A stretch of 64,000 nucleotides of DNA. Origin: Nocardia neocaledoniensis (GTDB taxonomy: Bacteria; Actinomycetota; Actinomycetes; Mycobacteriales; Mycobacteriaceae). Of this stretch, positions 1-64,000 are shown piece after piece. Position 1 is the stretch's first letter, and each line of letters begins with the position of its first letter. The stretch is from contig NZ_QGTL01000015.1 of NCBI RefSeq assembly GCF_003182135.1, positions 1 through 64,000 on the forward strand. Reading direction: 5' to 3'. The position numbers and the translations under genes were made by a program. The notes under the pieces are model-generated. The model was not told the origin of the DNA. It ran no database searches and worked only from the letters and a program-made list of their open reading frames with translations.

Positions 1-97
1 GAAACGCCCGGTCCCATTCCGAACCCGGAAGCTAAGGCCACCTGCGCCGATGGTACTGCACTCGACAGGGTGTGGGAGAGTAGGACACCGCCGGACA
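1..97 (+). rRNA. rrf: 5S ribosomal RNA, 3' part (5' end outside window)
   Basis: The sequence reads as the last ~97 nt of an actinobacterial 5S rRNA. It has the conserved stretch CCCATTCCGAACCCGGAAG near its start, the GCGCCGATGGTACTGCA block, and the closing helix strand GTAGGACACCGCCGGACA. The first ~20 nt of the molecule lie upstream of the window. A perfect hairpin follows about 10 nt downstream, as expected for the end of an rrn operon. The exact 3' end (94-98) is inferred from family likeness. Confidence 0.93.
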
Positions 98-105
98 TAC
101 CTTCG

Positions 106-137
106 CGATAGGGGACCCAGATTTGGGTCCCCTATCG
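106..137 (+). terminator. rrn operon terminator hairpin
   Basis: A perfect 14-bp stem (CGATAGGGGACCCA pairing with TGGGTCCCCTATCG) closes a 4-nt GATT loop and is followed by a short T-containing tract. It sits just after the 5S rRNA, so it most likely ends the ribosomal RNA transcript. Confidence 0.9.
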
Positions 138-267
138 TCGTTTGTGGGGCCGAACGCGGCTCCACCACGCCGGGCGGACGATGCCCCGTCCTCCGCCCGT
201 GGTTGAATTCTTGTAGGCGGGGCCACGACAACACTCCCCAGGACGGGGAATCCAGAAAGGGATCGCC

Positions 268-2871
268 GTGTCGGAACACAACGACGGACGGAAGCCTTTC
301 CGCCGGGACGGAGACGCCCGCGGTTTCGGCCGGCGCGGCGAACCGACCGACCGCCCCCGCGGCGGATATGGCGAGAACAAGGGCGGCGGATTCCGCCGCG
401 ACGACGACAGTCGCGGTGGCCGTGGCGGTTCCGACCGCTCCGAGGGCCAGCGCGGCGGTTACAACCGTGACGATCGGGACCGTGGTGGCGACCGCGGCGG
501 CTTCCGGCGTAGCGACAGCGGCGACCGCGGGGGCTACCAGAGGCGCGACGACGTCGGCCGTGGCGGGTTCCGTCGCGGTGAGGGCGACGACCGTTCGCGT
601 GGTGGTTCGGACCGTGGCGGCTCTCAGCGCCGCGACGATGCCGGGCGCGGCGGCTACCAGCGGCGCGACGACGATCGTGGTGGCTTCCGGCGCGGCGACA
701 GCGGTGACCGTGGGGGTTACCAGAAGCGCGACGACGCGGCCCGCGGCAGCTCCGGCGACCGCGGCGGTTACCGCCGTCGCGATGAATCCGATCGTCCTGC
801 AGGTGGTTTCGATCGCGGTGGGGACCGCGGTGGCTACCGTCGCAACGAGGACGACCGCCCCCGTGGTGGTTCGGATCGTGGCGGGTTCCGTCGCAATGAA
901 GGCGACGATCGTTCGCGGGGCGGCTACGACCGTGGTGATCGTGGTGGGTTCCGGCGCGACAACGACGACCGCCCCCGTGGCGGCTCCGGCTTCCGCAGGA
1001 ACGAAGGCGACGATCGCGGCGGCTTCCGCCGGAGCGACAGCGGCGACCGCGGTGGTTACCAGCGGCGCGACGACGCGGGCCGTGGTGGCTCCGGCGACCG
1101 CGGCGGCTTCCGTCGCGACGACGACCGTTCGCGCGGTGGTTCGGAGCGCGGTGGGTTCCGCCGTAACGAAGGCGATGACCGCTCGCGTAGTGGTTCCGAG
1201 CGTGGCGGGTTCCGGCGTAATGAAGGTGATGACCGTTCGCGCGGTAGCTCCGAGCGTGGCGGGTTCCGTCGCAATGAAGGCGATGACCGTGCGCGTGGCG
1301 GCTACGACCGTGGCGATCGTGGTGGGTTCCGGCGCGACAACGACGACCGCCCCCGTGGCGGCTCCGGCTACCGCCGGAACGAAGGCGACGACCGCTCCCG
1401 TGGCGGCGATCGCGGTGGCTTCCGGCGCGGCGAGGGGGACGACCGTTCGCGCGGTGGTTCGGATCGTGGCGGGTTCCGTCGTGGCGACAGCGGCGATCGT
1501 GGTGGCTACCAGCGGCGCGAAGACGATCGCGGTCGCGGCGGCTTCAAGCGCAAGAGTGATTCCGGTGCCGCGCGCGGCTATGTCGGTGAAGACGGCAAGC
1601 CGCTGGACGGTACCTATCGTGAGAAGCGCCGCGAGCGCGAAGGCGACGTGCTCGGTGTCGTCTCCTCCGCGAGCGACGCCGAGGACACCGAGCTCACTTC
1701 GGCGGGCGTCGAGGAGACCACCTCGGCAGCGTCCACTGTGCGGTCCGGAGACACGTCCTCGAGCGAGCGTGCCGAGTCCGCGGACGAGGTAGCCGGCGAC
1801 GCCGACGACCGCGCCGCGGCGACCGACGAAGATCTCGTCGGCGAGCGGCCGTACACCGTCGCCGCGGGCGAGGACCGGGCATCGGACGATCTCGCGGCCG
1901 AGCGGTCCGCCGCCGACGACGATCGCCGGGCCGGGTCGGACGCGGACGCGGGCGACCGCGCCGACGACGAGCCTCGCGGGGACGAGGACGCCGCGCGGTT
2001 CTCCACGAATTCGCGTGACGAAGACCGTAGCGCGGGCGCTGACGCGAGTGACCGTGCCGGTTCCACTGACGACCGCCGCCGTGGCGACGCGGACGACGCG
2101 GGCTACGGTGCCCGTGACGAACGCGAGGATCGTCGCCGTGGCGGCGAAGGCGCTCGTGCCGTGGGTGGCCGTCCCACCGACCGGCGCGGAGCGCGCCCGG
2201 ACGAGCCCGATCTGCCCGAGGACGTGCAGGCCTCCGATCTCGATCCGGCTGTGCGCCGGGATCTGCTGAGCCTGGACAAGAACAACGCCGAGACCGTCGC
2301 CCGGCACATGGTGATGGCTGTCGAGCTGCTCGAGGACGATCCGCGGCTGGCGCTGGCGCACGCCAGGGCCGCCCGGCAGCGAGCCGGTCGCATCGCCGTG
2401 GTCCGCGAGACCGCCGGTGTGGTGGCCTATCACGCCGAGGAGTGGGCCGAGGCCCTCTCGGAGCTGCGGACCGCGCGTCGCATGTCGGGTGGCTCCGGGC
2501 TGCTGGCCGTGATGGCGGACTGCGAGCGTGGCCTCGGCAGGCCGGAGCGGGCCATCGAGCTCGGCCGCAGCGAGGAAGCGCAGCGGCTCAGCGGTGACGA
2601 GGCCAGCGAGCTGCGGATCGTGGTGGCGGGCGCCCGGATGGACCTCGGCCAGTTCGATCAGGCCGTCGTCACCCTGCAGACCCCGGATCTGGATCCGGCG
2701 CGCACCGGCTCGGCCGCCGCGCGCCTGTTCTACGCCTACGCCGACGCGCTGGTCGCGGCGGGCCGCACGGACGAGGGCCTGCAGTGGTTCCTCAACGCCG
2801 CGGCCGCCGACGTCGACGGCGAGACCGACGCCGAGGACCGCGCCGCCGAACTGACCGGCGACGCGCAGTAG
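268..2871 (+). CDS. RGG-rich repeat protein with C-terminal TPR-like domain
   Basis: 867 residues from a GTG start with AGAAAGGGA 8 nt upstream. Residues ~1-430 are low-complexity Arg/Gly/Asp/Ser repeats (units such as GGFRRNEGDDRSRGGSDR and GGYQRRDD). Residues ~480-645 are acidic and Ala/Asp-rich. From about residue 649 the sequence becomes ordinary and looks like a TPR-type helical repeat domain (pattern ARAARQRAGR..., YHAEEWAEALSELRTARR). The C-terminal part and position, upstream of the HAD phosphatase and tlyA, match the TPR protein of the mycobacterial Rv1691 locus. The long RGG part is lineage-specific. RGG repeats commonly bind RNA or drive phase separation; that role is inference here. 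Monotonous repeat codons open long shadow frames in both strands. Confidence 0.85.
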   Translation: MSEHNDGRKPFRRDGDARGFGRRGEPTDRPRGGYGENKGGGFRRDDDSRGGRGGSDRSEGQRGGYNRDDRDRGGDRGGFRRSDSGDRGGYQRRDDVGRGGFRRGEGDDRSRGGSDRGGSQRRDDAGRGGYQRRDDDRGGFRRGDSGDRGGYQKRDDAARGSSGDRGGYRRRDESDRPAGGFDRGGDRGGYRRNEDDRPRGGSDRGGFRRNEGDDRSRGGYDRGDRGGFRRDNDDRPRGGSGFRRNEGDDRGGFRRSDSGDRGGYQRRDDAGRGGSGDRGGFRRDDDRSRGGSERGGFRRNEGDDRSRSGSERGGFRRNEGDDRSRGSSERGGFRRNEGDDRARGGYDRGDRGGFRRDNDDRPRGGSGYRRNEGDDRSRGGDRGGFRRGEGDDRSRGGSDRGGFRRGDSGDRGGYQRREDDRGRGGFKRKSDSGAARGYVGEDGKPLDGTYREKRREREGDVLGVVSSASDAEDTELTSAGVEETTSAASTVRSGDTSSSERAESADEVAGDADDRAAATDEDLVGERPYTVAAGEDRASDDLAAERSAADDDRRAGSDADAGDRADDEPRGDEDAARFSTNSRDEDRSAGADASDRAGSTDDRRRGDADDAGYGARDEREDRRRGGEGARAVGGRPTDRRGARPDEPDLPEDVQASDLDPAVRRDLLSLDKNNAETVARHMVMAVELLEDDPRLALAHARAARQRAGRIAVVRETAGVVAYHAEEWAEALSELRTARRMSGGSGLLAVMADCERGLGRPERAIELGRSEEAQRLSGDEASELRIVVAGARMDLGQFDQAVVTLQTPDLDPARTGSAAARLFYAYADALVAAGRTDEGLQWFLNAAAADVDGETDAEDRAAELTGDAQ
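349..1560 (+). repeat. Imperfect tandem repeats coding for RGG/GGFRR units
   Basis: About 1.2 kb of imperfect direct repeats inside the preceding gene. Units of roughly 27-60 nt encode GGFRR, GGYQRR, GDDRSRGGS and DRGGFRR. Several copies are near-identical, for example the two stretches around 925-1000 and 1297-1370. This suggests recent unit duplication and likely copy-number variation between strains. Confidence 0.85.
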
Positions 2872-2889
2872 CGTCATCGAGGATCGAAC

Positions 2890-2926
2890 CCGCGGGCCGG
2901 GAGCCGACACGGCTCCCGGCCCGCGG
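2890..2926 (+). terminator. Strong hairpin terminator after the repeat-protein gene
   Basis: A perfect 17-bp GC-rich inverted repeat (left arm 2890-2906, right arm 2910-2926) closes a 3-nt loop, 18 nt after the stop codon. The rest of the gap up to 3161 holds no gene that can be supported. Confidence 0.85.
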
Positions 2927-3161
2927 TCGTTCGGCGCGGGCGCCGTCAGTGACCTCGACCACGGAACCGGCGACGCGCGCACGTCGAGGCGCGCGGGGGC
3001 GGGCAGCGAAACCGGCCACACCGTGCACAGATCGCGAACCCATGCTCGATCATGAAGGGTGCGAGCACAATTGGACGCCCCGGCGGGAGCCGGGAGTTGT
3101 CGGTGGGTTCGCCTAGGGTCGAAACGTGTTCGGCCCGGCAGCGACGACGGAGTGAGGGTGT

Positions 3162-4055
3162 GTGAACCAGCTACGCGATCAATACGACGCTTTGCTGCTC
3201 GACCTGGACGGCACGCTGTACCGCGGGCCCGAGGTGATCGAGGGCGGGCCGAAAGCGCTGGCGCCGAACGGTGATTCGGCGCAGCGGCTGGTCTATGTGA
3301 CCAACAACGCGGCACGCGGACCCGGCGTGGTCGCCGGCCACCTCGCGGAGCTGGGCTACCCGGCGAGCAGCGACGATGTGGTGACCAGCGCGCAAGCCGC
3401 CGCCAGAATGGTCGCCGAGCAGCTGGCTCCGGGCGACCACGTGCTCGTCGTCGGCACCGACGATCTGGCCGCCGAGATCGCCGCCCGCGGTCTGGTGCCG
3501 ATCCGCCGATTCGGCGACATACCGCCCGTGGCCGTCGTGCAGGGCCATTCGCCGACCACCGCGTGGCCGGATCTCGCCGAGGCCGCCTACGCCCTGCGCG
3601 CGGGCGCGCTGTGGGTGGCCGCCAACACCGACCGCACGCTGCCGAACGAACGCGGCCTGGCGCCGGGCAACGGGTCCATGGTCGCGGCGCTGCGCACCGC
3701 CTCGGATCGGGAACCGCTCGTGGCGGGCAAACCGTACGCGCCGCTGATGGAGAACGCGCTCGAACGCGCGGGCACCCGCGCCGCGCTGGTCGTGGGCGAC
3801 CGCCTCGACACCGACATCGAGGGCGCCAACGGGCTCGGACTCGACTCGCTGCTGGTGCTCACCGGGGTCAGCACGCTGGAGGAAGTGTGTGCCGCACCGC
3901 CCGAACGGGTGCCCACCTTCGTCGCCGCCGGACTCGAGGCCCTCAACGACGAGATCGTGCCGGGCGCCGTCGCGCCGTCGGAGGTCGCGGAGCTGTTGCG
4001 ACAGCACCCCGGCCGGGCGGTACGGGTGCGCGCGGCCGATTCCGAAATCCGATAG
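3162..4055 (+). CDS. HAD-IIA family sugar/nucleotide phosphatase (NagD-like)
   Basis: 297 residues from GTG with GGAG 10 nt upstream. The HAD nucleophile motif DLDGT is at residues 14-18 (D14 nucleophile, D16 acid/base), and a YVTNNA segment (motif II region) follows near residue 48. The late motif VGDRLDTDIEGA carries the Mg-binding Asp pair. Length and motif order fit the cap-C2 NagD/p-nitrophenylphosphatase subfamily. In mycobacteria the same place (Rv1692) is taken by a phosphatase reported to act on glycerol 3-phosphate in phospholipid recycling; the same role here is inference. It starts the run leading to tlyA, nadK and recN. Confidence 0.9.
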   Translation: MNQLRDQYDALLLDLDGTLYRGPEVIEGGPKALAPNGDSAQRLVYVTNNAARGPGVVAGHLAELGYPASSDDVVTSAQAAARMVAEQLAPGDHVLVVGTDDLAAEIAARGLVPIRRFGDIPPVAVVQGHSPTTAWPDLAEAAYALRAGALWVAANTDRTLPNERGLAPGNGSMVAALRTASDREPLVAGKPYAPLMENALERAGTRAALVVGDRLDTDIEGANGLGLDSLLVLTGVSTLEEVCAAPPERVPTFVAAGLEALNDEIVPGAVAPSEVAELLRQHPGRAVRVRAADSEIR

Positions 4056-4068
4056 CGTTGACGGCACG

Positions 4069-4353
4069 ATGAGTACACCGAGTTCACCGCCGACCGGCGC
4101 GTCACAGCCACCCCGCCCAGGGATCCCGCTGCCCGGCAGCCACCTGCCCGGTCAGGGCGGGCAGACTCCGGCCGATCCGCAGCGGATCACCGCCGAGGTC
4201 GACGCGCTGCTGGCCGAACTCGGTGCGACGGCACCGGTGACCGGTCCCGCGGAGAACACCGAGGCGGGCGCCGAGATCACCCGCCGGGCCCGCATCCTCG
4301 AACAGGCGCACGACGTGCTGGTCGACGCGCTGGCGACCGTGGACAAGATCTGA
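4069..4353 (+). CDS. Conserved small hypothetical protein (Rv1693-like position)
   Basis: 94 residues from the ATG at 4069, 13 nt after the phosphatase stop and 1 nt before tlyA. The first ~45 residues are Pro/Gly-rich (PPTGASQPPRPGIPLPG). The rest is a helical segment (ITAEVDALLAELGATAP ... RARILEQAHDVLVDALATVDKI). A short conserved protein of unknown function lies at this point in mycobacteria. The close packing suggests it is co-translated with tlyA. No function can be read from the sequence. The frame is open further upstream, but that part overlaps the phosphatase gene and has no gene-like character. Confidence 0.8.
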   Translation: MSTPSSPPTGASQPPRPGIPLPGSHLPGQGGQTPADPQRITAEVDALLAELGATAPVTGPAENTEAGAEITRRARILEQAHDVLVDALATVDKI

Positions 4354-4354
4354 G

Positions 4355-5176
4355 GTGGCCAGGAGAGCGCGGGTGGACGCCGAACTGGTTCGCCGCGGAT
4401 TGGCGCGATCGCGAGAACACGCGGTCGAACTGATCAGCGCGGGCCGCGTCCTGATCGCAGGCACCGTCGCGGTGAAACCGGCGACGGCGGTGGAGGCGGG
4501 AACGCCGCTGATCGTGCGGGAGGAACCCGACGAGGTGTCGTGGGCGTCGCGCGGCGCGCACAAGCTGCTCGGTGCGCTCGAGGCGTTCGAGCCGGCGGGG
4601 CTCGACGTCGCGGGCAAGCGCTGCCTCGACGCGGGCGCCTCGACCGGCGGGTTCACCGATGTGTTGCTCTCGCGCGGCGCGCGGGAGGTGGCCGCGGTCG
4701 ATGTCGGGTACGGCCAGCTGATCTGGCGGTTGCAGAACGACGACCGCGTGCAGGTGTACGACCGCACCAACGTCCGTAACATCACGCCCGAAACCATCGG
4801 CGGCACAGTCGAGGTCGTCGTCGGCGATCTGTCGTTCATCTCGCTCGGCCTGGTGCTGCCCGCGATCGCGGCCTGCGCCGCCGACGGCGCCGATCTGCTG
4901 CCCATGGTGAAGCCACAGTTCGAGGTCGGCAAGGAACGGGTCGGTTCCGGCGGCGTGGTGCGTGATCCGGCGTTGCGGGCCGAAGTGGTCGGCGAGGTGG
5001 CCGCCGCGGCGGGCGCGCTCGGCCTGCGGACCCAGGGTGTGGTGGCCAGTCCACTGCCCGGCCCGTCGGGCAATGTCGAATACTTCCTGTGGCTGCGCAA
5101 GGTCGGCCCGTTCGAGTACGACGCCGAGCAGGTGGCGGGACTGGTCGCCCGCGCGGTCGAGGAGGGTCCGCAGTGA
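4355..5176 (+). CDS. tlyA: TlyA: 16S/23S rRNA 2'-O-methyltransferase
   Basis: 273 residues from GTG. An N-terminal S4 RNA-binding domain (residues ~4-60, [21 protein letters not shown]) is joined by the linker [11 protein letters not shown] to an FtsJ-type Rossmann methyltransferase. The SAM-binding motif [11 protein letters not shown] lies at 92-102, and MVKPQFE supplies the catalytic Lys region. In the TlyA family the enzyme methylates cytidine in 16S and 23S rRNA, and its loss gives capreomycin resistance in mycobacteria. It overlaps nadK by 4 nt, so the two are translationally coupled. Length and domain order are normal. Confidence 0.96.
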
Positions 5177-6117
5177 ACACGCACGAGGGCGGCAGGGAGA
5201 TCCTGCTCGTCGCCCACCCCGGTCGCGCGGAGATCATCGAGACCGCGCACCGGGTCGCGAAGATCTTCGCCGAAGCGGGGATCTGCCTGCGGGTCCTCGC
5301 CGACGAGGCCGACAGCACGCGCTTCGAGAACGAGCCGGCCGGTTATCCGGTGCGGGTGGTGCCGCACAGCCCCTCCGCGGCGCTGGGCTGTGAGATGGTC
5401 TTGGCCCTCGGCGGGGACGGCACCTTCCTGCGCGCCGCCGAACTCGGCAGGCCCACCGGTGTGCCGGTGCTCGGAATCAACCTGGGGCGCATCGGTTTTC
5501 TCACCGAAGCCGAGGCCGAACACCTCGACGAGGCGCTGGCCCAGGTGGTCGACCGCGACTACCGGGTGGAGGACCGGCTCACCATCGACGTCACGGTGCG
5601 CGTCGACGACACCGTCGTGGAACGCGGGTGGGCGCTCAACGAGGCCAGCATCGAGAACGCCCAGCGGATGGGTGTGCTGGAAGTGGTGCTCGAGGTCGAC
5701 GGGCGCCCGGTCTCGGCGTTCGGCTGCGACGGCATCCTCATCGCCACCCCGACCGGCTCCACGGCCTACGCGTTCTCCGCGGGCGGGCCCGTGGTGTGGC
5801 CGGAGCTCGAGGCGATGCTGGTGATCCCGAGCAACGCGCACGCGCTGTTCGCGCGGCCGCTGGTGACCAGCCCCGAATCGCTGATCGCCGTGGAGACGGT
5901 CGCGACCGGCCACGACGCGATCGTGTTCCTCGACGGCCGCCGCACACTGGCGCTGCCGCGGGGCGGTCGCGCCGAAGTGGTGCGTGGCGAACGACCGGTC
6001 CGGTGGGTGCGGCTCGATTCCGCGCCGTTCGCCGACCGGATGGTGCGCAAGTTCCGTCTGCCGGTCACCGGCTGGCGGGGGAGACAGCGAACGGAGAACA
6101 GCCGCGATGCTGACTGA
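5173..6117 (+). CDS. nadK: NAD kinase
   Basis: 314 residues from the GTG overlapping the tlyA stop. It makes NADP from NAD and ATP (or polyphosphate) in the cytosol. The diagnostic GGDG motif is at 80-83 ([15 protein letters not shown]). The NE/D motif (ALNEASIEN) and the Gly-rich block [16 protein letters not shown] follow in order. Open frame extends 28 codons further upstream, but that part lies inside tlyA and is not conserved-looking; the start was set by the coupling overlap. It sits between tlyA and recN as in mycobacteria. Confidence 0.96.
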
Positions 6118-7876
6118 GATCAGGATTGACGGGCTGGGCGTCATCTCGACGGCCACCGCCCAGTTCCACGCCGGACTCACCGTCCTCACCGGCGAGACCG
6201 GTGCGGGCAAGACGATGGTCGTGACCAGCCTGCACCTGCTCAGCGGGGCGCGGGCCGACGCGGGCCGGGTGCGGCTCGGCGCGGCCAAAGCCGTGGTCGA
6301 GGGCCGCTTCGTCATCGACGACGTCAACGACGCGGCCAAGGCCGCCGTCGAGGAGGTGCTGGAGTCGGCCGCCGCCGAGGCCGACGAGGACGGCAGCGTG
6401 ATCGCGGTCCGCACCGTCAACAGCGACGGGCGTTCCCGCGCGCACCTCGGCGGGCGCGGCGTGCCGGCGGCGGTGCTCGGCGAGTTCACCTCGCGGCTGC
6501 TGACGGTGCACGGCCAGAACGACCAGCTGCGCCTGCAACGCCCGGAACAGCAGCTGGCCGCGCTCGACCAGTTCGCGGGCGACGGCGTCGCCGGGCTGCT
6601 GCGCAAGTACCAGGTGCACCGGCGGTCCTGGCTCGATGCCCGCGCCGAACTGCTCGAGCGGACCGAGCGCAGCAGGGAACTGGCACTCGAGGCCGACCGG
6701 CTCAAGCATTCGCTGGCCGAGATCGACGGCATCGCACCGGAACCGGGCGAGGACACCCGCCTCGTCGCCGAGATCCGCAGGCTCAGTGATCTGGACTCGC
6801 TGCGCGAGGCCGCGGCGGCCGCGCACGAGGCGCTGTCGGGCCCCGCCGACGCGCCCGCCGACGGCGGCGGGGTCCTCGATCTGCTGGGCGGGGCGCGCGC
6901 CCGGCTCGATGCGGCCGACGATCCGGCGCTGAGCGCGCTCTCACCGCGGCTGGGGGAGGCGATCGCGGTGGTCGTCGACGTCACCACCGAACTCAGCGGC
7001 TACCTCTCGGAACTGCCGTCCGATCCCGGCGCGCTGGACTCGATGCTCACCCGGCAGGCGGAGCTGAAGTCGCTGACCCGCAAGTACGCCCCCGACATCG
7101 ACGGCGTCATCGCCTGGGCGGACGAGTCACGCGCGCGCCTGGACTCCCTCGACGTCTCCGAGGACGCGCTGGCCAAGCTCGCCGGTGAGGTCGAGACGGC
7201 CGCGGGCAAGGTGCGCGAGGCGGCGCGCAAACTCAGCGCCGCGCGGGCCAAGGCCGCGGGCAAGCTGGCCGCCGCGGTGAGCACCGAGCTCGGGGGCCTG
7301 GCGATGGGGAAGGCCAAGCTGGAGGTGCAGGTGCGCCCGATGCCCGCCGGCGCCCAGGACTCCGCGCCGCTCGACCTCGACGGGGTGCGGCTGCACGCCG
7401 GGTCCAACGGTGTCGACGAGGTGGAATTCCGGCTCTCGGCGCACTCGGGTGCACAGTCGCTGCCGTTGAGCAAGAGCGCCTCCGGCGGTGAGCTCTCGCG
7501 CGTCATGCTGGCACTGGAGGTGGTGCTCGCCGGTTCGGATCACGGCGCGACCATGGTGTTCGACGAGGTCGACGCCGGCGTCGGCGGCCGGGCGGCCGTC
7601 GAGATCGGCAAGCGCCTCGCCCGGTTGGCCCGTACCCATCAGGTGATCGTGGTGACCCACCTGCCCCAGGTGGCGGCCTTCGCCGACACGCACCTGGTGG
7701 TGAACAAGTCCGACGACGGAAAAGGCAAGGTGGACAGCGGAGTTCGCACGCTGACCGACGAGGAGCGGGTCGTGGAACTGGCCCGGATGCTGGCCGGCCT
7801 CGACGACACCGAGACCGGCCGCGCGCACGCGGAGGAACTGCTGGAGACCGCGCGCGCGGAGCGCACTCCGGCCTAG
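6107..7876 (+). CDS. recN: DNA repair protein RecN
   Basis: 589 residues from ATG, overlapping nadK by 11 nt. This is an SMC-like ATPase that acts early in double-strand break repair. Walker A GETGAGKT is at residues 29-36. A long helical/coiled-coil middle (about 160-430, [22 protein letters not shown] and similar) is followed by the ABC signature [13 protein letters not shown] and Walker [13 protein letters not shown], then the H-loop [11 protein letters not shown]. Domain order and size are typical for RecN. It ends the tlyA-nadK-recN operon, and a hairpin overlaps its stop codon. Confidence 0.97.
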
Positions 7877-7895
7877 CCGCGGCCGGGCCGGAGTG
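7864..7895. terminator. Bidirectional hairpin between recN and the SRPBCC gene
   Basis: A 10-bp perfect stem (CACTCCGGCC with GGCCGGAGTG) spans a 12-nt loop. It overlaps the recN stop and lies just beyond the stop of the converging gene at 7904, so it can serve both transcripts. Confidence 0.7.
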
Positions 7896-7903
7896 GCGGA
7901 AAG

Positions 7904-8323
7904 CTAGCGCAGCGCCTTGCGGACGCCGCCGATGAGCTGGTTGGTCAGCTGACGCAGGCCGAACTCGAGGATCGGGGCGGGCACGGGCAGCGAGGGCTCG
8001 GACTCCATCGTGTAGACCACGCGGGTGCCGCCCGAGCTGGTGTCGGCGAAGGTGACGATGCCGACGTGGCGCTTGACCGGCGCGCCCTTGACGATCTTGT
8101 ACTCCATCCGCTCACCGGGGACCAGCGCGGTGATCTCCTCGGTGACACCGGCCTTGCCGAAGCCGAGCAGGTGCTGCGCGCCGACGCCGGTGGCCGGGTC
8201 GCCCTGCTTGATCAGCTTGACCTGGATGGGCAGGTGCGGGCTGACGGCCTCACGCTCGGTGAAGAGGCGGTAGACGATGTCGCGAGGGGCGTCGAAGACC
8301 GTCTCGACGGTGCTGCGGGGCAT
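7904..8323 (-). CDS. SRPBCC family protein (polyketide cyclase/START-like)
   Basis: 139 residues on the minus strand, starting at the ATG at 8323 behind a good AGGAG site. The N-terminus (PRSTVETVFDAPRDIVYRLFTERE) and the C-terminal helix (FGLRQLTNQLIGGVRKAL) fit the SRPBCC/START-like fold, which binds a hydrophobic ligand in a deep cavity. In mycolata such small proteins are common and mostly uncharacterised. The gene stands alone between recN and a secreted protein, so context does not narrow its role. Cytosolic, since no signal is seen. Confidence 0.82.
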   Translation of the reverse strand: MPRSTVETVFDAPRDIVYRLFTEREAVSPHLPIQVKLIKQGDPATGVGAQHLLGFGKAGVTEEITALVPGERMEYKIVKGAPVKRHVGIVTFADTSSGGTRVVYTMESEPSLPVPAPILEFGLRQLTNQLIGGVRKALR

Positions 8324-8521
8324 GGGTGTCTCCTGTCCGAGATATCTGTGACCCGCAGCATACGGGTAGTCGCCGGAGGCGTTTCGATCCGACCGCTCGG
8401 ACCAGGGGGATGTAACCGACCCGCGGGCCTGTCCGACATACTGGCGGAGATCGTTTGTGAGCCGAACTTGTGGACTGTCGCCGGCCGTGGCCGGCGGACA
8501 CGACCGAAGGAGTGCGAGACG

Positions 8522-8998
8522 ATGCGAGTGATCGGGATGATCGGCGCCGCGACGGCGGTGGCCGCGACCGCGGTGCTCGGGACGGCGGGAACCGCCGCCG
8601 CGGCACCGGTGACCACGAATTTCGCCGGCGCCGCGGCCCTGTGGGGCTGGAGCATGAACGGGCCCGGCACCGACTACGTCACCGTCACCGCGACGACCGG
8701 AGTCGAACCGGGGCAGGTGTCGTTCGGGGTCACAAATGTCGTGCCCTACAAGGGGGACGGTTCGCCCTGGTTGCGCGCACGGGTGCAGTGGCTCAACGTG
8801 AACACCGGCGCGACCGGGATCGCCGATGTGCCCTACATCTTCCCGTGCACCGATCCGGCCCAGTGCCCGGTGGGTCCGGTCGTGGCGAACACCGGGCCGG
8901 GGCAGATCGTCGCCGGTGTCTATTCGGTCGCCGTGGGCGGCAACATCGGCCCGAGCGTCACGGTCATGCCGGGATACGGCACCGTCGCCGTGCCCTGA
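8522..8998 (+). CDS. Small secreted protein, function unknown
   Basis: 158 residues from ATG with GAAGGAG 10 nt upstream. A clear Sec signal peptide covers residues 1-28 (hydrophobic AATAVAATAVLGTAGTAAAAP, cleavage likely after AAA or AAAA). The mature part is Gly/Val/Thr-rich with two Cys residues (FPCTDPAQCPVGP) that could form a disulphide, and it looks beta-rich. No catalytic motif is recognised. It is the kind of small exported protein frequent in Nocardia. The longer open frame upstream crosses the SRPBCC gene on the other strand and is not used. Confidence 0.8.
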   Translation: MRVIGMIGAATAVAATAVLGTAGTAAAAPVTTNFAGAAALWGWSMNGPGTDYVTVTATTGVEPGQVSFGVTNVVPYKGDGSPWLRARVQWLNVNTGATGIADVPYIFPCTDPAQCPVGPVVANTGPGQIVAGVYSVAVGGNIGPSVTVMPGYGTVAVP

Positions 8999-9148
8999 TC
9001 CGGCCGTGACCACCGAAAAGGCGGAATGCTCGGGTGGCCGGTGCCCAGGCATCGGCGGGTGCTGAGCGGTAGCTCAAGGCGACGAATGTGACCGGTGATT
9101 CGGCGCGCCTCCACCAAAGGTTGAGGGTTTGCGCTCATCATCGGCCAC

Positions 9149-10348
9149 ATGAGGATGCCGGCGCTGTTGTCGAGAAACACCGAAACGCTGCCCGGTGTCA
9201 CCGGGATCGCCAGGGTCGACCGCGACACCCGGCGACTGCTGCGGCGCGTGAGTCCAGGCGACGTGGTCGTGCTCGACGAGACCGACCTGGACCGGCACAC
9301 CGCCGACCGGCTGGTGGAGGCGGGCGTGGTCGCGGTGATCAACACCTCGCCCTCCATCTCCGGCCGCTACCCCAACCTCGGCCCGGAAGTGCTGGTGGCC
9401 AACGGGATCGTGCTCATGGACACGGTCTCCTCCGATGCCTTCGGCAAGATCAAGGACGGCGCCAAGATCCGGATCGACGAGGGCATCGTCTACGCGGACA
9501 AGCTCACCAAGAAGGAACCCGAGGTCCTCGTCGAGGGCATCGAGTTCGACGAATCGGCCATCGCCGACCGGATGATCGAGGCGCGCAACGGTCTGGCCGA
9601 TCATCTCGACGCGTTCGCGGGCAACACCACCGAATTCGTCCGCACCGAGAGCGGTCTGCTGATCGACGGCATCGGCGTGCCCGACATCGAGCTGGACCTG
9701 CGCAACCGGCATGTCGTGGTGATCGCCGACGGGCCGGGCCATCTCGAGGAGCTACGGCGCCTCAAGCCCTTCATCAAGGAGTACGCGCCGATCCTGATCG
9801 GGGTCGGCCGCGGCGCCGACACGCTGCGCAAGCTCAAGTACACGCCGGACCTGATCGTCGGCGATCCCGACGAGATCAGCACGGAGACACTGCGTTCCGG
9901 CGCCGAGATGATCCTGCCCGCCGACACCGACGGGCACGCCAAGGGCCTGGAACGTATCCAGGATCTCGGTATCGGCGCCACGACGTTCCCGTCCTCGGGC
10001 TCGCCCGCCGACCTGGCGCTCATGCTCGCCGATCATCACGGCGCGTCGCTGATCGTGCTCGCCGGCGCGCCCGCCTCCCTGGAGGACTTCTTCGACCGCG
10101 GCCGGCGTGACAGCAACCCGGCGACGTTCCTGACCAGGCTGAAGGTCGGCGCGAAGCTGGTCGACGCGAAGGCGGTGTCCACGCTGTACCGGCACCGGTC
10201 CTCCGGCGCCGCGCTGGCGCTGGTGGTGCTGGCGGCCCTGGTCGCCATCGTGGTGGTGATCCTGGCCTCGCACAACGGATCCGAGATGCTGGACTGGGCG
10301 ATCGAGTACTGGAACCGCTTCGTGCTGTGGGTGCGTGGTCTGCTGTGA
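9149..10348 (+). CDS. steA: SteA-like cytokinetic ring protein
   Basis: 399 residues from ATG, homologous by position and sequence features to mycobacterial Rv1697 and corynebacterial SteA. The middle (around 190-330) has the thiamine-pyrophosphokinase-like core (VIADGPGHLEELRRLKPF, DLIVGDPDEIS). The C-terminus has one membrane helix (about 351-373, ALALVVLAALVAIVVVIL) before a short amphipathic tail. In Corynebacterium SteA and SteB form a complex at the division septum that promotes daughter-cell separation through RipA-type hydrolases. The gene overlaps steB/mctB by 4 nt. Confidence 0.9.
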   Translation: MRMPALLSRNTETLPGVTGIARVDRDTRRLLRRVSPGDVVVLDETDLDRHTADRLVEAGVVAVINTSPSISGRYPNLGPEVLVANGIVLMDTVSSDAFGKIKDGAKIRIDEGIVYADKLTKKEPEVLVEGIEFDESAIADRMIEARNGLADHLDAFAGNTTEFVRTESGLLIDGIGVPDIELDLRNRHVVVIADGPGHLEELRRLKPFIKEYAPILIGVGRGADTLRKLKYTPDLIVGDPDEISTETLRSGAEMILPADTDGHAKGLERIQDLGIGATTFPSSGSPADLALMLADHHGASLIVLAGAPASLEDFFDRGRRDSNPATFLTRLKVGAKLVDAKAVSTLYRHRSSGAALALVVLAALVAIVVVILASHNGSEMLDWAIEYWNRFVLWVRGLL

Positions 10349-11286
10349 TCTCGCTGCGTCAGCACGCCATCTCGATCGCGGCGATCTTCCTCGCCCTGGC
10401 CGTCGGGGTGGTGCTCGGTTCCCAGACCCTCGCCTCGGACATGCTCTCCGGGCTGCGCTCGGACAAGAGCGATCTGAGCGGCCAGGTCGACGCGCTCACC
10501 GCGCGCAACGAACAGCTCACCGGACAGCTCGACGCCGCCGACCGCTTCCTCGCCGGGTCGGCGGGCCGGATCCTGGGCGGCACGCTGGCCGACCGCAGCG
10601 TCGTCGTGTTCAGCACCCCCGACGCCGACCCCGGCGACATCGACGGGGTGAGCCGGGCGCTCGAGACCGCGGGTGCCGCGGTGACCGGCCGGATCGCGCT
10701 CACCGACTCCTTCGTCGACGCGGGCGAGGGCGACCGGATGCGCTCGGCGCTGACCAACATCGTCCCCGCGGGCGCGCAGCTGCGGACCGGCGCGGTCGAC
10801 CAGGGCTCGATGGCGGGGGACCTGCTGGGGCTCACGCTGCTGCTCGACCCGGCGAGCAATCAGCCGCGCAGCACCGAGCCCGAACTCGCGCTGGTCCTCG
10901 AGACCCTGCGCGGCGGCGGTTTCCTGGCCTACGGCGAGGGCCCGGTGCGGCCCGCGCAGCTGGCGGTCGTGGTCACCGGCAACGGTGTCGCATCCGACAC
11001 CGGCCAGGGCGCGACTATCGCCCGCTTCGCCGGTGCCGTGCGCGCGCGGGCCACCGGTGCCGTGCTGGCCGGTCGGGCGGGCGCCGCCGAGGGCAACGGC
11101 GCGATCGCCCACGTGCGCGCGCAGGCGCCGCTGGCGACCACGGTGACCACGGTCGACAACGTCGACCGTGAGATCGGCCGGGTGACAACCGCTCTCGCCT
11201 TCACCGAGCAGCTCTCCGGCGGCGCGGGCCGGTACGGGACGGGGCCGACGGCGACCTCGCTCACCATGGTGGCCATGCCCCGCTGA
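10345..11286 (+). CDS. steB: SteB / MctB family membrane-anchored protein
   Basis: 313 residues from GTG overlapping the steA stop. A single N-terminal membrane helix (residues ~7-27, AISIAAIFLALAVGVVLGS) is followed by a coiled-coil segment and a periplasmic-type alpha/beta domain. The start ISLRQHAISIAA is almost the same as that of mycobacterial Rv1698. That protein was described as MctB, implicated in copper homeostasis, while the corynebacterial homologue is SteB, partner of SteA in cell separation. The tight coupling with steA here favours the division role. Six more upstream codons are open but lie inside steA. Confidence 0.9.
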   Translation: MISLRQHAISIAAIFLALAVGVVLGSQTLASDMLSGLRSDKSDLSGQVDALTARNEQLTGQLDAADRFLAGSAGRILGGTLADRSVVVFSTPDADPGDIDGVSRALETAGAAVTGRIALTDSFVDAGEGDRMRSALTNIVPAGAQLRTGAVDQGSMAGDLLGLTLLLDPASNQPRSTEPELALVLETLRGGGFLAYGEGPVRPAQLAVVVTGNGVASDTGQGATIARFAGAVRARATGAVLAGRAGAAEGNGAIAHVRAQAPLATTVTTVDNVDREIGRVTTALAFTEQLSGGAGRYGTGPTATSLTMVAMPR

Positions 11287-13086
<1,800 letters not shown>

Positions 13087-13103
13087 GCGGGAGCGATCGA
13101 GAA

Positions 13104-13760
13104 GTGAGCAAGCCCGGTAGTCACGAGTTCGAGACGGTGTCGAGCCGGGTGCTCTACAGCGGCGCGATCCTGGCCCTGCGCCAGGATCAGGTCGCGATGC
13201 CGGACGGCCGGGTCGCCGAGCGTGAGGTCATCGAGCATCACGCCGCCGTCGCGGTGCTCGCCCTCGACGACGACGGCAACGTCGTCCTGATCCGGCAGTA
13301 CCGGCATCCGCTCGGCACCCGGCTGCTCGAGCTGCCCGCCGGGCTGCTCGACATCGACGGCGAGGACCCGCTCACCGCGGCCAAGCGCGAGCTGGCCGAG
13401 GAGACGGGCCTGGCCGCCGCCGAGTGGTCGGTGCTGGTGGATGTGGCGTTGTCGCCGGGGTTCACCGACGAGGCGCTGCGGGTGTATTTCGCCACCGGGC
13501 TCACCGAGACCGACCGGCCGGACCCCGAACACGAGGAAGCCGATCTGGAGCTGGTGCGGATGCCGGTCGCCGAGGCGGTCCGGGCCGCGCTGGCCGGGGA
13601 GATCGTGAACGCGACGGCGGTCGCCGGGGTGCTCGCCTACGCGGCGGCCTCGGCGAACGCGGTGCCGATGCGCCCGGCCGACGCGCCGTGGCCGGGGCAG
13701 CCGACCGCGTTCCTGCGGCGCAAGGCCGAGCAGGCGCGCTCGGCGACGGGTGACGCGTGA
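13104..13760 (+). CDS. NUDIX hydrolase, probable ADP-ribose pyrophosphatase
   Basis: 218 residues from GTG. The Nudix box is complete (GEDPLTAAKRELAEETGL), preceded by the LPAGLLD segment typical of ADP-ribose pyrophosphatases. It cuts ADP-ribose to AMP and ribose 5-phosphate in a Mg-dependent way; the mycobacterial equivalent at this position (Rv1700) is a characterised ADP-ribose pyrophosphatase. The 17-nt gap to pyrG and 35-nt gap to xerD suggest one transcript. Substrate assignment rests on family and locus. Confidence 0.92.
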   Translation: MSKPGSHEFETVSSRVLYSGAILALRQDQVAMPDGRVAEREVIEHHAAVAVLALDDDGNVVLIRQYRHPLGTRLLELPAGLLDIDGEDPLTAAKRELAEETGLAAAEWSVLVDVALSPGFTDEALRVYFATGLTETDRPDPEHEEADLELVRMPVAEAVRAALAGEIVNATAVAGVLAYAAASANAVPMRPADAPWPGQPTAFLRRKAEQARSATGDA

Positions 13761-13795
13761 GCGCGGCACGCGGCGGAGACTAGACGGGCTCGGGC

Positions 13796-14728
13796 GTGCT
13801 CGCGCGCGAGATCGACGCCTACCTCGACCATCTGGCGGTCGAGCGCGGCGCCGCGCGCAACACCCTCGGCGCCTATCGCCGTGATCTCGGCCGCTACCGG
13901 TCCTTTCTGGACGGCCGCGGCATCGACAGCCTGCGCGCGGTCACCCAGGGCGATGTCGCCGAGTTCACCATGGCGCTGCGCTCCGGCGGCGCCGATCACC
14001 CCCCGCTCGCGGCGGGCTCGGTGGCCAGGGCGCTGATCGCGGTCCGCGGCCTGCACAAGTTCGCCGCCGCGGAGGGCCTCACCGACACCGACGTCGCGCA
14101 CGCGGTGAAACCGCCGGCGCCGGGGCGCCGTCTGCCCAAGGCGCTGCCCTACGACCAGGTGTTACGCCTGCTGGAGGCCGCGGGCGGGGAGGGCGACGCG
14201 GCCGACGGCGGTCCGCGCGGCCTGCGCGATCGCGCCCTGCTGGAACTGCTGTACTCCACCGGCGCCCGCATCTCCGAGATGGTCGGCCTCGACGTCGACG
14301 ACATCGACGCCGGGCAGCGCTGCGTCGTGCTGCGCGGCAAGGGCGGCAAGCAGCGGCTGGTCCCCATCGGCCGTCCGGCGCTGGCGGCCGTGGACGCCTA
14401 TCTGGTGCGGGGCAGGCCGAGCCTGGCGGCGAGCGGGAAGGGTTCCGGCGGCGCGCTGTTCCTCAACGCGCGCGGCGGCAGGCTCTCGCGGCAGAGCGCC
14501 TGGCAGGTGCTGCAGACCGCCGCCGAGCGGGCCGGAATCGGGGCCGCCGTCTCGCCGCACACCCTGCGGCATTCCTTCGCGACCCACCTGCTCGACGGCG
14601 GCGCGGACGTGCGCGTCGTGCAGGAACTGCTCGGCCACGCCTCGGTGACGACCACCCAGATCTACACGCTGGTCACGGTGAGCACACTGCGCGAAGTCTG
14701 GGCGACCGCGCACCCGAGGGCCAGGTGA
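13796..14728 (+). CDS. xerD: Site-specific tyrosine recombinase XerD
   Basis: 310 residues from GTG. An N-terminal SAM-like core-binding domain ([22 protein letters not shown]) is followed by the catalytic domain. The tyrosine recombinase residues are all visible: Arg in [10 protein letters not shown], Lys in [11 protein letters not shown], His-x-x-Arg in [11 protein letters not shown], His in [11 protein letters not shown] and the nucleophile Tyr in TQIYT. XerD resolves chromosome dimers at dif together with XerC, at the septum through FtsK. Its neighbours parA and scpAB also serve chromosome handling. Length and order are standard. Confidence 0.96.
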
Positions 14729-14917
14729 ACCGCCACCGGACAGTCATGTCCGGCGGGTATCGTGCGAACACGCCCGGCGTTGCCATGCTGTACCTCACCG
14801 GTCCGAGCGGTAGCGTCTACCCAGAGCTGGACCGTACGAAAGCGAGTCCCGGCCGAATCGGGCTCGCTACCCTCGACAGGGGATACCGGCAGGAAAACGT
14901 ATAAGGAGCAGCGGATC

Positions 14918-15811
14918 GTGACGACAGCGGAAACACCGTGGGACGGTGGACCGGATCAGGTCGCCGAGGCCGTCGAGATGGGCCCGACCGGGCGCCCGCT
15001 GCGACTGGTACCCGAGCCACCGCAGGTGCAGCGTCACGGTGACGCGCTGGTGGTGGCCATGTGCAACCAGAAGGGCGGGGTCGGCAAGACCACCTCGACC
15101 ATCAATCTCGGTGCCGCCCTGGCCGAATACGGCCGCCGCGTGCTGCTCGTCGACCTCGACCCGCAGGGTGCGCTCTCGGCCGGCCTCGGCGTGGCCCACC
15201 ACGATCTCGACCTCACGGTGCACAACCTGCTGATCGGTGGGAAGGCCACCGTCGACGACGTCCTGCAGACCACCAAGGTCGAGGGAATGGACCTGCTGCC
15301 CAGCAACATCGACCTGTCCGCGGCCGAGATCCAGCTGGTCAACGAGGTGGGCCGGGAGCAGTCGCTGGGACGGGCGCTGGCCGGGGTCCGCGACCGCTAC
15401 GACTACATCCTCATCGACTGCCAGCCCTCGCTCGGGCTGCTCACCGTCAACGCGCTGGCCTGCTCCGACGGCGTGATCATCCCGATGGAATGCGAGTACT
15501 TCTCGCTGCGCGGCCTGGCCCTGCTCAACGACACCGTCGAGAAGGTGCGCGACCGCCTCAACCCGCGACTGAGCCTGTACGGCATCGTGGTCACCATGTT
15601 CGACGCGCGGCTGCTGCATTCGCGCCAGGTGATGTCGCGGGTGGTCGAGGTGTTCGGCGACCTCGTCTACGACACCGCCATCTCGCGCACCGTGCGGTTC
15701 CCCGACGCCAGCGTCGCCGGCGAACCCATCACCACGTGGGCGCCGAAATCCGGCGGCGCCGAGTCGTATCGGGCGATGGCACGCGAGGTCATCCACCGGT
15801 CGGGCCGGTGA
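14918..15811 (+). CDS. ParA/Soj family chromosome-partitioning ATPase
   Basis: 297 residues from the GTG at 14918, chosen because ATAAGGAG lies 8 nt upstream and the more upstream frame is not conserved-like. Deviant Walker A KGGVGKTT at residues 52-59, Walker A' (VDLDPQGALSAGLG) and Walker B (YILIDCQPSLGLLT) mark the ParA/MinD class. It matches the Soj/ParA paralogue next to scpA-scpB in mycobacteria (Rv1708), not the oriC-near parA with parB. It overlaps scpA by 4 nt, which suggests a role tied to chromosome folding or segregation. Confidence 0.93.
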   Translation: MTTAETPWDGGPDQVAEAVEMGPTGRPLRLVPEPPQVQRHGDALVVAMCNQKGGVGKTTSTINLGAALAEYGRRVLLVDLDPQGALSAGLGVAHHDLDLTVHNLLIGGKATVDDVLQTTKVEGMDLLPSNIDLSAAEIQLVNEVGREQSLGRALAGVRDRYDYILIDCQPSLGLLTVNALACSDGVIIPMECEYFSLRGLALLNDTVEKVRDRLNPRLSLYGIVVTMFDARLLHSRQVMSRVVEVFGDLVYDTAISRTVRFPDASVAGEPITTWAPKSGGAESYRAMAREVIHRSGR

Positions 15812-16692
15812 TCGACGCTCGACCCGCGGTGCCCGAAGTCTCCGAAGAAGCGGCTCCTCCCGCCGAGAACACCGGTTTCCATCTGCGGCTGAAGAATTTC
15901 GAAGGGCCGTTCGATCTGCTGCTGACGCTGATCAGTTCGCGCAAACTCGACGTCACCGAGGTCGCGCTGCATCAGGTCACCGACGAGTTCATCGCCTACA
16001 CGAAGGCGTTGACCGCCGACCTCGTCGAGAACACCAAGCTGCGCGCCGACAAGATCCTCGATCAGACCACCGAGTTCCTCGTCGTCGCGGCCACCCTGCT
16101 CGATCTCAAGGCGGCCCGGTTGCTGCCCTCGGGCGAGATGACCGACGCCGACGACCTGGAACTGCTCGACGCCCGCGACCTGCTGTTCGCCCGGCTGCTG
16201 CAGTACCGGGCGTTCAAACAGGTCGCGGAGCTGTTCGGGGAACTGGAATCGGCCGCGCTGCGCCGGTACCCGCGGTCGGTGGCGCTCGAGGAACAGTTCG
16301 AGGGCCTGCTGCCCGAGGTGACGCTCGGCGTCGACATCGCCGCGTTCGCCGAGATCGCCGCCGCCGCGTTCCGGCCACGCCCGATCGCCCAGGTCGGCCT
16401 CGGGCATCTGCACATGCACACCATCTCGGTCGCCGAGCAGGCCGAGCTGGTGCTGGCGCGGTTGAAGGAGCGCGGGCCCGGCGGCTGGACCACCTTCGCC
16501 GAGCTGGTCGAGGACTGCACCGCCCCGGTGGAAATCGTGGCCCGCTTCCTCGCGTTGCTCGAGTTGTACCGCGGCAAGACCATCGCGTTCGACCAGCCCG
16601 ATCCGCTCGGCCCGCTGGCCGTGAGCTGGCTCGGCGAGCTGGACCCGGACGCCGAGGCGGCGGCCTTGACCTTCGAGGAGGATTACGGATGA
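15808..16692 (+). CDS. scpA: Segregation and condensation protein A
   Basis: 294 residues from GTG overlapping the parA stop. The N-terminal kleisin signature FHLRLKNFEGPFDLLLTLISSRKLDVTEVAL, which binds the SMC neck, is clear. The C-terminal winged-helix (EIVARFLALLELYRGKTIAFDQ), which contacts the SMC cap, is also present. ScpA bridges the SMC dimer and recruits ScpB. It overlaps scpB by 4 nt. Normal length. Confidence 0.96.
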   Translation: MIDARPAVPEVSEEAAPPAENTGFHLRLKNFEGPFDLLLTLISSRKLDVTEVALHQVTDEFIAYTKALTADLVENTKLRADKILDQTTEFLVVAATLLDLKAARLLPSGEMTDADDLELLDARDLLFARLLQYRAFKQVAELFGELESAALRRYPRSVALEEQFEGLLPEVTLGVDIAAFAEIAAAAFRPRPIAQVGLGHLHMHTISVAEQAELVLARLKERGPGGWTTFAELVEDCTAPVEIVARFLALLELYRGKTIAFDQPDPLGPLAVSWLGELDPDAEAAALTFEEDYG

Positions 16693-17345
16693 CCGAGGCA
16701 GTGGCGGAGTTCACTTCCGAGCCGCTCGACGACGGCGAACTGCGCTCGGCGCTCGAGGCCATGCTGCTCGTCGTCGACGCTCCCGCGCCGGTAGAACAGC
16801 TGGCCGCGGCCGTGGACGACACCGCCGAACGGGTCGAGGCGACGCTGCGGGCGATGTCGGCCGAGCTCACCGCGCGGGGCAGCGGCATCGACCTGCGTTT
16901 CGTCGGGGACGGCTGGCGCTTCTATACTCGACAGGAGTACGCGCCCTATGTCGAGCGTGTACTGCTCGACGGGGCCCGGACGAAGCTCACCCGGGCCGCC
17001 TTGGAAACCTTGGCGGTGATCGCCTACCGCCAGCCGGTGACCCGCACCAGGGTCAGCGCGGTGCGCGGGGTGAACGTCGACGGAGTGATGCGCACACTGC
17101 TCGCCAGGGGCCTGATCGCGGAAGCGGGTCAGGACCCGGAGACCAACGGCACGCTGTACCGCACCACCGAGTTGTTCCTCGAACGGATCGGGCTCGCCTC
17201 CCTCGGCGACCTGCCACCGCTGGCGCCGCTGCTTCCCGGCGTCGACCTGATCGATGAGATCAGCGAGAGCCTGGAGACCGACCCCCGGTTCACCAGGCTG
17301 CAGAAACCCGCCGAGTCCGACATGGACCTCGGCACCGACGATTGA
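16689..17345 (+). CDS. scpB: Segregation and condensation protein B
   Basis: 218 residues from ATG overlapping the scpA stop. It has the two winged-helix layout of ScpB: first LRSALEAMLLVVDAPAPVEQLAAA, second LETLAVIAYRQPVTRTRVSAVRGVNVDGVMRTLLARGLI. The C-terminal tail is acidic. ScpB dimers bind the centre of ScpA in the SMC complex. The order parA-scpA-scpB-rluB-cmk-der is the usual actinobacterial one. Confidence 0.96.
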   Translation: MTEAVAEFTSEPLDDGELRSALEAMLLVVDAPAPVEQLAAAVDDTAERVEATLRAMSAELTARGSGIDLRFVGDGWRFYTRQEYAPYVERVLLDGARTKLTRAALETLAVIAYRQPVTRTRVSAVRGVNVDGVMRTLLARGLIAEAGQDPETNGTLYRTTELFLERIGLASLGDLPPLAPLLPGVDLIDEISESLETDPRFTRLQKPAESDMDLGTDD

Positions 17346-17353
17346 CAGGACAG

Positions 17354-18670
17354 ATGAATAATTCCGCTCGCCGAGATGGCACACCGGATCGAAGAAGACG
17401 CACCGACCAGCCCCGTAGCGGCGCGAACCGGACCGCGGGAACCCGCGGCGGCACCGCGCGCACCGGGCAGGGCGGCGCCCGCGGCGAGGCCCCCGGCCGC
17501 CGCGGAACCGGCGCGGGCGGCTACTCCCGCGACACCGGCGCTCGCCGGGGCACGTCCGCGGGCGGCTACCAGCGCGACACCGAGTACGGCGGCCGCCGTG
17601 GCGGCTCGGCAGGCGGCTACCAGCGTGACGGCGAATCCGGCGGTCGCCGCGGCGCGTCCGCCGGGGGTTTCCAGCGTGACGGCGGTCGCCGTGGCGCAGG
17701 CGGCTACCAGCGCGACGACGCCGAGCGCGGCGGTCGTCCCGGCGCGCAGCCCCGTGGCGCCGCGCCGCGCGCGGGCGGCAACGCCCGTCCCACCACCGCG
17801 CAGGCGCCCGCCGCGCGCAAGAAGGCGGCCAAGCCGCAGCGCAAGGTGGTCGCGCCGACCATCCTGAACAACGCCAAGCCTGCGCGGCACCAGCATGCCG
17901 ACACCGCCGAGGGCCCGAAGAAGCTGCCGTGGGGCGAGGGCGAACGCCTGCAGAAGGTGCTCGCCAAGGCGGGCGTGGCCTCGCGCCGCGCCGCCGAGGA
18001 CATGATCGCGGCCGGTCGCGTCGAGGTCGACGGCAAGATCGTGCGTGAGCAGGGTCTGCGCGTCGACCCGGAGAACGCGGTCGTGCGCGTCGACGGCACC
18101 CGGGTCGTGGTGCGCGACGAGCTGGTGCACCTGGTGCTGAACAAGCCGCGCGGCTGGCAGTCGACCATGTCCGACGATCTGGGCCGCCCCTGCGTCGGCG
18201 ATATCGTCGCCGAGCGGATCGCCGCCGGTCAGCGCCTGTTCCACGTCGGCCGTCTCGACGCCGACACCGAGGGCCTGCTGCTGCTGACCAACGACGGTGA
18301 GATGGCGCATCGCCTGATGCACCCCTCCTTCGAGGTGCCCAAGACCTACCTGGCCACCGTGCAGGGTGAGGTGAACTATCGCCTGATCAGCAAGCGCCTG
18401 CGCGACGGCGTCGAGCTCGAGGACGGTCCGGCCAAGGTCGACCGCTTCGCGCTGCTCGAGGCCCACGAGGGTCGTTCGCTGGTCAAGCTCGTGTTGCACG
18501 AGGGCCGCAAGCACATCGTGCGTAGGCTGCTCGACGAGGTCGGCCACCCGGTGATCCGGCTGGTGCGTACCCATCTGGGTCCGGTGGCGCTGGGCGACCA
18601 GCGGCCGGGCACGCTGCGAGTGCTCGGCCGGGACGAGATCGGCAAACTCTACGAGGCGGTGCAGTTGTGA
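17354..18670 (+). CDS. rluB: rRNA pseudouridine synthase (RluB/RsuA family) with RGG-like N-terminal extension
   Basis: 438 residues from the ATG at 17354; an in-frame TTG at 17342 overlapping scpB is possible. Residues 1-~185 are a low-complexity basic tail with five GGYQRD/GGFQRD-type units and an Ala/Lys stretch. An S4 domain starts near 192 ([22 protein letters not shown]). The catalytic motif [18 protein letters not shown] places the active Asp at D302. It converts a uridine of 23S (or 16S) rRNA to pseudouridine. Typical family members are ~250 residues, so the extension is an addition, similar in style to the repeat protein at 268-2871. It overlaps the longer cmk start. Confidence 0.92.
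17514..17740 (+). repeat. Tandem GGYQRD-coding repeats in the pseudouridine synthase gene
   Basis: Five imperfect ~40-60 nt units encode GGYSRD, GGYQRD, GGYQRD, GGFQRD and GGYQRD with Arg/Gly/Ser spacers. The GGYQR core is the same motif found in the repeat gene at the start of the window. Confidence 0.75.
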
Positions 18671-18708
18671 ACGGAGTGGATTCCCCGGTGGAGATCAGGA
18701 GCGACCGC

Positions 18709-19413
18709 ATGACCGGCGACGGCACCCTGGTCGTCGCGATGGACGGTCCCTCCGGCACCGGCAAGTCCAGTGTGTCGCGCCGGCTGGCCACCCGTCTCGG
18801 GGCCCGCTACCTCGACACCGGCGCCATGTACCGGGTCGCCACGCTGCGCGTGCTGCGCGCCGGGGTCGACCTGACCGATCCGGTGGCGATCGCCGAGACC
18901 GTCGCGGCGCTGCCGTTGTCGATCGGCACCGACCCGGCCCACGAGGTGATCGAGCTCGACGGCGAGGACGTCTCGGCCGAGATCCGCGGCGACGCCGTCA
19001 CCAAGGCCGTCTCCGCCGTGTCCGCCGTGGCCGAGGTGCGCGAGCAGCTCGTGGCCTCGCAGCGCGAGATCGCCGCCATGGCGGGCCGGATCGTGGTCGA
19101 GGGCCGCGACATCGGCACCGTGGTGCTCACCGGCGCCGACGCCAAGATCTACCTGACCGCCTCCGCGGAGGCGCGCGCCCAGCGGCGCAACGCCCAGAAC
19201 ATCCGCGAGGGACGCGGCGACGACTACGCGGCCGTGCTGGCCGACGTGCAGCGCCGCGACACCCTCGATTCCACCCGCACGGTGTCGCCGCTGCGCCCCG
19301 CAGCCGACGCGGTGCTCGTCGACACCAGCGAACTGACGATGGATCAGACCATCGACGAGCTCTACCGCGTGGTGGCCCAGCAGCTTTCGGCCACGACAGG
19401 AGGGTCGCGATGA
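18709..19413 (+). CDS. cmk: Cytidylate kinase
   Basis: 234 residues from the ATG at 18709, which has AGGAG 9 nt upstream and gives the family's usual N-terminus ([21 protein letters not shown]). A GTG at 18667 overlapping the rluB stop would add 14 residues. The P-loop is at 13-20 and the CMP-binding YLDTGAMYR segment follows. The lid-region Arg residues ([23 protein letters not shown]) are present. It phosphorylates CMP and dCMP. It overlaps der by 4 nt. Confidence 0.94.
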
Positions 19414-20828
19414 TCGACGAAGAGGTACTGGTCGGAGACGGCACCTGGAACGACGAAACCGACTGGGAGATCGCCGATCTCGAAGGTGAGCACGAGGACG
19501 GCGAGCATCTCGCGATGCCGACCGTCGCCGTGGTCGGCCGCCCGAACGTGGGCAAGTCGACCCTGGTGAACCGCATCCTCGGGCGCCGCGAGGCCGTCGT
19601 CGAGGACATTCCCGGCGTCACCCGCGACCGCATCTCCTACGAGGCGAGCTGGACCGGGCGCCGATTCCTGGTGCAGGACACCGGCGGCTGGGAGCCCGAC
19701 GCCAAGGGCCTGCAGCAGCACGTCGCCCGGCAGGCCGAGGTGGCGATGGAGACCGCCGACGCGATCCTGCTCGTCGTCGACGCGACCGTCGGCGCCACCG
19801 CCACCGACGAGGCCGCGGTGCGCAAGCTGCGCCGCTCCAAGATCCCGGTGATCCTGGTGGCCAACAAGGTCGACGACCAGAAGGCCGAACTCGAGGCGGC
19901 CAGCCTGTGGTCGCTCGGCCTGGGCGAGCCGCGGATGGTGTCGGCCGCGCACGGCCGGGGCACCGGCGATCTGCTCGATGATGTGCTCGCCGCGCTGCCC
20001 GAGACCCCGCGCGAGGGCACCGGGGTGGCAGGGCCGCGCCGCGTCGCGCTGGTCGGCAAGCCGAATGTCGGCAAGTCGAGCCTGCTCAACAAGCTTTCCG
20101 GTGACGAGCGCTCGGTGGTCCACGATGTCGCGGGCACCACGGTCGACCCGGTCGACTCGCTCGTCGAACTCGGCGGCAAGATCTGGAAGTTCGTCGACAC
20201 CGCCGGGCTGCGGCGCAAGGTGTCCAACGCCTCGGGCACCGAGTTCTACGCCTCGCTGCGCACCAAGTCGGCGCTGGAGGCCTCCGAGGTCGCGATCATG
20301 CTGATCGACGCCTCGGTGCCGATCACCGAGCAGGACCTGCGCGTGATCAGCCTGGTCGCCGACTCCGGTCGCGCGCTGGTGCTGGCGTTCAACAAGTGGG
20401 ACCTGGTCGACGAGGACCGCCGCTACATGCTCGAGCGCGAGATCGACCGCGATCTGGTGCGGGTGCCGTGGGCGCAGCGGGTCAACATCTCCGCCCACAC
20501 CGGCCGCGCCGTGCAGAAGCTGGTGCCGCAGATGGAGACCGCGCTCGAGTCCTGGGACAAGCGCATCTCCACCGGCCGCCTGAACACCTGGCTCAAGGAA
20601 GTCATCGCGGCCACCCCGCCGCCGATGCGCGGCGGCCGCCAGCCCCGCGTCCTGTTCGCCACCCAGGCGGGCACCCGCCCGCCGACCTTCGTGCTGTTCA
20701 CCACCGGTTTCCTCGAGGCGGGCTACCGCCGCTTCCTGGAGCGCCGCCTGCGCGAGGAATTCGGCTTCGACGGCTCGCCCGTGCGCATCTCGGTGCGCGT
20801 GCGCGAGAAGAAGGACCGCAAGAAGTAG
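19410..20828 (+). CDS. der: GTPase Der (EngA), ribosome assembly
   Basis: 472 residues from ATG with a perfect AGGAGG upstream. Two tandem Era-like GTPase domains: first P-loop GRPNVGKS at 43-50, second GKPNVGKS at 216-223, each with its own DxxG (DTGG, DTAG) and NKxD (NKVD, NKWD). A C-terminal KH-like domain follows ([16 protein letters not shown]). The acidic N-terminal extension of ~35 residues ([31 protein letters not shown]) is common in actinobacteria. Der is needed for 50S subunit maturation. It is the last gene of the core run and is followed by a terminator. Confidence 0.97.
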
Positions 20829-20844
20829 ATCGACGATCCGACGG

Positions 20845-20874
20845 TGAGCCCCGGGCATTCCAGCCCGGGGCTCA
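20845..20874 (+). terminator. Terminator after der
   Basis: A perfect 12-bp stem (TGAGCCCCGGGC with GCCCGGGGCTCA) encloses a 6-nt loop, 16 nt after the der stop. It closes the long core operon. Confidence 0.9.
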
Positions 20875-21035
20875 CTGCGTCGGGTAGCAGGGAATCGCCT
20901 GGGCGGCCGCGTCTGCCGCGCACCCGGCGAGCGAGGGCTGATAATCGCCTGAGAACCACCGGAGCGGGACACCTCGGCGCGCTCCGGCGCGTTGACAAGG
21001 CACGAGGTCCTGTGCGGCCCGGCAAGGAGTGCGTC

Positions 21036-21311
21036 ATGAGTCTCATCGGAACCGTGGTCGGCTATCTGCTGACGGTGTTCATCGTGTTGCTGCTCGTCCG
21101 GATGGTGCTGGACTGGGCGGATCTGCTCGGCAAGCTGCCGCCCTGGGCGGGCAAGGCACGGTCGGTGGTGTATGCCGCGACGGAGCCGGTACTGGCGCCC
21201 GTCCGCCGGATCCTGCCCCCGGTGCGGCTCGGCGGAACCGCCCTGGATCTGGCCTTCACCGTGGTGTTCATCGTGGCGCTGATCCTGCGCTCGGTGGCGT
21301 TCAGCCTGTAG
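21036..21311 (+). CDS. YggT family membrane protein
   Basis: 91 residues from ATG with AAGGAG 6-7 nt upstream. Two membrane helices (about 3-24 and 68-89) flank a short loop containing the family-type segment EPVLAPVRRILPPVRLGGTALDLAFTVVFI. YggT proteins of actinobacteria usually lie near divIVA and sepF; here the gene stands alone after der, so this is likely a second, unlinked copy. Its function is not known with certainty (membrane/osmotic or division-related roles have been proposed for the family). Confidence 0.87.
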   Translation: MSLIGTVVGYLLTVFIVLLLVRMVLDWADLLGKLPPWAGKARSVVYAATEPVLAPVRRILPPVRLGGTALDLAFTVVFIVALILRSVAFSL

Positions 21312-21317
21312 CCGTGG

Positions 21318-21914
21318 TCAGGCGCTCAGCACGCGGTCGAGCAGGTGATCGACGAGTTGTGCTGCGCGAGAAGCGAAGTCGTCATTGGTGAGCATGCCCT
21401 GGGCCAGCCCCGCGACCGCGAACAGGATCACCTCGGCATCGGCGACGACCACCCGATCGTCGGCGCCGCTGCCGCGTAGTGCGCGCAGCTGGGCCGCCAC
21501 CGCGTCGATGATGTAGTTCGGCGTCTCGACGGTGTCGGCGGATTCCAGATCGGGACCGGTGAGCGTGGCCGCGTGGAAGATACCGAGGATCACCGCGTTC
21601 CGCCTGCTCGCCTCGTCGAGCGGCAGGAGCCCGAGCAGTATCGTCCGCACGATCTCGCGCGGGCCCGCGCCCGGCCCCAGTGTCGCGAGCGCCGCGTGCA
21701 GCCGCGCGCCCGAATCCTCGACCGTGGCGCGGTGCGTGGCCAGCAGGAATTCGCGCTTGGTGCCGAAGTAATACTGCACCGATCGCACCGAAACCCCTGC
21801 CTCGGCGGCCACCGACTGGAACGTGGCCGCGTCCAGCCCACCCCGGGCGATCACCCGGCGCGCCGCACCGGTGATCGCGCGCCGGCGTTCTTCGTGATCG
21901 GCCAATCGTGGCAC
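21318..21914 (-). CDS. TetR family transcriptional regulator
   Basis: 198 residues on the minus strand from the GTG at 21914, with AGGAGG 5 nt upstream. The ATG two bases earlier is out of frame. The N-terminal HTH is typical: RRAITGAARRVIARGGLDAATFQSVAAEAGVSVRSVQYYFGTKREFL (residues ~10-56). The C-terminal ligand domain is not assignable to a known effector. It is divergent from the hydrolase gene at 22011, and a pair of 17-bp sites lies between them, so it most likely represses that gene and itself. Confidence 0.9.
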   Translation of the reverse strand: MPRLADHEERRRAITGAARRVIARGGLDAATFQSVAAEAGVSVRSVQYYFGTKREFLLATHRATVEDSGARLHAALATLGPGAGPREIVRTILLGLLPLDEASRRNAVILGIFHAATLTGPDLESADTVETPNYIIDAVAAQLRALRGSGADDRVVVADAEVILFAVAGLAQGMLTNDDFASRAAQLVDHLLDRVLSA

Positions 21915-21951
21915 CCATGCCTCCTGTGTCTCGCTGTGCGGCGGATCTTGA

Positions 21952-21990
21952 TGGTACGCGCATATCATTTTCGTGGTACGGTCATATCAT
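21952..21990. promoter_or_regulatory. Tandem TetR-type operator pair in divergent promoter
   Basis: Two 17-bp sites, TGGTACGCGCATATCAT (21952-21968) and TGGTACGGTCATATCAT (21974-21990), are identical at 15 of 17 positions and start 22 bp apart, that is two helical turns. Each is itself an imperfect palindrome of the form TGRTAYG-N2-CRTAYCA. The second site ends 20 bp before the hydrolase start. Confidence 0.75.
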
Positions 21991-22010
21991 CAACGAGGAA
22001 CGGGGTGGAT

Positions 22011-22898
22011 ATGGCCAAGATCGGCAAGTTCAAGAACGACAAGGCGCGCGAGGAGTATCTGCGGGCCTACCGCGCACTCGAGCGAGAGATGCCGGTGCCG
22101 TCGACGACGTCCGACATCGGCACCTCGTTCGGGACGACCCGGGTTCGCGAAGCCGGTCAGGGGGAGGGGGTTCCGCTCGTGCTGTTGCACTCGCTCGGCG
22201 CGAACAGCCTGGCCTGGAACCATGTGATCGAGGACCTCGCCCGTGATCGCGTGGTCTACATGCCGGAGATGATCGGCGTGCCCGGGCTCAGTGTGCAGAC
22301 CGCGCCGATCGACGAGAAGGGCTTCGGTACGTGGTTCGGCGATCTCCTGGATGGCCTCGGCCTCGAGCGGGTGCACCTGGTCGGGTACTCCCAGGGCGGC
22401 TGGCAGGCGATGGTGATCGGAGCTGAGCAGCAACACAGGCTGGCGAGCCTGACCGTGATCGAGCCGGGCGGCACGTTGACCAAGGTCAGGTGGAGCGTGC
22501 TGTGGACGATGATCAAGGTCGGCGCGCGGCCGACCGACAAGAACCTGCGCAGGATGAACGCCTGGCTCAACCCCGGCGTCACGCTGTCCGACGCCGAGTT
22601 CGCCGGTGTCAAGGCCTCGCTCGGCTATGTGCCCGCGATCGGGTTCCCGAAGATGTTCACCGACGAGCGCCTGGCGACGCTCACGATGCCGACGCTGTGG
22701 CTGTTCGGGTCGGAGTCGTTGGTCGTGGACGCCGCGCTCGCCGGCCGGCGCCTGCGCGCGAATGTCTCCACGCCCGAGATCGAGGTGTTCGCCGGCGCGG
22801 GGCACGGCATCTTCCACCAGATCCCGGACCGAGTCACCGCGCGCGTTCTGGACTTCACCCGTCGCTACGACGCCACCGTCACCCGTCGCGGCGAGTGA
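22011..22898 (+). CDS. Alpha/beta hydrolase under TetR control
   Basis: 295 residues from ATG. The nucleophile elbow GYSQGG gives S127, the oxyanion region is LLHSLGAN, and the C-terminal His lies in AGAGHGIFHQIPD. The acid is probably in LWLFGSESLVVD. The first ~35 residues are basic (MAKIGKFKNDKAREEYLRAY) and no signal peptide is present, so the enzyme is cytosolic. The serine triad indicates an esterase/lipase-like or C-C hydrolase activity; the substrate is unknown. The divergent TetR gene and operator pair suggest induction by a substrate-like small molecule. Confidence 0.88.
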   Translation: MAKIGKFKNDKAREEYLRAYRALEREMPVPSTTSDIGTSFGTTRVREAGQGEGVPLVLLHSLGANSLAWNHVIEDLARDRVVYMPEMIGVPGLSVQTAPIDEKGFGTWFGDLLDGLGLERVHLVGYSQGGWQAMVIGAEQQHRLASLTVIEPGGTLTKVRWSVLWTMIKVGARPTDKNLRRMNAWLNPGVTLSDAEFAGVKASLGYVPAIGFPKMFTDERLATLTMPTLWLFGSESLVVDAALAGRRLRANVSTPEIEVFAGAGHGIFHQIPDRVTARVLDFTRRYDATVTRRGE

Positions 22899-22954
22899 AC
22901 GACCGCCCGTTCGCGCCGAGCGTCTGCCGCCGGTGAGCAGCCGAACCGGTGCTC

Positions 22955-23446
22955 CTACTCCGCGATCCGCGTGGCGTCGTCCAAGGGGCGGGTGATCGCC
23001 CAGAGCCGGGTGAAGGTGCAGGTCGCGATCTTCCATTCGCCGTTCTCGAGGCGGTATTCGTCGGCGTATTCGCCGGTGGCGACGGTTTCGGTGCGTTCGA
23101 TCAGGTTGACCTGGCGGAAGCGCAGGGTCCAGCTGCCGGTCGCCGTGCCGTCCTCGCCGACGGTGATGTCGGGGTGGACGCCGTGGTGCATGTCGAGGAT
23201 CGCGTGCTTGCCGTCGACCTTCTGCAGAGCGATGGAAGCGAACACGGCGGCCATGCCGTCGGCGTCCATCGCGCCCAGCTCGCCGTAGTCCAGCGCCGAG
23301 CCGGCCGCGACGAAGCAGTCGCGGAAGCCCACGGGGTCCTTGGCGTCGCACGCGCGGAAGTAGCGGTGCTTGAGCGCGATGATCGACTCGATCGCCGCCA
23401 GCCGGGCGAGGTGGCGGGCCGTGTCGTCGGTGGTGGTTGCCGTCAT
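22955..23446 (-). CDS. SnoaL/NTF2-like protein
   Basis: 163 residues on the minus strand from the ATG at 23446 (MTATTTDDTARHLARLAAIESIIALKHRYFRACDAKDP). The helical start followed by FRDCFVAAGSALDYG and the beta-rich C-terminal half (TGSWTLRFRQVNLIERTETVATGEYADEYRLENGEWKIATCTFTR in pieces) fit the NTF2-like cone fold of SnoaL/steroid-isomerase-type proteins. Such proteins may be isomerases, dehydratases or ligand carriers. Context gives no pathway. It ends 57 nt from the converging hydrolase. Confidence 0.82.
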   Translation of the reverse strand: MTATTTDDTARHLARLAAIESIIALKHRYFRACDAKDPVGFRDCFVAAGSALDYGELGAMDADGMAAVFASIALQKVDGKHAILDMHHGVHPDITVGEDGTATGSWTLRFRQVNLIERTETVATGEYADEYRLENGEWKIATCTFTRLWAITRPLDDATRIAE

Positions 23447-23632
23447 GCGCCTCACGGTACGGCTGGGCCGGCCGACCCGCTCGAGTATTCTCCCGCTCAT
23501 CGGGACCGGGCTCGGCCTGCGCACGCGGGATTCTGCCCGCGTCCAGCCGTGCGCGTGGCGGTCGAGCGGTTCGCGGCGGGTGGACGGGAAGCCCGCCGTT
23601 CGTAGCCGGTCGCGCTCGCGCGCGGACGCCAC

Positions 23633-24769
23633 CTACTGGTCATCGGTGCCTTCGATGCGCCACCGGGTGAGAACCGCGCGGACACAGGGTGTTTCGGCGA
23701 GGGCGTCCGCGGTGTCGGCGAAGGCCGAGTCCGGGGCACGGTGGGTGAGGATGATCAGCCGGGCGTCGGGGCCGTCGTGCTCCTGACGTACCCGGGCGAT
23801 GCTGACGCCATGGGCGGCGAAAACGGTGGCGACCCGGGCCAACGCGCCCGCGTGATCGGTGACCGAGAGATTGAGGTAGTAGCGGGTGGGGGTGTCGCCG
23901 AGCGGGGCGAGGGGGAGTTCGGCGTAGTAGGAGGCGCGCGGGGCCCGGCCGCCGTGCACCCGATTGCGCGCCGCCGTGATCAGGTCACCGAGCAGGGCCG
24001 AGGCGGTGGCGGCGGGGGTGGTGGCGCCGTAGAACATCAGCCTGCCCGCGGCCGCCGCGTCGACAGCCACCGCGCCGAAGGGCGCCGCCACCCCGGCCAG
24101 CGGGTCGGCGGCGGGCAGCAGCGCCGGATGCACCCGCACCGAGATCTGTTCCTTGCCACCGGCTCCGGGATGCTCGACGACCCGTGAGCACACGACGAGG
24201 GTGCGCAGGCTCAGGCCGAGCGCCGCGGCGACAGCGAGGTCGTAGCTGGGCGCGGGCCCGGGATTCTCGACGTAGACCTCGCCCACCTCGACCCTGGTGT
24301 GGAAGGCCAGCGTCGCCAGGATCGCCGCCTGCTCGGCGATGCCACGGCCGGGCTCGCCGGGGAACACGCCGAGCACCTGGTGCACCCGGTCGCCCGCGAG
24401 CGACTGGGTGAGCGGCCGCACCACCGGGACCCCGCCGGCCACCGCCGCTTCGAAACACAGGTCGGCGCCGTGCTGTTCGGCCGCGGCGGCCAGCCGGGGA
24501 CCGTGCTCGGCGATCAGCGCGGTGTTCGCGGTGATCACCGACCGCCCGTGCCGCAGCGCGTCGAGCACCGCGGTGACCGTGCCCGCGTCCTCGGTCGCGT
24601 CGACCACCAGCTCCGGCTCCCCGTCGAGCGTGAGCTCCGCTCCGGCGCGTTCGCGCAGGTCGCCGCCGGTCGCCCGGAGAATGCGCACGACCTCCTCGGC
24701 CAGCGGGCCCGCGCCGAGAACGGCGACACCGAGCGTGGGTCGAGGGGAACGGAAGAGCTGATGGGTCAT
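23633..24769 (-). CDS. Homoserine dehydrogenase-like protein lacking the catalytic segment, with ACT domain
   Basis: 378 residues on the minus strand from the ATG at 24769. The Rossmann start ([17 protein letters not shown]), the block [29 protein letters not shown], the AAGRLMFYG segment and a C-terminal ACT domain (about 298-365) are those of homoserine dehydrogenase. Three things differ. The usual TANK motif reads TANT (T83). The NGTTNYILT stretch plus the following GYAEADPTADVEG-DAAAK segment, with catalytic Asp and Lys, is replaced by a short [10 protein letters not shown] (residues ~137-147). The N-terminal domain is also ~35 residues shorter. The frame is intact, so this looks like a stable degenerate paralogue. 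It is divergent from an aspartokinase. A regulatory role or altered chemistry is inference. Confidence 0.85.
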
Positions 24770-24971
24770 GGGGATTCGCCTAACCGCCGAGAGATGCCGA
24801 GCCGGGAACGAACGCCGCTCGCGCCACCCCCGTGCTGCCCAGTATCGCGGCCGAAACGATTCGGCGGCAGTCGTTTTCACCACGAATCTGCACAGTCGTG
24901 CCAGAAATCCCTGGATACTCGGAAGGGTCGCGCGCGGAACACGCGTGGACGAGCAGGGGAGAGGACACGGT

Positions 24972-26228
<1,257 letters not shown>

Positions 26229-26242
26229 CCCCCGACTGATCG

Positions 26243-26259
26243 AACGGTAACTTACCGTT
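26243..26259. promoter_or_regulatory. Perfect inverted repeat upstream of the hydrolase gene
   Basis: AACGGTAA-C-TTACCGTT is a perfect 8-bp inverted repeat with a 1-nt centre, 24 bp before the GTG start of the hydrolase and 14 bp after lysC. The form is that of a TetR-type operator; no such regulator lies next to it. Confidence 0.7.
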
Positions 26260-26283
26260 TAGTCAATCGAGACGGAGGTTCCT

Positions 26284-27138
26284 GTGAGCGCACGGCTGAA
26301 CTCGTACACCCGGGCCGGTTTCCGGTTCGACGTGCTGGACACCGGCCCGGTGGACGGCCCGGTCGTCGTCGCGCTGCACGGCTTTCCGCAGACCGCGACG
26401 TCGTTCACCGAGTTCAGCGCGCTGCTCGCGGACCGCGGCTACCGCACCGTCGCGCCGACCCAGCGTGGCTACTCACCCGGGGCCAGGCCGCGCGGCCGGG
26501 CCGCCTACCGGATGCCGGAACTCGTCGCCGACGTGGTCGAGCTGATCCGCGAGATCGACCGGGGCCCGGTGCATCTGGTCGGCCACGACTGGGGCGCGAT
26601 GGTGGCGTGGTCGCTCGCGGCGGCCCGGCCCGATCTGGTCCGGACGCTGGTGACGGTGTCGGTGCCGCATCCGGGCGCGTTCCTGCGCTCCATGGTCACC
26701 AGCGATCAGCTGTTCCGCTCGTTCTATATGGGACTGTTCCAGATCCCGGTGCTGCCGGAACGGCTGCTGACCGCGCGGCCGGACGTGCTGGACCGGGCGC
26801 TGACCGGGACCGGGATGACGCCGGAGGTGCTGGCGCGCGTGCACAGCGAGATCGTCGACACGGGTGCGCTGCCCACGGCGCTGAACTGGTACCGCGCGCT
26901 GGTGGTGCCCGGTAATCGGACCCTGTCGACGGTGCCGGTGCGGGTGCCGGTGACGCACGTGTGGAGCACCGGTGACACCGCGCTGACCCGCCGCGGTGCC
27001 GAGCTGACCGAGCGCTTCGTCATCGGTGACTACCGCCTGGCGGTGGTCGACGACGCCTCGCACTGGCTGCCCGACGAGCGCCCGCTGGCGCTCGCCGATC
27101 TGGTCACCCAGCGGATCGAGTCGGTTCCGGTCAGCTGA
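26284..27138 (+). CDS. Epoxide hydrolase/haloalkane dehalogenase-like alpha/beta hydrolase
   Basis: 284 residues from GTG behind GGAGG. The oxyanion motif HGFPQ is at residues 32-36 and the nucleophile is an Asp, D102 in GHDWGAMVAW, as in epoxide hydrolases and haloalkane dehalogenases. The general base His is in DASHWLPDERP near residue 264. A helical cap lies between (about 135-210). The single-gene unit has its own inverted-repeat operator. Natural substrate unknown. Its end overlaps the converging GNAT gene by 8 nt. Confidence 0.88.
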   Translation: MSARLNSYTRAGFRFDVLDTGPVDGPVVVALHGFPQTATSFTEFSALLADRGYRTVAPTQRGYSPGARPRGRAAYRMPELVADVVELIREIDRGPVHLVGHDWGAMVAWSLAAARPDLVRTLVTVSVPHPGAFLRSMVTSDQLFRSFYMGLFQIPVLPERLLTARPDVLDRALTGTGMTPEVLARVHSEIVDTGALPTALNWYRALVVPGNRTLSTVPVRVPVTHVWSTGDTALTRRGAELTERFVIGDYRLAVVDDASHWLPDERPLALADLVTQRIESVPVS

Positions 27139-27841
27139 TCGGCGCCGCCAGCGGCCGCAGGGCCTCGGCGGTGGCCGGGATCAGCGGCGCGCGCCGCACC
27201 CGCGCGGCGAGCTGCTCGGTGATGCGCAGCCGAACCCCCGGCCACTCGTCGGTCAGGATCGAATAGAACGCGGTGTCGCGGACCGCGCCGTCGAGTCCGC
27301 GCGAATGCGCCCGGCGCACACCGTCGCTCACCGCGCCGAGGCGCTCGATCGCGGCCCGCGAACGCAGGTTGCGGGCGTCGGCGCGCAGGGTCACCCGGCG
27401 CACGGCCCACCCGTCGAAGGCATGGGTGAGCATGAGCAGCTTGGCCTCGAGGTTCACCACGCCGCCGCGCGCGGCGGGCGTGAGCCAGGTGTTGCCGATC
27501 TCGACGGCGTCCGGGATCGACCCGCCGGGCAGCGCCGTGGTCGGCTCGGCCGCCAAGGGCCAGGTCAGCGGGCCCTGCCAGTAGTCGAGCCGGGTGAATC
27601 TGGTCGCCCCGACCACGCAATCGTCGTCGACGGTGACGATCGCGAACGCCAGCGTGGTGCCCGCCAGCTGCGCGGCCTCGGCCTGGAAGACATAGGTGCG
27701 CGCCTCCTGTTCACCGTGCGGGACGATGGTGAATCCGGCCGGGCCGAGCGCGGCGGCCGCCGCGGCCAGGCCGGGAACATGGTGCGGTGCGAGGGGTTCC
27801 AGCCGTGCGATGCGGCCGTGGAGGATAACGGGTGCGGGCAT
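27131..27841 (-). CDS. GNAT family N-acetyltransferase (RimJ/RimL-like)
   Basis: 236 residues on the minus strand from the ATG at 27841. It begins like RimJ-type acetyltransferases (ILHGRIARLEPLAPHHVPGLAAAA). The middle strand EIGNTWLTPAARGGVVNLEAKLLMLTHAFD and the segment VRRVTLRADARNLRSRAAIERLGAVSDG are the hallmark of the RimJ/RimL/YdaF group that acetylates N-terminal amines or small molecules. The C-terminal ~35 residues (LTDEWPGVRLRITEQLAARVRRAP) are usual. Acetyl-CoA binding is inferred from the fold. Substrate unknown. Confidence 0.88.
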   Translation of the reverse strand: MPAPVILHGRIARLEPLAPHHVPGLAAAAAALGPAGFTIVPHGEQEARTYVFQAEAAQLAGTTLAFAIVTVDDDCVVGATRFTRLDYWQGPLTWPLAAEPTTALPGGSIPDAVEIGNTWLTPAARGGVVNLEAKLLMLTHAFDGWAVRRVTLRADARNLRSRAAIERLGAVSDGVRRAHSRGLDGAVRDTAFYSILTDEWPGVRLRITEQLAARVRRAPLIPATAEALRPLAAPIS

Positions 27842-28473
27842 GGTGACCGGCGTCCTTCGTCTGAGAGGGTCGCCGAATGCACGAGGCGTGGATCTCACGC
27901 GGCACGTGATTGCGGCGAAGCGACACGAACGATCCAGCAGCATCGAAAAATGACTGGATGGACGATAGCGGATGCCACGCGTTCGCCAGCACGAACCGGC
28001 GAGATGTCGGAGCCGAAAATTTCGCCTACCGCTTCGCGGGGGCGGATGGTTACGGTGCCGTGAAGAACGACGATCTCGGTCGCGGCGGGGTCGCAGTGTC
28101 TGGGGACACGTTTGCGCACGTCAGAGCCGTAACGGTTGTATAAATCACACGGTTGTGCGCATGCTGGGCAAACGTCCGATTGGTCGGATGTTTCGCCAGT
28201 TCCGAGGCCTGTTCGCCGGAAATGTAACGGGCGTTATCGTATCGTGTCGAACTGGTGTTCTATGTGACGCAGATCACAACGTCTGTCAATCGTTTCTGAT
28301 AGGTGGCACGCTCGTAATTGCTGAACGTTAACCGTTCGTGATCAAACGGCAGGGTCGACGCGGACCCCGCCGTCGCGAACGACCCGCCCGTCCGCTCCGG
28401 CGCGAAGGGCCACGCACGATCCATTGCGGATCACCTACCGGCCGCGTCGGGACGGCTGCCCGGAAGGGACCTC
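27842..28473. other. 632-nt intergenic regulatory region, no gene seen
   Basis: The gap between two genes facing away from each other is visibly richer in A/T than its surroundings, especially 28120-28345. It has a GlxR/Crp-like site, a direct repeat ACGGTTGT at 28132-28139 and 28149-28156 around a TATAAA-like stretch, and a small hairpin GTGTC-N4-GACAC near 28097. Open frames that cross it have no gene-like features. It probably holds the promoters of the gene at 28474 and the acetyltransferase; a small RNA cannot be excluded. Confidence 0.6.
28263..28278. promoter_or_regulatory. GlxR/Crp-type cAMP receptor protein site
   Basis: TGTGACGCAGATCACA is a perfect match to TGTGA-N6-TCACA, the recognition pattern of Crp and of the actinobacterial GlxR/CRP regulators. 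It lies about 195 bp upstream of the small membrane protein gene at 28474. Confidence 0.75.
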
Positions 28474-28770
28474 ATGGTTATGAGCAGCATCTACTTCGAA
28501 CCGAAGAGCAAACTGTCAGTTACCGGTCGCGAGCGCCGCGACGCCGCGACATCGGACGCCGATGCCAGCATGGCGCCCCTGGCGATGCCGGGCCTGATCA
28601 TCGGCCTGCTCCTGGTCGGCCTCGGCCTCGCCGCCCTGGTACGCCTGGGGGATTGGGTCGGCGACTACGGACCCGTGCTCGTCGGCCTGGCCTACGTGAT
28701 GTATCTGGGGGCCGCGGGCTGGCTCCTGTGCTGGAGCGCGCTCACCGTCCGATCCCTGCATCGCCACTGA
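28474..28770 (+). CDS. Small two-helix membrane protein, unknown function
   Basis: 98 residues from the ATG at 28474 with GGAAGGG upstream; a second ATG at 28480 is possible. Residues 1-~33 are polar (YFEPKSKLSVTGRERRDAATSD). Two membrane helices follow (about 38-58, PGLIIGLLLVGLGLAALVRLG, and 66-87, GPVLVGLAYVMYLGAAGWLLCW), with a short basic C-terminus. No family is recognised. The long upstream region with a cAMP-receptor site suggests energy- or carbon-state control. A terminator follows at once, so it is transcribed alone. Confidence 0.75.
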   Translation: MVMSSIYFEPKSKLSVTGRERRDAATSDADASMAPLAMPGLIIGLLLVGLGLAALVRLGDWVGDYGPVLVGLAYVMYLGAAGWLLCWSALTVRSLHRH

Positions 28771-28781
28771 TCAACCCACTC

Positions 28782-28818
28782 CCAGGAGCCGTCGTGCGCA
28801 CGCGCACGACGGCTCTGG
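28782..28818. terminator. Bidirectional terminator between converging genes
   Basis: A long inverted repeat (CCAGGAGCCGTCGTGCG with CGCACGACGGCTCTGG, one bulged G) lies 11 nt after each of the two converging genes. Confidence 0.85.
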
Positions 28819-28829
28819 CGTCTCGCGGG

Positions 28830-29669
28830 TCAGGCCTGCGGCGGGTCGACGAAGATGTCGTACTCGAGTTCGCCCGCGCCGCCGTAGCCGGACAGGTCGG
28901 TGACGCCGTGCTCGCGCAGCACGTCGACGTCGAGGAAGGTGTTGCCGGTCGTCGTGCGCGCGTCGCTGCCCAGGATCGCGATCGCGGCGTCCGCCACGAT
29001 CTCCGGGGTCCGCGCCTTGGCGATCGCCTCGTCACCGCCGAGCAGATTCTGCACCGCCGCGGTCGCGATGAGCGTCTCGGGCCACAGGCAGTTCGCGGCG
29101 ACGCCGTGCTCGGCGTACTCGGCGGCCCAGCCCAGCGTGAGCAGCGACATCCCGTACTTGGCCACCATGTAGGCCGGGTGCGAGCCGAGCCAGCGCGGCG
29201 CCAGGTTCAGCGGCGGGGACAGGCTCAGGATGTGCGCGTTCGGGCTGCGCCGCAGATGCGGCAGGCAGGTGCTGGAGAGCAGGTAGGTGCCCCGGATCTG
29301 GATCTGCTGCATCAGGTCGAAGCGCTTGACCGGCAGCTCCTCGGTGGCGGCCAGGGCGATCGCCGAGGCGTTGTTGACGCAGTAGTCGATGCCGCCGAAG
29401 CGCTCGACCGTGCGGGCGACGGCCTCCCGCACCGACGCCTCGTCCCTGACGTCGCCGACGACGGCCAGCGCCTGCCCGCCGGCGGCCTCGATCTCGGCGG
29501 CCGCGGTGTGGATGGTGCCTGGCAGACGGGGATCGGGGACATCGGTCTTGGCCAGCAGGGCGATGTTGGCGCCCTGGCGTGCCGCGGCGACGGCGATCGC
29601 GAGGCCGATGCCGCGGCTGCCGCCGGACATGATCATCGTGCGCCCGGCCAGGGGGAAGGCGGCGGTCAT
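28830..29669 (-). CDS. SDR family oxidoreductase (HSDL2-like)
   Basis: 279 residues on the minus strand from the ATG at 29669 with AAGGAG upstream. Classical NAD(P)-binding motif SGGSRGIGLAIA at ~15-26, NNAS at the fourth strand, and the catalytic YxxxK as YMVAK after a LSLSPPLN serine strand. The sequence style (TIHTAAAEIEAAGGQALAVVGDVRDE, VNNASAIAL, NAHILSLSPPLN) is that of hydroxysteroid dehydrogenase-like 2 (HSDL2) proteins. Substrate unknown, probably an acyl or steroid-like ketone/alcohol. It is divergent from the PaaX-like regulator with an inverted repeat between. Confidence 0.9.
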   Translation of the reverse strand: MTAAFPLAGRTMIMSGGSRGIGLAIAVAAARQGANIALLAKTDVPDPRLPGTIHTAAAEIEAAGGQALAVVGDVRDEASVREAVARTVERFGGIDYCVNNASAIALAATEELPVKRFDLMQQIQIRGTYLLSSTCLPHLRRSPNAHILSLSPPLNLAPRWLGSHPAYMVAKYGMSLLTLGWAAEYAEHGVAANCLWPETLIATAAVQNLLGGDEAIAKARTPEIVADAAIAILGSDARTTTGNTFLDVDVLREHGVTDLSGYGGAGELEYDIFVDPPQA

Positions 29670-29723
29670 GGGGGAGCTCCTTGTCGTCGGCGGTGCCGTG
29701 CGGCGGCTGATGCCACGGAACGT

Positions 29724-29762
29724 TACATATTCAAGACAGTCGTGGCAATAGTGAAATATGTA
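29724..29762. promoter_or_regulatory. Spaced inverted repeat in the SDR/PaaX-like divergent promoter
   Basis: TACATATT at 29724-29731 is repeated in reverse as AATATGTA at 29755-29762, 23 nt apart. The right arm runs into TAGACT (29761-29766), a good -10 element exactly 7 nt before the GTG at 29774. The regulator is therefore probably expressed from a leaderless, self-controlled transcript. Confidence 0.6.
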
Positions 29763-29773
29763 GACTCGACCTC

Positions 29774-30511
29774 GTGCAACACCTCGTGACCGGCCCCGAT
29801 ACCGGTATTCGTCCGGTCTCGGCCCGCTCGGCACTGGTCCGTATCCTCATCGCCGCCGACTCGCCGACGATGACCTCCCGGCAGATCTGCGCGTCCACCA
29901 CCGCCGTCGGTTATCCGGAGTCGACCGTGCGGGTGGCGGTCTCGCGGATGGTCGCCGCGGGCGAACTGCGCCGCGAGAACCGCGCGTACACCCTCGCCCC
30001 CGGCCTGCGCGCACGGCGGGTGGAGCTCGCCGCGCCGCCGGAGCGGCCGTGGGACGGGGAGTGGGAGCAGGTCGTCGTCACGGCGGGCGGGCGCCCCGCC
30101 GCCGAGCGCGCGACACTGCGCACGACCCTGCTGGGGCTGCGGCTGTCCGAGCTCAGGGAAGGCGTCTGGATGCGTCCGGCCAACCTCGAGCGGGTCTGGC
30201 CCGCCGCGCTGGACGACGTCGCGATCCGCCTGCGCACCTGCCCCGTCGACGATCCGGCGCGCCTGGCCGCGCGCCTGTGGTCGCTGGCCGACTGGTCCGC
30301 GCGCGGCCACGCGCTGCTGGAGGCCATCGAAACGCCCGACCCCACAGCGAAATTCGCGGCCGTGTGCGCCGGTCTCGACCATCTCACCACCGATCCCGTG
30401 CTGCCCGTCGACCTGCGTCCCGCCGGCTGGCCGTCGGCCGACCTGCGCGCGGTGACGGCCGGCTATCTCGCCTGGTTCGCCACGTTGAGCAGGGAATCCG
30501 CTCCGTCGTAG
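29774..30511 (+). CDS. PaaX family transcriptional regulator
   Basis: 245 residues from GTG. The N-terminal winged helix (SARSALVRILIAADSPTMTSRQICASTTAVGYPESTVRVAVSRMVAAGELRRENRAYTLAP, in order) has the PaaX layout. A ferredoxin-like middle (ERPWDGEWEQVVVT) and a C-terminal helical part (LRLSELREGVWMRPANL) complete it. PaaX regulators sense an acyl-CoA ligand such as phenylacetyl-CoA. The divergent SDR is the probable target. No phenylacetate genes are nearby, so a different CoA ester is likely. Confidence 0.82.
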   Translation: MQHLVTGPDTGIRPVSARSALVRILIAADSPTMTSRQICASTTAVGYPESTVRVAVSRMVAAGELRRENRAYTLAPGLRARRVELAAPPERPWDGEWEQVVVTAGGRPAAERATLRTTLLGLRLSELREGVWMRPANLERVWPAALDDVAIRLRTCPVDDPARLAARLWSLADWSARGHALLEAIETPDPTAKFAAVCAGLDHLTTDPVLPVDLRPAGWPSADLRAVTAGYLAWFATLSRESAPS

Positions 30512-30700
30512 CCGTTCCGGTTTCGGCTGTGCGCCAGGACATTCGAACCGGTGCGGTTCCCCGGCCGGCCGGCGCCGCCGGAACAGGACACGGTGTCCGC
30601 CGCGAGTTGTCCGGTGTGTGGTTACCGGACGATCGCGGCTCGCGCGTCTAGCATGGACCCTGCCGTGCGACGTGGCGGCGCCGCATGGTGCATGGGGAAG

Positions 30701-30729
30701 GACCCGCCCCGAGAACGTGGGGGCGGGTC
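30701..30729. terminator. Hairpin terminator beside the OYE gene end
   Basis: GACCCGCCCC and GGGGCGGGTC form a perfect 10-bp stem around a 9-nt loop, 6 nt beyond the stop of the minus-strand gene. The rest of the 224-nt gap from 30512 shows nothing else. Confidence 0.75.
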
Positions 30730-30735
30730 GCACCA

Positions 30736-32001
30736 TCATCGGCGCGATCGGCCCGCGCTCCGTTTCGGTTGCAGCGCACCGGGTCCCATCCGCAGCGTCG
30801 CCGAGGCGACGGTCCGCCACCAGCGCCGCGCCGGATCGGGTTCCTTGCCCGCGCCGAGACGATGCAGCTGATCGGTGTGCCACTGCAGATCGATCACACT
30901 GTCGAGGCTGCGCAGATCGCCGAACCGGCCGACCAACCCACGCGCCCCGCCCCAGCGCACCCCCGACGACGGCAAGCGCTCCAGCCCGCGCACCAGCAGC
31001 GCCGTCCCCGCGTCGGGGGTCAGGCAGGCGGGCCGTCCCAGCCCGACCACCGCGCAGTCACCGGCCGCCACCGCCTCCGCCATGGCCGCCCTGGTCCGGA
31101 ACCCGCCGGTGACCGCGATCGGCACCGCCCCCGCGACCGCGCGCACGGTCCGCGCGTAGGCCAGGAAGTAGGCCTCGCGGGCCGCCGTGGACGCGGCGAC
31201 CGTGCCCATCATCGCCGGCGACTCGTAGGATCCGCCGCTGACCTCGATGAGGTCGACCCCCTCCGCGACCAGCGCCCGGACCACTTCGCGCGACTCGTCC
31301 TCGGAGAATCCGCCGCGCTGGAAGTCCGCCGAGTTCAGTTTCACCGCGACGGCGAAGCCCGGGCGCACGGCGGAACGCATCGCCCGCACGATCGCCAGGA
31401 TGAAGCGTCGCCGCCGGGTCGCGTCGCCGCCCCAGTCGTCCGCGCGCCGGTTGGCCAGCGGCGAGAGGAACTGGCTCACCAGATACCCGTGCGCCGCGTG
31501 CAGTTGCACACCGTCGAAGCCGGCGGCCTCGGCGATGCCCGCCGCCGCGCCGAACCGGGCGACGAGGGCCAGGATCTCGGTGTGGGTGAGCGCGCGCGGC
31601 CGCACCGCGCCGGGCACCGCGGCCCTGACCGCGCTCGGTGCGACCGGGCGGGAGCGGCCCGCCAGCGAATGCGCCTGTCTGCCAGGATGATTGATCTGCA
31701 TGAACAGCGGGGTCGTGGTCGGGCGGAAGGTCTGCGCCCAGCGGGTGAGTTCGGGCAGATGCCGGTCGTCGGCGATCGCGACATTGCCCGGCTCGCTGAG
31801 GTGCCGGTGGTCGACGGTCACGTTGCCGGTGACCACCAGCCCGAAGCCGCCGTCGCGCCAGCGCGTGTAGAGGGTCTCCAGCCGCCGCGACGGTGCGCCG
31901 TCGGCGCGGCCGAGCGTTTCGCTCAGCGCCGATTTCATGAGCCGGTTGGGCAGGGTGACCCCGCAGGGCAGGGTCAACGGATCGTCGAGCCGAGCAGTCA
32001 C
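30736..32001 (-). CDS. NADH:flavin oxidoreductase / old yellow enzyme family protein
   Basis: 421 residues on the minus strand from GTG with GGAGG 7 nt upstream. TIM-barrel OYE features: LPNRLMKSALSE at the start (FMN site), MQINHPGRQ, the substrate-binding HAAHGYLVSQFLSPLANRR (His-x-x-His plus the OYE Tyr) and the late FMN phosphate region PIAVTGGFRTRAAMAEAV ... AVVGLGRPA. No C-terminal FeS domain is present, so it is a simple single-domain ene-reductase-like enzyme. Substrate unknown. It is transcribed in the same direction as the XRE-TetR regulator upstream, separated by 101 nt. Confidence 0.9.
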   Translation of the reverse strand: MTARLDDPLTLPCGVTLPNRLMKSALSETLGRADGAPSRRLETLYTRWRDGGFGLVVTGNVTVDHRHLSEPGNVAIADDRHLPELTRWAQTFRPTTTPLFMQINHPGRQAHSLAGRSRPVAPSAVRAAVPGAVRPRALTHTEILALVARFGAAAGIAEAAGFDGVQLHAAHGYLVSQFLSPLANRRADDWGGDATRRRRFILAIVRAMRSAVRPGFAVAVKLNSADFQRGGFSEDESREVVRALVAEGVDLIEVSGGSYESPAMMGTVAASTAAREAYFLAYARTVRAVAGAVPIAVTGGFRTRAAMAEAVAAGDCAVVGLGRPACLTPDAGTALLVRGLERLPSSGVRWGGARGLVGRFGDLRSLDSVIDLQWHTDQLHRLGAGKEPDPARRWWRTVASATLRMGPGALQPKRSAGRSRR

Positions 32002-32102
32002 GGCGACACCTCCACTGGGCCGATCGCGGTGCCGCGACCGGGCGCTGTCAGCGCGACCCTAGCAGCCGGATCGGCGGCCCGACAGGCTCGAAGCGGCCGT
32101 CC

Positions 32103-32954
32103 TCACCGGCCGATACCGAGCAGTCCGAGCGCGAATCCGGCGTAGTCGGTGGCGATCTGCTCCGGCGTGGCGGGCCCGTCGAGGCGGAACCACTGGGGCA
32201 GCGAGGTGCACATGGTCGCGATGGCGCGGCCCGCGGCCTTGGCGTGCGCGGTCGGCAGGCCCGCCTCGGTGAGCGCGGCATCGATGTCGGCGTCGAGCTG
32301 GTATTGCAGTTCGTTGCGGGAGGCCGCGATGCGCCGCCGGTTACCCGGGGTGAGGCTGCGCATCTCGCTGGCGCCGATGAAGGCCAGCTCGCGGCGGTGG
32401 GTGTGGAACAGTGCCAGCGCCTCGACCACCGCGACGACGCGGTCGCGTCCGCCGTCCGCCGACGCGCGGGCCGCTCCGACGCGCCAGTGCAGTTCGTCCA
32501 TGGTCAGGTCGAGCGCCCGGACGAGCAGATCCTGCTTGTCGCGGTAGTGGTGGTAGACGCCGGGCACGCTCATCCCCGCGCGCTGCGCGATCTCGCGCAT
32601 GGTCGCACCGTGATAGCCGGTCGCGACGAAGGAGTCGATGGCCGCGGCGAGGACGGGATCGATCGCGAGCGGCGGGAATTCCCGCCAGGCCCGCTCCGAT
32701 CCGGCGTCGACCTGCCAGGGCGTGGACTGGGGTCGGGCGGTGGATTCACCGAGCAGGGCGGCCGTGGTGGTGCCGAGCGCGCCGGCCAGCTCGCGCAGCC
32801 GGGTGACCGAGACGCCGGTCCTGCCGTTCTCGATCGCGCTGAGCGTGGCCGCGCTGACCCCGACGCGCCGCGCGGTCTCCCGCAACGACAGTCCCGCCGC
32901 GAGCCTGGCTCGCCGTATCCGCGCCCCGAGTCCGGCGCCGTCCGCAGTGTCCAC
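32103..32954 (-). CDS. Dual DNA-binding regulator: XRE-type HTH fused to TetR-type HTH
   Basis: 283 residues on the minus strand from the GTG at 32954. Residues ~10-68 form a Cro/C1-type HTH (ARIRRARLAAGLSLRETARRVGVSAATLSAIENGR). Residues ~98-145 form a TetR HTH (AAIDSFVATGYHGATMREIAQRAGMSVPGVYHHYRDKQDLLVRAL), followed by a TetR ligand domain. The frame is continuous, so this is a real fusion. It is divergent from the acyl-CoA dehydrogenase operon, and two separate palindromes stand between them, one touching its own start. It most likely controls that operon and itself in response to a CoA-type ligand (inference). Confidence 0.9.
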   Translation of the reverse strand: MDTADGAGLGARIRRARLAAGLSLRETARRVGVSAATLSAIENGRTGVSVTRLRELAGALGTTTAALLGESTARPQSTPWQVDAGSERAWREFPPLAIDPVLAAAIDSFVATGYHGATMREIAQRAGMSVPGVYHHYRDKQDLLVRALDLTMDELHWRVGAARASADGGRDRVVAVVEALALFHTHRRELAFIGASEMRSLTPGNRRRIAASRNELQYQLDADIDAALTEAGLPTAHAKAAGRAIATMCTSLPQWFRLDGPATPEQIATDYAGFALGLLGIGR

Positions 32955-32977
32955 GATGTTCAGAATAACTGAACATC
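32955..32977. promoter_or_regulatory. XRE-type operator overlapping the regulator start
   Basis: A perfect 9-bp inverted repeat, GATGTTCAG-N5-CTGAACATC, ends at the base before the regulator's start codon. Size and symmetry suit a Cro/C1-like dimer, and the place suits autorepression. Confidence 0.75.
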
Positions 32978-32978
32978 T

Positions 32979-33058
32979 ACCGCTATGGGTAGCGGTCAGT
33001 TGACAGCTCAGGGCAATGCATGCGACTGTTCCCCTGTTCAGTACCGAGCGAACGTTCG
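32979..33058. promoter_or_regulatory. Further palindromes in the same divergent promoter
   Basis: ACCGCTA-TGGG-TAGCGGT (32979-32996) is a second perfect inverted repeat. CGAACGTTCG (33049-33058) is a perfect 10-bp palindrome with outer CCGA/TCGG flanks, 20 bp before the GTG of the acyl-CoA dehydrogenase gene. The latter has the look of a TetR-type operator. Confidence 0.6.
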
Positions 33059-33078
33059 GCAGTGAGGAGTGAAGTTCC

Positions 33079-34283
<1,205 letters not shown>

Positions 34284-34287
<4 letters not shown>

Positions 34288-35300
34288 CGCTGCCCGGCAT
34301 GGATGTTCCCGCCCTCGACCGGTTCCTGCGCGAGAACGGCGTCGATGTGCGCGGCGCGCTGCGGGTGGACTTGATCAGCGGCGGCCGGTCGAATCTGACC
34401 TTCGTCGCCACCGACGGGGTCTCGCGGTGGGTCGTGCGCAGGCCACCGGTGGCCGGTCTCACCCCGTCCGCGCACGACATGGCGCGCGAATTCACCGTGA
34501 CCTCCGCGCTGCGCGATTCGGCGGTGCCGGTCGCGCGGCCGATCGCGTTCGACGCGGACGGCGAGGCGCTGGGCGCGCCGATGACCGTCGTCGACTACGT
34601 CGACGGCCGGGTGGTCCGGGATCAGGACGATCTCGCCGCGCTCACCGACGACGAGGTCGCCGCGAGCGCCACCGAACTGGTGGGTGTGCTGGCCCGGTTG
34701 CACGCGATCGACCCGGCGGCCGTGCGCCTCGAGCGGTTCGGCAGGCCGGTCGGCTTCGTCGAACGCCAGGTGAATCTGTGGGCGTCGCAATGGGATCGGG
34801 TCAAGACGCGCGAGCTGCACGATGTCGCGACCCTGCACGCGGCGCTGGTCGAGTCGATTCCGCGCCGTTCGGCGGCCGCGATCGTGCACGGCGACTTCCG
34901 CATCGACAACACGATTCTCGACGCGGCCGATCCCCGCCGGGTGCTGGCCGTCGTCGACTGGGAGATGTCGACCCTCGGTGACCCGCTCACCGATGTCGCG
35001 CTGATGTGCGTCTACCGCTCGCCGGTGTTCGACCTGGTCCTCGGCTCGTCGGCCGCCTGGACCAGCGACCGGATGCCGTCCGCGGACACGCTGGCGCAGA
35101 CCTACGCGCTTGCGGCGGGCCGCGATCTCGACGACTGGGGTTTCTACCTGGCCCTGGCGAACTTCAAACTCGGCGTGATCGGCGAGGGCATCACCCATCG
35201 CGCGCTGCGGGGCTCGGACTCGGGCGCGGCGGCCGAACGCGTCGCCGAGGCGACACCGGAATTCATGGCGGCGGGACTGCGCGCACTGGAGGAACGATGA
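34284..35300 (+). CDS. APH-family phosphotransferase (ACAD10/11-type, LvaA-like)
   Basis: 338 residues from the ATG overlapping the dehydrogenase stop. Kinase features of the aminoglycoside phosphotransferase fold: GGRSNLTFVATD (nucleotide loop), WVVRRPP (Lys/Arg region), catalytic HGDFRIDNTI with its Asp, and the metal-binding Asp in VVDWEMSTLGDPLTD. The last motif, WEMSTLGDPLxD, is diagnostic of the group found with ACAD10/11. The probable role is phosphorylation of the hydroxyl of a 4-hydroxyacyl-CoA, and antibiotic resistance is unlikely. It overlaps the next SDR by 4 nt. Confidence 0.9.
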
Positions 35301-36040
35301 CCACGACCAAGACCGCGCTGATCACCGGGGCGTCCCGCGGCATCGGCCTCGGCATCGCGCAGCGCCTCGCCCGGCAGGGCTACGCGCTCACCATCACCGC
35401 CCGCGACGCCGCCCGGCTGGACGCGGCCGCCGCCGAGCTGCGTGCCTGCGGCGCCCCCGATGTGCGCACCGTCGCCGCCGACATGGCCGACGCCGACGGC
35501 CTCGACCGTGTCCTGGCCGCGCACGCCGACCGATTCGACACGATGTCGGCGCTGATCCTGAACGCGGGCGTCGGCACCGCGTCACCGATCGCGGAGGTGA
35601 CCACGCGGCGTTTCGACAAGACCGTCGAGGTGAATCTGCGGGCGCCGCTGCACCTGATCCAGGGCGCGCTGCCGATGCTGCGCGCCGCGGCCGTCGCCGA
35701 CCCGGCGCGCGGGGCGAAGGTCGTCGCGCTGTCCTCCATCACCGGTGTGTACGCCGAGTCGGGGCTGGCCGTCTACGGCGCGACCAAAGCCGCCCTCATC
35801 TCCCTGCTCACCACGCTCAACGCCGAGGAATCCGGCAACGGCGTCGCGGCCACCACCATCGCGCCCGGCTATGTCGACACCGACATGAGCGCGTGGATCC
35901 ACGACCGGATCCCCCCGGAGCGGATGCTCGCGGTGGACGACGTCGTCGAGCTGGTCGACGCCGTCCTGCGGCTGTCGGCGCGCGCGGTGGTGCCGACGAT
36001 CGTGCTCTCGCGCGCGGGAACCGACGGCTACCGGGCCTGA
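35297..36040 (+). CDS. SDR family oxidoreductase of the ACAD/APH operon
   Basis: 247 residues from the ATG overlapping the kinase stop, behind GGAGGAACG. Classical SDR: GASRGIGLGIA at ~11-21, LNAG (93-96), serine strand ALSSITGVYAESG and YGATKAAL with catalytic Tyr and Lys. The coenzyme site after strand 2 (TARDAARLD) suggests NADP. In this operon it may make or use the hydroxy/keto form of the acid handled by the dehydrogenase and kinase. It ends 6 nt from a converging gene. Confidence 0.9.
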   Translation: MTTTKTALITGASRGIGLGIAQRLARQGYALTITARDAARLDAAAAELRACGAPDVRTVAADMADADGLDRVLAAHADRFDTMSALILNAGVGTASPIAEVTTRRFDKTVEVNLRAPLHLIQGALPMLRAAAVADPARGAKVVALSSITGVYAESGLAVYGATKAALISLLTTLNAEESGNGVAATTIAPGYVDTDMSAWIHDRIPPERMLAVDDVVELVDAVLRLSARAVVPTIVLSRAGTDGYRA

Positions 36041-36046
36041 GCGGGA

Positions 36047-37027
36047 TCAGACCATGCGGCGCAGGGGTTCACTGCGGTAGCGAGCGTTGCCGCCGTCGAT
36101 CTTCAGCAGCTTCCACAGCGGCCTGGTCACGGAGTTCATCAGCCCGAGTTCGTCGGCCAGCGCGCGCATGTCGCCGAAGAAGCCGCTGAGGATCTTGCGG
36201 CTGGTGGGGCTGCGCCAGAACGCGTCGGCGAACACCTCGTCGGGGATGTCGAACTTGCGCGCGAAGGACTTCGGCGGCTTCACCAGCTCGTCGGCGAGCC
36301 AGCGCATCGCGATCGGGAACGCGACCGCGCAGACCGCCGTGCTCACCGGGTTCATCCGCGCCAGGTGGGTGCGCAGGAACTCGTTGGCGAAGCTGATGTG
36401 ACGCGCCTCCTCGGCGATGTGGATCTCCATGATCCGCAGCAGCGTCGGCTGGGTGGCGCTGCCCGAGCGAATCAGCGCCTTCTGGTAGTGGTCGATCGGT
36501 TCCTCGCCGCCGAGGATGCCGATGAACAGGATCACCCAGAAGTAGCCGCCCGCCACGCCGATGAACGGGGAGGCGATCCGGAACAGGGGCCGCATGCCGG
36601 GGACATCGTCGCCGATGCGGTTCACCAGCTCCTGGAACATCTGGATGTGGTTGCACTCCTCGGTCATCTCGTGGAGGCAGTAGCGGAATTCGGGCGAGCC
36701 GTTGGGCAGCGCCATCGCGTACTGCATCATGCCGCGGATGAGGATGGACTCGAACGCCAGCCCGACCTTGGCCGCGTTGGCCTGTCGCCATCGGCCGATC
36801 TCGATCTGCCGTTCGAGCGGCAGCTCCTGATACCAGCGCGTGGCGCCGAGCGGATCGAGTTCGGGCGAGAGCACCCAGCGCGGATCGTCACGATCGACGG
36901 CGAACTCGGGAGAGTCCCAGTCGATGTCGAGGAAGGGGTCGAACCGGCGGTGCACCGACCCCTCCGACAGGGTCGCGAGGGTGTCGGCGTACGCGGGATT
37001 GCTGGTCGCGGTCTTCGAGAACGTCAT
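36047..37027 (-). CDS. AurF-like diiron oxygenase
   Basis: 326 residues on the minus strand from ATG with GGAGAG upstream. The carboxylate/His ligands of a helical diiron site are visible: E93 in AFESILIRG, E124 and H127 in TEECNHIQMF, E201/H203 in EIHIAEEARH, and E207/H210. The spacing fits the p-aminobenzoate N-oxygenase AurF family. Many actinobacterial relatives with this sequence style have no known substrate. It lies downstream of an SDR on the same strand (111-nt gap), so the two may act on one lipid or aromatic compound. Confidence 0.88.
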   Translation of the reverse strand: MTFSKTATSNPAYADTLATLSEGSVHRRFDPFLDIDWDSPEFAVDRDDPRWVLSPELDPLGATRWYQELPLERQIEIGRWRQANAAKVGLAFESILIRGMMQYAMALPNGSPEFRYCLHEMTEECNHIQMFQELVNRIGDDVPGMRPLFRIASPFIGVAGGYFWVILFIGILGGEEPIDHYQKALIRSGSATQPTLLRIMEIHIAEEARHISFANEFLRTHLARMNPVSTAVCAVAFPIAMRWLADELVKPPKSFARKFDIPDEVFADAFWRSPTSRKILSGFFGDMRALADELGLMNSVTRPLWKLLKIDGGNARYRSEPLRRMV

Positions 37028-37138
37028 TGTTTCTCTCCATCGTCACAAGGATCGCCGGTGTGTGGGCGGGGTCCCTGATCTAAATGTAACGCACTGTCTC
37101 ACATATTTCCAGGGGAGAAACGACAGCGTCCGACCGGC

Positions 37139-37987
37139 TCAGTCGGCGCGGGGAACGCGCCCGTCGACGTCGGTGAATCCGTACTCCGCGGCCAGGTCGG
37201 CGACCTTCCACGCCTTCCCGGCGCGGGCGCCGCGCGCGGGGTCGGCCGCCAGGGCGACGACCGCGCGGCCGGGGAAGCGGGGCGACTCGGCGGCGTCGAG
37301 GTCGAAGGTGCCCTCGCCGGGCAGGGTGACCTCACGACGGCCGTGCTCGTCGGCCGGGATCATCTGCAGCAGTTCGGTGTTCACGATGCCGGGCCAGATC
37401 GAGACCGCCGTGGCGCCGGTGCCGTCGAGGTCCCGGGCCAGGTCGGCGGTGAGCCGGTCCAGAGCCGTCTTGGCCACGCCGTACACGGCATTGTGCATGT
37501 AGCGCTCGGCGCCGGGCGAGGAGACGTTGACGATCAGCCCCGCCGACTCGATCAGCAGCGGCGCCGCGAACACGCTGGCGACATAGTGTGAGCGCACGCC
37601 GATGTCGAAGGTCTCGTCCCACGCCTTGGCTGGCACGTCCCAGAACTTGCGGCCGAGCCAGCGCGCGGCGGCAGGGGAGTTGTAGACGTTGTTCACCAGT
37701 GCGTCCAGGCGGCCCCGCTCCTCGCGCACCTGGGTGAACAGCTTCTCGACGGCCGCGTCGTCGGTGTGATCGCAGACCACGGCCACCCCGTGCCCGCCGA
37801 GGGCGGTGACCTCGGCCGCGGTGTCGTGCACGGTGCCGGGCAGCCGGCCCGCGGCGGTGGTGCGGCCGGTCACGTACACCGTCGCCCCGGCCGCGCCCAG
37901 TTCCAGCGCGATGCCTTTGCCGATGCCACGACTGGCGCCGGTGACGACCGCGACCCGGCCGCCGAGAATCTGGGGTGTTCCGCTCAT
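37139..37987 (-). CDS. SDR family oxidoreductase
   Basis: 282 residues on the minus strand from ATG. GASRGIGKGIALELG at ~18-32, the NNVYNSPAAARWLG segment in place of NNAG, the serine strand IVNVSSPGAERY and YGVAKTALDR with the catalytic Tyr/Lys. The variant with NNVY and a long lid resembles DHRS1-like SDRs. In the 111-nt gap to the diiron gene there is an imperfect palindrome ATGTAAC-N7-CTCACAT. Divergent from an epoxide-hydrolase-like gene with a TetR-like site between. Confidence 0.88.
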   Translation of the reverse strand: MSGTPQILGGRVAVVTGASRGIGKGIALELGAAGATVYVTGRTTAAGRLPGTVHDTAAEVTALGGHGVAVVCDHTDDAAVEKLFTQVREERGRLDALVNNVYNSPAAARWLGRKFWDVPAKAWDETFDIGVRSHYVASVFAAPLLIESAGLIVNVSSPGAERYMHNAVYGVAKTALDRLTADLARDLDGTGATAVSIWPGIVNTELLQMIPADEHGRREVTLPGEGTFDLDAAESPRFPGRAVVALAADPARGARAGKAWKVADLAAEYGFTDVDGRVPRAD

Positions 37988-38011
37988 GACCTCCAGACAC
38001 TACCGTCAAAA

Positions 38012-38026
38012 TAGGAACACGTTCTA
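38012..38026. promoter_or_regulatory. KstR/TetR-like operator in the SDR/hydrolase promoter
   Basis: TAGGAACACGTTCTA has the core GAAC-N2-GTTC. Read on the other strand it matches the mycobacterial/nocardial KstR pattern TNNAACNNGTTNNA except for the last base. It lies 25 bp from the SDR start and 17 bp from the hydrolase start, so it could control both. Confidence 0.55.
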
Positions 38027-38042
38027 GAAATGGGAGACGGTA

Positions 38043-39026
38043 GTGGAGCTGACCCAACGATTCCTCGACACCGGCGGTGTCCGGATGCACGTCACCGAAC
38101 GGGGACAGGGCTTTCCGGTGGTGTTCTGCCACGGCTTCCCGCACACCTCGTTCCTCTGGCATCGCCAGCTCGCGGCCGTCGCCGCGGCGGGATACCGGGC
38201 CGTGGCGCCCGATCTGCGCGGGTACGGCCGCACCGACGCGCCCGCCGACGTCGCGGCCTACACCAACGAGGCGGTCATCGGTGACCTGCTGGCACTGCTC
38301 GACGATCTCGGCGCCGAGCGCGCGGTCTTCGTCGGCCTCGACTTCGGCGCCCAGCTGGTGTGGGAGCTGGCGCTGCGCGAGCCCGGGCGGGTGGCGGCGG
38401 CCGCGGTGCTGAACAATCCGTTCTCGCCACGCCCGCCGCGCGCGCCCTCGGAATTCTGGACCAAGGCGGCGCAGCGGCACTTCCTGCACCTGGCCTACTT
38501 CCAGGAGCCCGGCGTGGCCGACGCCGAGCTGGCCGCCCGGCCGCGCGAATTCCTCGCCCGCGTCTACTATTCGCTCTCCGGCGACTACCACTACCTCGAC
38601 ACCTGGCAGAACCCGCCGGGGCTCGGCTACCTCGACGTGCTGCCGAAGGCGCCGGACCTGCCGTGGCCGTGGCTCACCGAGGCCGAATTCGACACCGTGG
38701 CAACGGAATTCGAACGCACCGGCTTCACCGGCGGGCTGAACTGGTATCGCAATCTGGACCGCAACTGGGCGCTCACCGAGGCGTTGGCCGGGGCGAAGGT
38801 CGAGGTGCCGACCTACTTCCTGTACGGCGAGAACGACCCCGACATGGAGGGCTTCAGCGGGCGTGACCCGCTCGCGACCCTGCGCGCCAACGTCACGGAT
38901 CTGCGTGCGGTGGTGCGGGTTCCGCGGGCGGGGCACCTGGTGCAGCTCGAGCGGACCGATCTCGTCGACGCGTTCCTGCTCGACGCGCTGCGCGATCTGG
39001 GGGTGCCTCAGCGCACCCGGTCGTAG
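38043..39026 (+). CDS. Epoxide hydrolase-like alpha/beta hydrolase
   Basis: 327 residues from GTG. HGFPH at 30-34 (oxyanion), nucleophile D100 in GLDFGAQLVWE, cap with the ring-opening Tyr region (SGDYHYLDTW), acid in LYGENDPDMEGF and base His in AGHLVQLERTD. This is the layout of soluble epoxide hydrolases and fluoroacetate/haloalkane dehalogenases. Normal length. It shares a divergent promoter with an SDR; a common role in degrading a lipid or steroid-like compound is possible. It overlaps the converging RibD-like gene by 19 nt. Confidence 0.88.
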   Translation: MELTQRFLDTGGVRMHVTERGQGFPVVFCHGFPHTSFLWHRQLAAVAAAGYRAVAPDLRGYGRTDAPADVAAYTNEAVIGDLLALLDDLGAERAVFVGLDFGAQLVWELALREPGRVAAAAVLNNPFSPRPPRAPSEFWTKAAQRHFLHLAYFQEPGVADAELAARPREFLARVYYSLSGDYHYLDTWQNPPGLGYLDVLPKAPDLPWPWLTEAEFDTVATEFERTGFTGGLNWYRNLDRNWALTEALAGAKVEVPTYFLYGENDPDMEGFSGRDPLATLRANVTDLRAVVRVPRAGHLVQLERTDLVDAFLLDALRDLGVPQRTRS

Positions 39027-39598
39027 CGCACGGCGACCTCACCGAGCGCGCCGACGTCGTGGCGGGCCACCCGCCACGACGACCCCGGCAGGCCGTCGTC
39101 GAACAGCCGCGCACCGCCGCCGGCGATCTCGGGGGTGATCAGCAGATGCAGCCGGTCGACGAGGTCGGCGGCCAGCAGATCCTTGATGACGGTGGGGCTG
39201 CTGTTGACGAGGATCTCGCCGTCGCCCTCGGCCCGGAGCGCGGCGATCACCTCGGCCGCGGGCGCGTTCACCACGCGGGCGTGCTCCCACGGCGCGACGG
39301 CGAGAGTGGTCGACAGGACCACCTTCTCGGTCTCGACCAGCCACTTCGCGTAGGCGCGGTCGCGCGGGTCGGCGGTGTCGTCGGCGGCGACCGTCGGCCA
39401 GTACGCGAGGAACCCCTCGGCGTTGCGGCGGCCGAGGACCGCGGTCGTGGCGTTCTCCCAGACCCGGGTCAGGTGGTCGCGGGCGACCTCGGTCGTGGCG
39501 TAGCGGACGATCGCGCCGGCGTCGGTGGGGCCGCCGGGGCCGTGGTAGCGGCCGTCGAGGGTGAGGCCGAGGTTGGCGGTGACGAGACGGGTGGTCAT
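39008..39598 (-). CDS. Dihydrofolate reductase / RibD C-terminal domain family protein
   Basis: 196 residues on the minus strand from ATG, overlapping the ArsR-fusion gene by 4 nt. The start MTTRLVTANLGLTLDGRYHGPGG, the loop ENATTAVLGRRNAEGF, and EILVNSSPTVIKDLLAADLVDRLHLLITPEIAGGGARLFDDG match the DHFR-like reductases related to RibD. NADPH-dependent reduction is expected; substrate unknown. Such genes are often linked with ArsR-SRPBCC regulators, as here. The open frame extends further upstream inside the partner gene, but the ATG at 39598 gives the family N-terminus. Confidence 0.88.
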   Translation of the reverse strand: MTTRLVTANLGLTLDGRYHGPGGPTDAGAIVRYATTEVARDHLTRVWENATTAVLGRRNAEGFLAYWPTVAADDTADPRDRAYAKWLVETEKVVLSTTLAVAPWEHARVVNAPAAEVIAALRAEGDGEILVNSSPTVIKDLLAADLVDRLHLLITPEIAGGGARLFDDGLPGSSWRVARHDVGALGEVAVRYDRVR

Positions 39599-40413
39599 GA
39601 GCTGTGGTCCTTCCGCTGATCGCGATCGATGGTGTGGACGAGGGTGTCGAGCACCTGCCCCCAGCCGGTCGCGATGCCCGCGACGTAGGGGGCGGCGGCG
39701 ACGGCGGTGTCGGTGATGGTCAGGTCCACGCGCAGCTGGGTGCCGGCCGCGTGCCGGTCGAGGGTGAGGTCGTAGTGGCCGGTGAACGAGATCGCGCCGG
39801 TGGCGTCGAGGACCGAGAGGTCGAACACGAGGTGCGCGGGCTCGTCGGCGAGCACGACCTGGCCGGCCGAGGAGTAGACGTGGCCGTCGGCGTCGCGATA
39901 GTCGAGGACGGCTCGGCCGCCGGCGACCGGCTCCAGGGCGCAGGCGGTGACGGTCATCGACGGTGGCGCCCACCACGCGCCGAGCAGATCGGCCTCGACC
40001 CAGTACCGCCACACCGTCTCCGGCGTCGCCGCGAGCACGCGCTCGAAGGTGTAGGTGCGCCCGTCGGCCCACCGATCCTGTTCGGCGGCAAGGGTTTCGG
40101 CCTCGATGGCCGCGCGGTACCGCTCAACCACGTCGCGTTCGTCGGCATGCGCGGCGACGGTGTCCAGCAGCTCGTGCAGCCGGTCGCGGAGCACTCGCAG
40201 CGGCGCGGCTTCCAGTGCATAGACCCGGCGCTGCCCGAGGGGGAACACCGTGACCAGCTCGGCCTTGGCGAGGGTCTGTAGGTGTTTGGTGGTCTGCGGC
40301 TGACGCAGACCGGTGAGCTCGGCGAGTTCGCCGACCGAACGCGGGCGTTCGGCGAGGAGTTCGACGATGCGCCACCGTGCGGCGTCACCGAGCGCTGTTG
40401 CTGTGGCTTCCAC
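39595..40413 (-). CDS. ArsR-type HTH fused to an SRPBCC (AHSA1-like) domain
   Basis: 272 residues on the minus strand from GTG. Residues ~1-85 are an ArsR winged helix (ALGDAARWRIVELLAERPRSVGELAELTGLRQPQTTKHLQTLAKAELV). After a linker helix, residues ~118-262 form an AHSA1-type SRPBCC domain (YTFERVLAATPETVWRYWVEADLLGAWWAPPSMTV). No metal-binding Cys motif of classical ArsR sensors is present. The SRPBCC cavity may be the sensor for a hydrophobic ligand (inference). The coupled RibD-like reductase is its likely partner. A perfect inverted repeat lies 24 bp upstream. Confidence 0.9.
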   Translation of the reverse strand: MEATATALGDAARWRIVELLAERPRSVGELAELTGLRQPQTTKHLQTLAKAELVTVFPLGQRRVYALEAAPLRVLRDRLHELLDTVAAHADERDVVERYRAAIEAETLAAEQDRWADGRTYTFERVLAATPETVWRYWVEADLLGAWWAPPSMTVTACALEPVAGGRAVLDYRDADGHVYSSAGQVVLADEPAHLVFDLSVLDATGAISFTGHYDLTLDRHAAGTQLRVDLTITDTAVAAAPYVAGIATGWGQVLDTLVHTIDRDQRKDHSS

Positions 40414-40436
40414 CTGCTGAAGTATTCCTGACAGAG

Positions 40437-40458
40437 AATATTCCAGTCAAGGAATATT
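40437..40458. promoter_or_regulatory. ArsR-type operator
   Basis: AATATTCC-N6-GGAATATT is a perfect inverted repeat in an A/T-rich patch, with a further half-site TATTCC at 40423-40428. It stands directly before the ArsR-SRPBCC gene and fits an autoregulatory operator. Confidence 0.75.
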
Positions 40459-40530
40459 TCGAGCATCCGCGTGGCCAGGCACTTCGGTGCTGTGCCATGC
40501 TCGAAACGCGCAGAAGTGAAGGAGTGTGCC

Positions 40531-41271
40531 GTGCCGATCCGGGGTGTGCTGTTCGATGTCGACGACACGTTGTTCGACTACTCGGCCTCCGACGCGGCGG
40601 GCCTGCTCGCGCAGTTGGGCCAGGACGGGATGCTGGATCGGTTCCCCGACCCCGCCGCCGCGGTCGAGCTGTGGAGCGGGATCACCGAGACCGAATACCC
40701 CCGGTTCGTTCGCGGCGAGCTGAGCTTCACCGGCCAGCGGCTGGCCAGGGCGCGCGCCTTCCTGTCCCACGTGTGGCGCACCGACCCCGCCGACATCCCC
40801 GAGGCCGACGCCATCGCCTGGTTCGACGGCTACACCGCGCACCGTCGCGCGGCCTGGGCGGCCTTCCCCGACGCCGCGCCGCTGCTGGCGACCCTGGCGC
40901 CCGCGTTCCGGCTCGGCATCGTCTCGAACGCGGCCGTGCCGCCGCAGCGGCGCAAGCTCGAGGCCGTCGGTCTGCTGTCCTATTTCGGGGACCGGGTGGT
41001 GTGCAGCGAGGAGCACGGCGCGGGGAAGCCGGAGGCGAGCATCTTCCACGCCGGATGCGCGCTGCTGGAACTCGATCCGGGCGAGGTCGCCTATGTCGGC
41101 GACCGGTACACCGTCGACGCGCTCGGTGCCCACGACGCCGGTCTGCACGCCTGCTGGCTCGATCGCGCGAATCTGCGGGCCGGGACCGACGTCCGGCCCG
41201 GCGTGCACGTCATCGGGTCACTGGCCGAGCTGCCCGGCACCTTCCCCGGCCACCGAATTCCCGTCGCGTAG
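40531..41271 (+). CDS. HAD family hydrolase (subfamily I)
   Basis: 246 residues from GTG with AAGGAG 6 nt upstream. Motif I FDVDDTLFD gives D9 and D11, motif II is GIVSNA, the Lys is in GAGKPEASIFHAGC, and motif IV is YVGDRYTVDALGAHDAG. A helical cap 1 lies between motifs I and II. A phosphatase for a small phosphorylated metabolite is likely, with unknown substrate. Its 3' end overlaps the end of the converging gene at 41218 by 54 nt, more than usual, but both frames have clear protein character. Confidence 0.9.
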   Translation: MPIRGVLFDVDDTLFDYSASDAAGLLAQLGQDGMLDRFPDPAAAVELWSGITETEYPRFVRGELSFTGQRLARARAFLSHVWRTDPADIPEADAIAWFDGYTAHRRAAWAAFPDAAPLLATLAPAFRLGIVSNAAVPPQRRKLEAVGLLSYFGDRVVCSEEHGAGKPEASIFHAGCALLELDPGEVAYVGDRYTVDALGAHDAGLHACWLDRANLRAGTDVRPGVHVIGSLAELPGTFPGHRIPVA

Positions 41272-42441
41272 TTCGGATTCCAGCATCGCGGTGATCCGGT
41301 CCAGCAGGGCCTCCAATCGCGCCGGGATCCCGGCGCCGTTGCGCGCCGACACCGTGAGCTCGGTGTGCCCGTCGAACTCGGTGAGCCCGAACAGCAGCGG
41401 CATCGCGACGCTGTGCTGCGGCAACACGAACAACCCCGTGGGCCGGAAGCCGGGCACCGCGAGTTCGTCGGCGCCGCTGCGGCCCATGTGGGACACGGTG
41501 GCCGAGGCCAGGTTCCGGCCGAAGCGCGCGCCCAGCCAGTTGGTCGTGTGCAGAATGCCCCGGTTGACCGCGTCGGGGACCAGCGTGATCCGGGTGTTCG
41601 CCAGCTGATTCAGTTCGAGGTCGGCCCCGAGCCCGGCCTTGATGCGGTCCTTGACCTCGGTCCAGTCCTGGCCGGGGGACAGATCGAGGAACAGCGGCAG
41701 CGCGAGATTGGCGGTCGAGCGCAGCGCGGGATCGTGCCTGCGCAGGTCGACCGGCATCATGATCCGCGAGGTGCCCGGAGTCTCGGCGGCCAGCAGCGCG
41801 CAGACCCGCGCGAGCGCGCCCGGTCCGGCCGCCTCGATCTGCCGGTGCCGCAACAGATGCCGGGGCGCGCCCCGCCGCTGCCTGCCCGCGCCGACCGCGC
41901 TGCGGTAGCGGGGCACCATCGGCGTCGGTTTGCCGGGGGCGCCGAGCCGCCCCACCAGTTCCTGGTCGGCGATCGGGTCCCGCTGGGGGACCGGATCCTC
42001 CCCGCGCAGGGCGCGCAGGACATTGGTCGCCCACAGCACCATGCCCATGCCGTCCATCACACCGTGGAAGACCCGGAAGACCAGCGTCACCGGTGCCGCC
42101 GTGAGCAGCAGCACCTCCACGGTGGCCTCCGCGGTGGGACCGATCGGGCTGGTGAGCACGGGATCGGTCTCGAGTTCCGGCGCCCACAGGACGTGTCCCG
42201 GCACCACCCGGACCGCGGGCGCGATGCCGCTGTCGACCCAGTCCGTACCGCGCCGCACCAGCCGGGCGCCCGGGGTGACTGCCGCCGCGGTGGCCACCGC
42301 CCGGCGCAACCGCTCCGGGTCGATCTCCCCCTCGCCGGGAATCACCAGCTGCATGAGAAAGGGCGGCGCGAGGTCCCGCATGGGGAAGTACATGCGCTCG
42401 GTGGTCGAGATCGGTCGACGGAAGACGCTGCCGCCGTTCAT
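41218..42441 (-). CDS. Condensation/acyltransferase-like protein (WS/DGAT or PapA type) of the beta-lactone operon
   Basis: 407 residues on the minus strand from ATG. The acyltransferase motif HxxxDG is present as HGVMDG at 126-131. The N-terminal half (RRPISTTERMYFPMRDL ... PFLMQLVIPGEGEIDPERLRRAV) and the C-terminal half (ATVSHMGRSGADELAVPGFRPTGLFVLPQH) have the two-lobed CoA-dependent acyltransferase fold of condensation, PapA and wax-ester synthase proteins. It is the last gene of the operon, 27 nt after the OleD-like gene. It could esterify a hydroxyl of the lipid product or move the chain between carriers; this is inference. It is not part of the four-gene core. Confidence 0.75.
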   Translation of the reverse strand: MNGGSVFRRPISTTERMYFPMRDLAPPFLMQLVIPGEGEIDPERLRRAVATAAAVTPGARLVRRGTDWVDSGIAPAVRVVPGHVLWAPELETDPVLTSPIGPTAEATVEVLLLTAAPVTLVFRVFHGVMDGMGMVLWATNVLRALRGEDPVPQRDPIADQELVGRLGAPGKPTPMVPRYRSAVGAGRQRRGAPRHLLRHRQIEAAGPGALARVCALLAAETPGTSRIMMPVDLRRHDPALRSTANLALPLFLDLSPGQDWTEVKDRIKAGLGADLELNQLANTRITLVPDAVNRGILHTTNWLGARFGRNLASATVSHMGRSGADELAVPGFRPTGLFVLPQHSVAMPLLFGLTEFDGHTELTVSARNGAGIPARLEALLDRITAMLESELRDGNSVAGEGAGQLGQ

Positions 42442-42468
42442 GTTTGCCTCCGGATGATCGGTCGGTGA

Positions 42469-43512
42469 CTACCGCAGGCCCGCGGTGAGCGACTCGACGC
42501 CCCCGCTCGCCTCGAGCCAGGTCAGGAATTCGGCGAGCCCGGTGTCGCGGTCGGTCGCCGGCGTGTAGCCGAGATCGCGCCGCGCGGCGGCCGTGTCGTA
42601 GGTGGCGCTGCGGGTCATCAGGGCGACGGCGTAGCGCGACAGCGGCGGTGACCAGCGCGTCGCCACGGCCGGAATCCGCCACACCGTCTCGATCGCGGCG
42701 ACCACGGCGGCGAGCACGCGCGGATTCGGCCGCCGGGTGGGCGGCTGGTACCCGAGCCGGGTGGCGACCTCGCCGAGGAAACCCCAGACGTCGGTCCGCT
42801 CGGCGTCGGCGATGAAGTACGGCTTCCCGCCGACGGTCGTCGCGGTCAGCGCCAGCTCACACGCGCGCACGATGTTGTCGACATGGCACAGCGAGGCCAG
42901 CACCGTCCGCCCCGCCGACAGGTCGGGCAGTCGGCCCGCCGCCGTCCGGCCCAGCAGCCGCACGATGGGGCCCGAGCGGTCGCCCGCGCCCCAGATGGCG
43001 CGCGGGCGCAGCGCGACCGTGGTGAACTCCGGGGTGTTCGCCGCGAGGACCGCGCGCTCGGCGGCGGCCTTGGTCTCGGAGTAGTGGTTGAGATACCGGC
43101 GCGGATACGGCAGCGACTCGTCGACGTCGAGCTGATCGCCGCCGTCGCGGTCCATCAGGGCGCTGGGGCTGGAGACGAACACGAAGCGGCTCGCCCCGCC
43201 CCGCCGCGCGGCGGTGAGCAATTCCTCGGTGGCACGCACGTTCTCGAGCCAGAAGCGGGCCCTGGTGCCCCGTTCGTCGACCCGCGCCGCACTGTGGATC
43301 ACCACGTCGACGCCCTCGGCGGCATCGCGCAGCGACGCCGGGTCGGCGAGATCGCCGTACACCAGCCGCACCCGCTCGCGCGCGGCGCCGAGATCGGCGA
43401 GCACGCTGGTGGGCCGCACCAGGATCGACACCTCGTGGGTCCCCTCGGCGACCAGGGCGCGCGTGATGGCGCCGCCGAGGAAGCCGGACGCGCCGGTGAC
43501 CAGCACCCTCAT
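42469..43512 (-). CDS. nltD: OleD/NltD-like 2-alkyl-3-ketoacid reductase
   Basis: 347 residues on the minus strand from ATG overlapping the synthetase stop by 4 nt. Extended SDR of the 3-beta-HSD type: GASGFLG at 7-13, VIHSAA, serine strand FVFVSSPS, and Y144/K148 in YSETK. In the Ole/Nlt pathway OleD/NltD reduces the 2-alkyl-3-keto acid made by the thiolase to the 2-alkyl-3-hydroxy acid, the substrate of the beta-lactone synthetase. Gene order behind the ligase gene supports this role more than steroid oxidation. Confidence 0.87.
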   Translation of the reverse strand: MRVLVTGASGFLGGAITRALVAEGTHEVSILVRPTSVLADLGAARERVRLVYGDLADPASLRDAAEGVDVVIHSAARVDERGTRARFWLENVRATEELLTAARRGGASRFVFVSSPSALMDRDGGDQLDVDESLPYPRRYLNHYSETKAAAERAVLAANTPEFTTVALRPRAIWGAGDRSGPIVRLLGRTAAGRLPDLSAGRTVLASLCHVDNIVRACELALTATTVGGKPYFIADAERTDVWGFLGEVATRLGYQPPTRRPNPRVLAAVVAAIETVWRIPAVATRWSPPLSRYAVALMTRSATYDTAAARRDLGYTPATDRDTGLAEFLTWLEASGGVESLTAGLR

Positions 43513-45170
43513 CGCTTCGCCTCTCCCTGTTTCGCCGCCCAGCGGGCGAGCTGCTCGCGCCCGATCTTGGCGTTGTGCCGGATGTCCACCGGGAACCGAG
43601 GATGCACCAGGAACTCCGTGATCGGCTCGACGGTCTCGAATTCGGTCGCACGGGTGCGCAACCGGGTCAGCGTCGCGGTGCGGTCGGCGCCAGGCTCCAG
43701 TTCGACACACAGCACGGGTCGCTGCGCGCCGGGCGATCCGACGCCGACCAGCGCGCTGCGCGCGACCCCGTCCACCGCGTTGAACACCTGCTCGACCTGC
43801 ACGGTGAACATCGGCCCCCGCGCGGTGCGCACGCGCTGACTCTTGCGCCCGCAGAACCAGATCCGGCCCTGCTCGTCGATCCAGCCGAGATCGCCGGTGC
43901 GGTGCCAGATCCGGTCGCCGTCGGCGATCTTGCCCGCCGCGTTCGCCGACGCGGGCCAGTAGTAGCGGGTGCTGACATTCGGTCCGGCGACCACGATCTC
44001 ACCGACGGCGCCGGGACCGCGGGGGCTCTCGACGCCGTCCCAGCTGGGGACCGGGTCGTCGGTGACGGCGAGCAGCCGCACCTCCACCCGGTCGGCCGGG
44101 CGGCCGATGCAGGTTCCCTCGCCCCGCCTGGCCCGCTCGACCAGACCGTCGAGCAGTTCGCGGGATTCGATGGTCGACATGGGCAGCGCTTCGGTGGAGC
44201 CGTAACCCGCGTAGATCTCGGCCTCGGGCCCGAGCACCTCCCGCAGCCCCGCCACGCACCAGTCGGGGACCGGCGCGCCGCCGGAGAAGACGCTGGCGAC
44301 CGTACTCAGCTCGACCGGGTGAGCCCGCAGGTGCGCCAGCAGCGGAATGAGGACGGCGGGCGAGGCGAACAGGGTCCGCACCCCGAACGTCCGGATCGCG
44401 TCGACCACCTGCGCGGGATCGGTGGACCCGACCTTGCTCGGGATCAGCGGCGGGAGCACACAGCGCGACCCGAGCAGCAGATCGAGCACGCCCACCAGCG
44501 GCAGGGTGATCAGTGAGGTGTCCGGCGGTGTGTTCCCCCGGGCCGCGTGCACCTGCTCCACCATCGCGGCGAGGTTGCTGTGGGTCAGCTCGACCGCCTT
44601 GGCCGGGCCGGTGCTGCCGGTGGTGAAGCCAATGATCAGCAGGTCCTCGGGGGCGGCGGGCACCCGCTCCGGCAGCGGGCCCGCGGGCGTGCGGCCCCAG
44701 TCCCCCAGGGTCGGGCCGCGCCAGAACCAGCGCCGCCCGACGGTCAGAGTGGTGCGCACCCGACGGAAGCTGCGCGCGAACAGCACCCGCACGGCGTGGG
44801 CCTGCGGGATGCCGATGAACGCCTCGGCCTCGACGGCGCGCAGGCAGTGCACCATCCGACGCACGCCCATGCCCGGGTCGATCACCACCGGCACCGCGCC
44901 GATCTTCAACAGCCCGAACAGGATCGCGTACAGCTCCGGGCTCGGCAGCACCAGCACGATCGTGCGGGTCCCGCTGCCGACGCCGGCCGCGGTGAGCCGC
45001 TCGGCGATGGTGTCCGACCAGCGATCCAGCTCGCGGTAGGTGATCCGCCGGTAGTCCGGCGTCCCGGCGGCGGTCGTGCCGTCGGGGTAGATCACCGCGG
45101 CGCGGTCCGGTTCGGCGGCGGCGAAGCGGCGGAAGGCGTCGATGGGCTGCCAGTACGTCGCGGTACTCAC
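43509..45170 (-). CDS. nltC: OleC/NltC-like beta-lactone synthetase (ANL superfamily)
   Basis: 553 residues on the minus strand from GTG overlapping the upstream thiolase stop. P-loop of adenylating enzymes FTTGSTGPAKAVELTHSN at ~182-199, aromatic motif YAGYGSTEALPMS, the hinge Asp region WHRTGDLGWIDEQGRIWFCGRKS, and the C-terminal Lys region (HNAKIGREQLARWA). OleC-type enzymes adenylate a beta-hydroxy acid and close the four-membered lactone ring. Flanking OleA-like and OleD-like genes make this assignment likely over a plain fatty acyl-AMP ligase. The product would be a long-chain beta-lactone like nocardiolactone. Confidence 0.87.
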   Translation of the reverse strand: MSTATYWQPIDAFRRFAAAEPDRAAVIYPDGTTAAGTPDYRRITYRELDRWSDTIAERLTAAGVGSGTRTIVLVLPSPELYAILFGLLKIGAVPVVIDPGMGVRRMVHCLRAVEAEAFIGIPQAHAVRVLFARSFRRVRTTLTVGRRWFWRGPTLGDWGRTPAGPLPERVPAAPEDLLIIGFTTGSTGPAKAVELTHSNLAAMVEQVHAARGNTPPDTSLITLPLVGVLDLLLGSRCVLPPLIPSKVGSTDPAQVVDAIRTFGVRTLFASPAVLIPLLAHLRAHPVELSTVASVFSGGAPVPDWCVAGLREVLGPEAEIYAGYGSTEALPMSTIESRELLDGLVERARRGEGTCIGRPADRVEVRLLAVTDDPVPSWDGVESPRGPGAVGEIVVAGPNVSTRYYWPASANAAGKIADGDRIWHRTGDLGWIDEQGRIWFCGRKSQRVRTARGPMFTVQVEQVFNAVDGVARSALVGVGSPGAQRPVLCVELEPGADRTATLTRLRTRATEFETVEPITEFLVHPRFPVDIRHNAKIGREQLARWAAKQGEAKR

Positions 45171-46072
45171 GCGCGCGGCTCCGCGGGGAGGCGGTAGAGC
45201 GCGGCGGCCGCCGACGGTCCGGCGCCCGCCGCGACGAACAGCACATGGGTGCGTCCGGCGAGCGAGCCCTCGGCGAGCGCACGATCGTAGGCCAGCGGCA
45301 GCGCGGCGGTGTGCGGATCACCGTCGGTCAGGTCGGGGACGCGCACCGCGTGCTGGTCGATGCCGAGCGCGTCGGCGAGCCGCTTCGGGAAATGCGGTGT
45401 CGGTGTCGACGCGATCAACGCCAGATCGGCCACCGCGACGGGAGTTTCGTCGAGCGCCGTGCGGGCGACCTCGGTGGCGACGCTCAGGATCCGGTCCTCG
45501 AAATCGTCGTCACGCTCGACGGTCATCAGGCCGCGGCCGACCGTGCCCATGGTCGCGACGTCCACGTAGGCCAGTTCCGCGGGGCTGCCCGACGAGCGGG
45601 TGATGTGCACCGGACCGAAGCCTTCCTGCCCGTCGACCTGGTCGAGCAGCAGCGCGGCACCCGCCGTGGCGTAAGGGAATTCGGCATCCGCCGCCGAACG
45701 GGTGAGCGAGGGATGGGTGTCGCCCGCGACGATCAGCACGTGCTCGGTGCCACCGGCGCGCAGCACCGAGGCGGCGACCTGGACGGCGTTGAGCACACCC
45801 ACCGCGCCGTTCATGAGATCGAAGGAGAAGGTGCGCCGATCGTTCCGGGTGTAGTCGAGCCCGATGCCCGCCGCCTTCTGGATCAGCGCCGCGACCGCGG
45901 GCTCCATGGTGTTCGCGTCGCGGAAGATGCCGGTGTTGATCAGCACGCCCACCTGGTCGGGCCGAATACCGGCCCGCCGCACGGCTTCTCGCGCGGCACG
46001 ACCGCTGAGCTCGACGATGCTGTTGCTCTCGGCGCCCGCGCCGGTGCCGGTTGCTCGGATACACACGCCCAT
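45167..46072 (-). CDS. nltB: OleA-like thiolase subunit without catalytic Cys (NltB-like)
   Basis: 301 residues on the minus strand from ATG. Thiolase/KAS III fold with FDLMNGAVGVLNAVQVA, where the active Cys position is A90 and the Asn of the triad is not visible (DLTDGDPHTAALPLAY). E57 in the TMEPAVAA stretch lines up with the OleA Glu that reaches into the partner's active site. It is ~45 residues shorter at the N-terminus than its neighbour. In nocardiolactone and lipstatin pathways two OleA homologues form a heterodimer; this protein fits the non-Cys partner. It overlaps the synthetase gene by 4 nt and follows nltA by 9 nt. Confidence 0.85.
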   Translation of the reverse strand: MGVCIRATGTGAGAESNSIVELSGRAAREAVRRAGIRPDQVGVLINTGIFRDANTMEPAVAALIQKAAGIGLDYTRNDRRTFSFDLMNGAVGVLNAVQVAASVLRAGGTEHVLIVAGDTHPSLTRSAADAEFPYATAGAALLLDQVDGQEGFGPVHITRSSGSPAELAYVDVATMGTVGRGLMTVERDDDFEDRILSVATEVARTALDETPVAVADLALIASTPTPHFPKRLADALGIDQHAVRVPDLTDGDPHTAALPLAYDRALAEGSLAGRTHVLFVAAGAGPSAAAALYRLPAEPRA

Positions 46073-46081
46073 GACGAAACC

Positions 46082-47131
46082 TCAGACCTTCAGCGAAGAG
46101 ATGGTGGTGGACAGGAATCCCGCGACGACGCCCGAGGCGGCGGGAACCATCAGCAGTTTCGAACCCGCCGCGATGTTGTCCTCGGCGAGCTGATCGTGCA
46201 GCACGATGAAATGCGACGTGGTCGAGGTGTTTCCGTACTTCTCGATCACGTTCAGGTCCGGCGGCATCGGCGTGCCGAACTCGCGGGCGGCGACGCCGTT
46301 GATGTACGGCACGGCCGCGGCGCCGAACTGGTGGTGGATGATGTAGTCGAAGTTCTCCTCGGCGAAGCCGGCCCCGCGCTCTTCGAGGAAGTCGCGCTGG
46401 GCGTCCGGCCACAGCAGGAACCGGTCCTCGTTGTGCATCTTGCGGTTGTCGGTGTACAGGGCGATGCCGGCGGATTTGTCGCTCGGCATGCCGAGGCACA
46501 GGTGCGAATGCTCGGCGGCGGTGAACAATTCGACGTAGTGGATCTTGTCGGCGTCGTCGGTGGCCTGATCCAGGACGACCGCGCAGCCCGAGTCGCCCAC
46601 CGACAGCGACGCGAACTGCAGGTCGTACTTCTCCGAGATCTCCTCGACGGCGGTCTCGGCGATCGGCGTGATCGCCTCACCGCTGACCACCATGCCGTTG
46701 CGGACCACACCGTCCCGGATCATCCGGTCGAGGAGGTAGGTGCCGGTGAGCATGCCCGCGCAGGCGTTGGACACGTCGAAGGTGATCGCGTGCTCGGCGC
46801 CGAGGGCGCCCGCGATCGTCGAGGCGAAGGAGGGCTCCAGGTACATGCGGGTGCCCTGATTGCTGCGGGTGATCGAACAGGAGATGATCACGTCCAGTTC
46901 GGCGGCGCCGTACCGCGACCGCGACAGGCAGTCCCGCGCCGCGGCCATGGCCAGTGCGAAGGAATCCTCGACGCTGCCGGGGCGGGTGTCGCGGAACCGG
47001 CGCTCCTTGATCCCGGTGATCTTCTCCAGATCGAACGAGGGCGGAACTTTCAATCGCGAAATCAATTCCGCGGTGGAGACGATATTCGACGGAAGATATG
47101 CGCCGAGGGACTCGAAACGCGAATGCAACAC
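46082..47131 (-). CDS. nltA: OleA-like thiolase with catalytic Cys (NltA-like)
   Basis: 349 residues on the minus strand from GTG with GGAG upstream. The KAS III-type triad is complete: C124 in FDVSNACAGML, His at 266/267 in IIHHQFG, and N301 in EKYGNTSTTSH. E99 in MYLEPSFAS corresponds to the OleA Glu. It should carry out non-decarboxylative Claisen condensation of two fatty acyl-CoAs to a 2-alkyl-3-keto acid, with the following gene as partner subunit. It is the first gene of the beta-lactone operon; 393 nt of non-coding DNA lie upstream. Confidence 0.88.
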   Translation of the reverse strand: MLHSRFESLGAYLPSNIVSTAELISRLKVPPSFDLEKITGIKERRFRDTRPGSVEDSFALAMAAARDCLSRSRYGAAELDVIISCSITRSNQGTRMYLEPSFASTIAGALGAEHAITFDVSNACAGMLTGTYLLDRMIRDGVVRNGMVVSGEAITPIAETAVEEISEKYDLQFASLSVGDSGCAVVLDQATDDADKIHYVELFTAAEHSHLCLGMPSDKSAGIALYTDNRKMHNEDRFLLWPDAQRDFLEERGAGFAEENFDYIIHHQFGAAAVPYINGVAAREFGTPMPPDLNVIEKYGNTSTTSHFIVLHDQLAEDNIAAGSKLLMVPAASGVVAGFLSTTISSLKV

Positions 47132-47524
47132 GTGAACTCCTGAAAACGTCGGACGGACGCGGCGACGTCACTGGCGACCGGTGATGCCGGTGGACGTTAC
47201 CGGAGAGTAGGAGTGCGCCGGTTGTGGTGAAAGTCGCTCGCGCACCGCGACTTCTGTGCGTCTTCACAACGATGTGCCATGATTCGGACGGCAGAGCTAA
47301 TCGCGGGATGTCGGCGTGGACGGGCGGTTTGCTGAGTGGTGTGACGATGCGGCAATCTCATAGCTACCAGGTGGATCGCAGTCGGCCGCCCGCGCGGGGT
47401 ACCCGGGATGGCGGCTTCGGCGTGAGGGACGTCACGGGACCGGGATCGCGCGAATTTCTGTCGAATTCGGCACGGGTTGTTTTGCGAGACAAACGATCCA
47501 GGAGAATTTCGTCGCGGTGAATGA
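47132..47524. other. 393-nt intergenic region upstream of the beta-lactone operon
   Basis: No gene is supported here. The region should hold the operon promoter (leftward) and the 3' end of the luciferase-like transcript. A short inverted element, ACCGGTGATGCCGGT, stands near 47179. The rest shows no strong operator or terminator. Confidence 0.6.
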
Positions 47525-48529
47525 TCAGCCGGGCGTGAGGCCGGCCAGCCGCGCCAGCCGCTCGTGCGATTCCCGGCGGGCCGTGCGGTCGAAAGTGCTC
47601 GTGTGGACCAGGATCTCGTCGGCGCCGGTCCGGGTGATCACCTCCTCCACCGCTTCGGCCACGTCGTCCTCGGTGCCGTGGATCTGGCCGCCGAGCGCCT
47701 CGGTGAACAGCTCGCGTTCGCGCGCCGTCATCCGCATCGCCTCGACGTCCCCGGGCGGGATCAGCGCCGGGAATTCGCCGCGCGTGCGCGAGTGGACGCT
47801 CGCCCAGGCCTCGGGCAGCAGCAGCCGGTGGGCCTGTTCGGCCGAATCGGCGATCATGATCGAGGCCGACACCACGACATAGGGCGCCTCGGCCCGCGCG
47901 GACGGCCGGAACTCGGCCCGGTAGCGCTCGATCGCCCGCGTCATCGTGTCCAAGCCGCCGACGGGCGCGATCACCAGCGGCAGCCCGAATCGCGCCGCCC
48001 GCTCGGCGCCCGCGCCGGTCGCCAGGAGAAAGGCCGGGATCTTCGCGCCCTCGGCGGACTCGGCGTGCACGCCGGCGCGGCCGCCGTCGAAATAGTCGAG
48101 CAGCTCGGCGAGGTTCGCGTCGAAGTCCTCGGCGTCGGCGAGCCCGTGCGCCAGCGCTCGCCGCACACCGTCGGTGAAACCCACCGAGCGGCCGAGGCCC
48201 ATATCGATGCGGCCGGGGAAGAGCGCGCCGAGCACGCCGAACTGCTCGGCGACGACCAGCGGCCGGTGATTGGGCAGCATCACCCCGCCGGTGCCCACCC
48301 TGATCCGGGTGGTCGCCGCGGCCACCGCGGCCGCCAGGACAGTGGGACTCGTCCCGGCGACCCCGGGCACGCTATGGTGCTCGGCGACCCAGAATCGGTG
48401 AAATCCCCACCGCTGCGCGAGAATCGCGAAATCGACGGTCTCGCGCAGCGCGTCGGCAGCGGACTGCCCACGCCGTACGCGCGAGCGATCCAGGATCGAG
48501 AAGCGGACCGAAGCCGGTGTCGGGGTCAT
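47525..48529 (-). CDS. Luciferase-like flavin oxidoreductase (LLM class)
   Basis: 334 residues on the minus strand from the ATG at 48529. The bacterial luciferase-like barrel is clear: SILDRSRVRRGQSAADALRETVDFAILAQRWGFHRFWVAEHHSVPGVAGTSP at the start, RIRVGTGGVMLPNHRPLVVAEQFG, and LFPGRIDMGLGRSVG. It belongs to the group of short-chain LLM enzymes with the WVAEHH motif that use FMN or F420; which one cannot be told from sequence alone. It is divergent from a small unknown protein. Monooxygenase substrate unknown. Confidence 0.9.
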   Translation of the reverse strand: MTPTPASVRFSILDRSRVRRGQSAADALRETVDFAILAQRWGFHRFWVAEHHSVPGVAGTSPTVLAAAVAAATTRIRVGTGGVMLPNHRPLVVAEQFGVLGALFPGRIDMGLGRSVGFTDGVRRALAHGLADAEDFDANLAELLDYFDGGRAGVHAESAEGAKIPAFLLATGAGAERAARFGLPLVIAPVGGLDTMTRAIERYRAEFRPSARAEAPYVVVSASIMIADSAEQAHRLLLPEAWASVHSRTRGEFPALIPPGDVEAMRMTARERELFTEALGGQIHGTEDDVAEAVEEVITRTGADEILVHTSTFDRTARRESHERLARLAGLTPG

Positions 48530-48565
48530 ATCCGTACCAACACCGCGGACGCCGCAGGATTCCGC

Positions 48566-48598
48566 ACCAACCCTGGACCAACCTTGGACCAACCTTGT
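48566..48598. promoter_or_regulatory. Three tandem 11-bp direct repeats in a divergent promoter
   Basis: ACCAACCCTGG, ACCAACCTTGG and ACCAACCTTGT follow each other without gap; a weaker copy ACCAACACCGC lies at 48536-48546. The 11-bp period puts all copies on one face of the helix. The last copy ends 5 bp before CATAGT (48604-48609), a possible -10 box of the gene at 48653. Such helical-phase repeats are typical of OmpR/SARP-type or other winged-helix activators. Confidence 0.7.
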
Positions 48599-48652
48599 CC
48601 ACCCATAGTGTCTGGCGAACACGACCAGTCGACGATCTGCAAGGAGCGCACC

Positions 48653-49084
48653 ATGCCGAACCACGCCGGGTCCGCACACCGCGAACGCCCGCCGCACATC
48701 CGCAACCCGGCCCACCGCCATCGAGCGGTGGCCACCACCGACGACGCGGGCAGGCTGCTGCGGCTGCTGACCGAGATGCACGGCCCCGTCGTGCTCTACC
48801 TGCCGCCAGACTCCGACGGCCACACCCCGATCTGCGTGCGCCACAGCGACTTCGAGCCCGAATCCGATGACGTGCTGGCCGGGCGCACCGCGGCGCACGC
48901 CGAGTTCTGGATGGCGGAGAGCTTCCACGCCGGCCTCGACGACCTCGACGTCAGCATCGATGTGCGTACAGTCCCCGCCGCCGACCGGAGCACCGCCTCG
49001 CTCGACACCGCGTGCGGCTTCCGGTTCGCGCTGCGGATCCAATCCGCCGAGGACGCGAACGCCCTCGTCGAGGAGGCCTCCTAG
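48653..49084 (+). CDS. Small protein of unknown function
   Basis: 143 residues from ATG with AAGGAG 6 nt upstream. No family is recognised. The first ~25 residues are basic and His/Pro-rich (HRERPPHIRNPAHRHRA). The rest looks like a compact alpha/beta domain (ATTDDAGRLLRLLTEMHGPVVLYLPPDSDG, SFHAGLDDLDVSIDVRTVP, FRFALRIQSAEDANALVEEA) with a ferredoxin-like pattern. No signal or membrane segment. The strong ribosome site and the repeat array in its promoter suggest a tightly regulated gene. Confidence 0.72.
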   Translation: MPNHAGSAHRERPPHIRNPAHRHRAVATTDDAGRLLRLLTEMHGPVVLYLPPDSDGHTPICVRHSDFEPESDDVLAGRTAAHAEFWMAESFHAGLDDLDVSIDVRTVPAADRSTASLDTACGFRFALRIQSAEDANALVEEAS

Positions 49085-49178
49085 ATCTGCCGAGGTGATC
49101 CGCCGAGGTCCGGACTGGTCGGTCTCGGCGTTCGGCCCGACTCGCTGCGACGGCGCAGGGTGACCGGTAGCATCGCTA

Positions 49179-49198
49179 ACCGAATCGGAAGATTCGGT
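49179..49198. promoter_or_regulatory. Inverted repeat upstream of the P450 gene
   Basis: ACCGAATC-GGAA-GATTCGGT is a perfect 8-bp inverted repeat, 68 bp before the P450 start and 95 bp after the previous stop. No T-run follows, so an operator is more likely than a terminator. Confidence 0.6.
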
Positions 49199-49266
49199 AT
49201 TGCAAGATGTTTCGATGCGATCGCCTGCACTGGGATCGGTGGGAACACCGGTGATCGAGAGGTTTC

Positions 49267-50502
49267 ATGGTGGAATCGGTAGCGAATCGGTTGGTAATCG
49301 ATCCGACGGGGGAAGACATCCAGGGTGAGCTCAGGCGCATCCGCGCGCAGGGCCCCGCCACCAGGGTGGAGTTGCCCGGTGGGGTGGAGGCGTGGTCGAT
49401 CACCGACGCCGCGTTGCTGGAGAAGCTGCTCATCGACTCGCGCGTGTCCAAGGACGCCTCCCAGCACTGGCCCGCGTTCGTCGCGGGGGAGATCCCGCCG
49501 GACTGGCCGCTGTACCTGTGGGTCGCGGTGTCGAACATGTTCACCGCCTACGGTTCCGAGCACCGCCGCCTGCGCCGGCTGGTCGCGCCCGCGTTCACCG
49601 CGCGCCGCACCGAGGCCATGCGCGCCCAGGTCGAGCGGATCACCACCGAGCTGCTGGACGCGCTGGCGGCCACGCCCGCGGGCGAAACCGTCGATCTGCG
49701 TGAGGGTTTCGCGTACCCGCTGCCGATCCAGGTGATCTCGGAACTGATGGGAGTGCCGGAATCGCTCGGCCCCGGCCTGCGCACCTGTGTCGACGGCATC
49801 TTCGACACCACGCTCACCCCGGAGCAGTCGCAGGCCAACTACATGGAGATGTACCGGATCCTCGGCGAACTCGTGGCGCTGCGCCGCGAGCAGCCCGGTG
49901 ACGACATGACCAGTCTGCTCGTCTCCCAGCGCGACGAGGACGAGGACGGCAAGCTCACCGAGGAGGAGCTGATCGGCACCCTGCTGCTGGTCATCTCGGC
50001 GGGCCACGAGACCACGGTCAACCTGCTCGACCAGGCCATCACCGCCCTGCTGACCCGGCCCGAGGTGCTGGCGAAGGTGCGCGGCGGCGAGATCACCTGG
50101 GCGGATCTGGTGGAGGAGACCCTCCGGTACGAGTCCCCGGTGGCGCACCTGCCGCTGCGTTTCGCGGTGTCCGACATCGAGATCGACGGTGTGCGCATCG
50201 CGCAGGGCGAGGCCATCCTGGCCAGCTACGCCGGGACCGGGCGCGATCCCGCCCGGCACGGCGCGACCGCCGACGAGTTCGATCCGACGCGGGCCGACAA
50301 GTCGCACCAGGCGTTCGGCTACGGCGCCCACCACTGCCTCGGCGCGCCGCTGGCCCGGCTCGAGGCGCTGGTCTCGCTGCCCGCGCTGTTCGAGCGGTTC
50401 CCGGACATGCGCTTCGCGGCGCCGGTCACCGAACTGGGCACCGTGCCCAGCTTCATCTCCAACGGGCACGCCCGCCTGCCGGTGCACCTGCACGGCGAAT
50501 AG
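49267..50502 (+). CDS. Cytochrome P450
   Basis: 411 residues from ATG. Canonical bacterial P450: I-helix AGHETT at 245-250, ExxR in EETLRYESPV, heme-binding FGYGAHHCLG with the iron ligand C357. The sequence resembles CYP107-like enzymes of secondary metabolism (PAHRLRRL-type C helix seen as EHRRLRRLVAPAFT). It needs a ferredoxin and reductase, which are not encoded next to it. Oxidised substrate unknown; a tailoring role for a neighbouring pathway cannot be shown. It converges on the conservon P450 with a strong terminator between. Confidence 0.94.
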   Translation: MVESVANRLVIDPTGEDIQGELRRIRAQGPATRVELPGGVEAWSITDAALLEKLLIDSRVSKDASQHWPAFVAGEIPPDWPLYLWVAVSNMFTAYGSEHRRLRRLVAPAFTARRTEAMRAQVERITTELLDALAATPAGETVDLREGFAYPLPIQVISELMGVPESLGPGLRTCVDGIFDTTLTPEQSQANYMEMYRILGELVALRREQPGDDMTSLLVSQRDEDEDGKLTEEELIGTLLLVISAGHETTVNLLDQAITALLTRPEVLAKVRGGEITWADLVEETLRYESPVAHLPLRFAVSDIEIDGVRIAQGEAILASYAGTGRDPARHGATADEFDPTRADKSHQAFGYGAHHCLGAPLARLEALVSLPALFERFPDMRFAAPVTELGTVPSFISNGHARLPVHLHGE

Positions 50503-50509
50503 CGCGAAC

Positions 50510-50544
50510 GGTCCCCGCTCGGCCGGGTTGGCCGAGCGGGGACC
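50510..50544. terminator. Bidirectional terminator between the two P450 genes
   Basis: GGTCCCCGCTCGGCC and GGCCGAGCGGGGACC form a 14-15-bp perfect stem around GGGTT, 7 nt after one stop and 4 nt after the other. Confidence 0.88.
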
Positions 50545-50548
50545 GCGG

Positions 50549-51865
50549 TCAGCCCGCGGGTGTCGCCAGCGGCGGCGTCTTCGGGAACCGCACCGGCAAC
50601 CCGGCCAGCGCGCGGTGGAACGGCCCTGGGCGCCAGACCAATTCGCCCTCGGGCACCGCCAGTTCCAGTTCGGGCAGCGCGTCGAGCAGCTGGTCGATCG
50701 CCTCCTGGGCGATCAGATAGGCGGGCGACTTCGCCGGGCAGCCGTGCGGGCCGGTGCTCCAGGCCAGATGGGCGCGGTTGTCCAGGAAGTCGCCGGTGCC
50801 GATCGAGGGATCGTTGTTGCACGCGGCCATACTGATCACCACCGGTTGGTGGGCGGGCAGCCACACGTCGTCGACCAGGATCGGCTGACGCGGGTAGGTG
50901 GTGCAGAAGTTGGCCATCGGCGGGTCGGTGTAGAGCACCTCGTCGAGCGCGTCACGGGTGGACAGGCTGCCGCCGAGCAGGCTGCCCGCGAAGCGATGGT
51001 CGGTGAGCATCAGCCGGATCGTGTTGAGGATCAGGTTGAGCATCGGCTCGATCCCGGCGCCGTACATGGTGAGCAGCTGGTTCATCAGCTCCTCGTCGTT
51101 GAGCTGCTGGGGGTGCTGCACCAGGCGGGTGGCGATGTCGTCGCCCGGCTCGCGTTGTTTGAGCCGGATCACGTCGTAGAGCGCGTTCTCCATCATCTGC
51201 GCGCCGCGCACCGCGGTCTCGCCGCCCTCGAACATCTGCGCCATGCCGGTGGCGATGTCGCCGCCGAGATCGTCGGGCACACCGAGCATCGCGTTGATCG
51301 TCGCGAAGATCACCGGATAGGCGTACTGGCTCAACAGGTCCGCCGAACCGTCGGTGCAGAACCCGTTGATCACGGGCATGGCGATCTGTTCCACCGTGCG
51401 GTGCAGCCGGTACAGGTCGACGCCGGCCAGCCCGGCGACCGTGGCCTGGCGGTAGCGTACGTGCTCGGCGCCGCTGGTCCGGATCGCGTTGGGGCGGTAG
51501 CGCATCATCGGATAGACGGGGCAGTCCACCGGGATGCTGCGCTGCCACATCCTCGGGTCGGCGGGGAAGTGGTCGGGATCGTTGAGGATCTGCACCGCGG
51601 TCCGGTACCCGATCACCAGGGTGGCGGGGACACCGGGCACCAGGTCGACGGGTACCAGCGAACCCCAGCGGTCGCGCATCGCCCGGTAGGCGCCCTGCGG
51701 ATCGGCGGCGAACTCCTCGGAGTACAGCGGGACCCGGTCCTGGCCGTCGCGCGAATCCGGGGTGATCGGGAAGCGGGTGGGATCGGGGTGCGGCGCGGCT
51801 TCCAGCGGCACGGCGTGTTCTCCTCTCGAGGGAACCAGGGCGGGGGCTGCGTGATCAGGAGTCAT
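50549..51865 (-). CDS. Conservon-type cytochrome P450 (CYP157-like, no ExxR Arg)
   Basis: 438 residues on the minus strand from ATG, overlapping the roadblock gene by 11 nt. The heme ligand is C376 in STGPHGCPAKSP. The I-helix reads GAGIEPM (269-275) without the usual Thr. The K-helix ExxR motif is changed to EVLY (309-312), so the Arg is lost. Loss of ExxR is known for CYP157 proteins, which in Streptomyces lie in conservons. It may fold and bind heme yet lack normal monooxygenase turnover. Context with the sensor-like ATPase and roadblock protein supports a signalling-linked role (inference). Confidence 0.88.
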   Translation of the reverse strand: MTPDHAAPALVPSRGEHAVPLEAAPHPDPTRFPITPDSRDGQDRVPLYSEEFAADPQGAYRAMRDRWGSLVPVDLVPGVPATLVIGYRTAVQILNDPDHFPADPRMWQRSIPVDCPVYPMMRYRPNAIRTSGAEHVRYRQATVAGLAGVDLYRLHRTVEQIAMPVINGFCTDGSADLLSQYAYPVIFATINAMLGVPDDLGGDIATGMAQMFEGGETAVRGAQMMENALYDVIRLKQREPGDDIATRLVQHPQQLNDEELMNQLLTMYGAGIEPMLNLILNTIRLMLTDHRFAGSLLGGSLSTRDALDEVLYTDPPMANFCTTYPRQPILVDDVWLPAHQPVVISMAACNNDPSIGTGDFLDNRAHLAWSTGPHGCPAKSPAYLIAQEAIDQLLDALPELELAVPEGELVWRPGPFHRALAGLPVRFPKTPPLATPAG

Positions 51866-52277
51866 GGCGCGCGCCTTCGTGCCGCGGCGCCACGCCCAGT
51901 TCCCGCCCGACCCGGGTGGCCAGTTCGTTCATCCGGTGTGCGACCAGCGCGAGGTCGACCTCGCTGATGGTGGCGACGCCGAGCTGCGCGCCCGCGCCGG
52001 CCGAGGTGATCAGGATCATGCCGTTGTCGTACTCGGTCATGTTCTGGCGCACCGGGTTTCCCGCCGGACCACAGAACTCGCCGAGCGCCTTGCCCAGCGA
52101 TCGCAGGCCGGAGGCCGCGGCGGCGAAACGCTCGGCCTCGTCGCGGGTGATGCCGGGGGAGTGGGCCATGCGTAACCCGTCGTCGGAGAGCAGGACCGAG
52201 AAGCGGACGCCGTCGAGCTCGAGACCGTCGAGTAGCCAGGCGAGGCGGTTGGTGCTGTCGGCGATCGGGGTGCTCAT
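51855..52277 (-). CDS. Roadblock/LC7 domain protein (CvnB-like)
   Basis: 140 residues on the minus strand from ATG, overlapping the upstream ATPase gene by 4 nt. Roadblock fold pattern: NRLAWLLDGLELDGVRFSVLLSDDGLRMAHSPGITRDEAERFAAAASGLRSLGKALGEFCG, then YDNGMILITSAGAGAQLGVATISEVDLALVAHRMNELATRVG. In conservons CvnB regulates the Ras-like GTPase CvnD; here no such GTPase gene is adjacent. Confidence 0.92.
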   Translation of the reverse strand: MSTPIADSTNRLAWLLDGLELDGVRFSVLLSDDGLRMAHSPGITRDEAERFAAAASGLRSLGKALGEFCGPAGNPVRQNMTEYDNGMILITSAGAGAQLGVATISEVDLALVAHRMNELATRVGRELGVAPRHEGARHDS

Positions 52278-53758
52278 CGGATGTCCTGTCCTTCCGTCGA
52301 TTGCTCGGCCGCGGCGCGGCCGAGCCGGGAACCGCTGTGCCAGGCGGCGGCCAGTTCCGGCCTGCCGGGGTTCTCCGCGGTATCGGTGCGTTCGTCGAGC
52401 GGGGTGACGCCGCGGCGCCGCCGCTTGGGCAGCCCGCCGGTGGTCCTGGCGTAGTCGCCGATCGAGGTCTCGGTGACGGGCGCCTCGGCCGGTGGCCGGT
52501 GCCGTCCGGTGGTCTCCGGTTCGGGCAGCGCCACCGCGACGGGTTCCGGCGCGGGTTCCGGTGCGGCGGGCTCCGGCGTCACGGGCTCCGGCGTCACGGG
52601 CTCGGGCGCCGCGGGTTCCGGTGCGCCCGGTTCGGGCTGCTCGAGTTCGGGGCGGCGCAGTTCGGCCGCACTCACCAGCAGCGCCGCCGGGATGAAGACC
52701 ATCGCGCGGGTGCCGCCGTAGATGTTGGGGCCGTCGACGTAGGCGGCGAAGCCGTAGCGGCGGGCCAGCGCGGCGACGCCGGGGAAGCCGACGCGGGGCG
52801 AGGGGCCGAGGGAGTTGATGTCGACGACCCGCTCACCCGAAAGCACCTGGCGCGCTTCCTCCATCTGCTCCTGACTCATCCGCACGCCCGCGTCGTCGAT
52901 GATCAACGTGACGCCGTGATGGCCCTCCTGGAAGCTGATGTCGACGAACGACGAGGGCGGCGAATACCGCAGCGCGTTGTCGAGCAGGGTGGCCACGGTG
53001 TGCACGAGGGGCTCCACGGCCCGGCTGACGATGACCTGGTCACAGCTGCCCGTCCGCACGCGCAGGTAGTCGCGTACGCGGCTGGTCGCGCCGCCGATCA
53101 CCTCGGTGACGGTCTGCTGCGGCCAGCGCCTGCCCGGCAGGCCACCGGAGACGATCACGTAGGACTGGGCCTGCCGGATCATCTGCTGCACCGTGTGATC
53201 GATGCGGCTCAGCACCGCGTAGACCTCGTCGTTGCGGTTCTCCCGCAGCGCGTTGCTGACCACCTGGCCGACATCGGCGCCGAGGCTGACGACGGTGGTG
53301 CCGAACGCGCGCACCGCGCTGCTGGTGGCCGCGCGGGCGTCGGCGGCGACCTGGGCGCGCGCCGCGTTCTCGGCGTCCTCGATCCGCGCCACGGCGCGCT
53401 CCTCGGCGACCCGCTCGACCTCGGCGGCGGTGTCGTGGCGCAACCGGTACAGGTCCTCGGCGTGCGCGGCGGCGATCCTGGCGAGCTTCTGCGCGAACGG
53501 CGAACCCTGCAGCGGGGCGGGCACTTCCGCGGTCACCACCGGTTCCACGTCGCGGCTCACCGCGTCGGAGATACGCGGCAGGGTGAGCTCGACGAGCCGG
53601 GTCATCGCCTCCTCGTGGGCGAAGAGTTCGCGTTCGGCCACGTCGAGCCGGGCGCGGACCCGGCGTTCGTTGCGTAGCGCCAGCACCGCGACGCTCACCG
53701 CGCCGAGCAGAACCAGAGTGGCGATACCGAACAGGAGGACCGCGAGTGTCGGAGTCAT
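52274..53758 (-). CDS. Sensor-like ATPase (CvnA-like) with N-terminal membrane helix
   Basis: 494 residues on the minus strand from the ATG at 53758, which has AAAGGAA upstream; a GTG at 53776 would add 6 residues. One membrane helix (about 5-28), a coiled-coil (35-160, rich in Arg/Glu/Ala), then a histidine-kinase-like region with the N-box LVHTVATLLDNALRYSPP and ATP-lid IIDDAGVRMS. A phospho-acceptor His is not obvious. The tail from ~385 has Pro-Glu repeats (APEPVTPEPVTPEP) and a basic end. This is the architecture of conservon CvnA proteins, which act as membrane-bound platforms without a response regulator. Confidence 0.9.
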   Translation of the reverse strand: MTPTLAVLLFGIATLVLLGAVSVAVLALRNERRVRARLDVAERELFAHEEAMTRLVELTLPRISDAVSRDVEPVVTAEVPAPLQGSPFAQKLARIAAAHAEDLYRLRHDTAAEVERVAEERAVARIEDAENAARAQVAADARAATSSAVRAFGTTVVSLGADVGQVVSNALRENRNDEVYAVLSRIDHTVQQMIRQAQSYVIVSGGLPGRRWPQQTVTEVIGGATSRVRDYLRVRTGSCDQVIVSRAVEPLVHTVATLLDNALRYSPPSSFVDISFQEGHHGVTLIIDDAGVRMSQEQMEEARQVLSGERVVDINSLGPSPRVGFPGVAALARRYGFAAYVDGPNIYGGTRAMVFIPAALLVSAAELRRPELEQPEPGAPEPAAPEPVTPEPVTPEPAAPEPAPEPVAVALPEPETTGRHRPPAEAPVTETSIGDYARTTGGLPKRRRRGVTPLDERTDTAENPGRPELAAAWHSGSRLGRAAAEQSTEGQDIR

Positions 53759-54046
53759 CGGTTCCTTTGCCGTCACCGACCGAAGATCCAGGTGGCCGGT
53801 ACCCCGCCGGTCCTTCCGGCGAGCCGTCTCGCCGCTGTTGTCCGGCCGAAGTGGTTGTACCGCTGCACCATTCGACGCGAACGTGTGCGAGCCCGGTCCT
53901 GTCCGTGCTCACCTACCTGCGCTTGTCGGCGATCCCGGACACCGTACCAGTGCTTCGTTACCGTCTCGAAATGTGTCGGGAGCTGGCGATATTCGCACTA
54001 CACGCGAATTATGGTGCGGGGCAACATTATTGGTAGTGTTCGTGGC
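53759..54046. other. Intergenic region upstream of the conservon, no gene seen
   Basis: About 290 nt, A/T-richer between 53985 and 54040 (for example ACATTATTGGTAGTGTT). It should hold the conservon promoter on the minus strand. No clear operator or gene is seen; short frames here have no protein-like composition. Confidence 0.55.
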
Positions 54047-54091
54047 GGTGGTGCGGCGGATGGGCCCCGCAGACTTGTTCGCCGCACCACC
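54047..54091 (-). terminator. Hairpin after the lipoprotein gene
   Basis: GGTGGTGCGGCG and CGCCGCACCACC form a perfect 12-bp stem with a 21-nt loop, 17 nt beyond the stop of the minus-strand gene at 54109. Confidence 0.7.
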
Positions 54092-54108
54092 TCCGCCCGA
54101 TCCGCGCC

Positions 54109-54519
54109 TCAGTAGCCGAGCAGGCCGGTGGCGAGATCGGGGGTGTCGAGTGCGGCGATCACCTGATCGCGCACGTCGGGGCACTGCTCGCCGGTCACGG
54201 TGTCGAGCACGGCCCGGTTGCGGGTGAGCGCGACGTTGACCGCGCCGTGGCGCAGTGCCCAGTTGTGCACGGTGCCGTTGTAGGACACCCGGGCGACGGT
54301 CGGTCCCTGTTGCTGCCAGTTGCCGATCTCCGCGCGCAGCATGTCGCACAGATCCGTCGCGGCCGCCGGGCTGACCTCGGGCTTGTCGCTGGGCGTCGGT
54401 GCGGCGGGGTCCACCGGTTCGGTACTGGTGCCGCACGCGGTGAGCCCGAGGGCGACGGCGGCGAGGGCGAGAGCGAGGCGATGGCGTCGGAACGGATCGC
54501 CCGCTGCGTGGTTGGTCAT
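54109..54519 (-). CDS. Small lipoprotein, unknown function
   Basis: 136 residues on the minus strand from ATG behind AGGGAGG. A lipoprotein signal peptide ends in the lipobox LTAC, so the Cys at residue 29 would be lipidated and the protein anchored to the outside of the membrane. A Pro/Thr-rich linker follows. Then comes a compact domain, ATDLCDMLRAEIGNWQQQGPTVARVSYNGTVHNWALRHG, then NRAVLDTVTGEQCPDVRDQVIAALD, with two Cys that can pair. This resembles uncharacterised DUF-type lipoproteins common in Mycobacterium and Nocardia. No partner genes nearby. Confidence 0.82.
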   Translation of the reverse strand: MTNHAAGDPFRRHRLALALAAVALGLTACGTSTEPVDPAAPTPSDKPEVSPAAATDLCDMLRAEIGNWQQQGPTVARVSYNGTVHNWALRHGAVNVALTRNRAVLDTVTGEQCPDVRDQVIAALDTPDLATGLLGY

Positions 54520-54686
54520 GCGACCTCCCTGATCGTGGTGCGCGGGTCTGCATCGTTCGGATGCCCGGCCCGCCCGTGTCGAAACAGCGATGATCAGGCG
54601 AATCGGCCGGAAAGCCGGGCCCTGTTCGGCTAGCGTCGAGGCAGACGCGCACGACGGCGTGCGTGCCCTGGAAGGGGGCATCGGCG

Positions 54687-55520
54687 ATGCCATTTCTCGA
54701 CGTGGACGGCACCTCCATCGCCTATGACGAGGAGGGCTTCGGACCACCGATCGTCTTCCTGCACAATCTCGGCGGCGATCGCACCATCTGGCGGGCGCAG
54801 ATCGACGATCTGCGGTACGCGCACCAGGTGATCTCGATCGACCTGCTCGGCTACGGCGAGTCCGATACCCCCGACACCGGCTACACCCTGACGAAGCACC
54901 TCGCGGTCCTCGACGCCTTCGTCGCGGCGAAGGGCCTGCGCGACTTCACCCTGGTCGGGCACTGTTTCGGCAGCGCGCTGGCCCTGCTGTTCGCCCGTCG
55001 TCATCCGGAACTGGTGCGGTCACTGGTGCTCAGCAGCCCGCTCACCCCGGCGACGCTGAGCCCGACCCACACGGGCTGGGCGGCGGTGCTCGGTCGGCAC
55101 GTCCAGCTGGACCGGCTCCTCGCCAAGGTGCGCGTACCCGGCCCGCTGGCCGGCCTGATCGTGGCCGAGCAACTCGGCGTGGGCGGCGCGCACACGCGGG
55201 AGACCGTCGCGCACCTGCGCGAGCGGTGGACCGAGCCGCGGCGCCTGATGGTCACCGCCGCGACCTCCCGGGAGATCCCCCGCCTCGCCGAGCTCGATTC
55301 CTTCACCCCACCCGCCGATTTCCCGCCCGTCACCACCATCTGGGGACTGCGCAACAAGGTGCTCTCCGCGCGGGCGGGCGCCGCGCTGAACGCGACCCTG
55401 CGCCCGGTGCGTGACGTCGAGGTCGCCGACGCGGGACACCTCGTGATGGTCGAGGCGCCCGAAACGGTCACCGCCGCCATAGTTTCCGCGATCGACTACG
55501 CGAACGGAGGAATCCGATGA
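54687..55520 (+). CDS. Alpha/beta hydrolase with Cys at the nucleophile elbow
   Basis: 277 residues from the ATG at 54687 with GAAGGGGG 8 nt upstream; a GTG at 54663 is less likely. The fold is clear: VFLHNLGGDRTIW (oxyanion), IDLLGYGESD, the elbow GHCFGSAL with C93 in place of the usual Ser/Asp, and the base His in ADAGHLVMVE. A Cys nucleophile is known in dienelactone hydrolases and a few thioesterase-like enzymes. It overlaps the VOC gene by 4 nt, so the two are made together. Substrate unknown. Confidence 0.86.
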   Translation: MPFLDVDGTSIAYDEEGFGPPIVFLHNLGGDRTIWRAQIDDLRYAHQVISIDLLGYGESDTPDTGYTLTKHLAVLDAFVAAKGLRDFTLVGHCFGSALALLFARRHPELVRSLVLSSPLTPATLSPTHTGWAAVLGRHVQLDRLLAKVRVPGPLAGLIVAEQLGVGGAHTRETVAHLRERWTEPRRLMVTAATSREIPRLAELDSFTPPADFPPVTTIWGLRNKVLSARAGAALNATLRPVRDVEVADAGHLVMVEAPETVTAAIVSAIDYANGGIR

Positions 55521-55978
55521 GCCGCACTGTGCAGATCACCGTCGACGCCGCCGACCCCCGCGCCCTGTCGACCTTCTGGCGCGACGTGCTGGGATACGAG
55601 CACCCGGCCCCGCCCGGGGTCGAGTTGCCCGCCGGCGCCGATCCGCTGGCGGCCTGGGACGAGTTCCTCGCCCGCGCCGGCGTGCCCGAGGAGCAGCGCA
55701 ACACCCGCTCGGCCATCGAGGATCCCGCGGGCGAGGGCCCACGGGTGTTCTTCCAGCAGGTGCCCGAGGGCAAGACCGCCAAGAATCGTGTCCACCTCGA
55801 CGTGCGCGTCGCGCCGGGACTCCAGGGCGAGGAGCGGATGGCGGCGCTGGAAGCCGAGTCCGCGCGGCTGCTCGCCCTCGGCGCCACCCGGCTCGCGCGA
55901 TTCGAGCCGGAGCCGCCGCTCGGGTTCGGCCACATCGTCATGGCCGACCCCGAGGGCAACGAGTTCTGCCTGGATTAG
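55517..55978 (+). CDS. VOC (glyoxalase/bleomycin-resistance fold) family protein
   Basis: 153 residues from ATG overlapping the hydrolase stop, with GGAGG upstream. The VOC pattern is visible: VQITVDAADPRALSTFWRDVLGYEHP at the start and GHIVMADPEGNEFCLD at the end, with the metal-ligand Glu near the C-terminus. The middle has RVFFQQVPEGKTAKNRVHLDVRV. This glyoxalase-like subgroup is common in actinobacteria and mostly of unknown function. Coupled translation with the Cys-hydrolase suggests a shared substrate. Confidence 0.9.
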   Translation: MSRTVQITVDAADPRALSTFWRDVLGYEHPAPPGVELPAGADPLAAWDEFLARAGVPEEQRNTRSAIEDPAGEGPRVFFQQVPEGKTAKNRVHLDVRVAPGLQGEERMAALEAESARLLALGATRLARFEPEPPLGFGHIVMADPEGNEFCLD

Positions 55979-55988
55979 CCGGTGCGGC

Positions 55989-56384
55989 TCAGGCGGTTTC
56001 GGCGGGCACGGCCAGCGCGGCCTGCATCGCGACGCCGTCGACGTAGGTGTGCTTCTCGCGCACCGCGCCGTTCTCCACGAACACCACGTCGGCGATGTCC
56101 ACGTCGACCGCGCCGCCGGTCACCGACGTGCCCGACAGCGTCCACTGCACCACCCAGAAATCGTCGCCGACCCGCAGGCTCACCTGGGTGAAGGTCAGGT
56201 CGGGGACCAGGGCGAAGGTCTCCGCGGCGGCGGTGCGGATCTCCTCTCGCCCCCGCGCGGGCTTGCCGCCGGAGTGCAGATGGAAAATCGAATCGGGCGT
56301 GTGCAATTCGACGATGCGGTCGGGGTCGCGGTCGGCCCAGCAGGCGTGGTAGCGCTCGAAGAGATCTTTGGTGGCGTCGGACAT
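55989..56384 (-). CDS. SnoaL-like (NTF2 fold) protein
   Basis: 131 residues on the minus strand from ATG with GGAAGGGG upstream. The pattern DLFERYHACWADRDPDRIVELHTPDSIFHLHSGGKPARGREEIR, then VQWTLSGTSVTGGAVDVDIADVVFVENGAVREKHTYVD, is that of SnoaL-like polyketide-cyclase/limonene-epoxide-hydrolase-type folds. The motif typical of small-molecule isomerases in this family is not complete, so function is open. It is divergent from a TetR regulator (97-nt gap), its likely controller. Confidence 0.86.
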   Translation of the reverse strand: MSDATKDLFERYHACWADRDPDRIVELHTPDSIFHLHSGGKPARGREEIRTAAAETFALVPDLTFTQVSLRVGDDFWVVQWTLSGTSVTGGAVDVDIADVVFVENGAVREKHTYVDGVAMQAALAVPAETA

Positions 56385-56481
56385 GGCCGGAGCCCCTTCC
56401 AAGATACAAACAGGATGACTGAATGTTCCCGGACGCGCGCACGGCGGTCAAGGCGGTCCTGGCCTAGACTTCTACGTCGCC

Positions 56482-57099
56482 ATGACCCCAGACCGCCGCA
56501 CCCAAGCCGAACGCTCGGCCTCGACCCGTACCGCCGTCATCCGCGCGGGACGAGACCTGTTCGGGCGCCACGGGTACGGCGCGGTGAGCACGATCGCGGT
56601 CGCCGAGGCCGCCGGGGTGAGCCGCGGCGCGCTCTACCACCAGTTCAGCGAGAAGCGCGACCTGTTCGAGGCGGTGTTCGAGGACCTCGAACGCGATCTG
56701 GTGGAGGTCATCGCCACCGCGGTCGCCGCGGCGCGCGCCCCCGATCCGATCGCGAGCCTGATCGTCGGCTGCCTGGCCTGGCTCGAGGCCTCCACCGCGC
56801 CGGACGTGCGACGGATCGCGCTGCTGGACGCGCCCGCGGTACTCGGCTGGAGCCGGTGGCGCGAGATCGAGCTGCGCCACACCATCGGCCTGGTGGAGAA
56901 CGCGCTGGCCGGCGCCATGGCCGCGGGCCGGGTCCGGCGGCAGCCGGTGCGGCCGCTGGCCCTGATCCTCGTCGGCGCGCTCGACGAGGCGGCCCAGTTC
57001 CTCGCCGCCACCGACGCACCCGCCGACACGACCGCGGCGCGCGCGGTCGTCGAACAGCTGATCTCCGGCCTCGCGCTGCCGGATCACGACGACCACTGA
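56482..57099 (+). CDS. TetR/AcrR family transcriptional regulator
   Basis: 205 residues from ATG. HTH at ~20-62: IRAGRDLFGRHGYGAVSTIAVAEAAGVSRGALYHQFSEKRDLFEAVFEDLE. The C-terminal domain is helical with many Ala/Arg residues. A TAGACT -10-like element lies 12 nt upstream of the ATG, so the leader is very short. It is divergent from the SnoaL-like gene and 150 nt upstream of ureA, so either could be a target. Confidence 0.92.
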   Translation: MTPDRRTQAERSASTRTAVIRAGRDLFGRHGYGAVSTIAVAEAAGVSRGALYHQFSEKRDLFEAVFEDLERDLVEVIATAVAAARAPDPIASLIVGCLAWLEASTAPDVRRIALLDAPAVLGWSRWREIELRHTIGLVENALAGAMAAGRVRRQPVRPLALILVGALDEAAQFLAATDAPADTTAARAVVEQLISGLALPDHDDH

Positions 57100-57248
57100 G
57101 CGTTCCGGCACGCTGAGGCCCCGGCCGCCGAATCCCGGGTGGCGGCGAAATCGGTTGATACAGTGCCGGTACGCAGTCTGTGAAGTGCTCGGCCGTTCGT
57201 GTGTTGTGTGAATCTCGATGTTTCGCCCAGAGATCGGAACAGCTCGAT

Positions 57249-57551
57249 ATGCGACTGACTCCCTCTGATACGGAGAAGCTGCTGCTCAGTGTGGCCGGGA
57301 TGGTCGCGCGCGACCGCAGGCAGCGCGGCGTGAAACTCAATCATCCCGAGGCGGTGGCCCTGCTGTCGTGCTGGGCGATCGAACGGGCCAGGGACGGCAT
57401 GTCGGTGGCCGAGGTGATGAGCGCCGGACGGCACGTCCTCAGCCGCGAGGACGTCATGGAGGGCATTCCGGAGATGCTCGGCGACGTCCAGGTGGAAGCG
57501 ACCTTCCCGGACGGACGCAAGCTCGTCACGATCGCCGAGCCGATCCGATGA
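57249..57551 (+). CDS. ureA: Urease gamma subunit
   Basis: 100 residues from ATG, the normal length. [50 protein letters not shown] in sequence order, [28 protein letters not shown] at the end: unmistakable UreA. With UreB and UreC it forms the (ABC)3 nickel enzyme that splits urea to ammonia and carbamate in the cytosol. It overlaps ureB by 4 nt. No strong ribosome site is seen before it (only GGAAC). Confidence 0.97.
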
Positions 57552-57814
57552 TCCCCGGCGAGTACCGCCTCAGCGACGAGCCGCTGCCCGGTGGTGACCG
57601 CGGCGCGCACGTCAGCGTCGTCATGGTGAACACCGGTGACCGGCCGATCCAGGTCGGCTCGCATCTGCACCTGCCCGAGGCGAACGCGGCGCTGGAATTC
57701 GACCGCGCCGCCACCGAGGGATGTCACCTCGACATCCCGGCGGGCACCTCGATCCGGTTCGAGCCGGGCGTGAGCCGCACCGTGGCCTGCGCGAGATTCG
57801 GCGGGCGGCGATGA
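57548..57814 (+). CDS. ureB: Urease beta subunit
   Basis: 88 residues from ATG overlapping ure[43 protein letters not shown] and [15 protein letters not shown] follow the UreB pattern. It is shorter than the usual ~100 residues: the family's C-terminal tail is missing and the stretch after IRFEPG is brief. SHLHLPEAN replaces the usual SHFHFFEVN, a sign of divergence. It overlaps ureC by 4 nt. Confidence 0.95.
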
Positions 57815-59520
57815 CGGCCCTCTCGCGCGCCGACGCCGCGCAGCTGTTCGGACCCACCACCGGCGACCAGATCCGGCTCGGCGACACCGATCTCTGGATC
57901 GAGGTGGAACACGACCGCACCGACCGGCACGACGCGGTGGTCTTCGGCGGCGGCAAGACGATTCGCGACGCGATGGGCCAGGGGCGGGTCAGCCGTGAGC
58001 AGGGCGCGCTCGACGTGGTGATCACCAATGTCGTCGTGCTCGACCACTGGGGCATCGTGAAGGCCGATGTGGGCATCCGGGACGGACGCGTCGTCGCCGT
58101 CGGCCGGGCGGGCAACAGCGAGATCATGGACGGCATCGAGCCCGGCATGGAGATCGGCCCCGGCACCGATGTCATCGCGGGCGAAGGGCGCATCCTCACC
58201 GCGGGCGCGGTGGACACCCACGTGCACTTCATCTCCGAGACCGAGGTGCTCGAGGCCGTCGCGACCGGCACGACCACGCTGATCGGCGGCGGCGCCGGAC
58301 CGACGAAGGGCACGAAGGCCACCTCGGTGACCCCCGGCGCCTGGTCGCTGGCGATGATCCACCGCGCGCTCGACGAATTGCCGGTCAACGTCCTGCTGTT
58401 CGGCAAGGGCAGCACCACCAGCGCGCGAGCGCTGCGCGAGGACGCGCTGGCCGGGGCGGGCGGCTACAAGATCCACGAGGACTGGGGCGCCGCGCCGCCG
58501 GTGATCGACGCGGCGCTGCGTGCGGCCGACGAGTTCGGTCTGCAGGTCGCGCTGCACAGCGACAGCCTCAACGAGACCGGCTACGTGCGGGAGACGATCG
58601 AGGCCATCGCGGGTCGCGGCATCCACGCCTTCCACTCCGAGGGTGCCGGCGGCGGTCACGCCCCCGACATCATGGTGCTCGCCGGGGAACCGAATGTGCT
58701 TCCCGCGTCGACGAATCCGACGATGCCGCACACGGTGAACACCGTCGACGAGCACCTGGACATGCTCATCGTGTGTCACGCGCTCAATCCGAAGGTGCCC
58801 GAGGATCTGGCCTTCGCCGAGTCGCGCATCCGCGCGACCACCATGGCCGCCGAGGACATCCTGCACGATCTCGGCGCGATTTCGATCATGTCCACCGACG
58901 GGCAGGCGATGGGCCGCATCGGGGAGATGATCTGCCGCACCTGGCAGACCGCGCATGTGATGAAAACCCGGTTCGGGCGCGGTGATTCGGCACTGCCCGC
59001 CGACAACGAGCGCGCCCGCCGCTGTGTCGCGAAGTACACGATCTGCCCGGCGGTCGCCCACGGGGTCGATCACGAGGTCGGCTCGGTGGAGCCGGGCAAG
59101 ATCGCCGATCTCGTGCTGTGGAAACCGGCATTCTTCGGGATCAGGCCCGAGGCGGTCATCAAGGCGGGCGCGGTGGTCGCCGCGCCGCTGGGCGACCCGA
59201 ACGGCTCGATCACCACGCCCGAGCCGGTGCTGATGCGGCCCGGGCTGGCCGGTCACCGTGCTGCTGCGGCCCATCTGTCCACGACCTGGGTGGCGCCGGT
59301 CGCCCTCGCGGACGGGCTGGCGCAGCGCCTCGGCCTGACCCGCAGGCTCGCCGCGATGCGCCCCACCCGCGATGTCGGCAAGAAGGACCTGCCGAACAAC
59401 AGCGCGCTGCCCCGCATCGAGGTCGACCCGGAGACGTTCGTGGTCGCGATCGACGGCGAGCCGGTGCGCCCGCAGCCCGCGGTCGAACTGCCTCTCGCCC
59501 AACGGTATCTGCTGTTTTGA
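57811..59520 (+). CDS. ureC: Urease alpha (catalytic) subunit
   Basis: 569 residues from ATG, normal length. All nickel ligands and catalytic residues can be placed with a constant +3 offset to Klebsiella UreC: H137 and H139 (DTHVHF), carbamylated K220 and H222 (YKIHEDW), H249, H275, C322 and H323 (VCHAL), R339 and D363. The flap reads CHAL where nearly all ureases have CHHL, so A324 replaces a His next to the catalytic one. LHSDSLNE (for LHTDTLNE) and MSTDGQAMG (for MSSDSQAMG) are further uncommon changes. The enzyme should be active if it is matured; it looks like a divergent urease type. Confidence 0.97.
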
Positions 59521-60173
59521 CGGGCCTGGTCGGCTTGCTGCTGGCGGACGGGCGGCTGCCCACCGGTGGGCACGCGCACTCGGCCGGGCTGGAGCCCGCG
59601 CTGCGGGCCGGCCTGGCGCCGGAGCTGATTCCGCGCTATCTGGAAGCGCGCCTGCACACGGTCGGCCGGGTCGAGGCGGCGACGGCCGTGCTCGCGCGCC
59701 GCGTCGCGGCCGGGTCGAGTGCGGTCACCCTCGACGAGATCGAGATCGCCTACGCGGCACGGACCTCCAGCGCCGCGCTGCGAGCCGCCTCGGCGCAGCT
59801 GGGGCGCGGGACGGCCCGGCTGGCCGGTCGGCTGTGGCCCGAGGACCCGGCGATCCGCGCGCTGACGGAGCTGCGGGCACCGTGTCGTCCGGTGGCCTTC
59901 GGCGTCGTCGCCGCGGTCGCCGGGCTCGACGCCTGCCAGACCGCGCGCACCGTGCTCTACGACGACCTGCAGACCGCCGCCTGCGCCGCGCCGAAGCTGC
60001 TCCCCGTCGATCCGGTCGAGCCCGTGCTCGATCTCGCCGAGACGGTCGATCGGCTCGCCGGGCTCGACCTGGCCGTCACCGATCCGGCCGACCTGCCCGC
60101 GTACACCGCGCCGCTGATCGAGCAGTGGTCCCTGGAACACGCGAACCGACAGAGGAGGATCTTCTATGCCTGA
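59517..60173 (+). CDS. ureF: Urease accessory protein UreF
   Basis: 218 residues from a TTG overlapping the ureC stop by 4 nt. [24 protein letters not shown] at the start, the helical body and the [20 protein letters not shown] segment are UreF features. UreF works with UreD and UreG to load nickel into the apo-enzyme and acts as the GTPase checkpoint. The family usually starts a few residues before LLLADGRLP, which supports the rare TTG start. It overlaps ureG by 8 nt. Confidence 0.93.
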
Positions 60174-60903
60174 GACGATCGACGGGGTGGCTCGGCGCGC
60201 GTTGCGGTTGGGCGTGGCCGGACCGGTGGGCACCGGCAAGAGCACGCTCATCGCGACCCTGTGCCGGCGCCTGGCGGACGAGCTGCGGATGGGGGTCGTG
60301 ACCAACGACATCTACACCGACGAGGACGCGCGCCTGCTGCGTGCCGCGGGGGTGCTTCCGGTGGAGCGGATCGTCGCGGTGGAAACCGGCGCGTGCCCGC
60401 ACACCGCGATCCGCGACGACGTCACGCCGAACCTGCTCGCCGTCGAGGATCTCGAAAGGCAGTTCGCGCCACTGGATCTGGTCCTGGTCGAGAGCGGCGG
60501 TGACAACCTCACCGCGACCTTCAGCCCGGCCCTGGTCGACGCGCAGGTCTTCTGCATCGACGTCGCCGGTGGGGGAGACGTGGCGCGCAAGGGCGGTCCG
60601 GGGATCGAGCGCGCGGACCTGCTCGTGGTCAACAAGACCGACCTCGGACCGCACGTCGGGGTCGATCCCGCGCAGATGGTGCGGGACGCGTCGGCCGTGC
60701 GCGGCGGGTTGCCGGTGCTCGCGCTGAGCCAACGCGACCAGGACAGCGTCGACGTGCTCGTCGACTGGGTGCTCGGCGTGCTGGCCGACCACCGCATGGG
60801 CGCGCACGTGCCCGCCGACCCCGGCCCCATGGCGCCCCACGTGCACGCGGACCACGACGAGCACCACCATCACCATGACCACGAGCACGTTCACCCGCAC
60901 TGA
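60166..60903 (+). CDS. ureG: Urease accessory GTPase UreG with C-terminal His-rich tail
   Basis: 245 residues from ATG with AGGAGG 7 nt upstream. P-loop GPVGTGKS at ~19-26, the nickel-binding Cys-Pro-His in [26 protein letters not shown], and the base-recognition NKTDL. The last ~22 residues are unusually His/Asp-rich ([20 protein letters not shown]). Many His-rich UreG proteins carry such a stretch at the N-terminus; here it is at the end. It is probably a nickel store. The tail-coding DNA also contains the ureD start (29-nt overlap). Confidence 0.96.
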
Positions 60904-61622
60904 GGCGTCCGCCGGTCGGCCGGGCGGGCGGGCGACGCGGATCGCGGTGCGGCCGAGCGGGTCCGGGGTCGTCGTCGCCGCGCTCGACGCGGGCGACTAC
61001 CTGGTGCCGCGGGTGCTGGAACGGCGGGGACGGCAGGTTCGGATCGCGCTGGTCGGCCGGTGCGCGATGCTCGTGGCGGGCGACCGGGTCGAGCTCGAGC
61101 TCGAAGTCGGGGCGGGCGTCCGGCTGGAGCTCGTCGAACCCTCCGGGACCGTCGCCTACAACGCGCGGGGCGGTGCGGCGCGCTGGTGTGCGCGTGCGGT
61201 GGTGGCCGAGGGCGGGGTGCTGAGTGGCAGGCCGCGCCGCTGGTGGTCGCGGCCGGTGCGGATCTGACGCGGGAGATGCGGATCGAGCTGGCCGAGGGTG
61301 GGCGGGCGGCGATCTCCGAGCTTGTGGTGCTCGGCCGCAGCGGCGAGCCGGGTGGGTGCTGCGGGCGCGTCAGCGGGTCACCTGTGCCGGGCGGCCGTTG
61401 CTGGTGGAGGAGCTGGAGCTGTCCGTGCCCGAGCTTCCCGGCATCCTGGGCGGGCACCGCGTGCTCGGTACGGTGGCCGTTCTCGGGCAGCGGCCGGCGG
61501 AACTGCCCGTCCCGACGGCGACGTACCTGGCCGGTCCCGGTGCGCTCGGCCGGGTGATCGGCGACGCCGCGCACGTGGTGGAACCGGAGCTGGCGGCGCT
61601 GTGGCGGGCCTGGCGGCTCTGA
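60875..61622 (+). pseudogene. ureD: Urease accessory protein UreD, broken by two apparent single-base deletions
   Basis: The UreD sequence runs through three frames. Frame one (60875 to ~61222) encodes TRIAVRPSGSGVVVAALDAGDYL ... ARAVVAEGGVL. One missing G after 61222 (CTGAGTGG where CTGGAGTGG restores LEWQAAPLVV) shifts it. Frame two gives AAGADLTREMRIELAEGGRAAISELVVLGRSGEPGG to ~61356, where another G is missing (GGTGGGTGC for GGTGGGGTGC). Frame three reads VLRARQRVTCAGRPLLVEELELSVPELPG to the stop at 61622. With both G restored the protein is 249 residues. Either the gene is inactive, leaving urease unmatured, or these are sequencing errors in G-rich DNA. Without correction the product stops at 61267. 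Confidence 0.9.
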
Positions 61623-61623
61623 T

Positions 61624-62916
61624 TCAGGCCGCGGGCACCGGCTCGTCCTCGGTCGCGGTGTCGCGGCGCGGATGGGACAGAAACGCCGCGACCGGCGCCA
61701 CCACCGCGGCGACGAAGCCGGCCGCGAACCCGTTGCCGTACAGATTGAGCCCCGCCACCACGGCGCCGGTCACCTGCGCGGTCGAGGCGTGGAAGAAGCC
61801 GGCGATCACACCCCAGTGCGGCCCGAACCGGCCCGCGATCGGCGCCAGGCAGGTGCCGTACAGCGCGGCCCAGATCAGGCCGGGGTCGGTGAGTTCGAAG
61901 GGCTTGAGCAGGCCGGCCAGCGCGACACCGACGACGATCGGGACGATGTTGAGCGCGTGCTTGCCGCAGGCGCCGAAGCCGATCACGCTGAGGATCCCGG
62001 CGACCACGGGACCGTTCAGGTGCGCGCCGATGACCAGCACGTAACCGGTCGCCAGCGCGCCGATCACCGCCATGTTCAGCAACACCGCGGCCGCGCCGTC
62101 GCTGTCGAGGAAGTCCGACGGCGCCCGGCCGTCGCGGCGCAGCAGCGCGCCGTAGTGCCGCCACGGCGCGCGGTCCCGCGCGAACGCCGCGGCGAGCAGG
62201 CCCAGCAGGATGAGGCCGAGCAGGATCAGCAACGGGGTGTCGTTGCCGGAGGTCCACACCATCTCCGGCTGCGGCGCCAGCCCGAACGCCCGGTAGACCG
62301 AGACCACGACCGCGCCGACGACACCGGCGACGAAACCCATGTTGTACAGCGTGAATCCGGCATGCGCGTCGAAGAGCCTGCGCGCGACCGGCGGCACGAC
62401 GAAGCCGATCAGCACGGACGTGCCCACCGCGAGGGGGAGACCGGCCCAGGCGGGCAGCGCCGTACCGAAGGCCAGCACCGAGAAGATCGGCGACAGCGCC
62501 GTGGCGAAGAAGGCCGTGGAGACGTGGTCGGCCAGTCGGTCGCCGCGCACCCACGCGTACAGGGCCACCCCGGCCACGATCGGCCAGATGTTCAGCAGGG
62601 TCTTGCCGTACAGCGCGGTCCCGAGCACCAGCAGCAGGCACGCCACCGCCGCGCCGTCCACCGGGGCGCCGGTGATCCGGTAGACCGCGCAGGCCACCAA
62701 CGTCACCACGCCCGCGTGCACGAAGGCGCCGCCGAGGCCGCCGACGCCCACGAAATCGGTGATCATCAGATCGCGCGCGAAGACGATGTCGCCGATGCCG
62801 CGCAGCACCGCGCCCGGTGGATCGGCGAGGAATCCGAAGACCACGAACGTCAGCGACATGCCGACGATGACGACGAACAAGGTGTGCTGGTCGCGCTGAC
62901 GGGCGAGGGTGTCCAC
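61624..62916 (-). CDS. DUF1576-type multi-helix membrane protein
   Basis: 430 residues on the minus strand from the GTG at 62916, which has GGAGG 8-9 nt upstream; longer starts exist but lack such a site. About ten membrane helices are visible. The family blocks are FARDLMITDFVGVGGLGGAFVHAG near the start, FTLYNMGFVAGVVG in the middle, and LYGTCLAPIAGRFG ... GFFHASTAQVTGAVVAGLNLYGNGFAAGFVAAV at the end, a conserved signature of DUF1576 proteins. Function unknown, transport assumed. Its end abuts the ureD end (1 nt apart, converging), so a link to urea or nickel is only positional. Confidence 0.85.
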   Translation of the reverse strand: MDTLARQRDQHTLFVVIVGMSLTFVVFGFLADPPGAVLRGIGDIVFARDLMITDFVGVGGLGGAFVHAGVVTLVACAVYRITGAPVDGAAVACLLLVLGTALYGKTLLNIWPIVAGVALYAWVRGDRLADHVSTAFFATALSPIFSVLAFGTALPAWAGLPLAVGTSVLIGFVVPPVARRLFDAHAGFTLYNMGFVAGVVGAVVVSVYRAFGLAPQPEMVWTSGNDTPLLILLGLILLGLLAAAFARDRAPWRHYGALLRRDGRAPSDFLDSDGAAAVLLNMAVIGALATGYVLVIGAHLNGPVVAGILSVIGFGACGKHALNIVPIVVGVALAGLLKPFELTDPGLIWAALYGTCLAPIAGRFGPHWGVIAGFFHASTAQVTGAVVAGLNLYGNGFAAGFVAAVVAPVAAFLSHPRRDTATEDEPVPAA

Positions 62917-63130
62917 CGTCGCCACCTCCTCATCCGGCCTCGGCCTCGGCTGTTTCCGCAGGTCGTCGGCGGCTCCCTCGTCGCGAATCACGGGTGACCC
63001 GTGCGCGGTTCGAACCGCACCGATCGGTCCAGTGTGCGCCGTGGCGACGCCCGGAACGCCCAGCGGCACGCCGGAACGCGTGAGCCGGCGGTGGCTCCGT
63101 CGCCTTCTCGTCATGGCCGCGGGGCAACAT

Positions 63131-63149
63131 CTAGGTTAGGCTTACCTAA
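63131..63149. promoter_or_regulatory. IdeR/DtxR iron box
   Basis: CTAGGTTAGGCTTACCTAA matches the 19-bp IdeR/DtxR consensus at 17 of 19 positions. It ends on the A of the start codon at 63149. TAGGCT inside it (63137-63142) is 6 nt before that A, as a -10 box of a leaderless transcript would be. Iron-loaded IdeR bound here would block transcription. Confidence 0.88.
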
Positions 63150-64000
63150 TGACTTCCGCTGCTGTGCAACGCCCGACCATGGCCTACGCGACGATGCGGG
63201 TGCGCCGGGTGGTGCGGCTGACGCCGCGCATGGTCCGGGTCACGTTCGACTGTGCCGATGCCGCCGCGCTCGCCGATACCGGTCCGGATCAGTACACGAA
63301 GGTGTTCTTCCCGCTGCCCGGCCAGACGCGCCCCGTGGTGCCGCCGCCGATCGAGGTCGAGGGCGGCGTGATGAGCTGGTATCAGCGCTATCTGGCCATG
63401 CCCGACGAGGTCCGGCCGCCGATGCGCACCTATACCGTCCGGGCCCAGCGGCCGGAGCTCGGTGAGCTCGACATCGATTTCGCGCTGCATCCCGATCACG
63501 CCGGTCCGGCCTCGGACTGGGCGTCGGCGGCGGCGCCGGGCGACGAGATCGGGGTGCTCTGCCCGCCGCACGCGCTCTACTGCCCGCCGCCCGACCCGGA
63601 CTGGCAGCTGCTCGTCGGCGACGAGACGGCGATCCCCGCGATCGGGGCCATCGTGGAACGACTGGCGACCGGAGCCGTGCTGCGCGCGTACATCGAGGTG
63701 GCCGGCCCCGACGACGAACAGCGGTTCGAGACCCGCGGTGACGTGCGCATCGACTGGGTGCACCGCGGTGCGCGCCCGCACGGCGCGGCCGTGGTCGACG
63801 CGGTCTGTGCCGCAACGCTTCCCGGCGGCGCGCCGTACGCCTGGATCTCCGGTGAGGCGAATCTGGTGAAGCTCGTGCGGCGTGAACTCGTCCGGGAGCG
63901 TGGCGTGGACAAGCGGGCGATCACCTTCACCGGCTACTGGCGCCAGGGGCGCACCGAGGAGGACAACGGCCGCGAGAAGGTGCGCCGCGCCGCCGCGGGA
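63149..64000 (+). CDS. Siderophore-interacting protein (ferric-siderophore reductase), 3' end outside window
   Basis: 284 codons from ATG to the window edge, no stop reached. FAD-binding RTYTVR and the NAD(P)H site LLVGDETAIPAIGAIVERL mark the SIP family (ViuB-like), as do AYAWISGEANLVKLVRREL and TFTGYWRQGRTEED near the end. It releases iron from imported siderophores by flavin-dependent reduction in the cytosol. The IdeR box over its start explains iron repression. Most members have ~270-300 residues, so little is missing. Confidence 0.94.
   Translation, partial: MTSAAVQRPTMAYATMRVRRVVRLTPRMVRVTFDCADAAALADTGPDQYTKVFFPLPGQTRPVVPPPIEVEGGVMSWYQRYLAMPDEVRPPMRTYTVRAQRPELGELDIDFALHPDHAGPASDWASAAAPGDEIGVLCPPHALYCPPPDPDWQLLVGDETAIPAIGAIVERLATGAVLRAYIEVAGPDDEQRFETRGDVRIDWVHRGARPHGAAVVDAVCAATLPGGAPYAWISGEANLVKLVRRELVRERGVDKRAITFTGYWRQGRTEEDNGREKVRRAAAG

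Follow-up and report, generated by a model that had tools for sequence, protein, structure and literature searches.

A two-domain XRE–TetR regulator in Nocardia neocaledoniensis and the candidate operators for its two DNA-binding domains

The regulator and its neighbourhood

The DNA analysed here, referred to as the window, comprises 64,000 nucleotides of Nocardia neocaledoniensis contig NZ_QGTL01000015.1 (assembly GCF_003182135.1, positions 1–64,000 of the forward strand). It includes a regulator gene facing an apparent operon of three genes, which encode an acyl-CoA dehydrogenase (ACAD), an APH-fold kinase and a short-chain dehydrogenase (SDR). The genes and the features found between them are listed in Table 1.

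Table 1. Genes and sequence features at the regulator locus, with positions in the window
Feature	Position	Strand	Remarks
SDR gene beside the PaaX-like regulator	28830–29834	−	
PaaX-like regulator	29774–30511	+	Divergent from the preceding SDR gene
Old-yellow-enzyme type reductase	30736–32001	−	Downstream of the regulator, same strand
XRE–TetR regulator	32103–32954	−	283 aa; GTG start at 32954, stop at 32103; XRE part about residues 9–68, low-confidence linker 71–85, TetR HTH 102–146, ligand domain 169–278
XRE box	32958–32974		GTTCAG-N5-CTGAAC; directly before the GTG start; from conservation
Putative −10 hexamer of the regulator	32962–32967	−	TATTCT; within the XRE box, 7 nt before GTG; from sequence
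Middle palindrome	32979–32996		ACCGCTA-N4-TAGCGGT; window only, unconserved, not counted as an operator
Putative −35 of the divergent operon	33000–33005	+	TTGACA; from sequence
XRE half-site	33035–33041	+	TGTTCAG (CTGAACA on the regulator strand); 2 bp from the TetR box
TetR box	33044–33059		CCGAGCGAACGTTCGG (CCGAACGTTCGCTCGG on the regulator strand); just before the likely ribosome-binding site of the operon; from conservation
Acyl-CoA dehydrogenase	33079–34287	+	ACAD10/11–LvaC type
APH-fold kinase	34284–35300	+	ACAD11 N-terminal/LvaA type
Short-chain dehydrogenase	35297–36040	+	Third gene of the apparent operon
AurF-type p-aminobenzoate N-oxygenase family protein	36047–37027	−	Close to the operon; Pfam 2.9e-107

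The first-pass annotation, made from the sequence alone, had described the regulator as one continuous protein with two DNA-binding domains, and this agrees with the single reading frame and with the Pfam domains HTH_3 (residues 13–65, 1.5e-15) and TetR_N (102–146, 5.5e-17), which are followed by TetR_C_24 (169–278, 4e-22). An AlphaFold2 model built on an alignment of 57 sequences had a mean pLDDT of 89.9 and two well-defined parts, with values below 50 in the linker. The XRE part has the HTH_3-type fold with a recognition helix (helices at residues 24–31 and 35–42), and recognition-helix residues S34, T37, S39, A40 and E42 are invariant in the 57 aligned sequences. The C-terminal part has the N-terminal HTH and helical ligand domain of the TetR family, with fold matches up to Z 22.5 in a structural comparison whose rows cover only residues 72–283 or thereabouts, that is, the TetR part. 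A single TetR_N domain was detected by Pfam, in place of the two TetR modules per chain of the Mce3R type. The nearest named relative of the regulator, also from N. neocaledoniensis, is 90% identical, and the acyl-CoA dehydrogenase at that locus is 97.5% identical to the one here.

The two halves of ACAD11 align with the dehydrogenase (1.6e-59) and the kinase (4.4e-48), and the kinase part of ACAD11 is the best PDB match of the kinase. Residues R251, H259, R262 and D376 of the dehydrogenase align with R626, H634, R637 and D753 of ACAD11, giving it the phosphate-binding Arg, His and Arg and the catalytic Asp found in the lva, ACAD10 and ACAD11 type. The kinase carries the catalytic loop HGDFRIDN from residue 202, in which D204 and N209 correspond to the catalytic Asp and the Asn five positions on (D220 and N225). 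Because both proteins carry the key residues of the ACAD10/11 type, the operon very likely converts 4-hydroxyacyl-CoA to enoyl-CoA. The same pairing of a kinase with an ACAD is seen in the lva operon of Pseudomonas putida and in mammalian ACAD10 and ACAD11; the two genes are separate here and in lva but fused in mammals. To our knowledge, the lva regulator is not of the XRE–TetR kind. The mammalian counterpart of the pathway was described in 2024–2025, according to the available text of two papers (PMC11342911, PMC12440821).

Conservation of the candidate operators

The main comparison covered 110 loci, namely that of the window, 29 further loci from genomes of the family and 80 named loci, and 95 of the 110 have distinct upstream DNA. 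The named loci were taken from 383 confirmed relatives as the best 80, so that this set favours close orthologues. They come from Nocardia, Rhodococcus, Antrihabitans, Skermania, Mycolicibacter, Mycolicibacterium and one Mycobacterium sp., together with one Streptomyces, one Pseudonocardia and one metagenomic Actinomycetes bin. An acyl-CoA dehydrogenase is divergent from the regulator in 77 of these best 80 named loci, with an APH-type kinase then present within 4 kb in 62 of the 80. The reductase gene downstream of the regulator is not a conserved partner, as a close copy (94.5%) was found in only one of the 80 named loci (L038) and distant ones (32–36%) in five others.

Three palindromes had been reported in the intergenic region, and all three were recovered, at 32955–32977, 32979–32996 and 33049–33058. 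The XRE box lies inside the first, a perfect 23-bp palindrome, GATGTTCAG-N5-CTGAACATC, that ends right at the GTG. One copy of GTTCAG-N5-CTGAAC was found in the window when one mismatch was permitted, and it is exact, with 0.04 expected. A 19-mer form of the box has one perfect site in the 7.32-Mb genome and the next best site has two mismatches; on these counts a wider regulon reached through the XRE box was considered and set aside.

The putative −10 hexamer of the regulator falls within this box, and a TANNNT hexamer is found at the box centre in 62 of 113 distinct boxes. The first in-frame start codon is 2–3 nt past the box in 63 of the 113 and well inside it in 22. From the distance between TATTCT and the GTG, the geometry probably fits a leaderless regulator transcript with its −10 covered by the operator. 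A consensus promoter scan found no promoter on either strand of the intergenic region, including at the TTGACA taken as the −35 of the divergent operon; its complement, TGTCAA, recurs on the regulator strand in most of the orthologue rows shown, as seen by eye and uncounted. In a group of diverged XRE–TetR genes (L160, L164, L166, L168, L170, L173, L174, L182 and L187–L190), the start codon appears to lie within the XRE box; these boxes are GTTCAGNATGGCTGAAC- or GTTCAGNGTGNCTGAAC-like, and an operator there would overlap the first codons. Two loci, L020 and L022, which match the named Rhodococcus loci L081 and L082, carry an additional, imperfect GTTCAG palindrome at a distance of about 27 bp from the main XRE box.

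The palindrome near the opposite gene, CGAACGTTCG (33049–33058), had been listed in the first-pass annotation. As the TetR operator, the comparison replaced it with a conserved 16-mer, the TetR box, centred at 33051.5, so that the perfect 10-mer is off-centre by 2 bp. By number alone, TetR-type palindromes do not exceed chance expectation in this GC-rich window (one found, 2.92 expected), and the significance of the TetR box therefore rests on its conservation, by which a palindromic operator beside a divergent target, as in the TetR family, is found here. The genome contains one further exact copy of the 16-bp pattern (L122). This copy was considered as a possible sign of a wider regulon, but the DNA there, when read, did not resemble a promoter site.

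The middle palindrome, which the first-pass annotation had also listed, has no conserved role. Within 301 bp there are four inverted repeats whose arms reach at least 7 nt, this palindrome among them, and it was rejected as an operator: it is present without mismatch in the window only and absent from the 109 other loci, one of which has it with three mismatches and the rest with at least four, no better than shuffled DNA.

Both conserved boxes were found in other homologues with both domains. The XRE box (up to two mismatches in 12) is present in all of the best 80 named loci, and 78 of the 80 also have the TetR box (up to two mismatches in 14), the other two having three mismatches. Adding 59 TetR-only or diverged XRE–TetR loci and 13 loci from a sample of the phylum enlarged the set to 182, of which 148 were classed as XRE–TetR and 34 as TetR-only; removal of duplicates left 132 and 34. 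At the same thresholds, the XRE box was found in 113 of the 132 XRE–TetR loci compared with none of the 34 TetR-only relatives and 23 of 2640 shuffled zones, while the TetR box was found in 95 of the 132 and 12 of the 34. The loci that keep the XRE box include examples from Nocardia, Rhodococcus, Mycolicibacter, Streptomyces and Pseudonocardia. For the 48 diverged XRE–TetR proteins (below 58% identity), the XRE box was found at 30 loci, eight of which also have the TetR box, and the TetR box is absent from 36. The 19 XRE–TetR loci of the 132 that have no recognisable XRE box include all seven with Glu at residue 40.

The proposal that each domain reads its own operator is well supported by this comparison, in which the XRE box tracks the XRE domain, the TetR box is also found at TetR-only relatives and both boxes are conserved together, so that the conservation check set out in the first-pass annotation came out in its favour. 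A tree of 166 TetR parts needs just two changes in the presence of the XRE domain, so that the contrast between XRE–TetR and TetR-only loci amounts to about one evolutionary event and the counts overstate independence, which invalidates a Fisher p value calculated from them. A test of independence for the link between XRE domain and XRE box had one supported pair, too few for statistics, and the box did not differ there. We therefore report the link as consistent rather than as a statistic. In the phylum sample of 396 genomes, the family profile found matches in 14 at 1e-40, and four of the 15 matches cover the XRE part, with 11 classed as TetR-only. This thin sample suggests that the XRE–TetR architecture is concentrated in the Mycobacteriales. 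One genome of the set (G766) has two copies of the regulator, L226 and L231, and L226 has a far longer linker between the XRE and TetR domains. The match to L226 starts at residue 77 and a second loss of the XRE domain was considered there, and rejected because the sequence includes both the domain and the box, with the longer linker.

The letters of the XRE box vary with residue 40 of the recognition helix, which presumably corresponds to a base-contacting Gln in the 434 repressor. With Ala40, the right half-site is CTGAAC-like, with G at the third base, in 104 of 105 boxes; with Gln40 it is CTAAAC-like, with A at the third base, in seven of eight, and the left half matches in five of eight. 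A change in either half-site was seen in all eight Gln rows compared with two of 100 Ala rows. The change between Ala and Gln is a single event on the tree and the independence test again had one supported pair, too few for statistics, although the box differed there; this link too is given as consistent and not as a statistic. No GTTCAG-type box was found at the seven Glu40 loci, and the single His40 locus retains GTTCAG-N5-CTGAAC. In the Glu40 diverged group (L175–L181), most loci share a conserved GGCGGGATACCGTGGTG-like stretch just before the start codon.

The XRE half-site next to the TetR box

A single XRE half-site lies close to the TetR box in the window, and its placement was followed in 88 of the 95 distinct loci, those with both boxes at up to four mismatches each and a spacing of 40–160 bp (L023, L028, L032 and L034–L037 were dropped). 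Between the boxes of these loci, 23 exact half-sites were found compared with 3.0 expected from shuffles. CTGAAC, with up to one mismatch in six, occurs 1–2 bp from the regulator-side edge of the TetR box in 29 of the 88, the window included, and at 0–4 bp on that side in 30 of the 88; windows of equal size elsewhere in this intergenic DNA have it in 13 of 1018 cases. The longer CTGAACA, with up to one mismatch in seven, is 1 bp from the TetR box in 22 loci and 2 bp away in six, and in this orientation every remaining position up to 45 bp to either side accounts for at most two loci. The reverse orientation was not found at 1–2 bp in any of the 88 loci and reaches a maximum of four, at 29 bp.

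The half-site is present in 14 of 49 clusters of proteins grouped at 85% identity, eight of 32 at 78% and five of 17 at 72%, and it requires at least 10 changes on the tree compared with 21–28 for 20 sets of shuffled labels. It was not seen, by eye, at any of the 12 TetR-only loci that have the TetR box. A later search examined 28 loci, half of which repeated known regions; of the 14 new ones, ten have the half-site at 1 or 2 bp, three have both boxes without it and one has neither box, and most of the ten belong to clades already known to have the half-site. The composite pattern of half-site and TetR box occurs without mismatch once in the genome, at this locus. As 58 of the 88 loci are without the half-site, it is not essential. 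Where present, it likely forms with the TetR box a composite operator for both heads of the regulator. In the Gln40 loci L158 and L159, GTTTAG-N8-CTAAC, in the variant spelling of that lineage, was seen by eye beside the TetR box; it starts about 5 bp away, is palindrome-like, and its placement differs from that of the half-site.

Related systems and the likely mode of regulation

The TetR half of the regulator is most like 3HIM (a Rhodococcus regulator), PfmR, AibR and KstR2. PfmR (TTHB023) of Thermus thermophilus is the second-best match by sequence among solved proteins (3vpr, 2e-14) and the best Foldseek match. AibR with isovaleryl-CoA (Z 20.9), KstR2 (20.9), BkaR (19.4) and FasR (17.1) share the TetR fold of the C-terminal part, and their rows start at model residues 95–99, leaving the XRE part outside the compared region. 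PfmR and KstR2 sense CoA esters, and from the likeness to PfmR-type repressors a CoA-thioester would be the natural candidate for the ligand here. Like the operon of 33079–35300, PfmR has targets that pair an ACAD with a phosphotransferase, its operon table giving a putative acyl-CoA dehydrogenase (TTHB015) and a phosphotransferase (TTHB014), and the PfmR site in the available text of the same paper is a 16-bp pseudo-palindrome, (a/c)Y(g/t)A(A/C)YGryCR(g/t)T(c/a)R(g/t), resembling the TetR box in its general form (PMC7022988). PfmR differs in being a 190-residue chain that matches the regulator from its residue 6, which leaves no room for an XRE domain.

Mce3R of Mycobacterium tuberculosis resembles the regulator in having two different HTH motifs in one chain, both of which are inserted into one operator; unlike the regulator, it has two TetR modules that form one pseudo-dimer on an asymmetric 25-bp site, as given in the available text (PMC11667970). 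An XRE–TetR profile matches the 311-residue chain of 4ICH from Saccharomonospora viridis, with profile positions 14–173 on residues 44–202, spanning the XRE domain and the TetR HTH. Together with 4NEL, 4JNN and 4KWA, 4ICH looks like a solved member of the same architecture; about 190 residues are present in these structures, aligned over 94/95–285, and their XRE part is probably not resolved. Among the titles and abstract openings listed in open literature searches, none dealt with an XRE–TetR regulator. The strings GTTCA and TTCAG are absent from the main text of a large survey of XRE-regulator motifs (PMC12565409), and a survey of mycobacterial TetR regulators that derived motifs for 30 of them makes no mention of a fused XRE domain in the text available (PMC4482099). 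The parts are thus of known kinds and, as far as our searches go, the arrangement of two operators with a composite half-site is a variant not described before.

The regulator is probably a locally acting, two-headed repressor with two operators, the XRE box on its own gene and the TetR box on the ACAD–kinase–SDR operon. The boxes, the link between XRE box and XRE domain and the placement of the half-site come from the comparison; binding, repression, a ligand and simultaneous contacts are what we infer. The XRE domains of a dimer would bind GTTCAG-N5-CTGAAC, covering the putative −10 and the start of the regulator promoter, and so limit the regulator's own expression. The TetR domains would occupy CCGANCGATCGNTCGG in the leader of the facing operon, keeping that operon repressed as long as no acyl-CoA ligand is bound; the ligand is probably a 4-hydroxyacyl-CoA or one of its products. 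Where the half-site is present, as it is here and in roughly one in three of the compared orthologues, one XRE arm of a dimer held by its TetR domains may also clamp this operator.

One protein bridging both promoters had been suggested from the sequence. In such a bridge, one dimer or two joined dimers on the XRE box and the TetR box would loop the DNA and silence or induce both promoters together. We consider this unlikely. The conservation of both boxes within the same intergenic region in 78 of the best 80 named loci, a linker predicted by AlphaFold2 to be flexible and a half-site next to the TetR box that suggests both heads in one complex would all suit a bridge. The spacing between the boxes, centre to centre, at first appears to be in phase at 10.5 bp (Rayleigh R 0.54, 0.51 and 0.44 for 79, 49 and 32 clusters), with naive p values of 0.0, 0.0 and about 0.002 that ignore the bunching of spacings near 87 bp by descent. 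However, the spacings vary between 63.5 and 132.5 bp, and merging down to 17 clusters (72% identity) abolishes the phasing: R falls to 0.26 at 10.5 bp, with p about 0.33, and at 11 bp p is 0.06. On a 101-row tree, parsimony placed 12 changes in spacing of more than 5 bp, which do not favour whole turns (p 0.84). The apparent phasing thus weakens when related loci are merged, and the spacings do not decide for or against a bridge. A DNA loop of about 85 bp is, moreover, stiff unless DNA-bending proteins are present. What the half-site beside the TetR box suggests instead is joint action of both heads on the operator of the operon itself.

Two other arrangements were considered. In one, only the TetR head regulates, and either a different XRE protein reads the XRE palindrome or the palindrome serves purely as a promoter element; the TANNNT at the centre of more than half of the boxes (62 of 113) means that their conservation may partly be the promoter's. 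The arms, however, fall largely beyond the hexamer and stay conserved in diverged loci whose box instead overlaps the start codon (22 of 113), the box was found at none of the 34 TetR-only relatives, the arm letters vary with residue 40 (in one event) and the perfect box is unique in the genome, and we regard this arrangement as improbable. Still less credible, and in our judgement very improbable, is ordinary divergent TetR regulation with the XRE domain as a decaying passenger. The 19 of 132 XRE–TetR loci without the XRE box would fit such decay, but the five invariant recognition-helix residues in the 57 aligned sequences and the retention of a matching box from Nocardia to Streptomyces and Pseudonocardia argue against it.

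An extension of the two-operator repressor, which we hold tentatively as a possibility somewhat short of an even chance, is that it is bivalent: one XRE arm would dock on the half-site at the operon, the pair of arms would close the regulator's own promoter, and the ligand would free only the TetR grip. If so, the operon would be induced while the level of the regulator was set separately, or the arms would hand the protein between the promoters, and the half-site, repeatedly gained or lost, would offer a natural means of switching between one-headed and two-headed binding.

Divergent TetR regulators usually control their own gene and their target through TetR operators alone. In this family, a fused second DNA-binding domain has apparently brought its own operator, so that control of self and of target can evolve and respond separately. 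The natural variants within the family, with or without the half-site, with Ala or Gln at residue 40 and with or without the XRE domain, allow direct testing, and the bacterial 4-hydroxyacyl-CoA pathway gains a predicted regulator.
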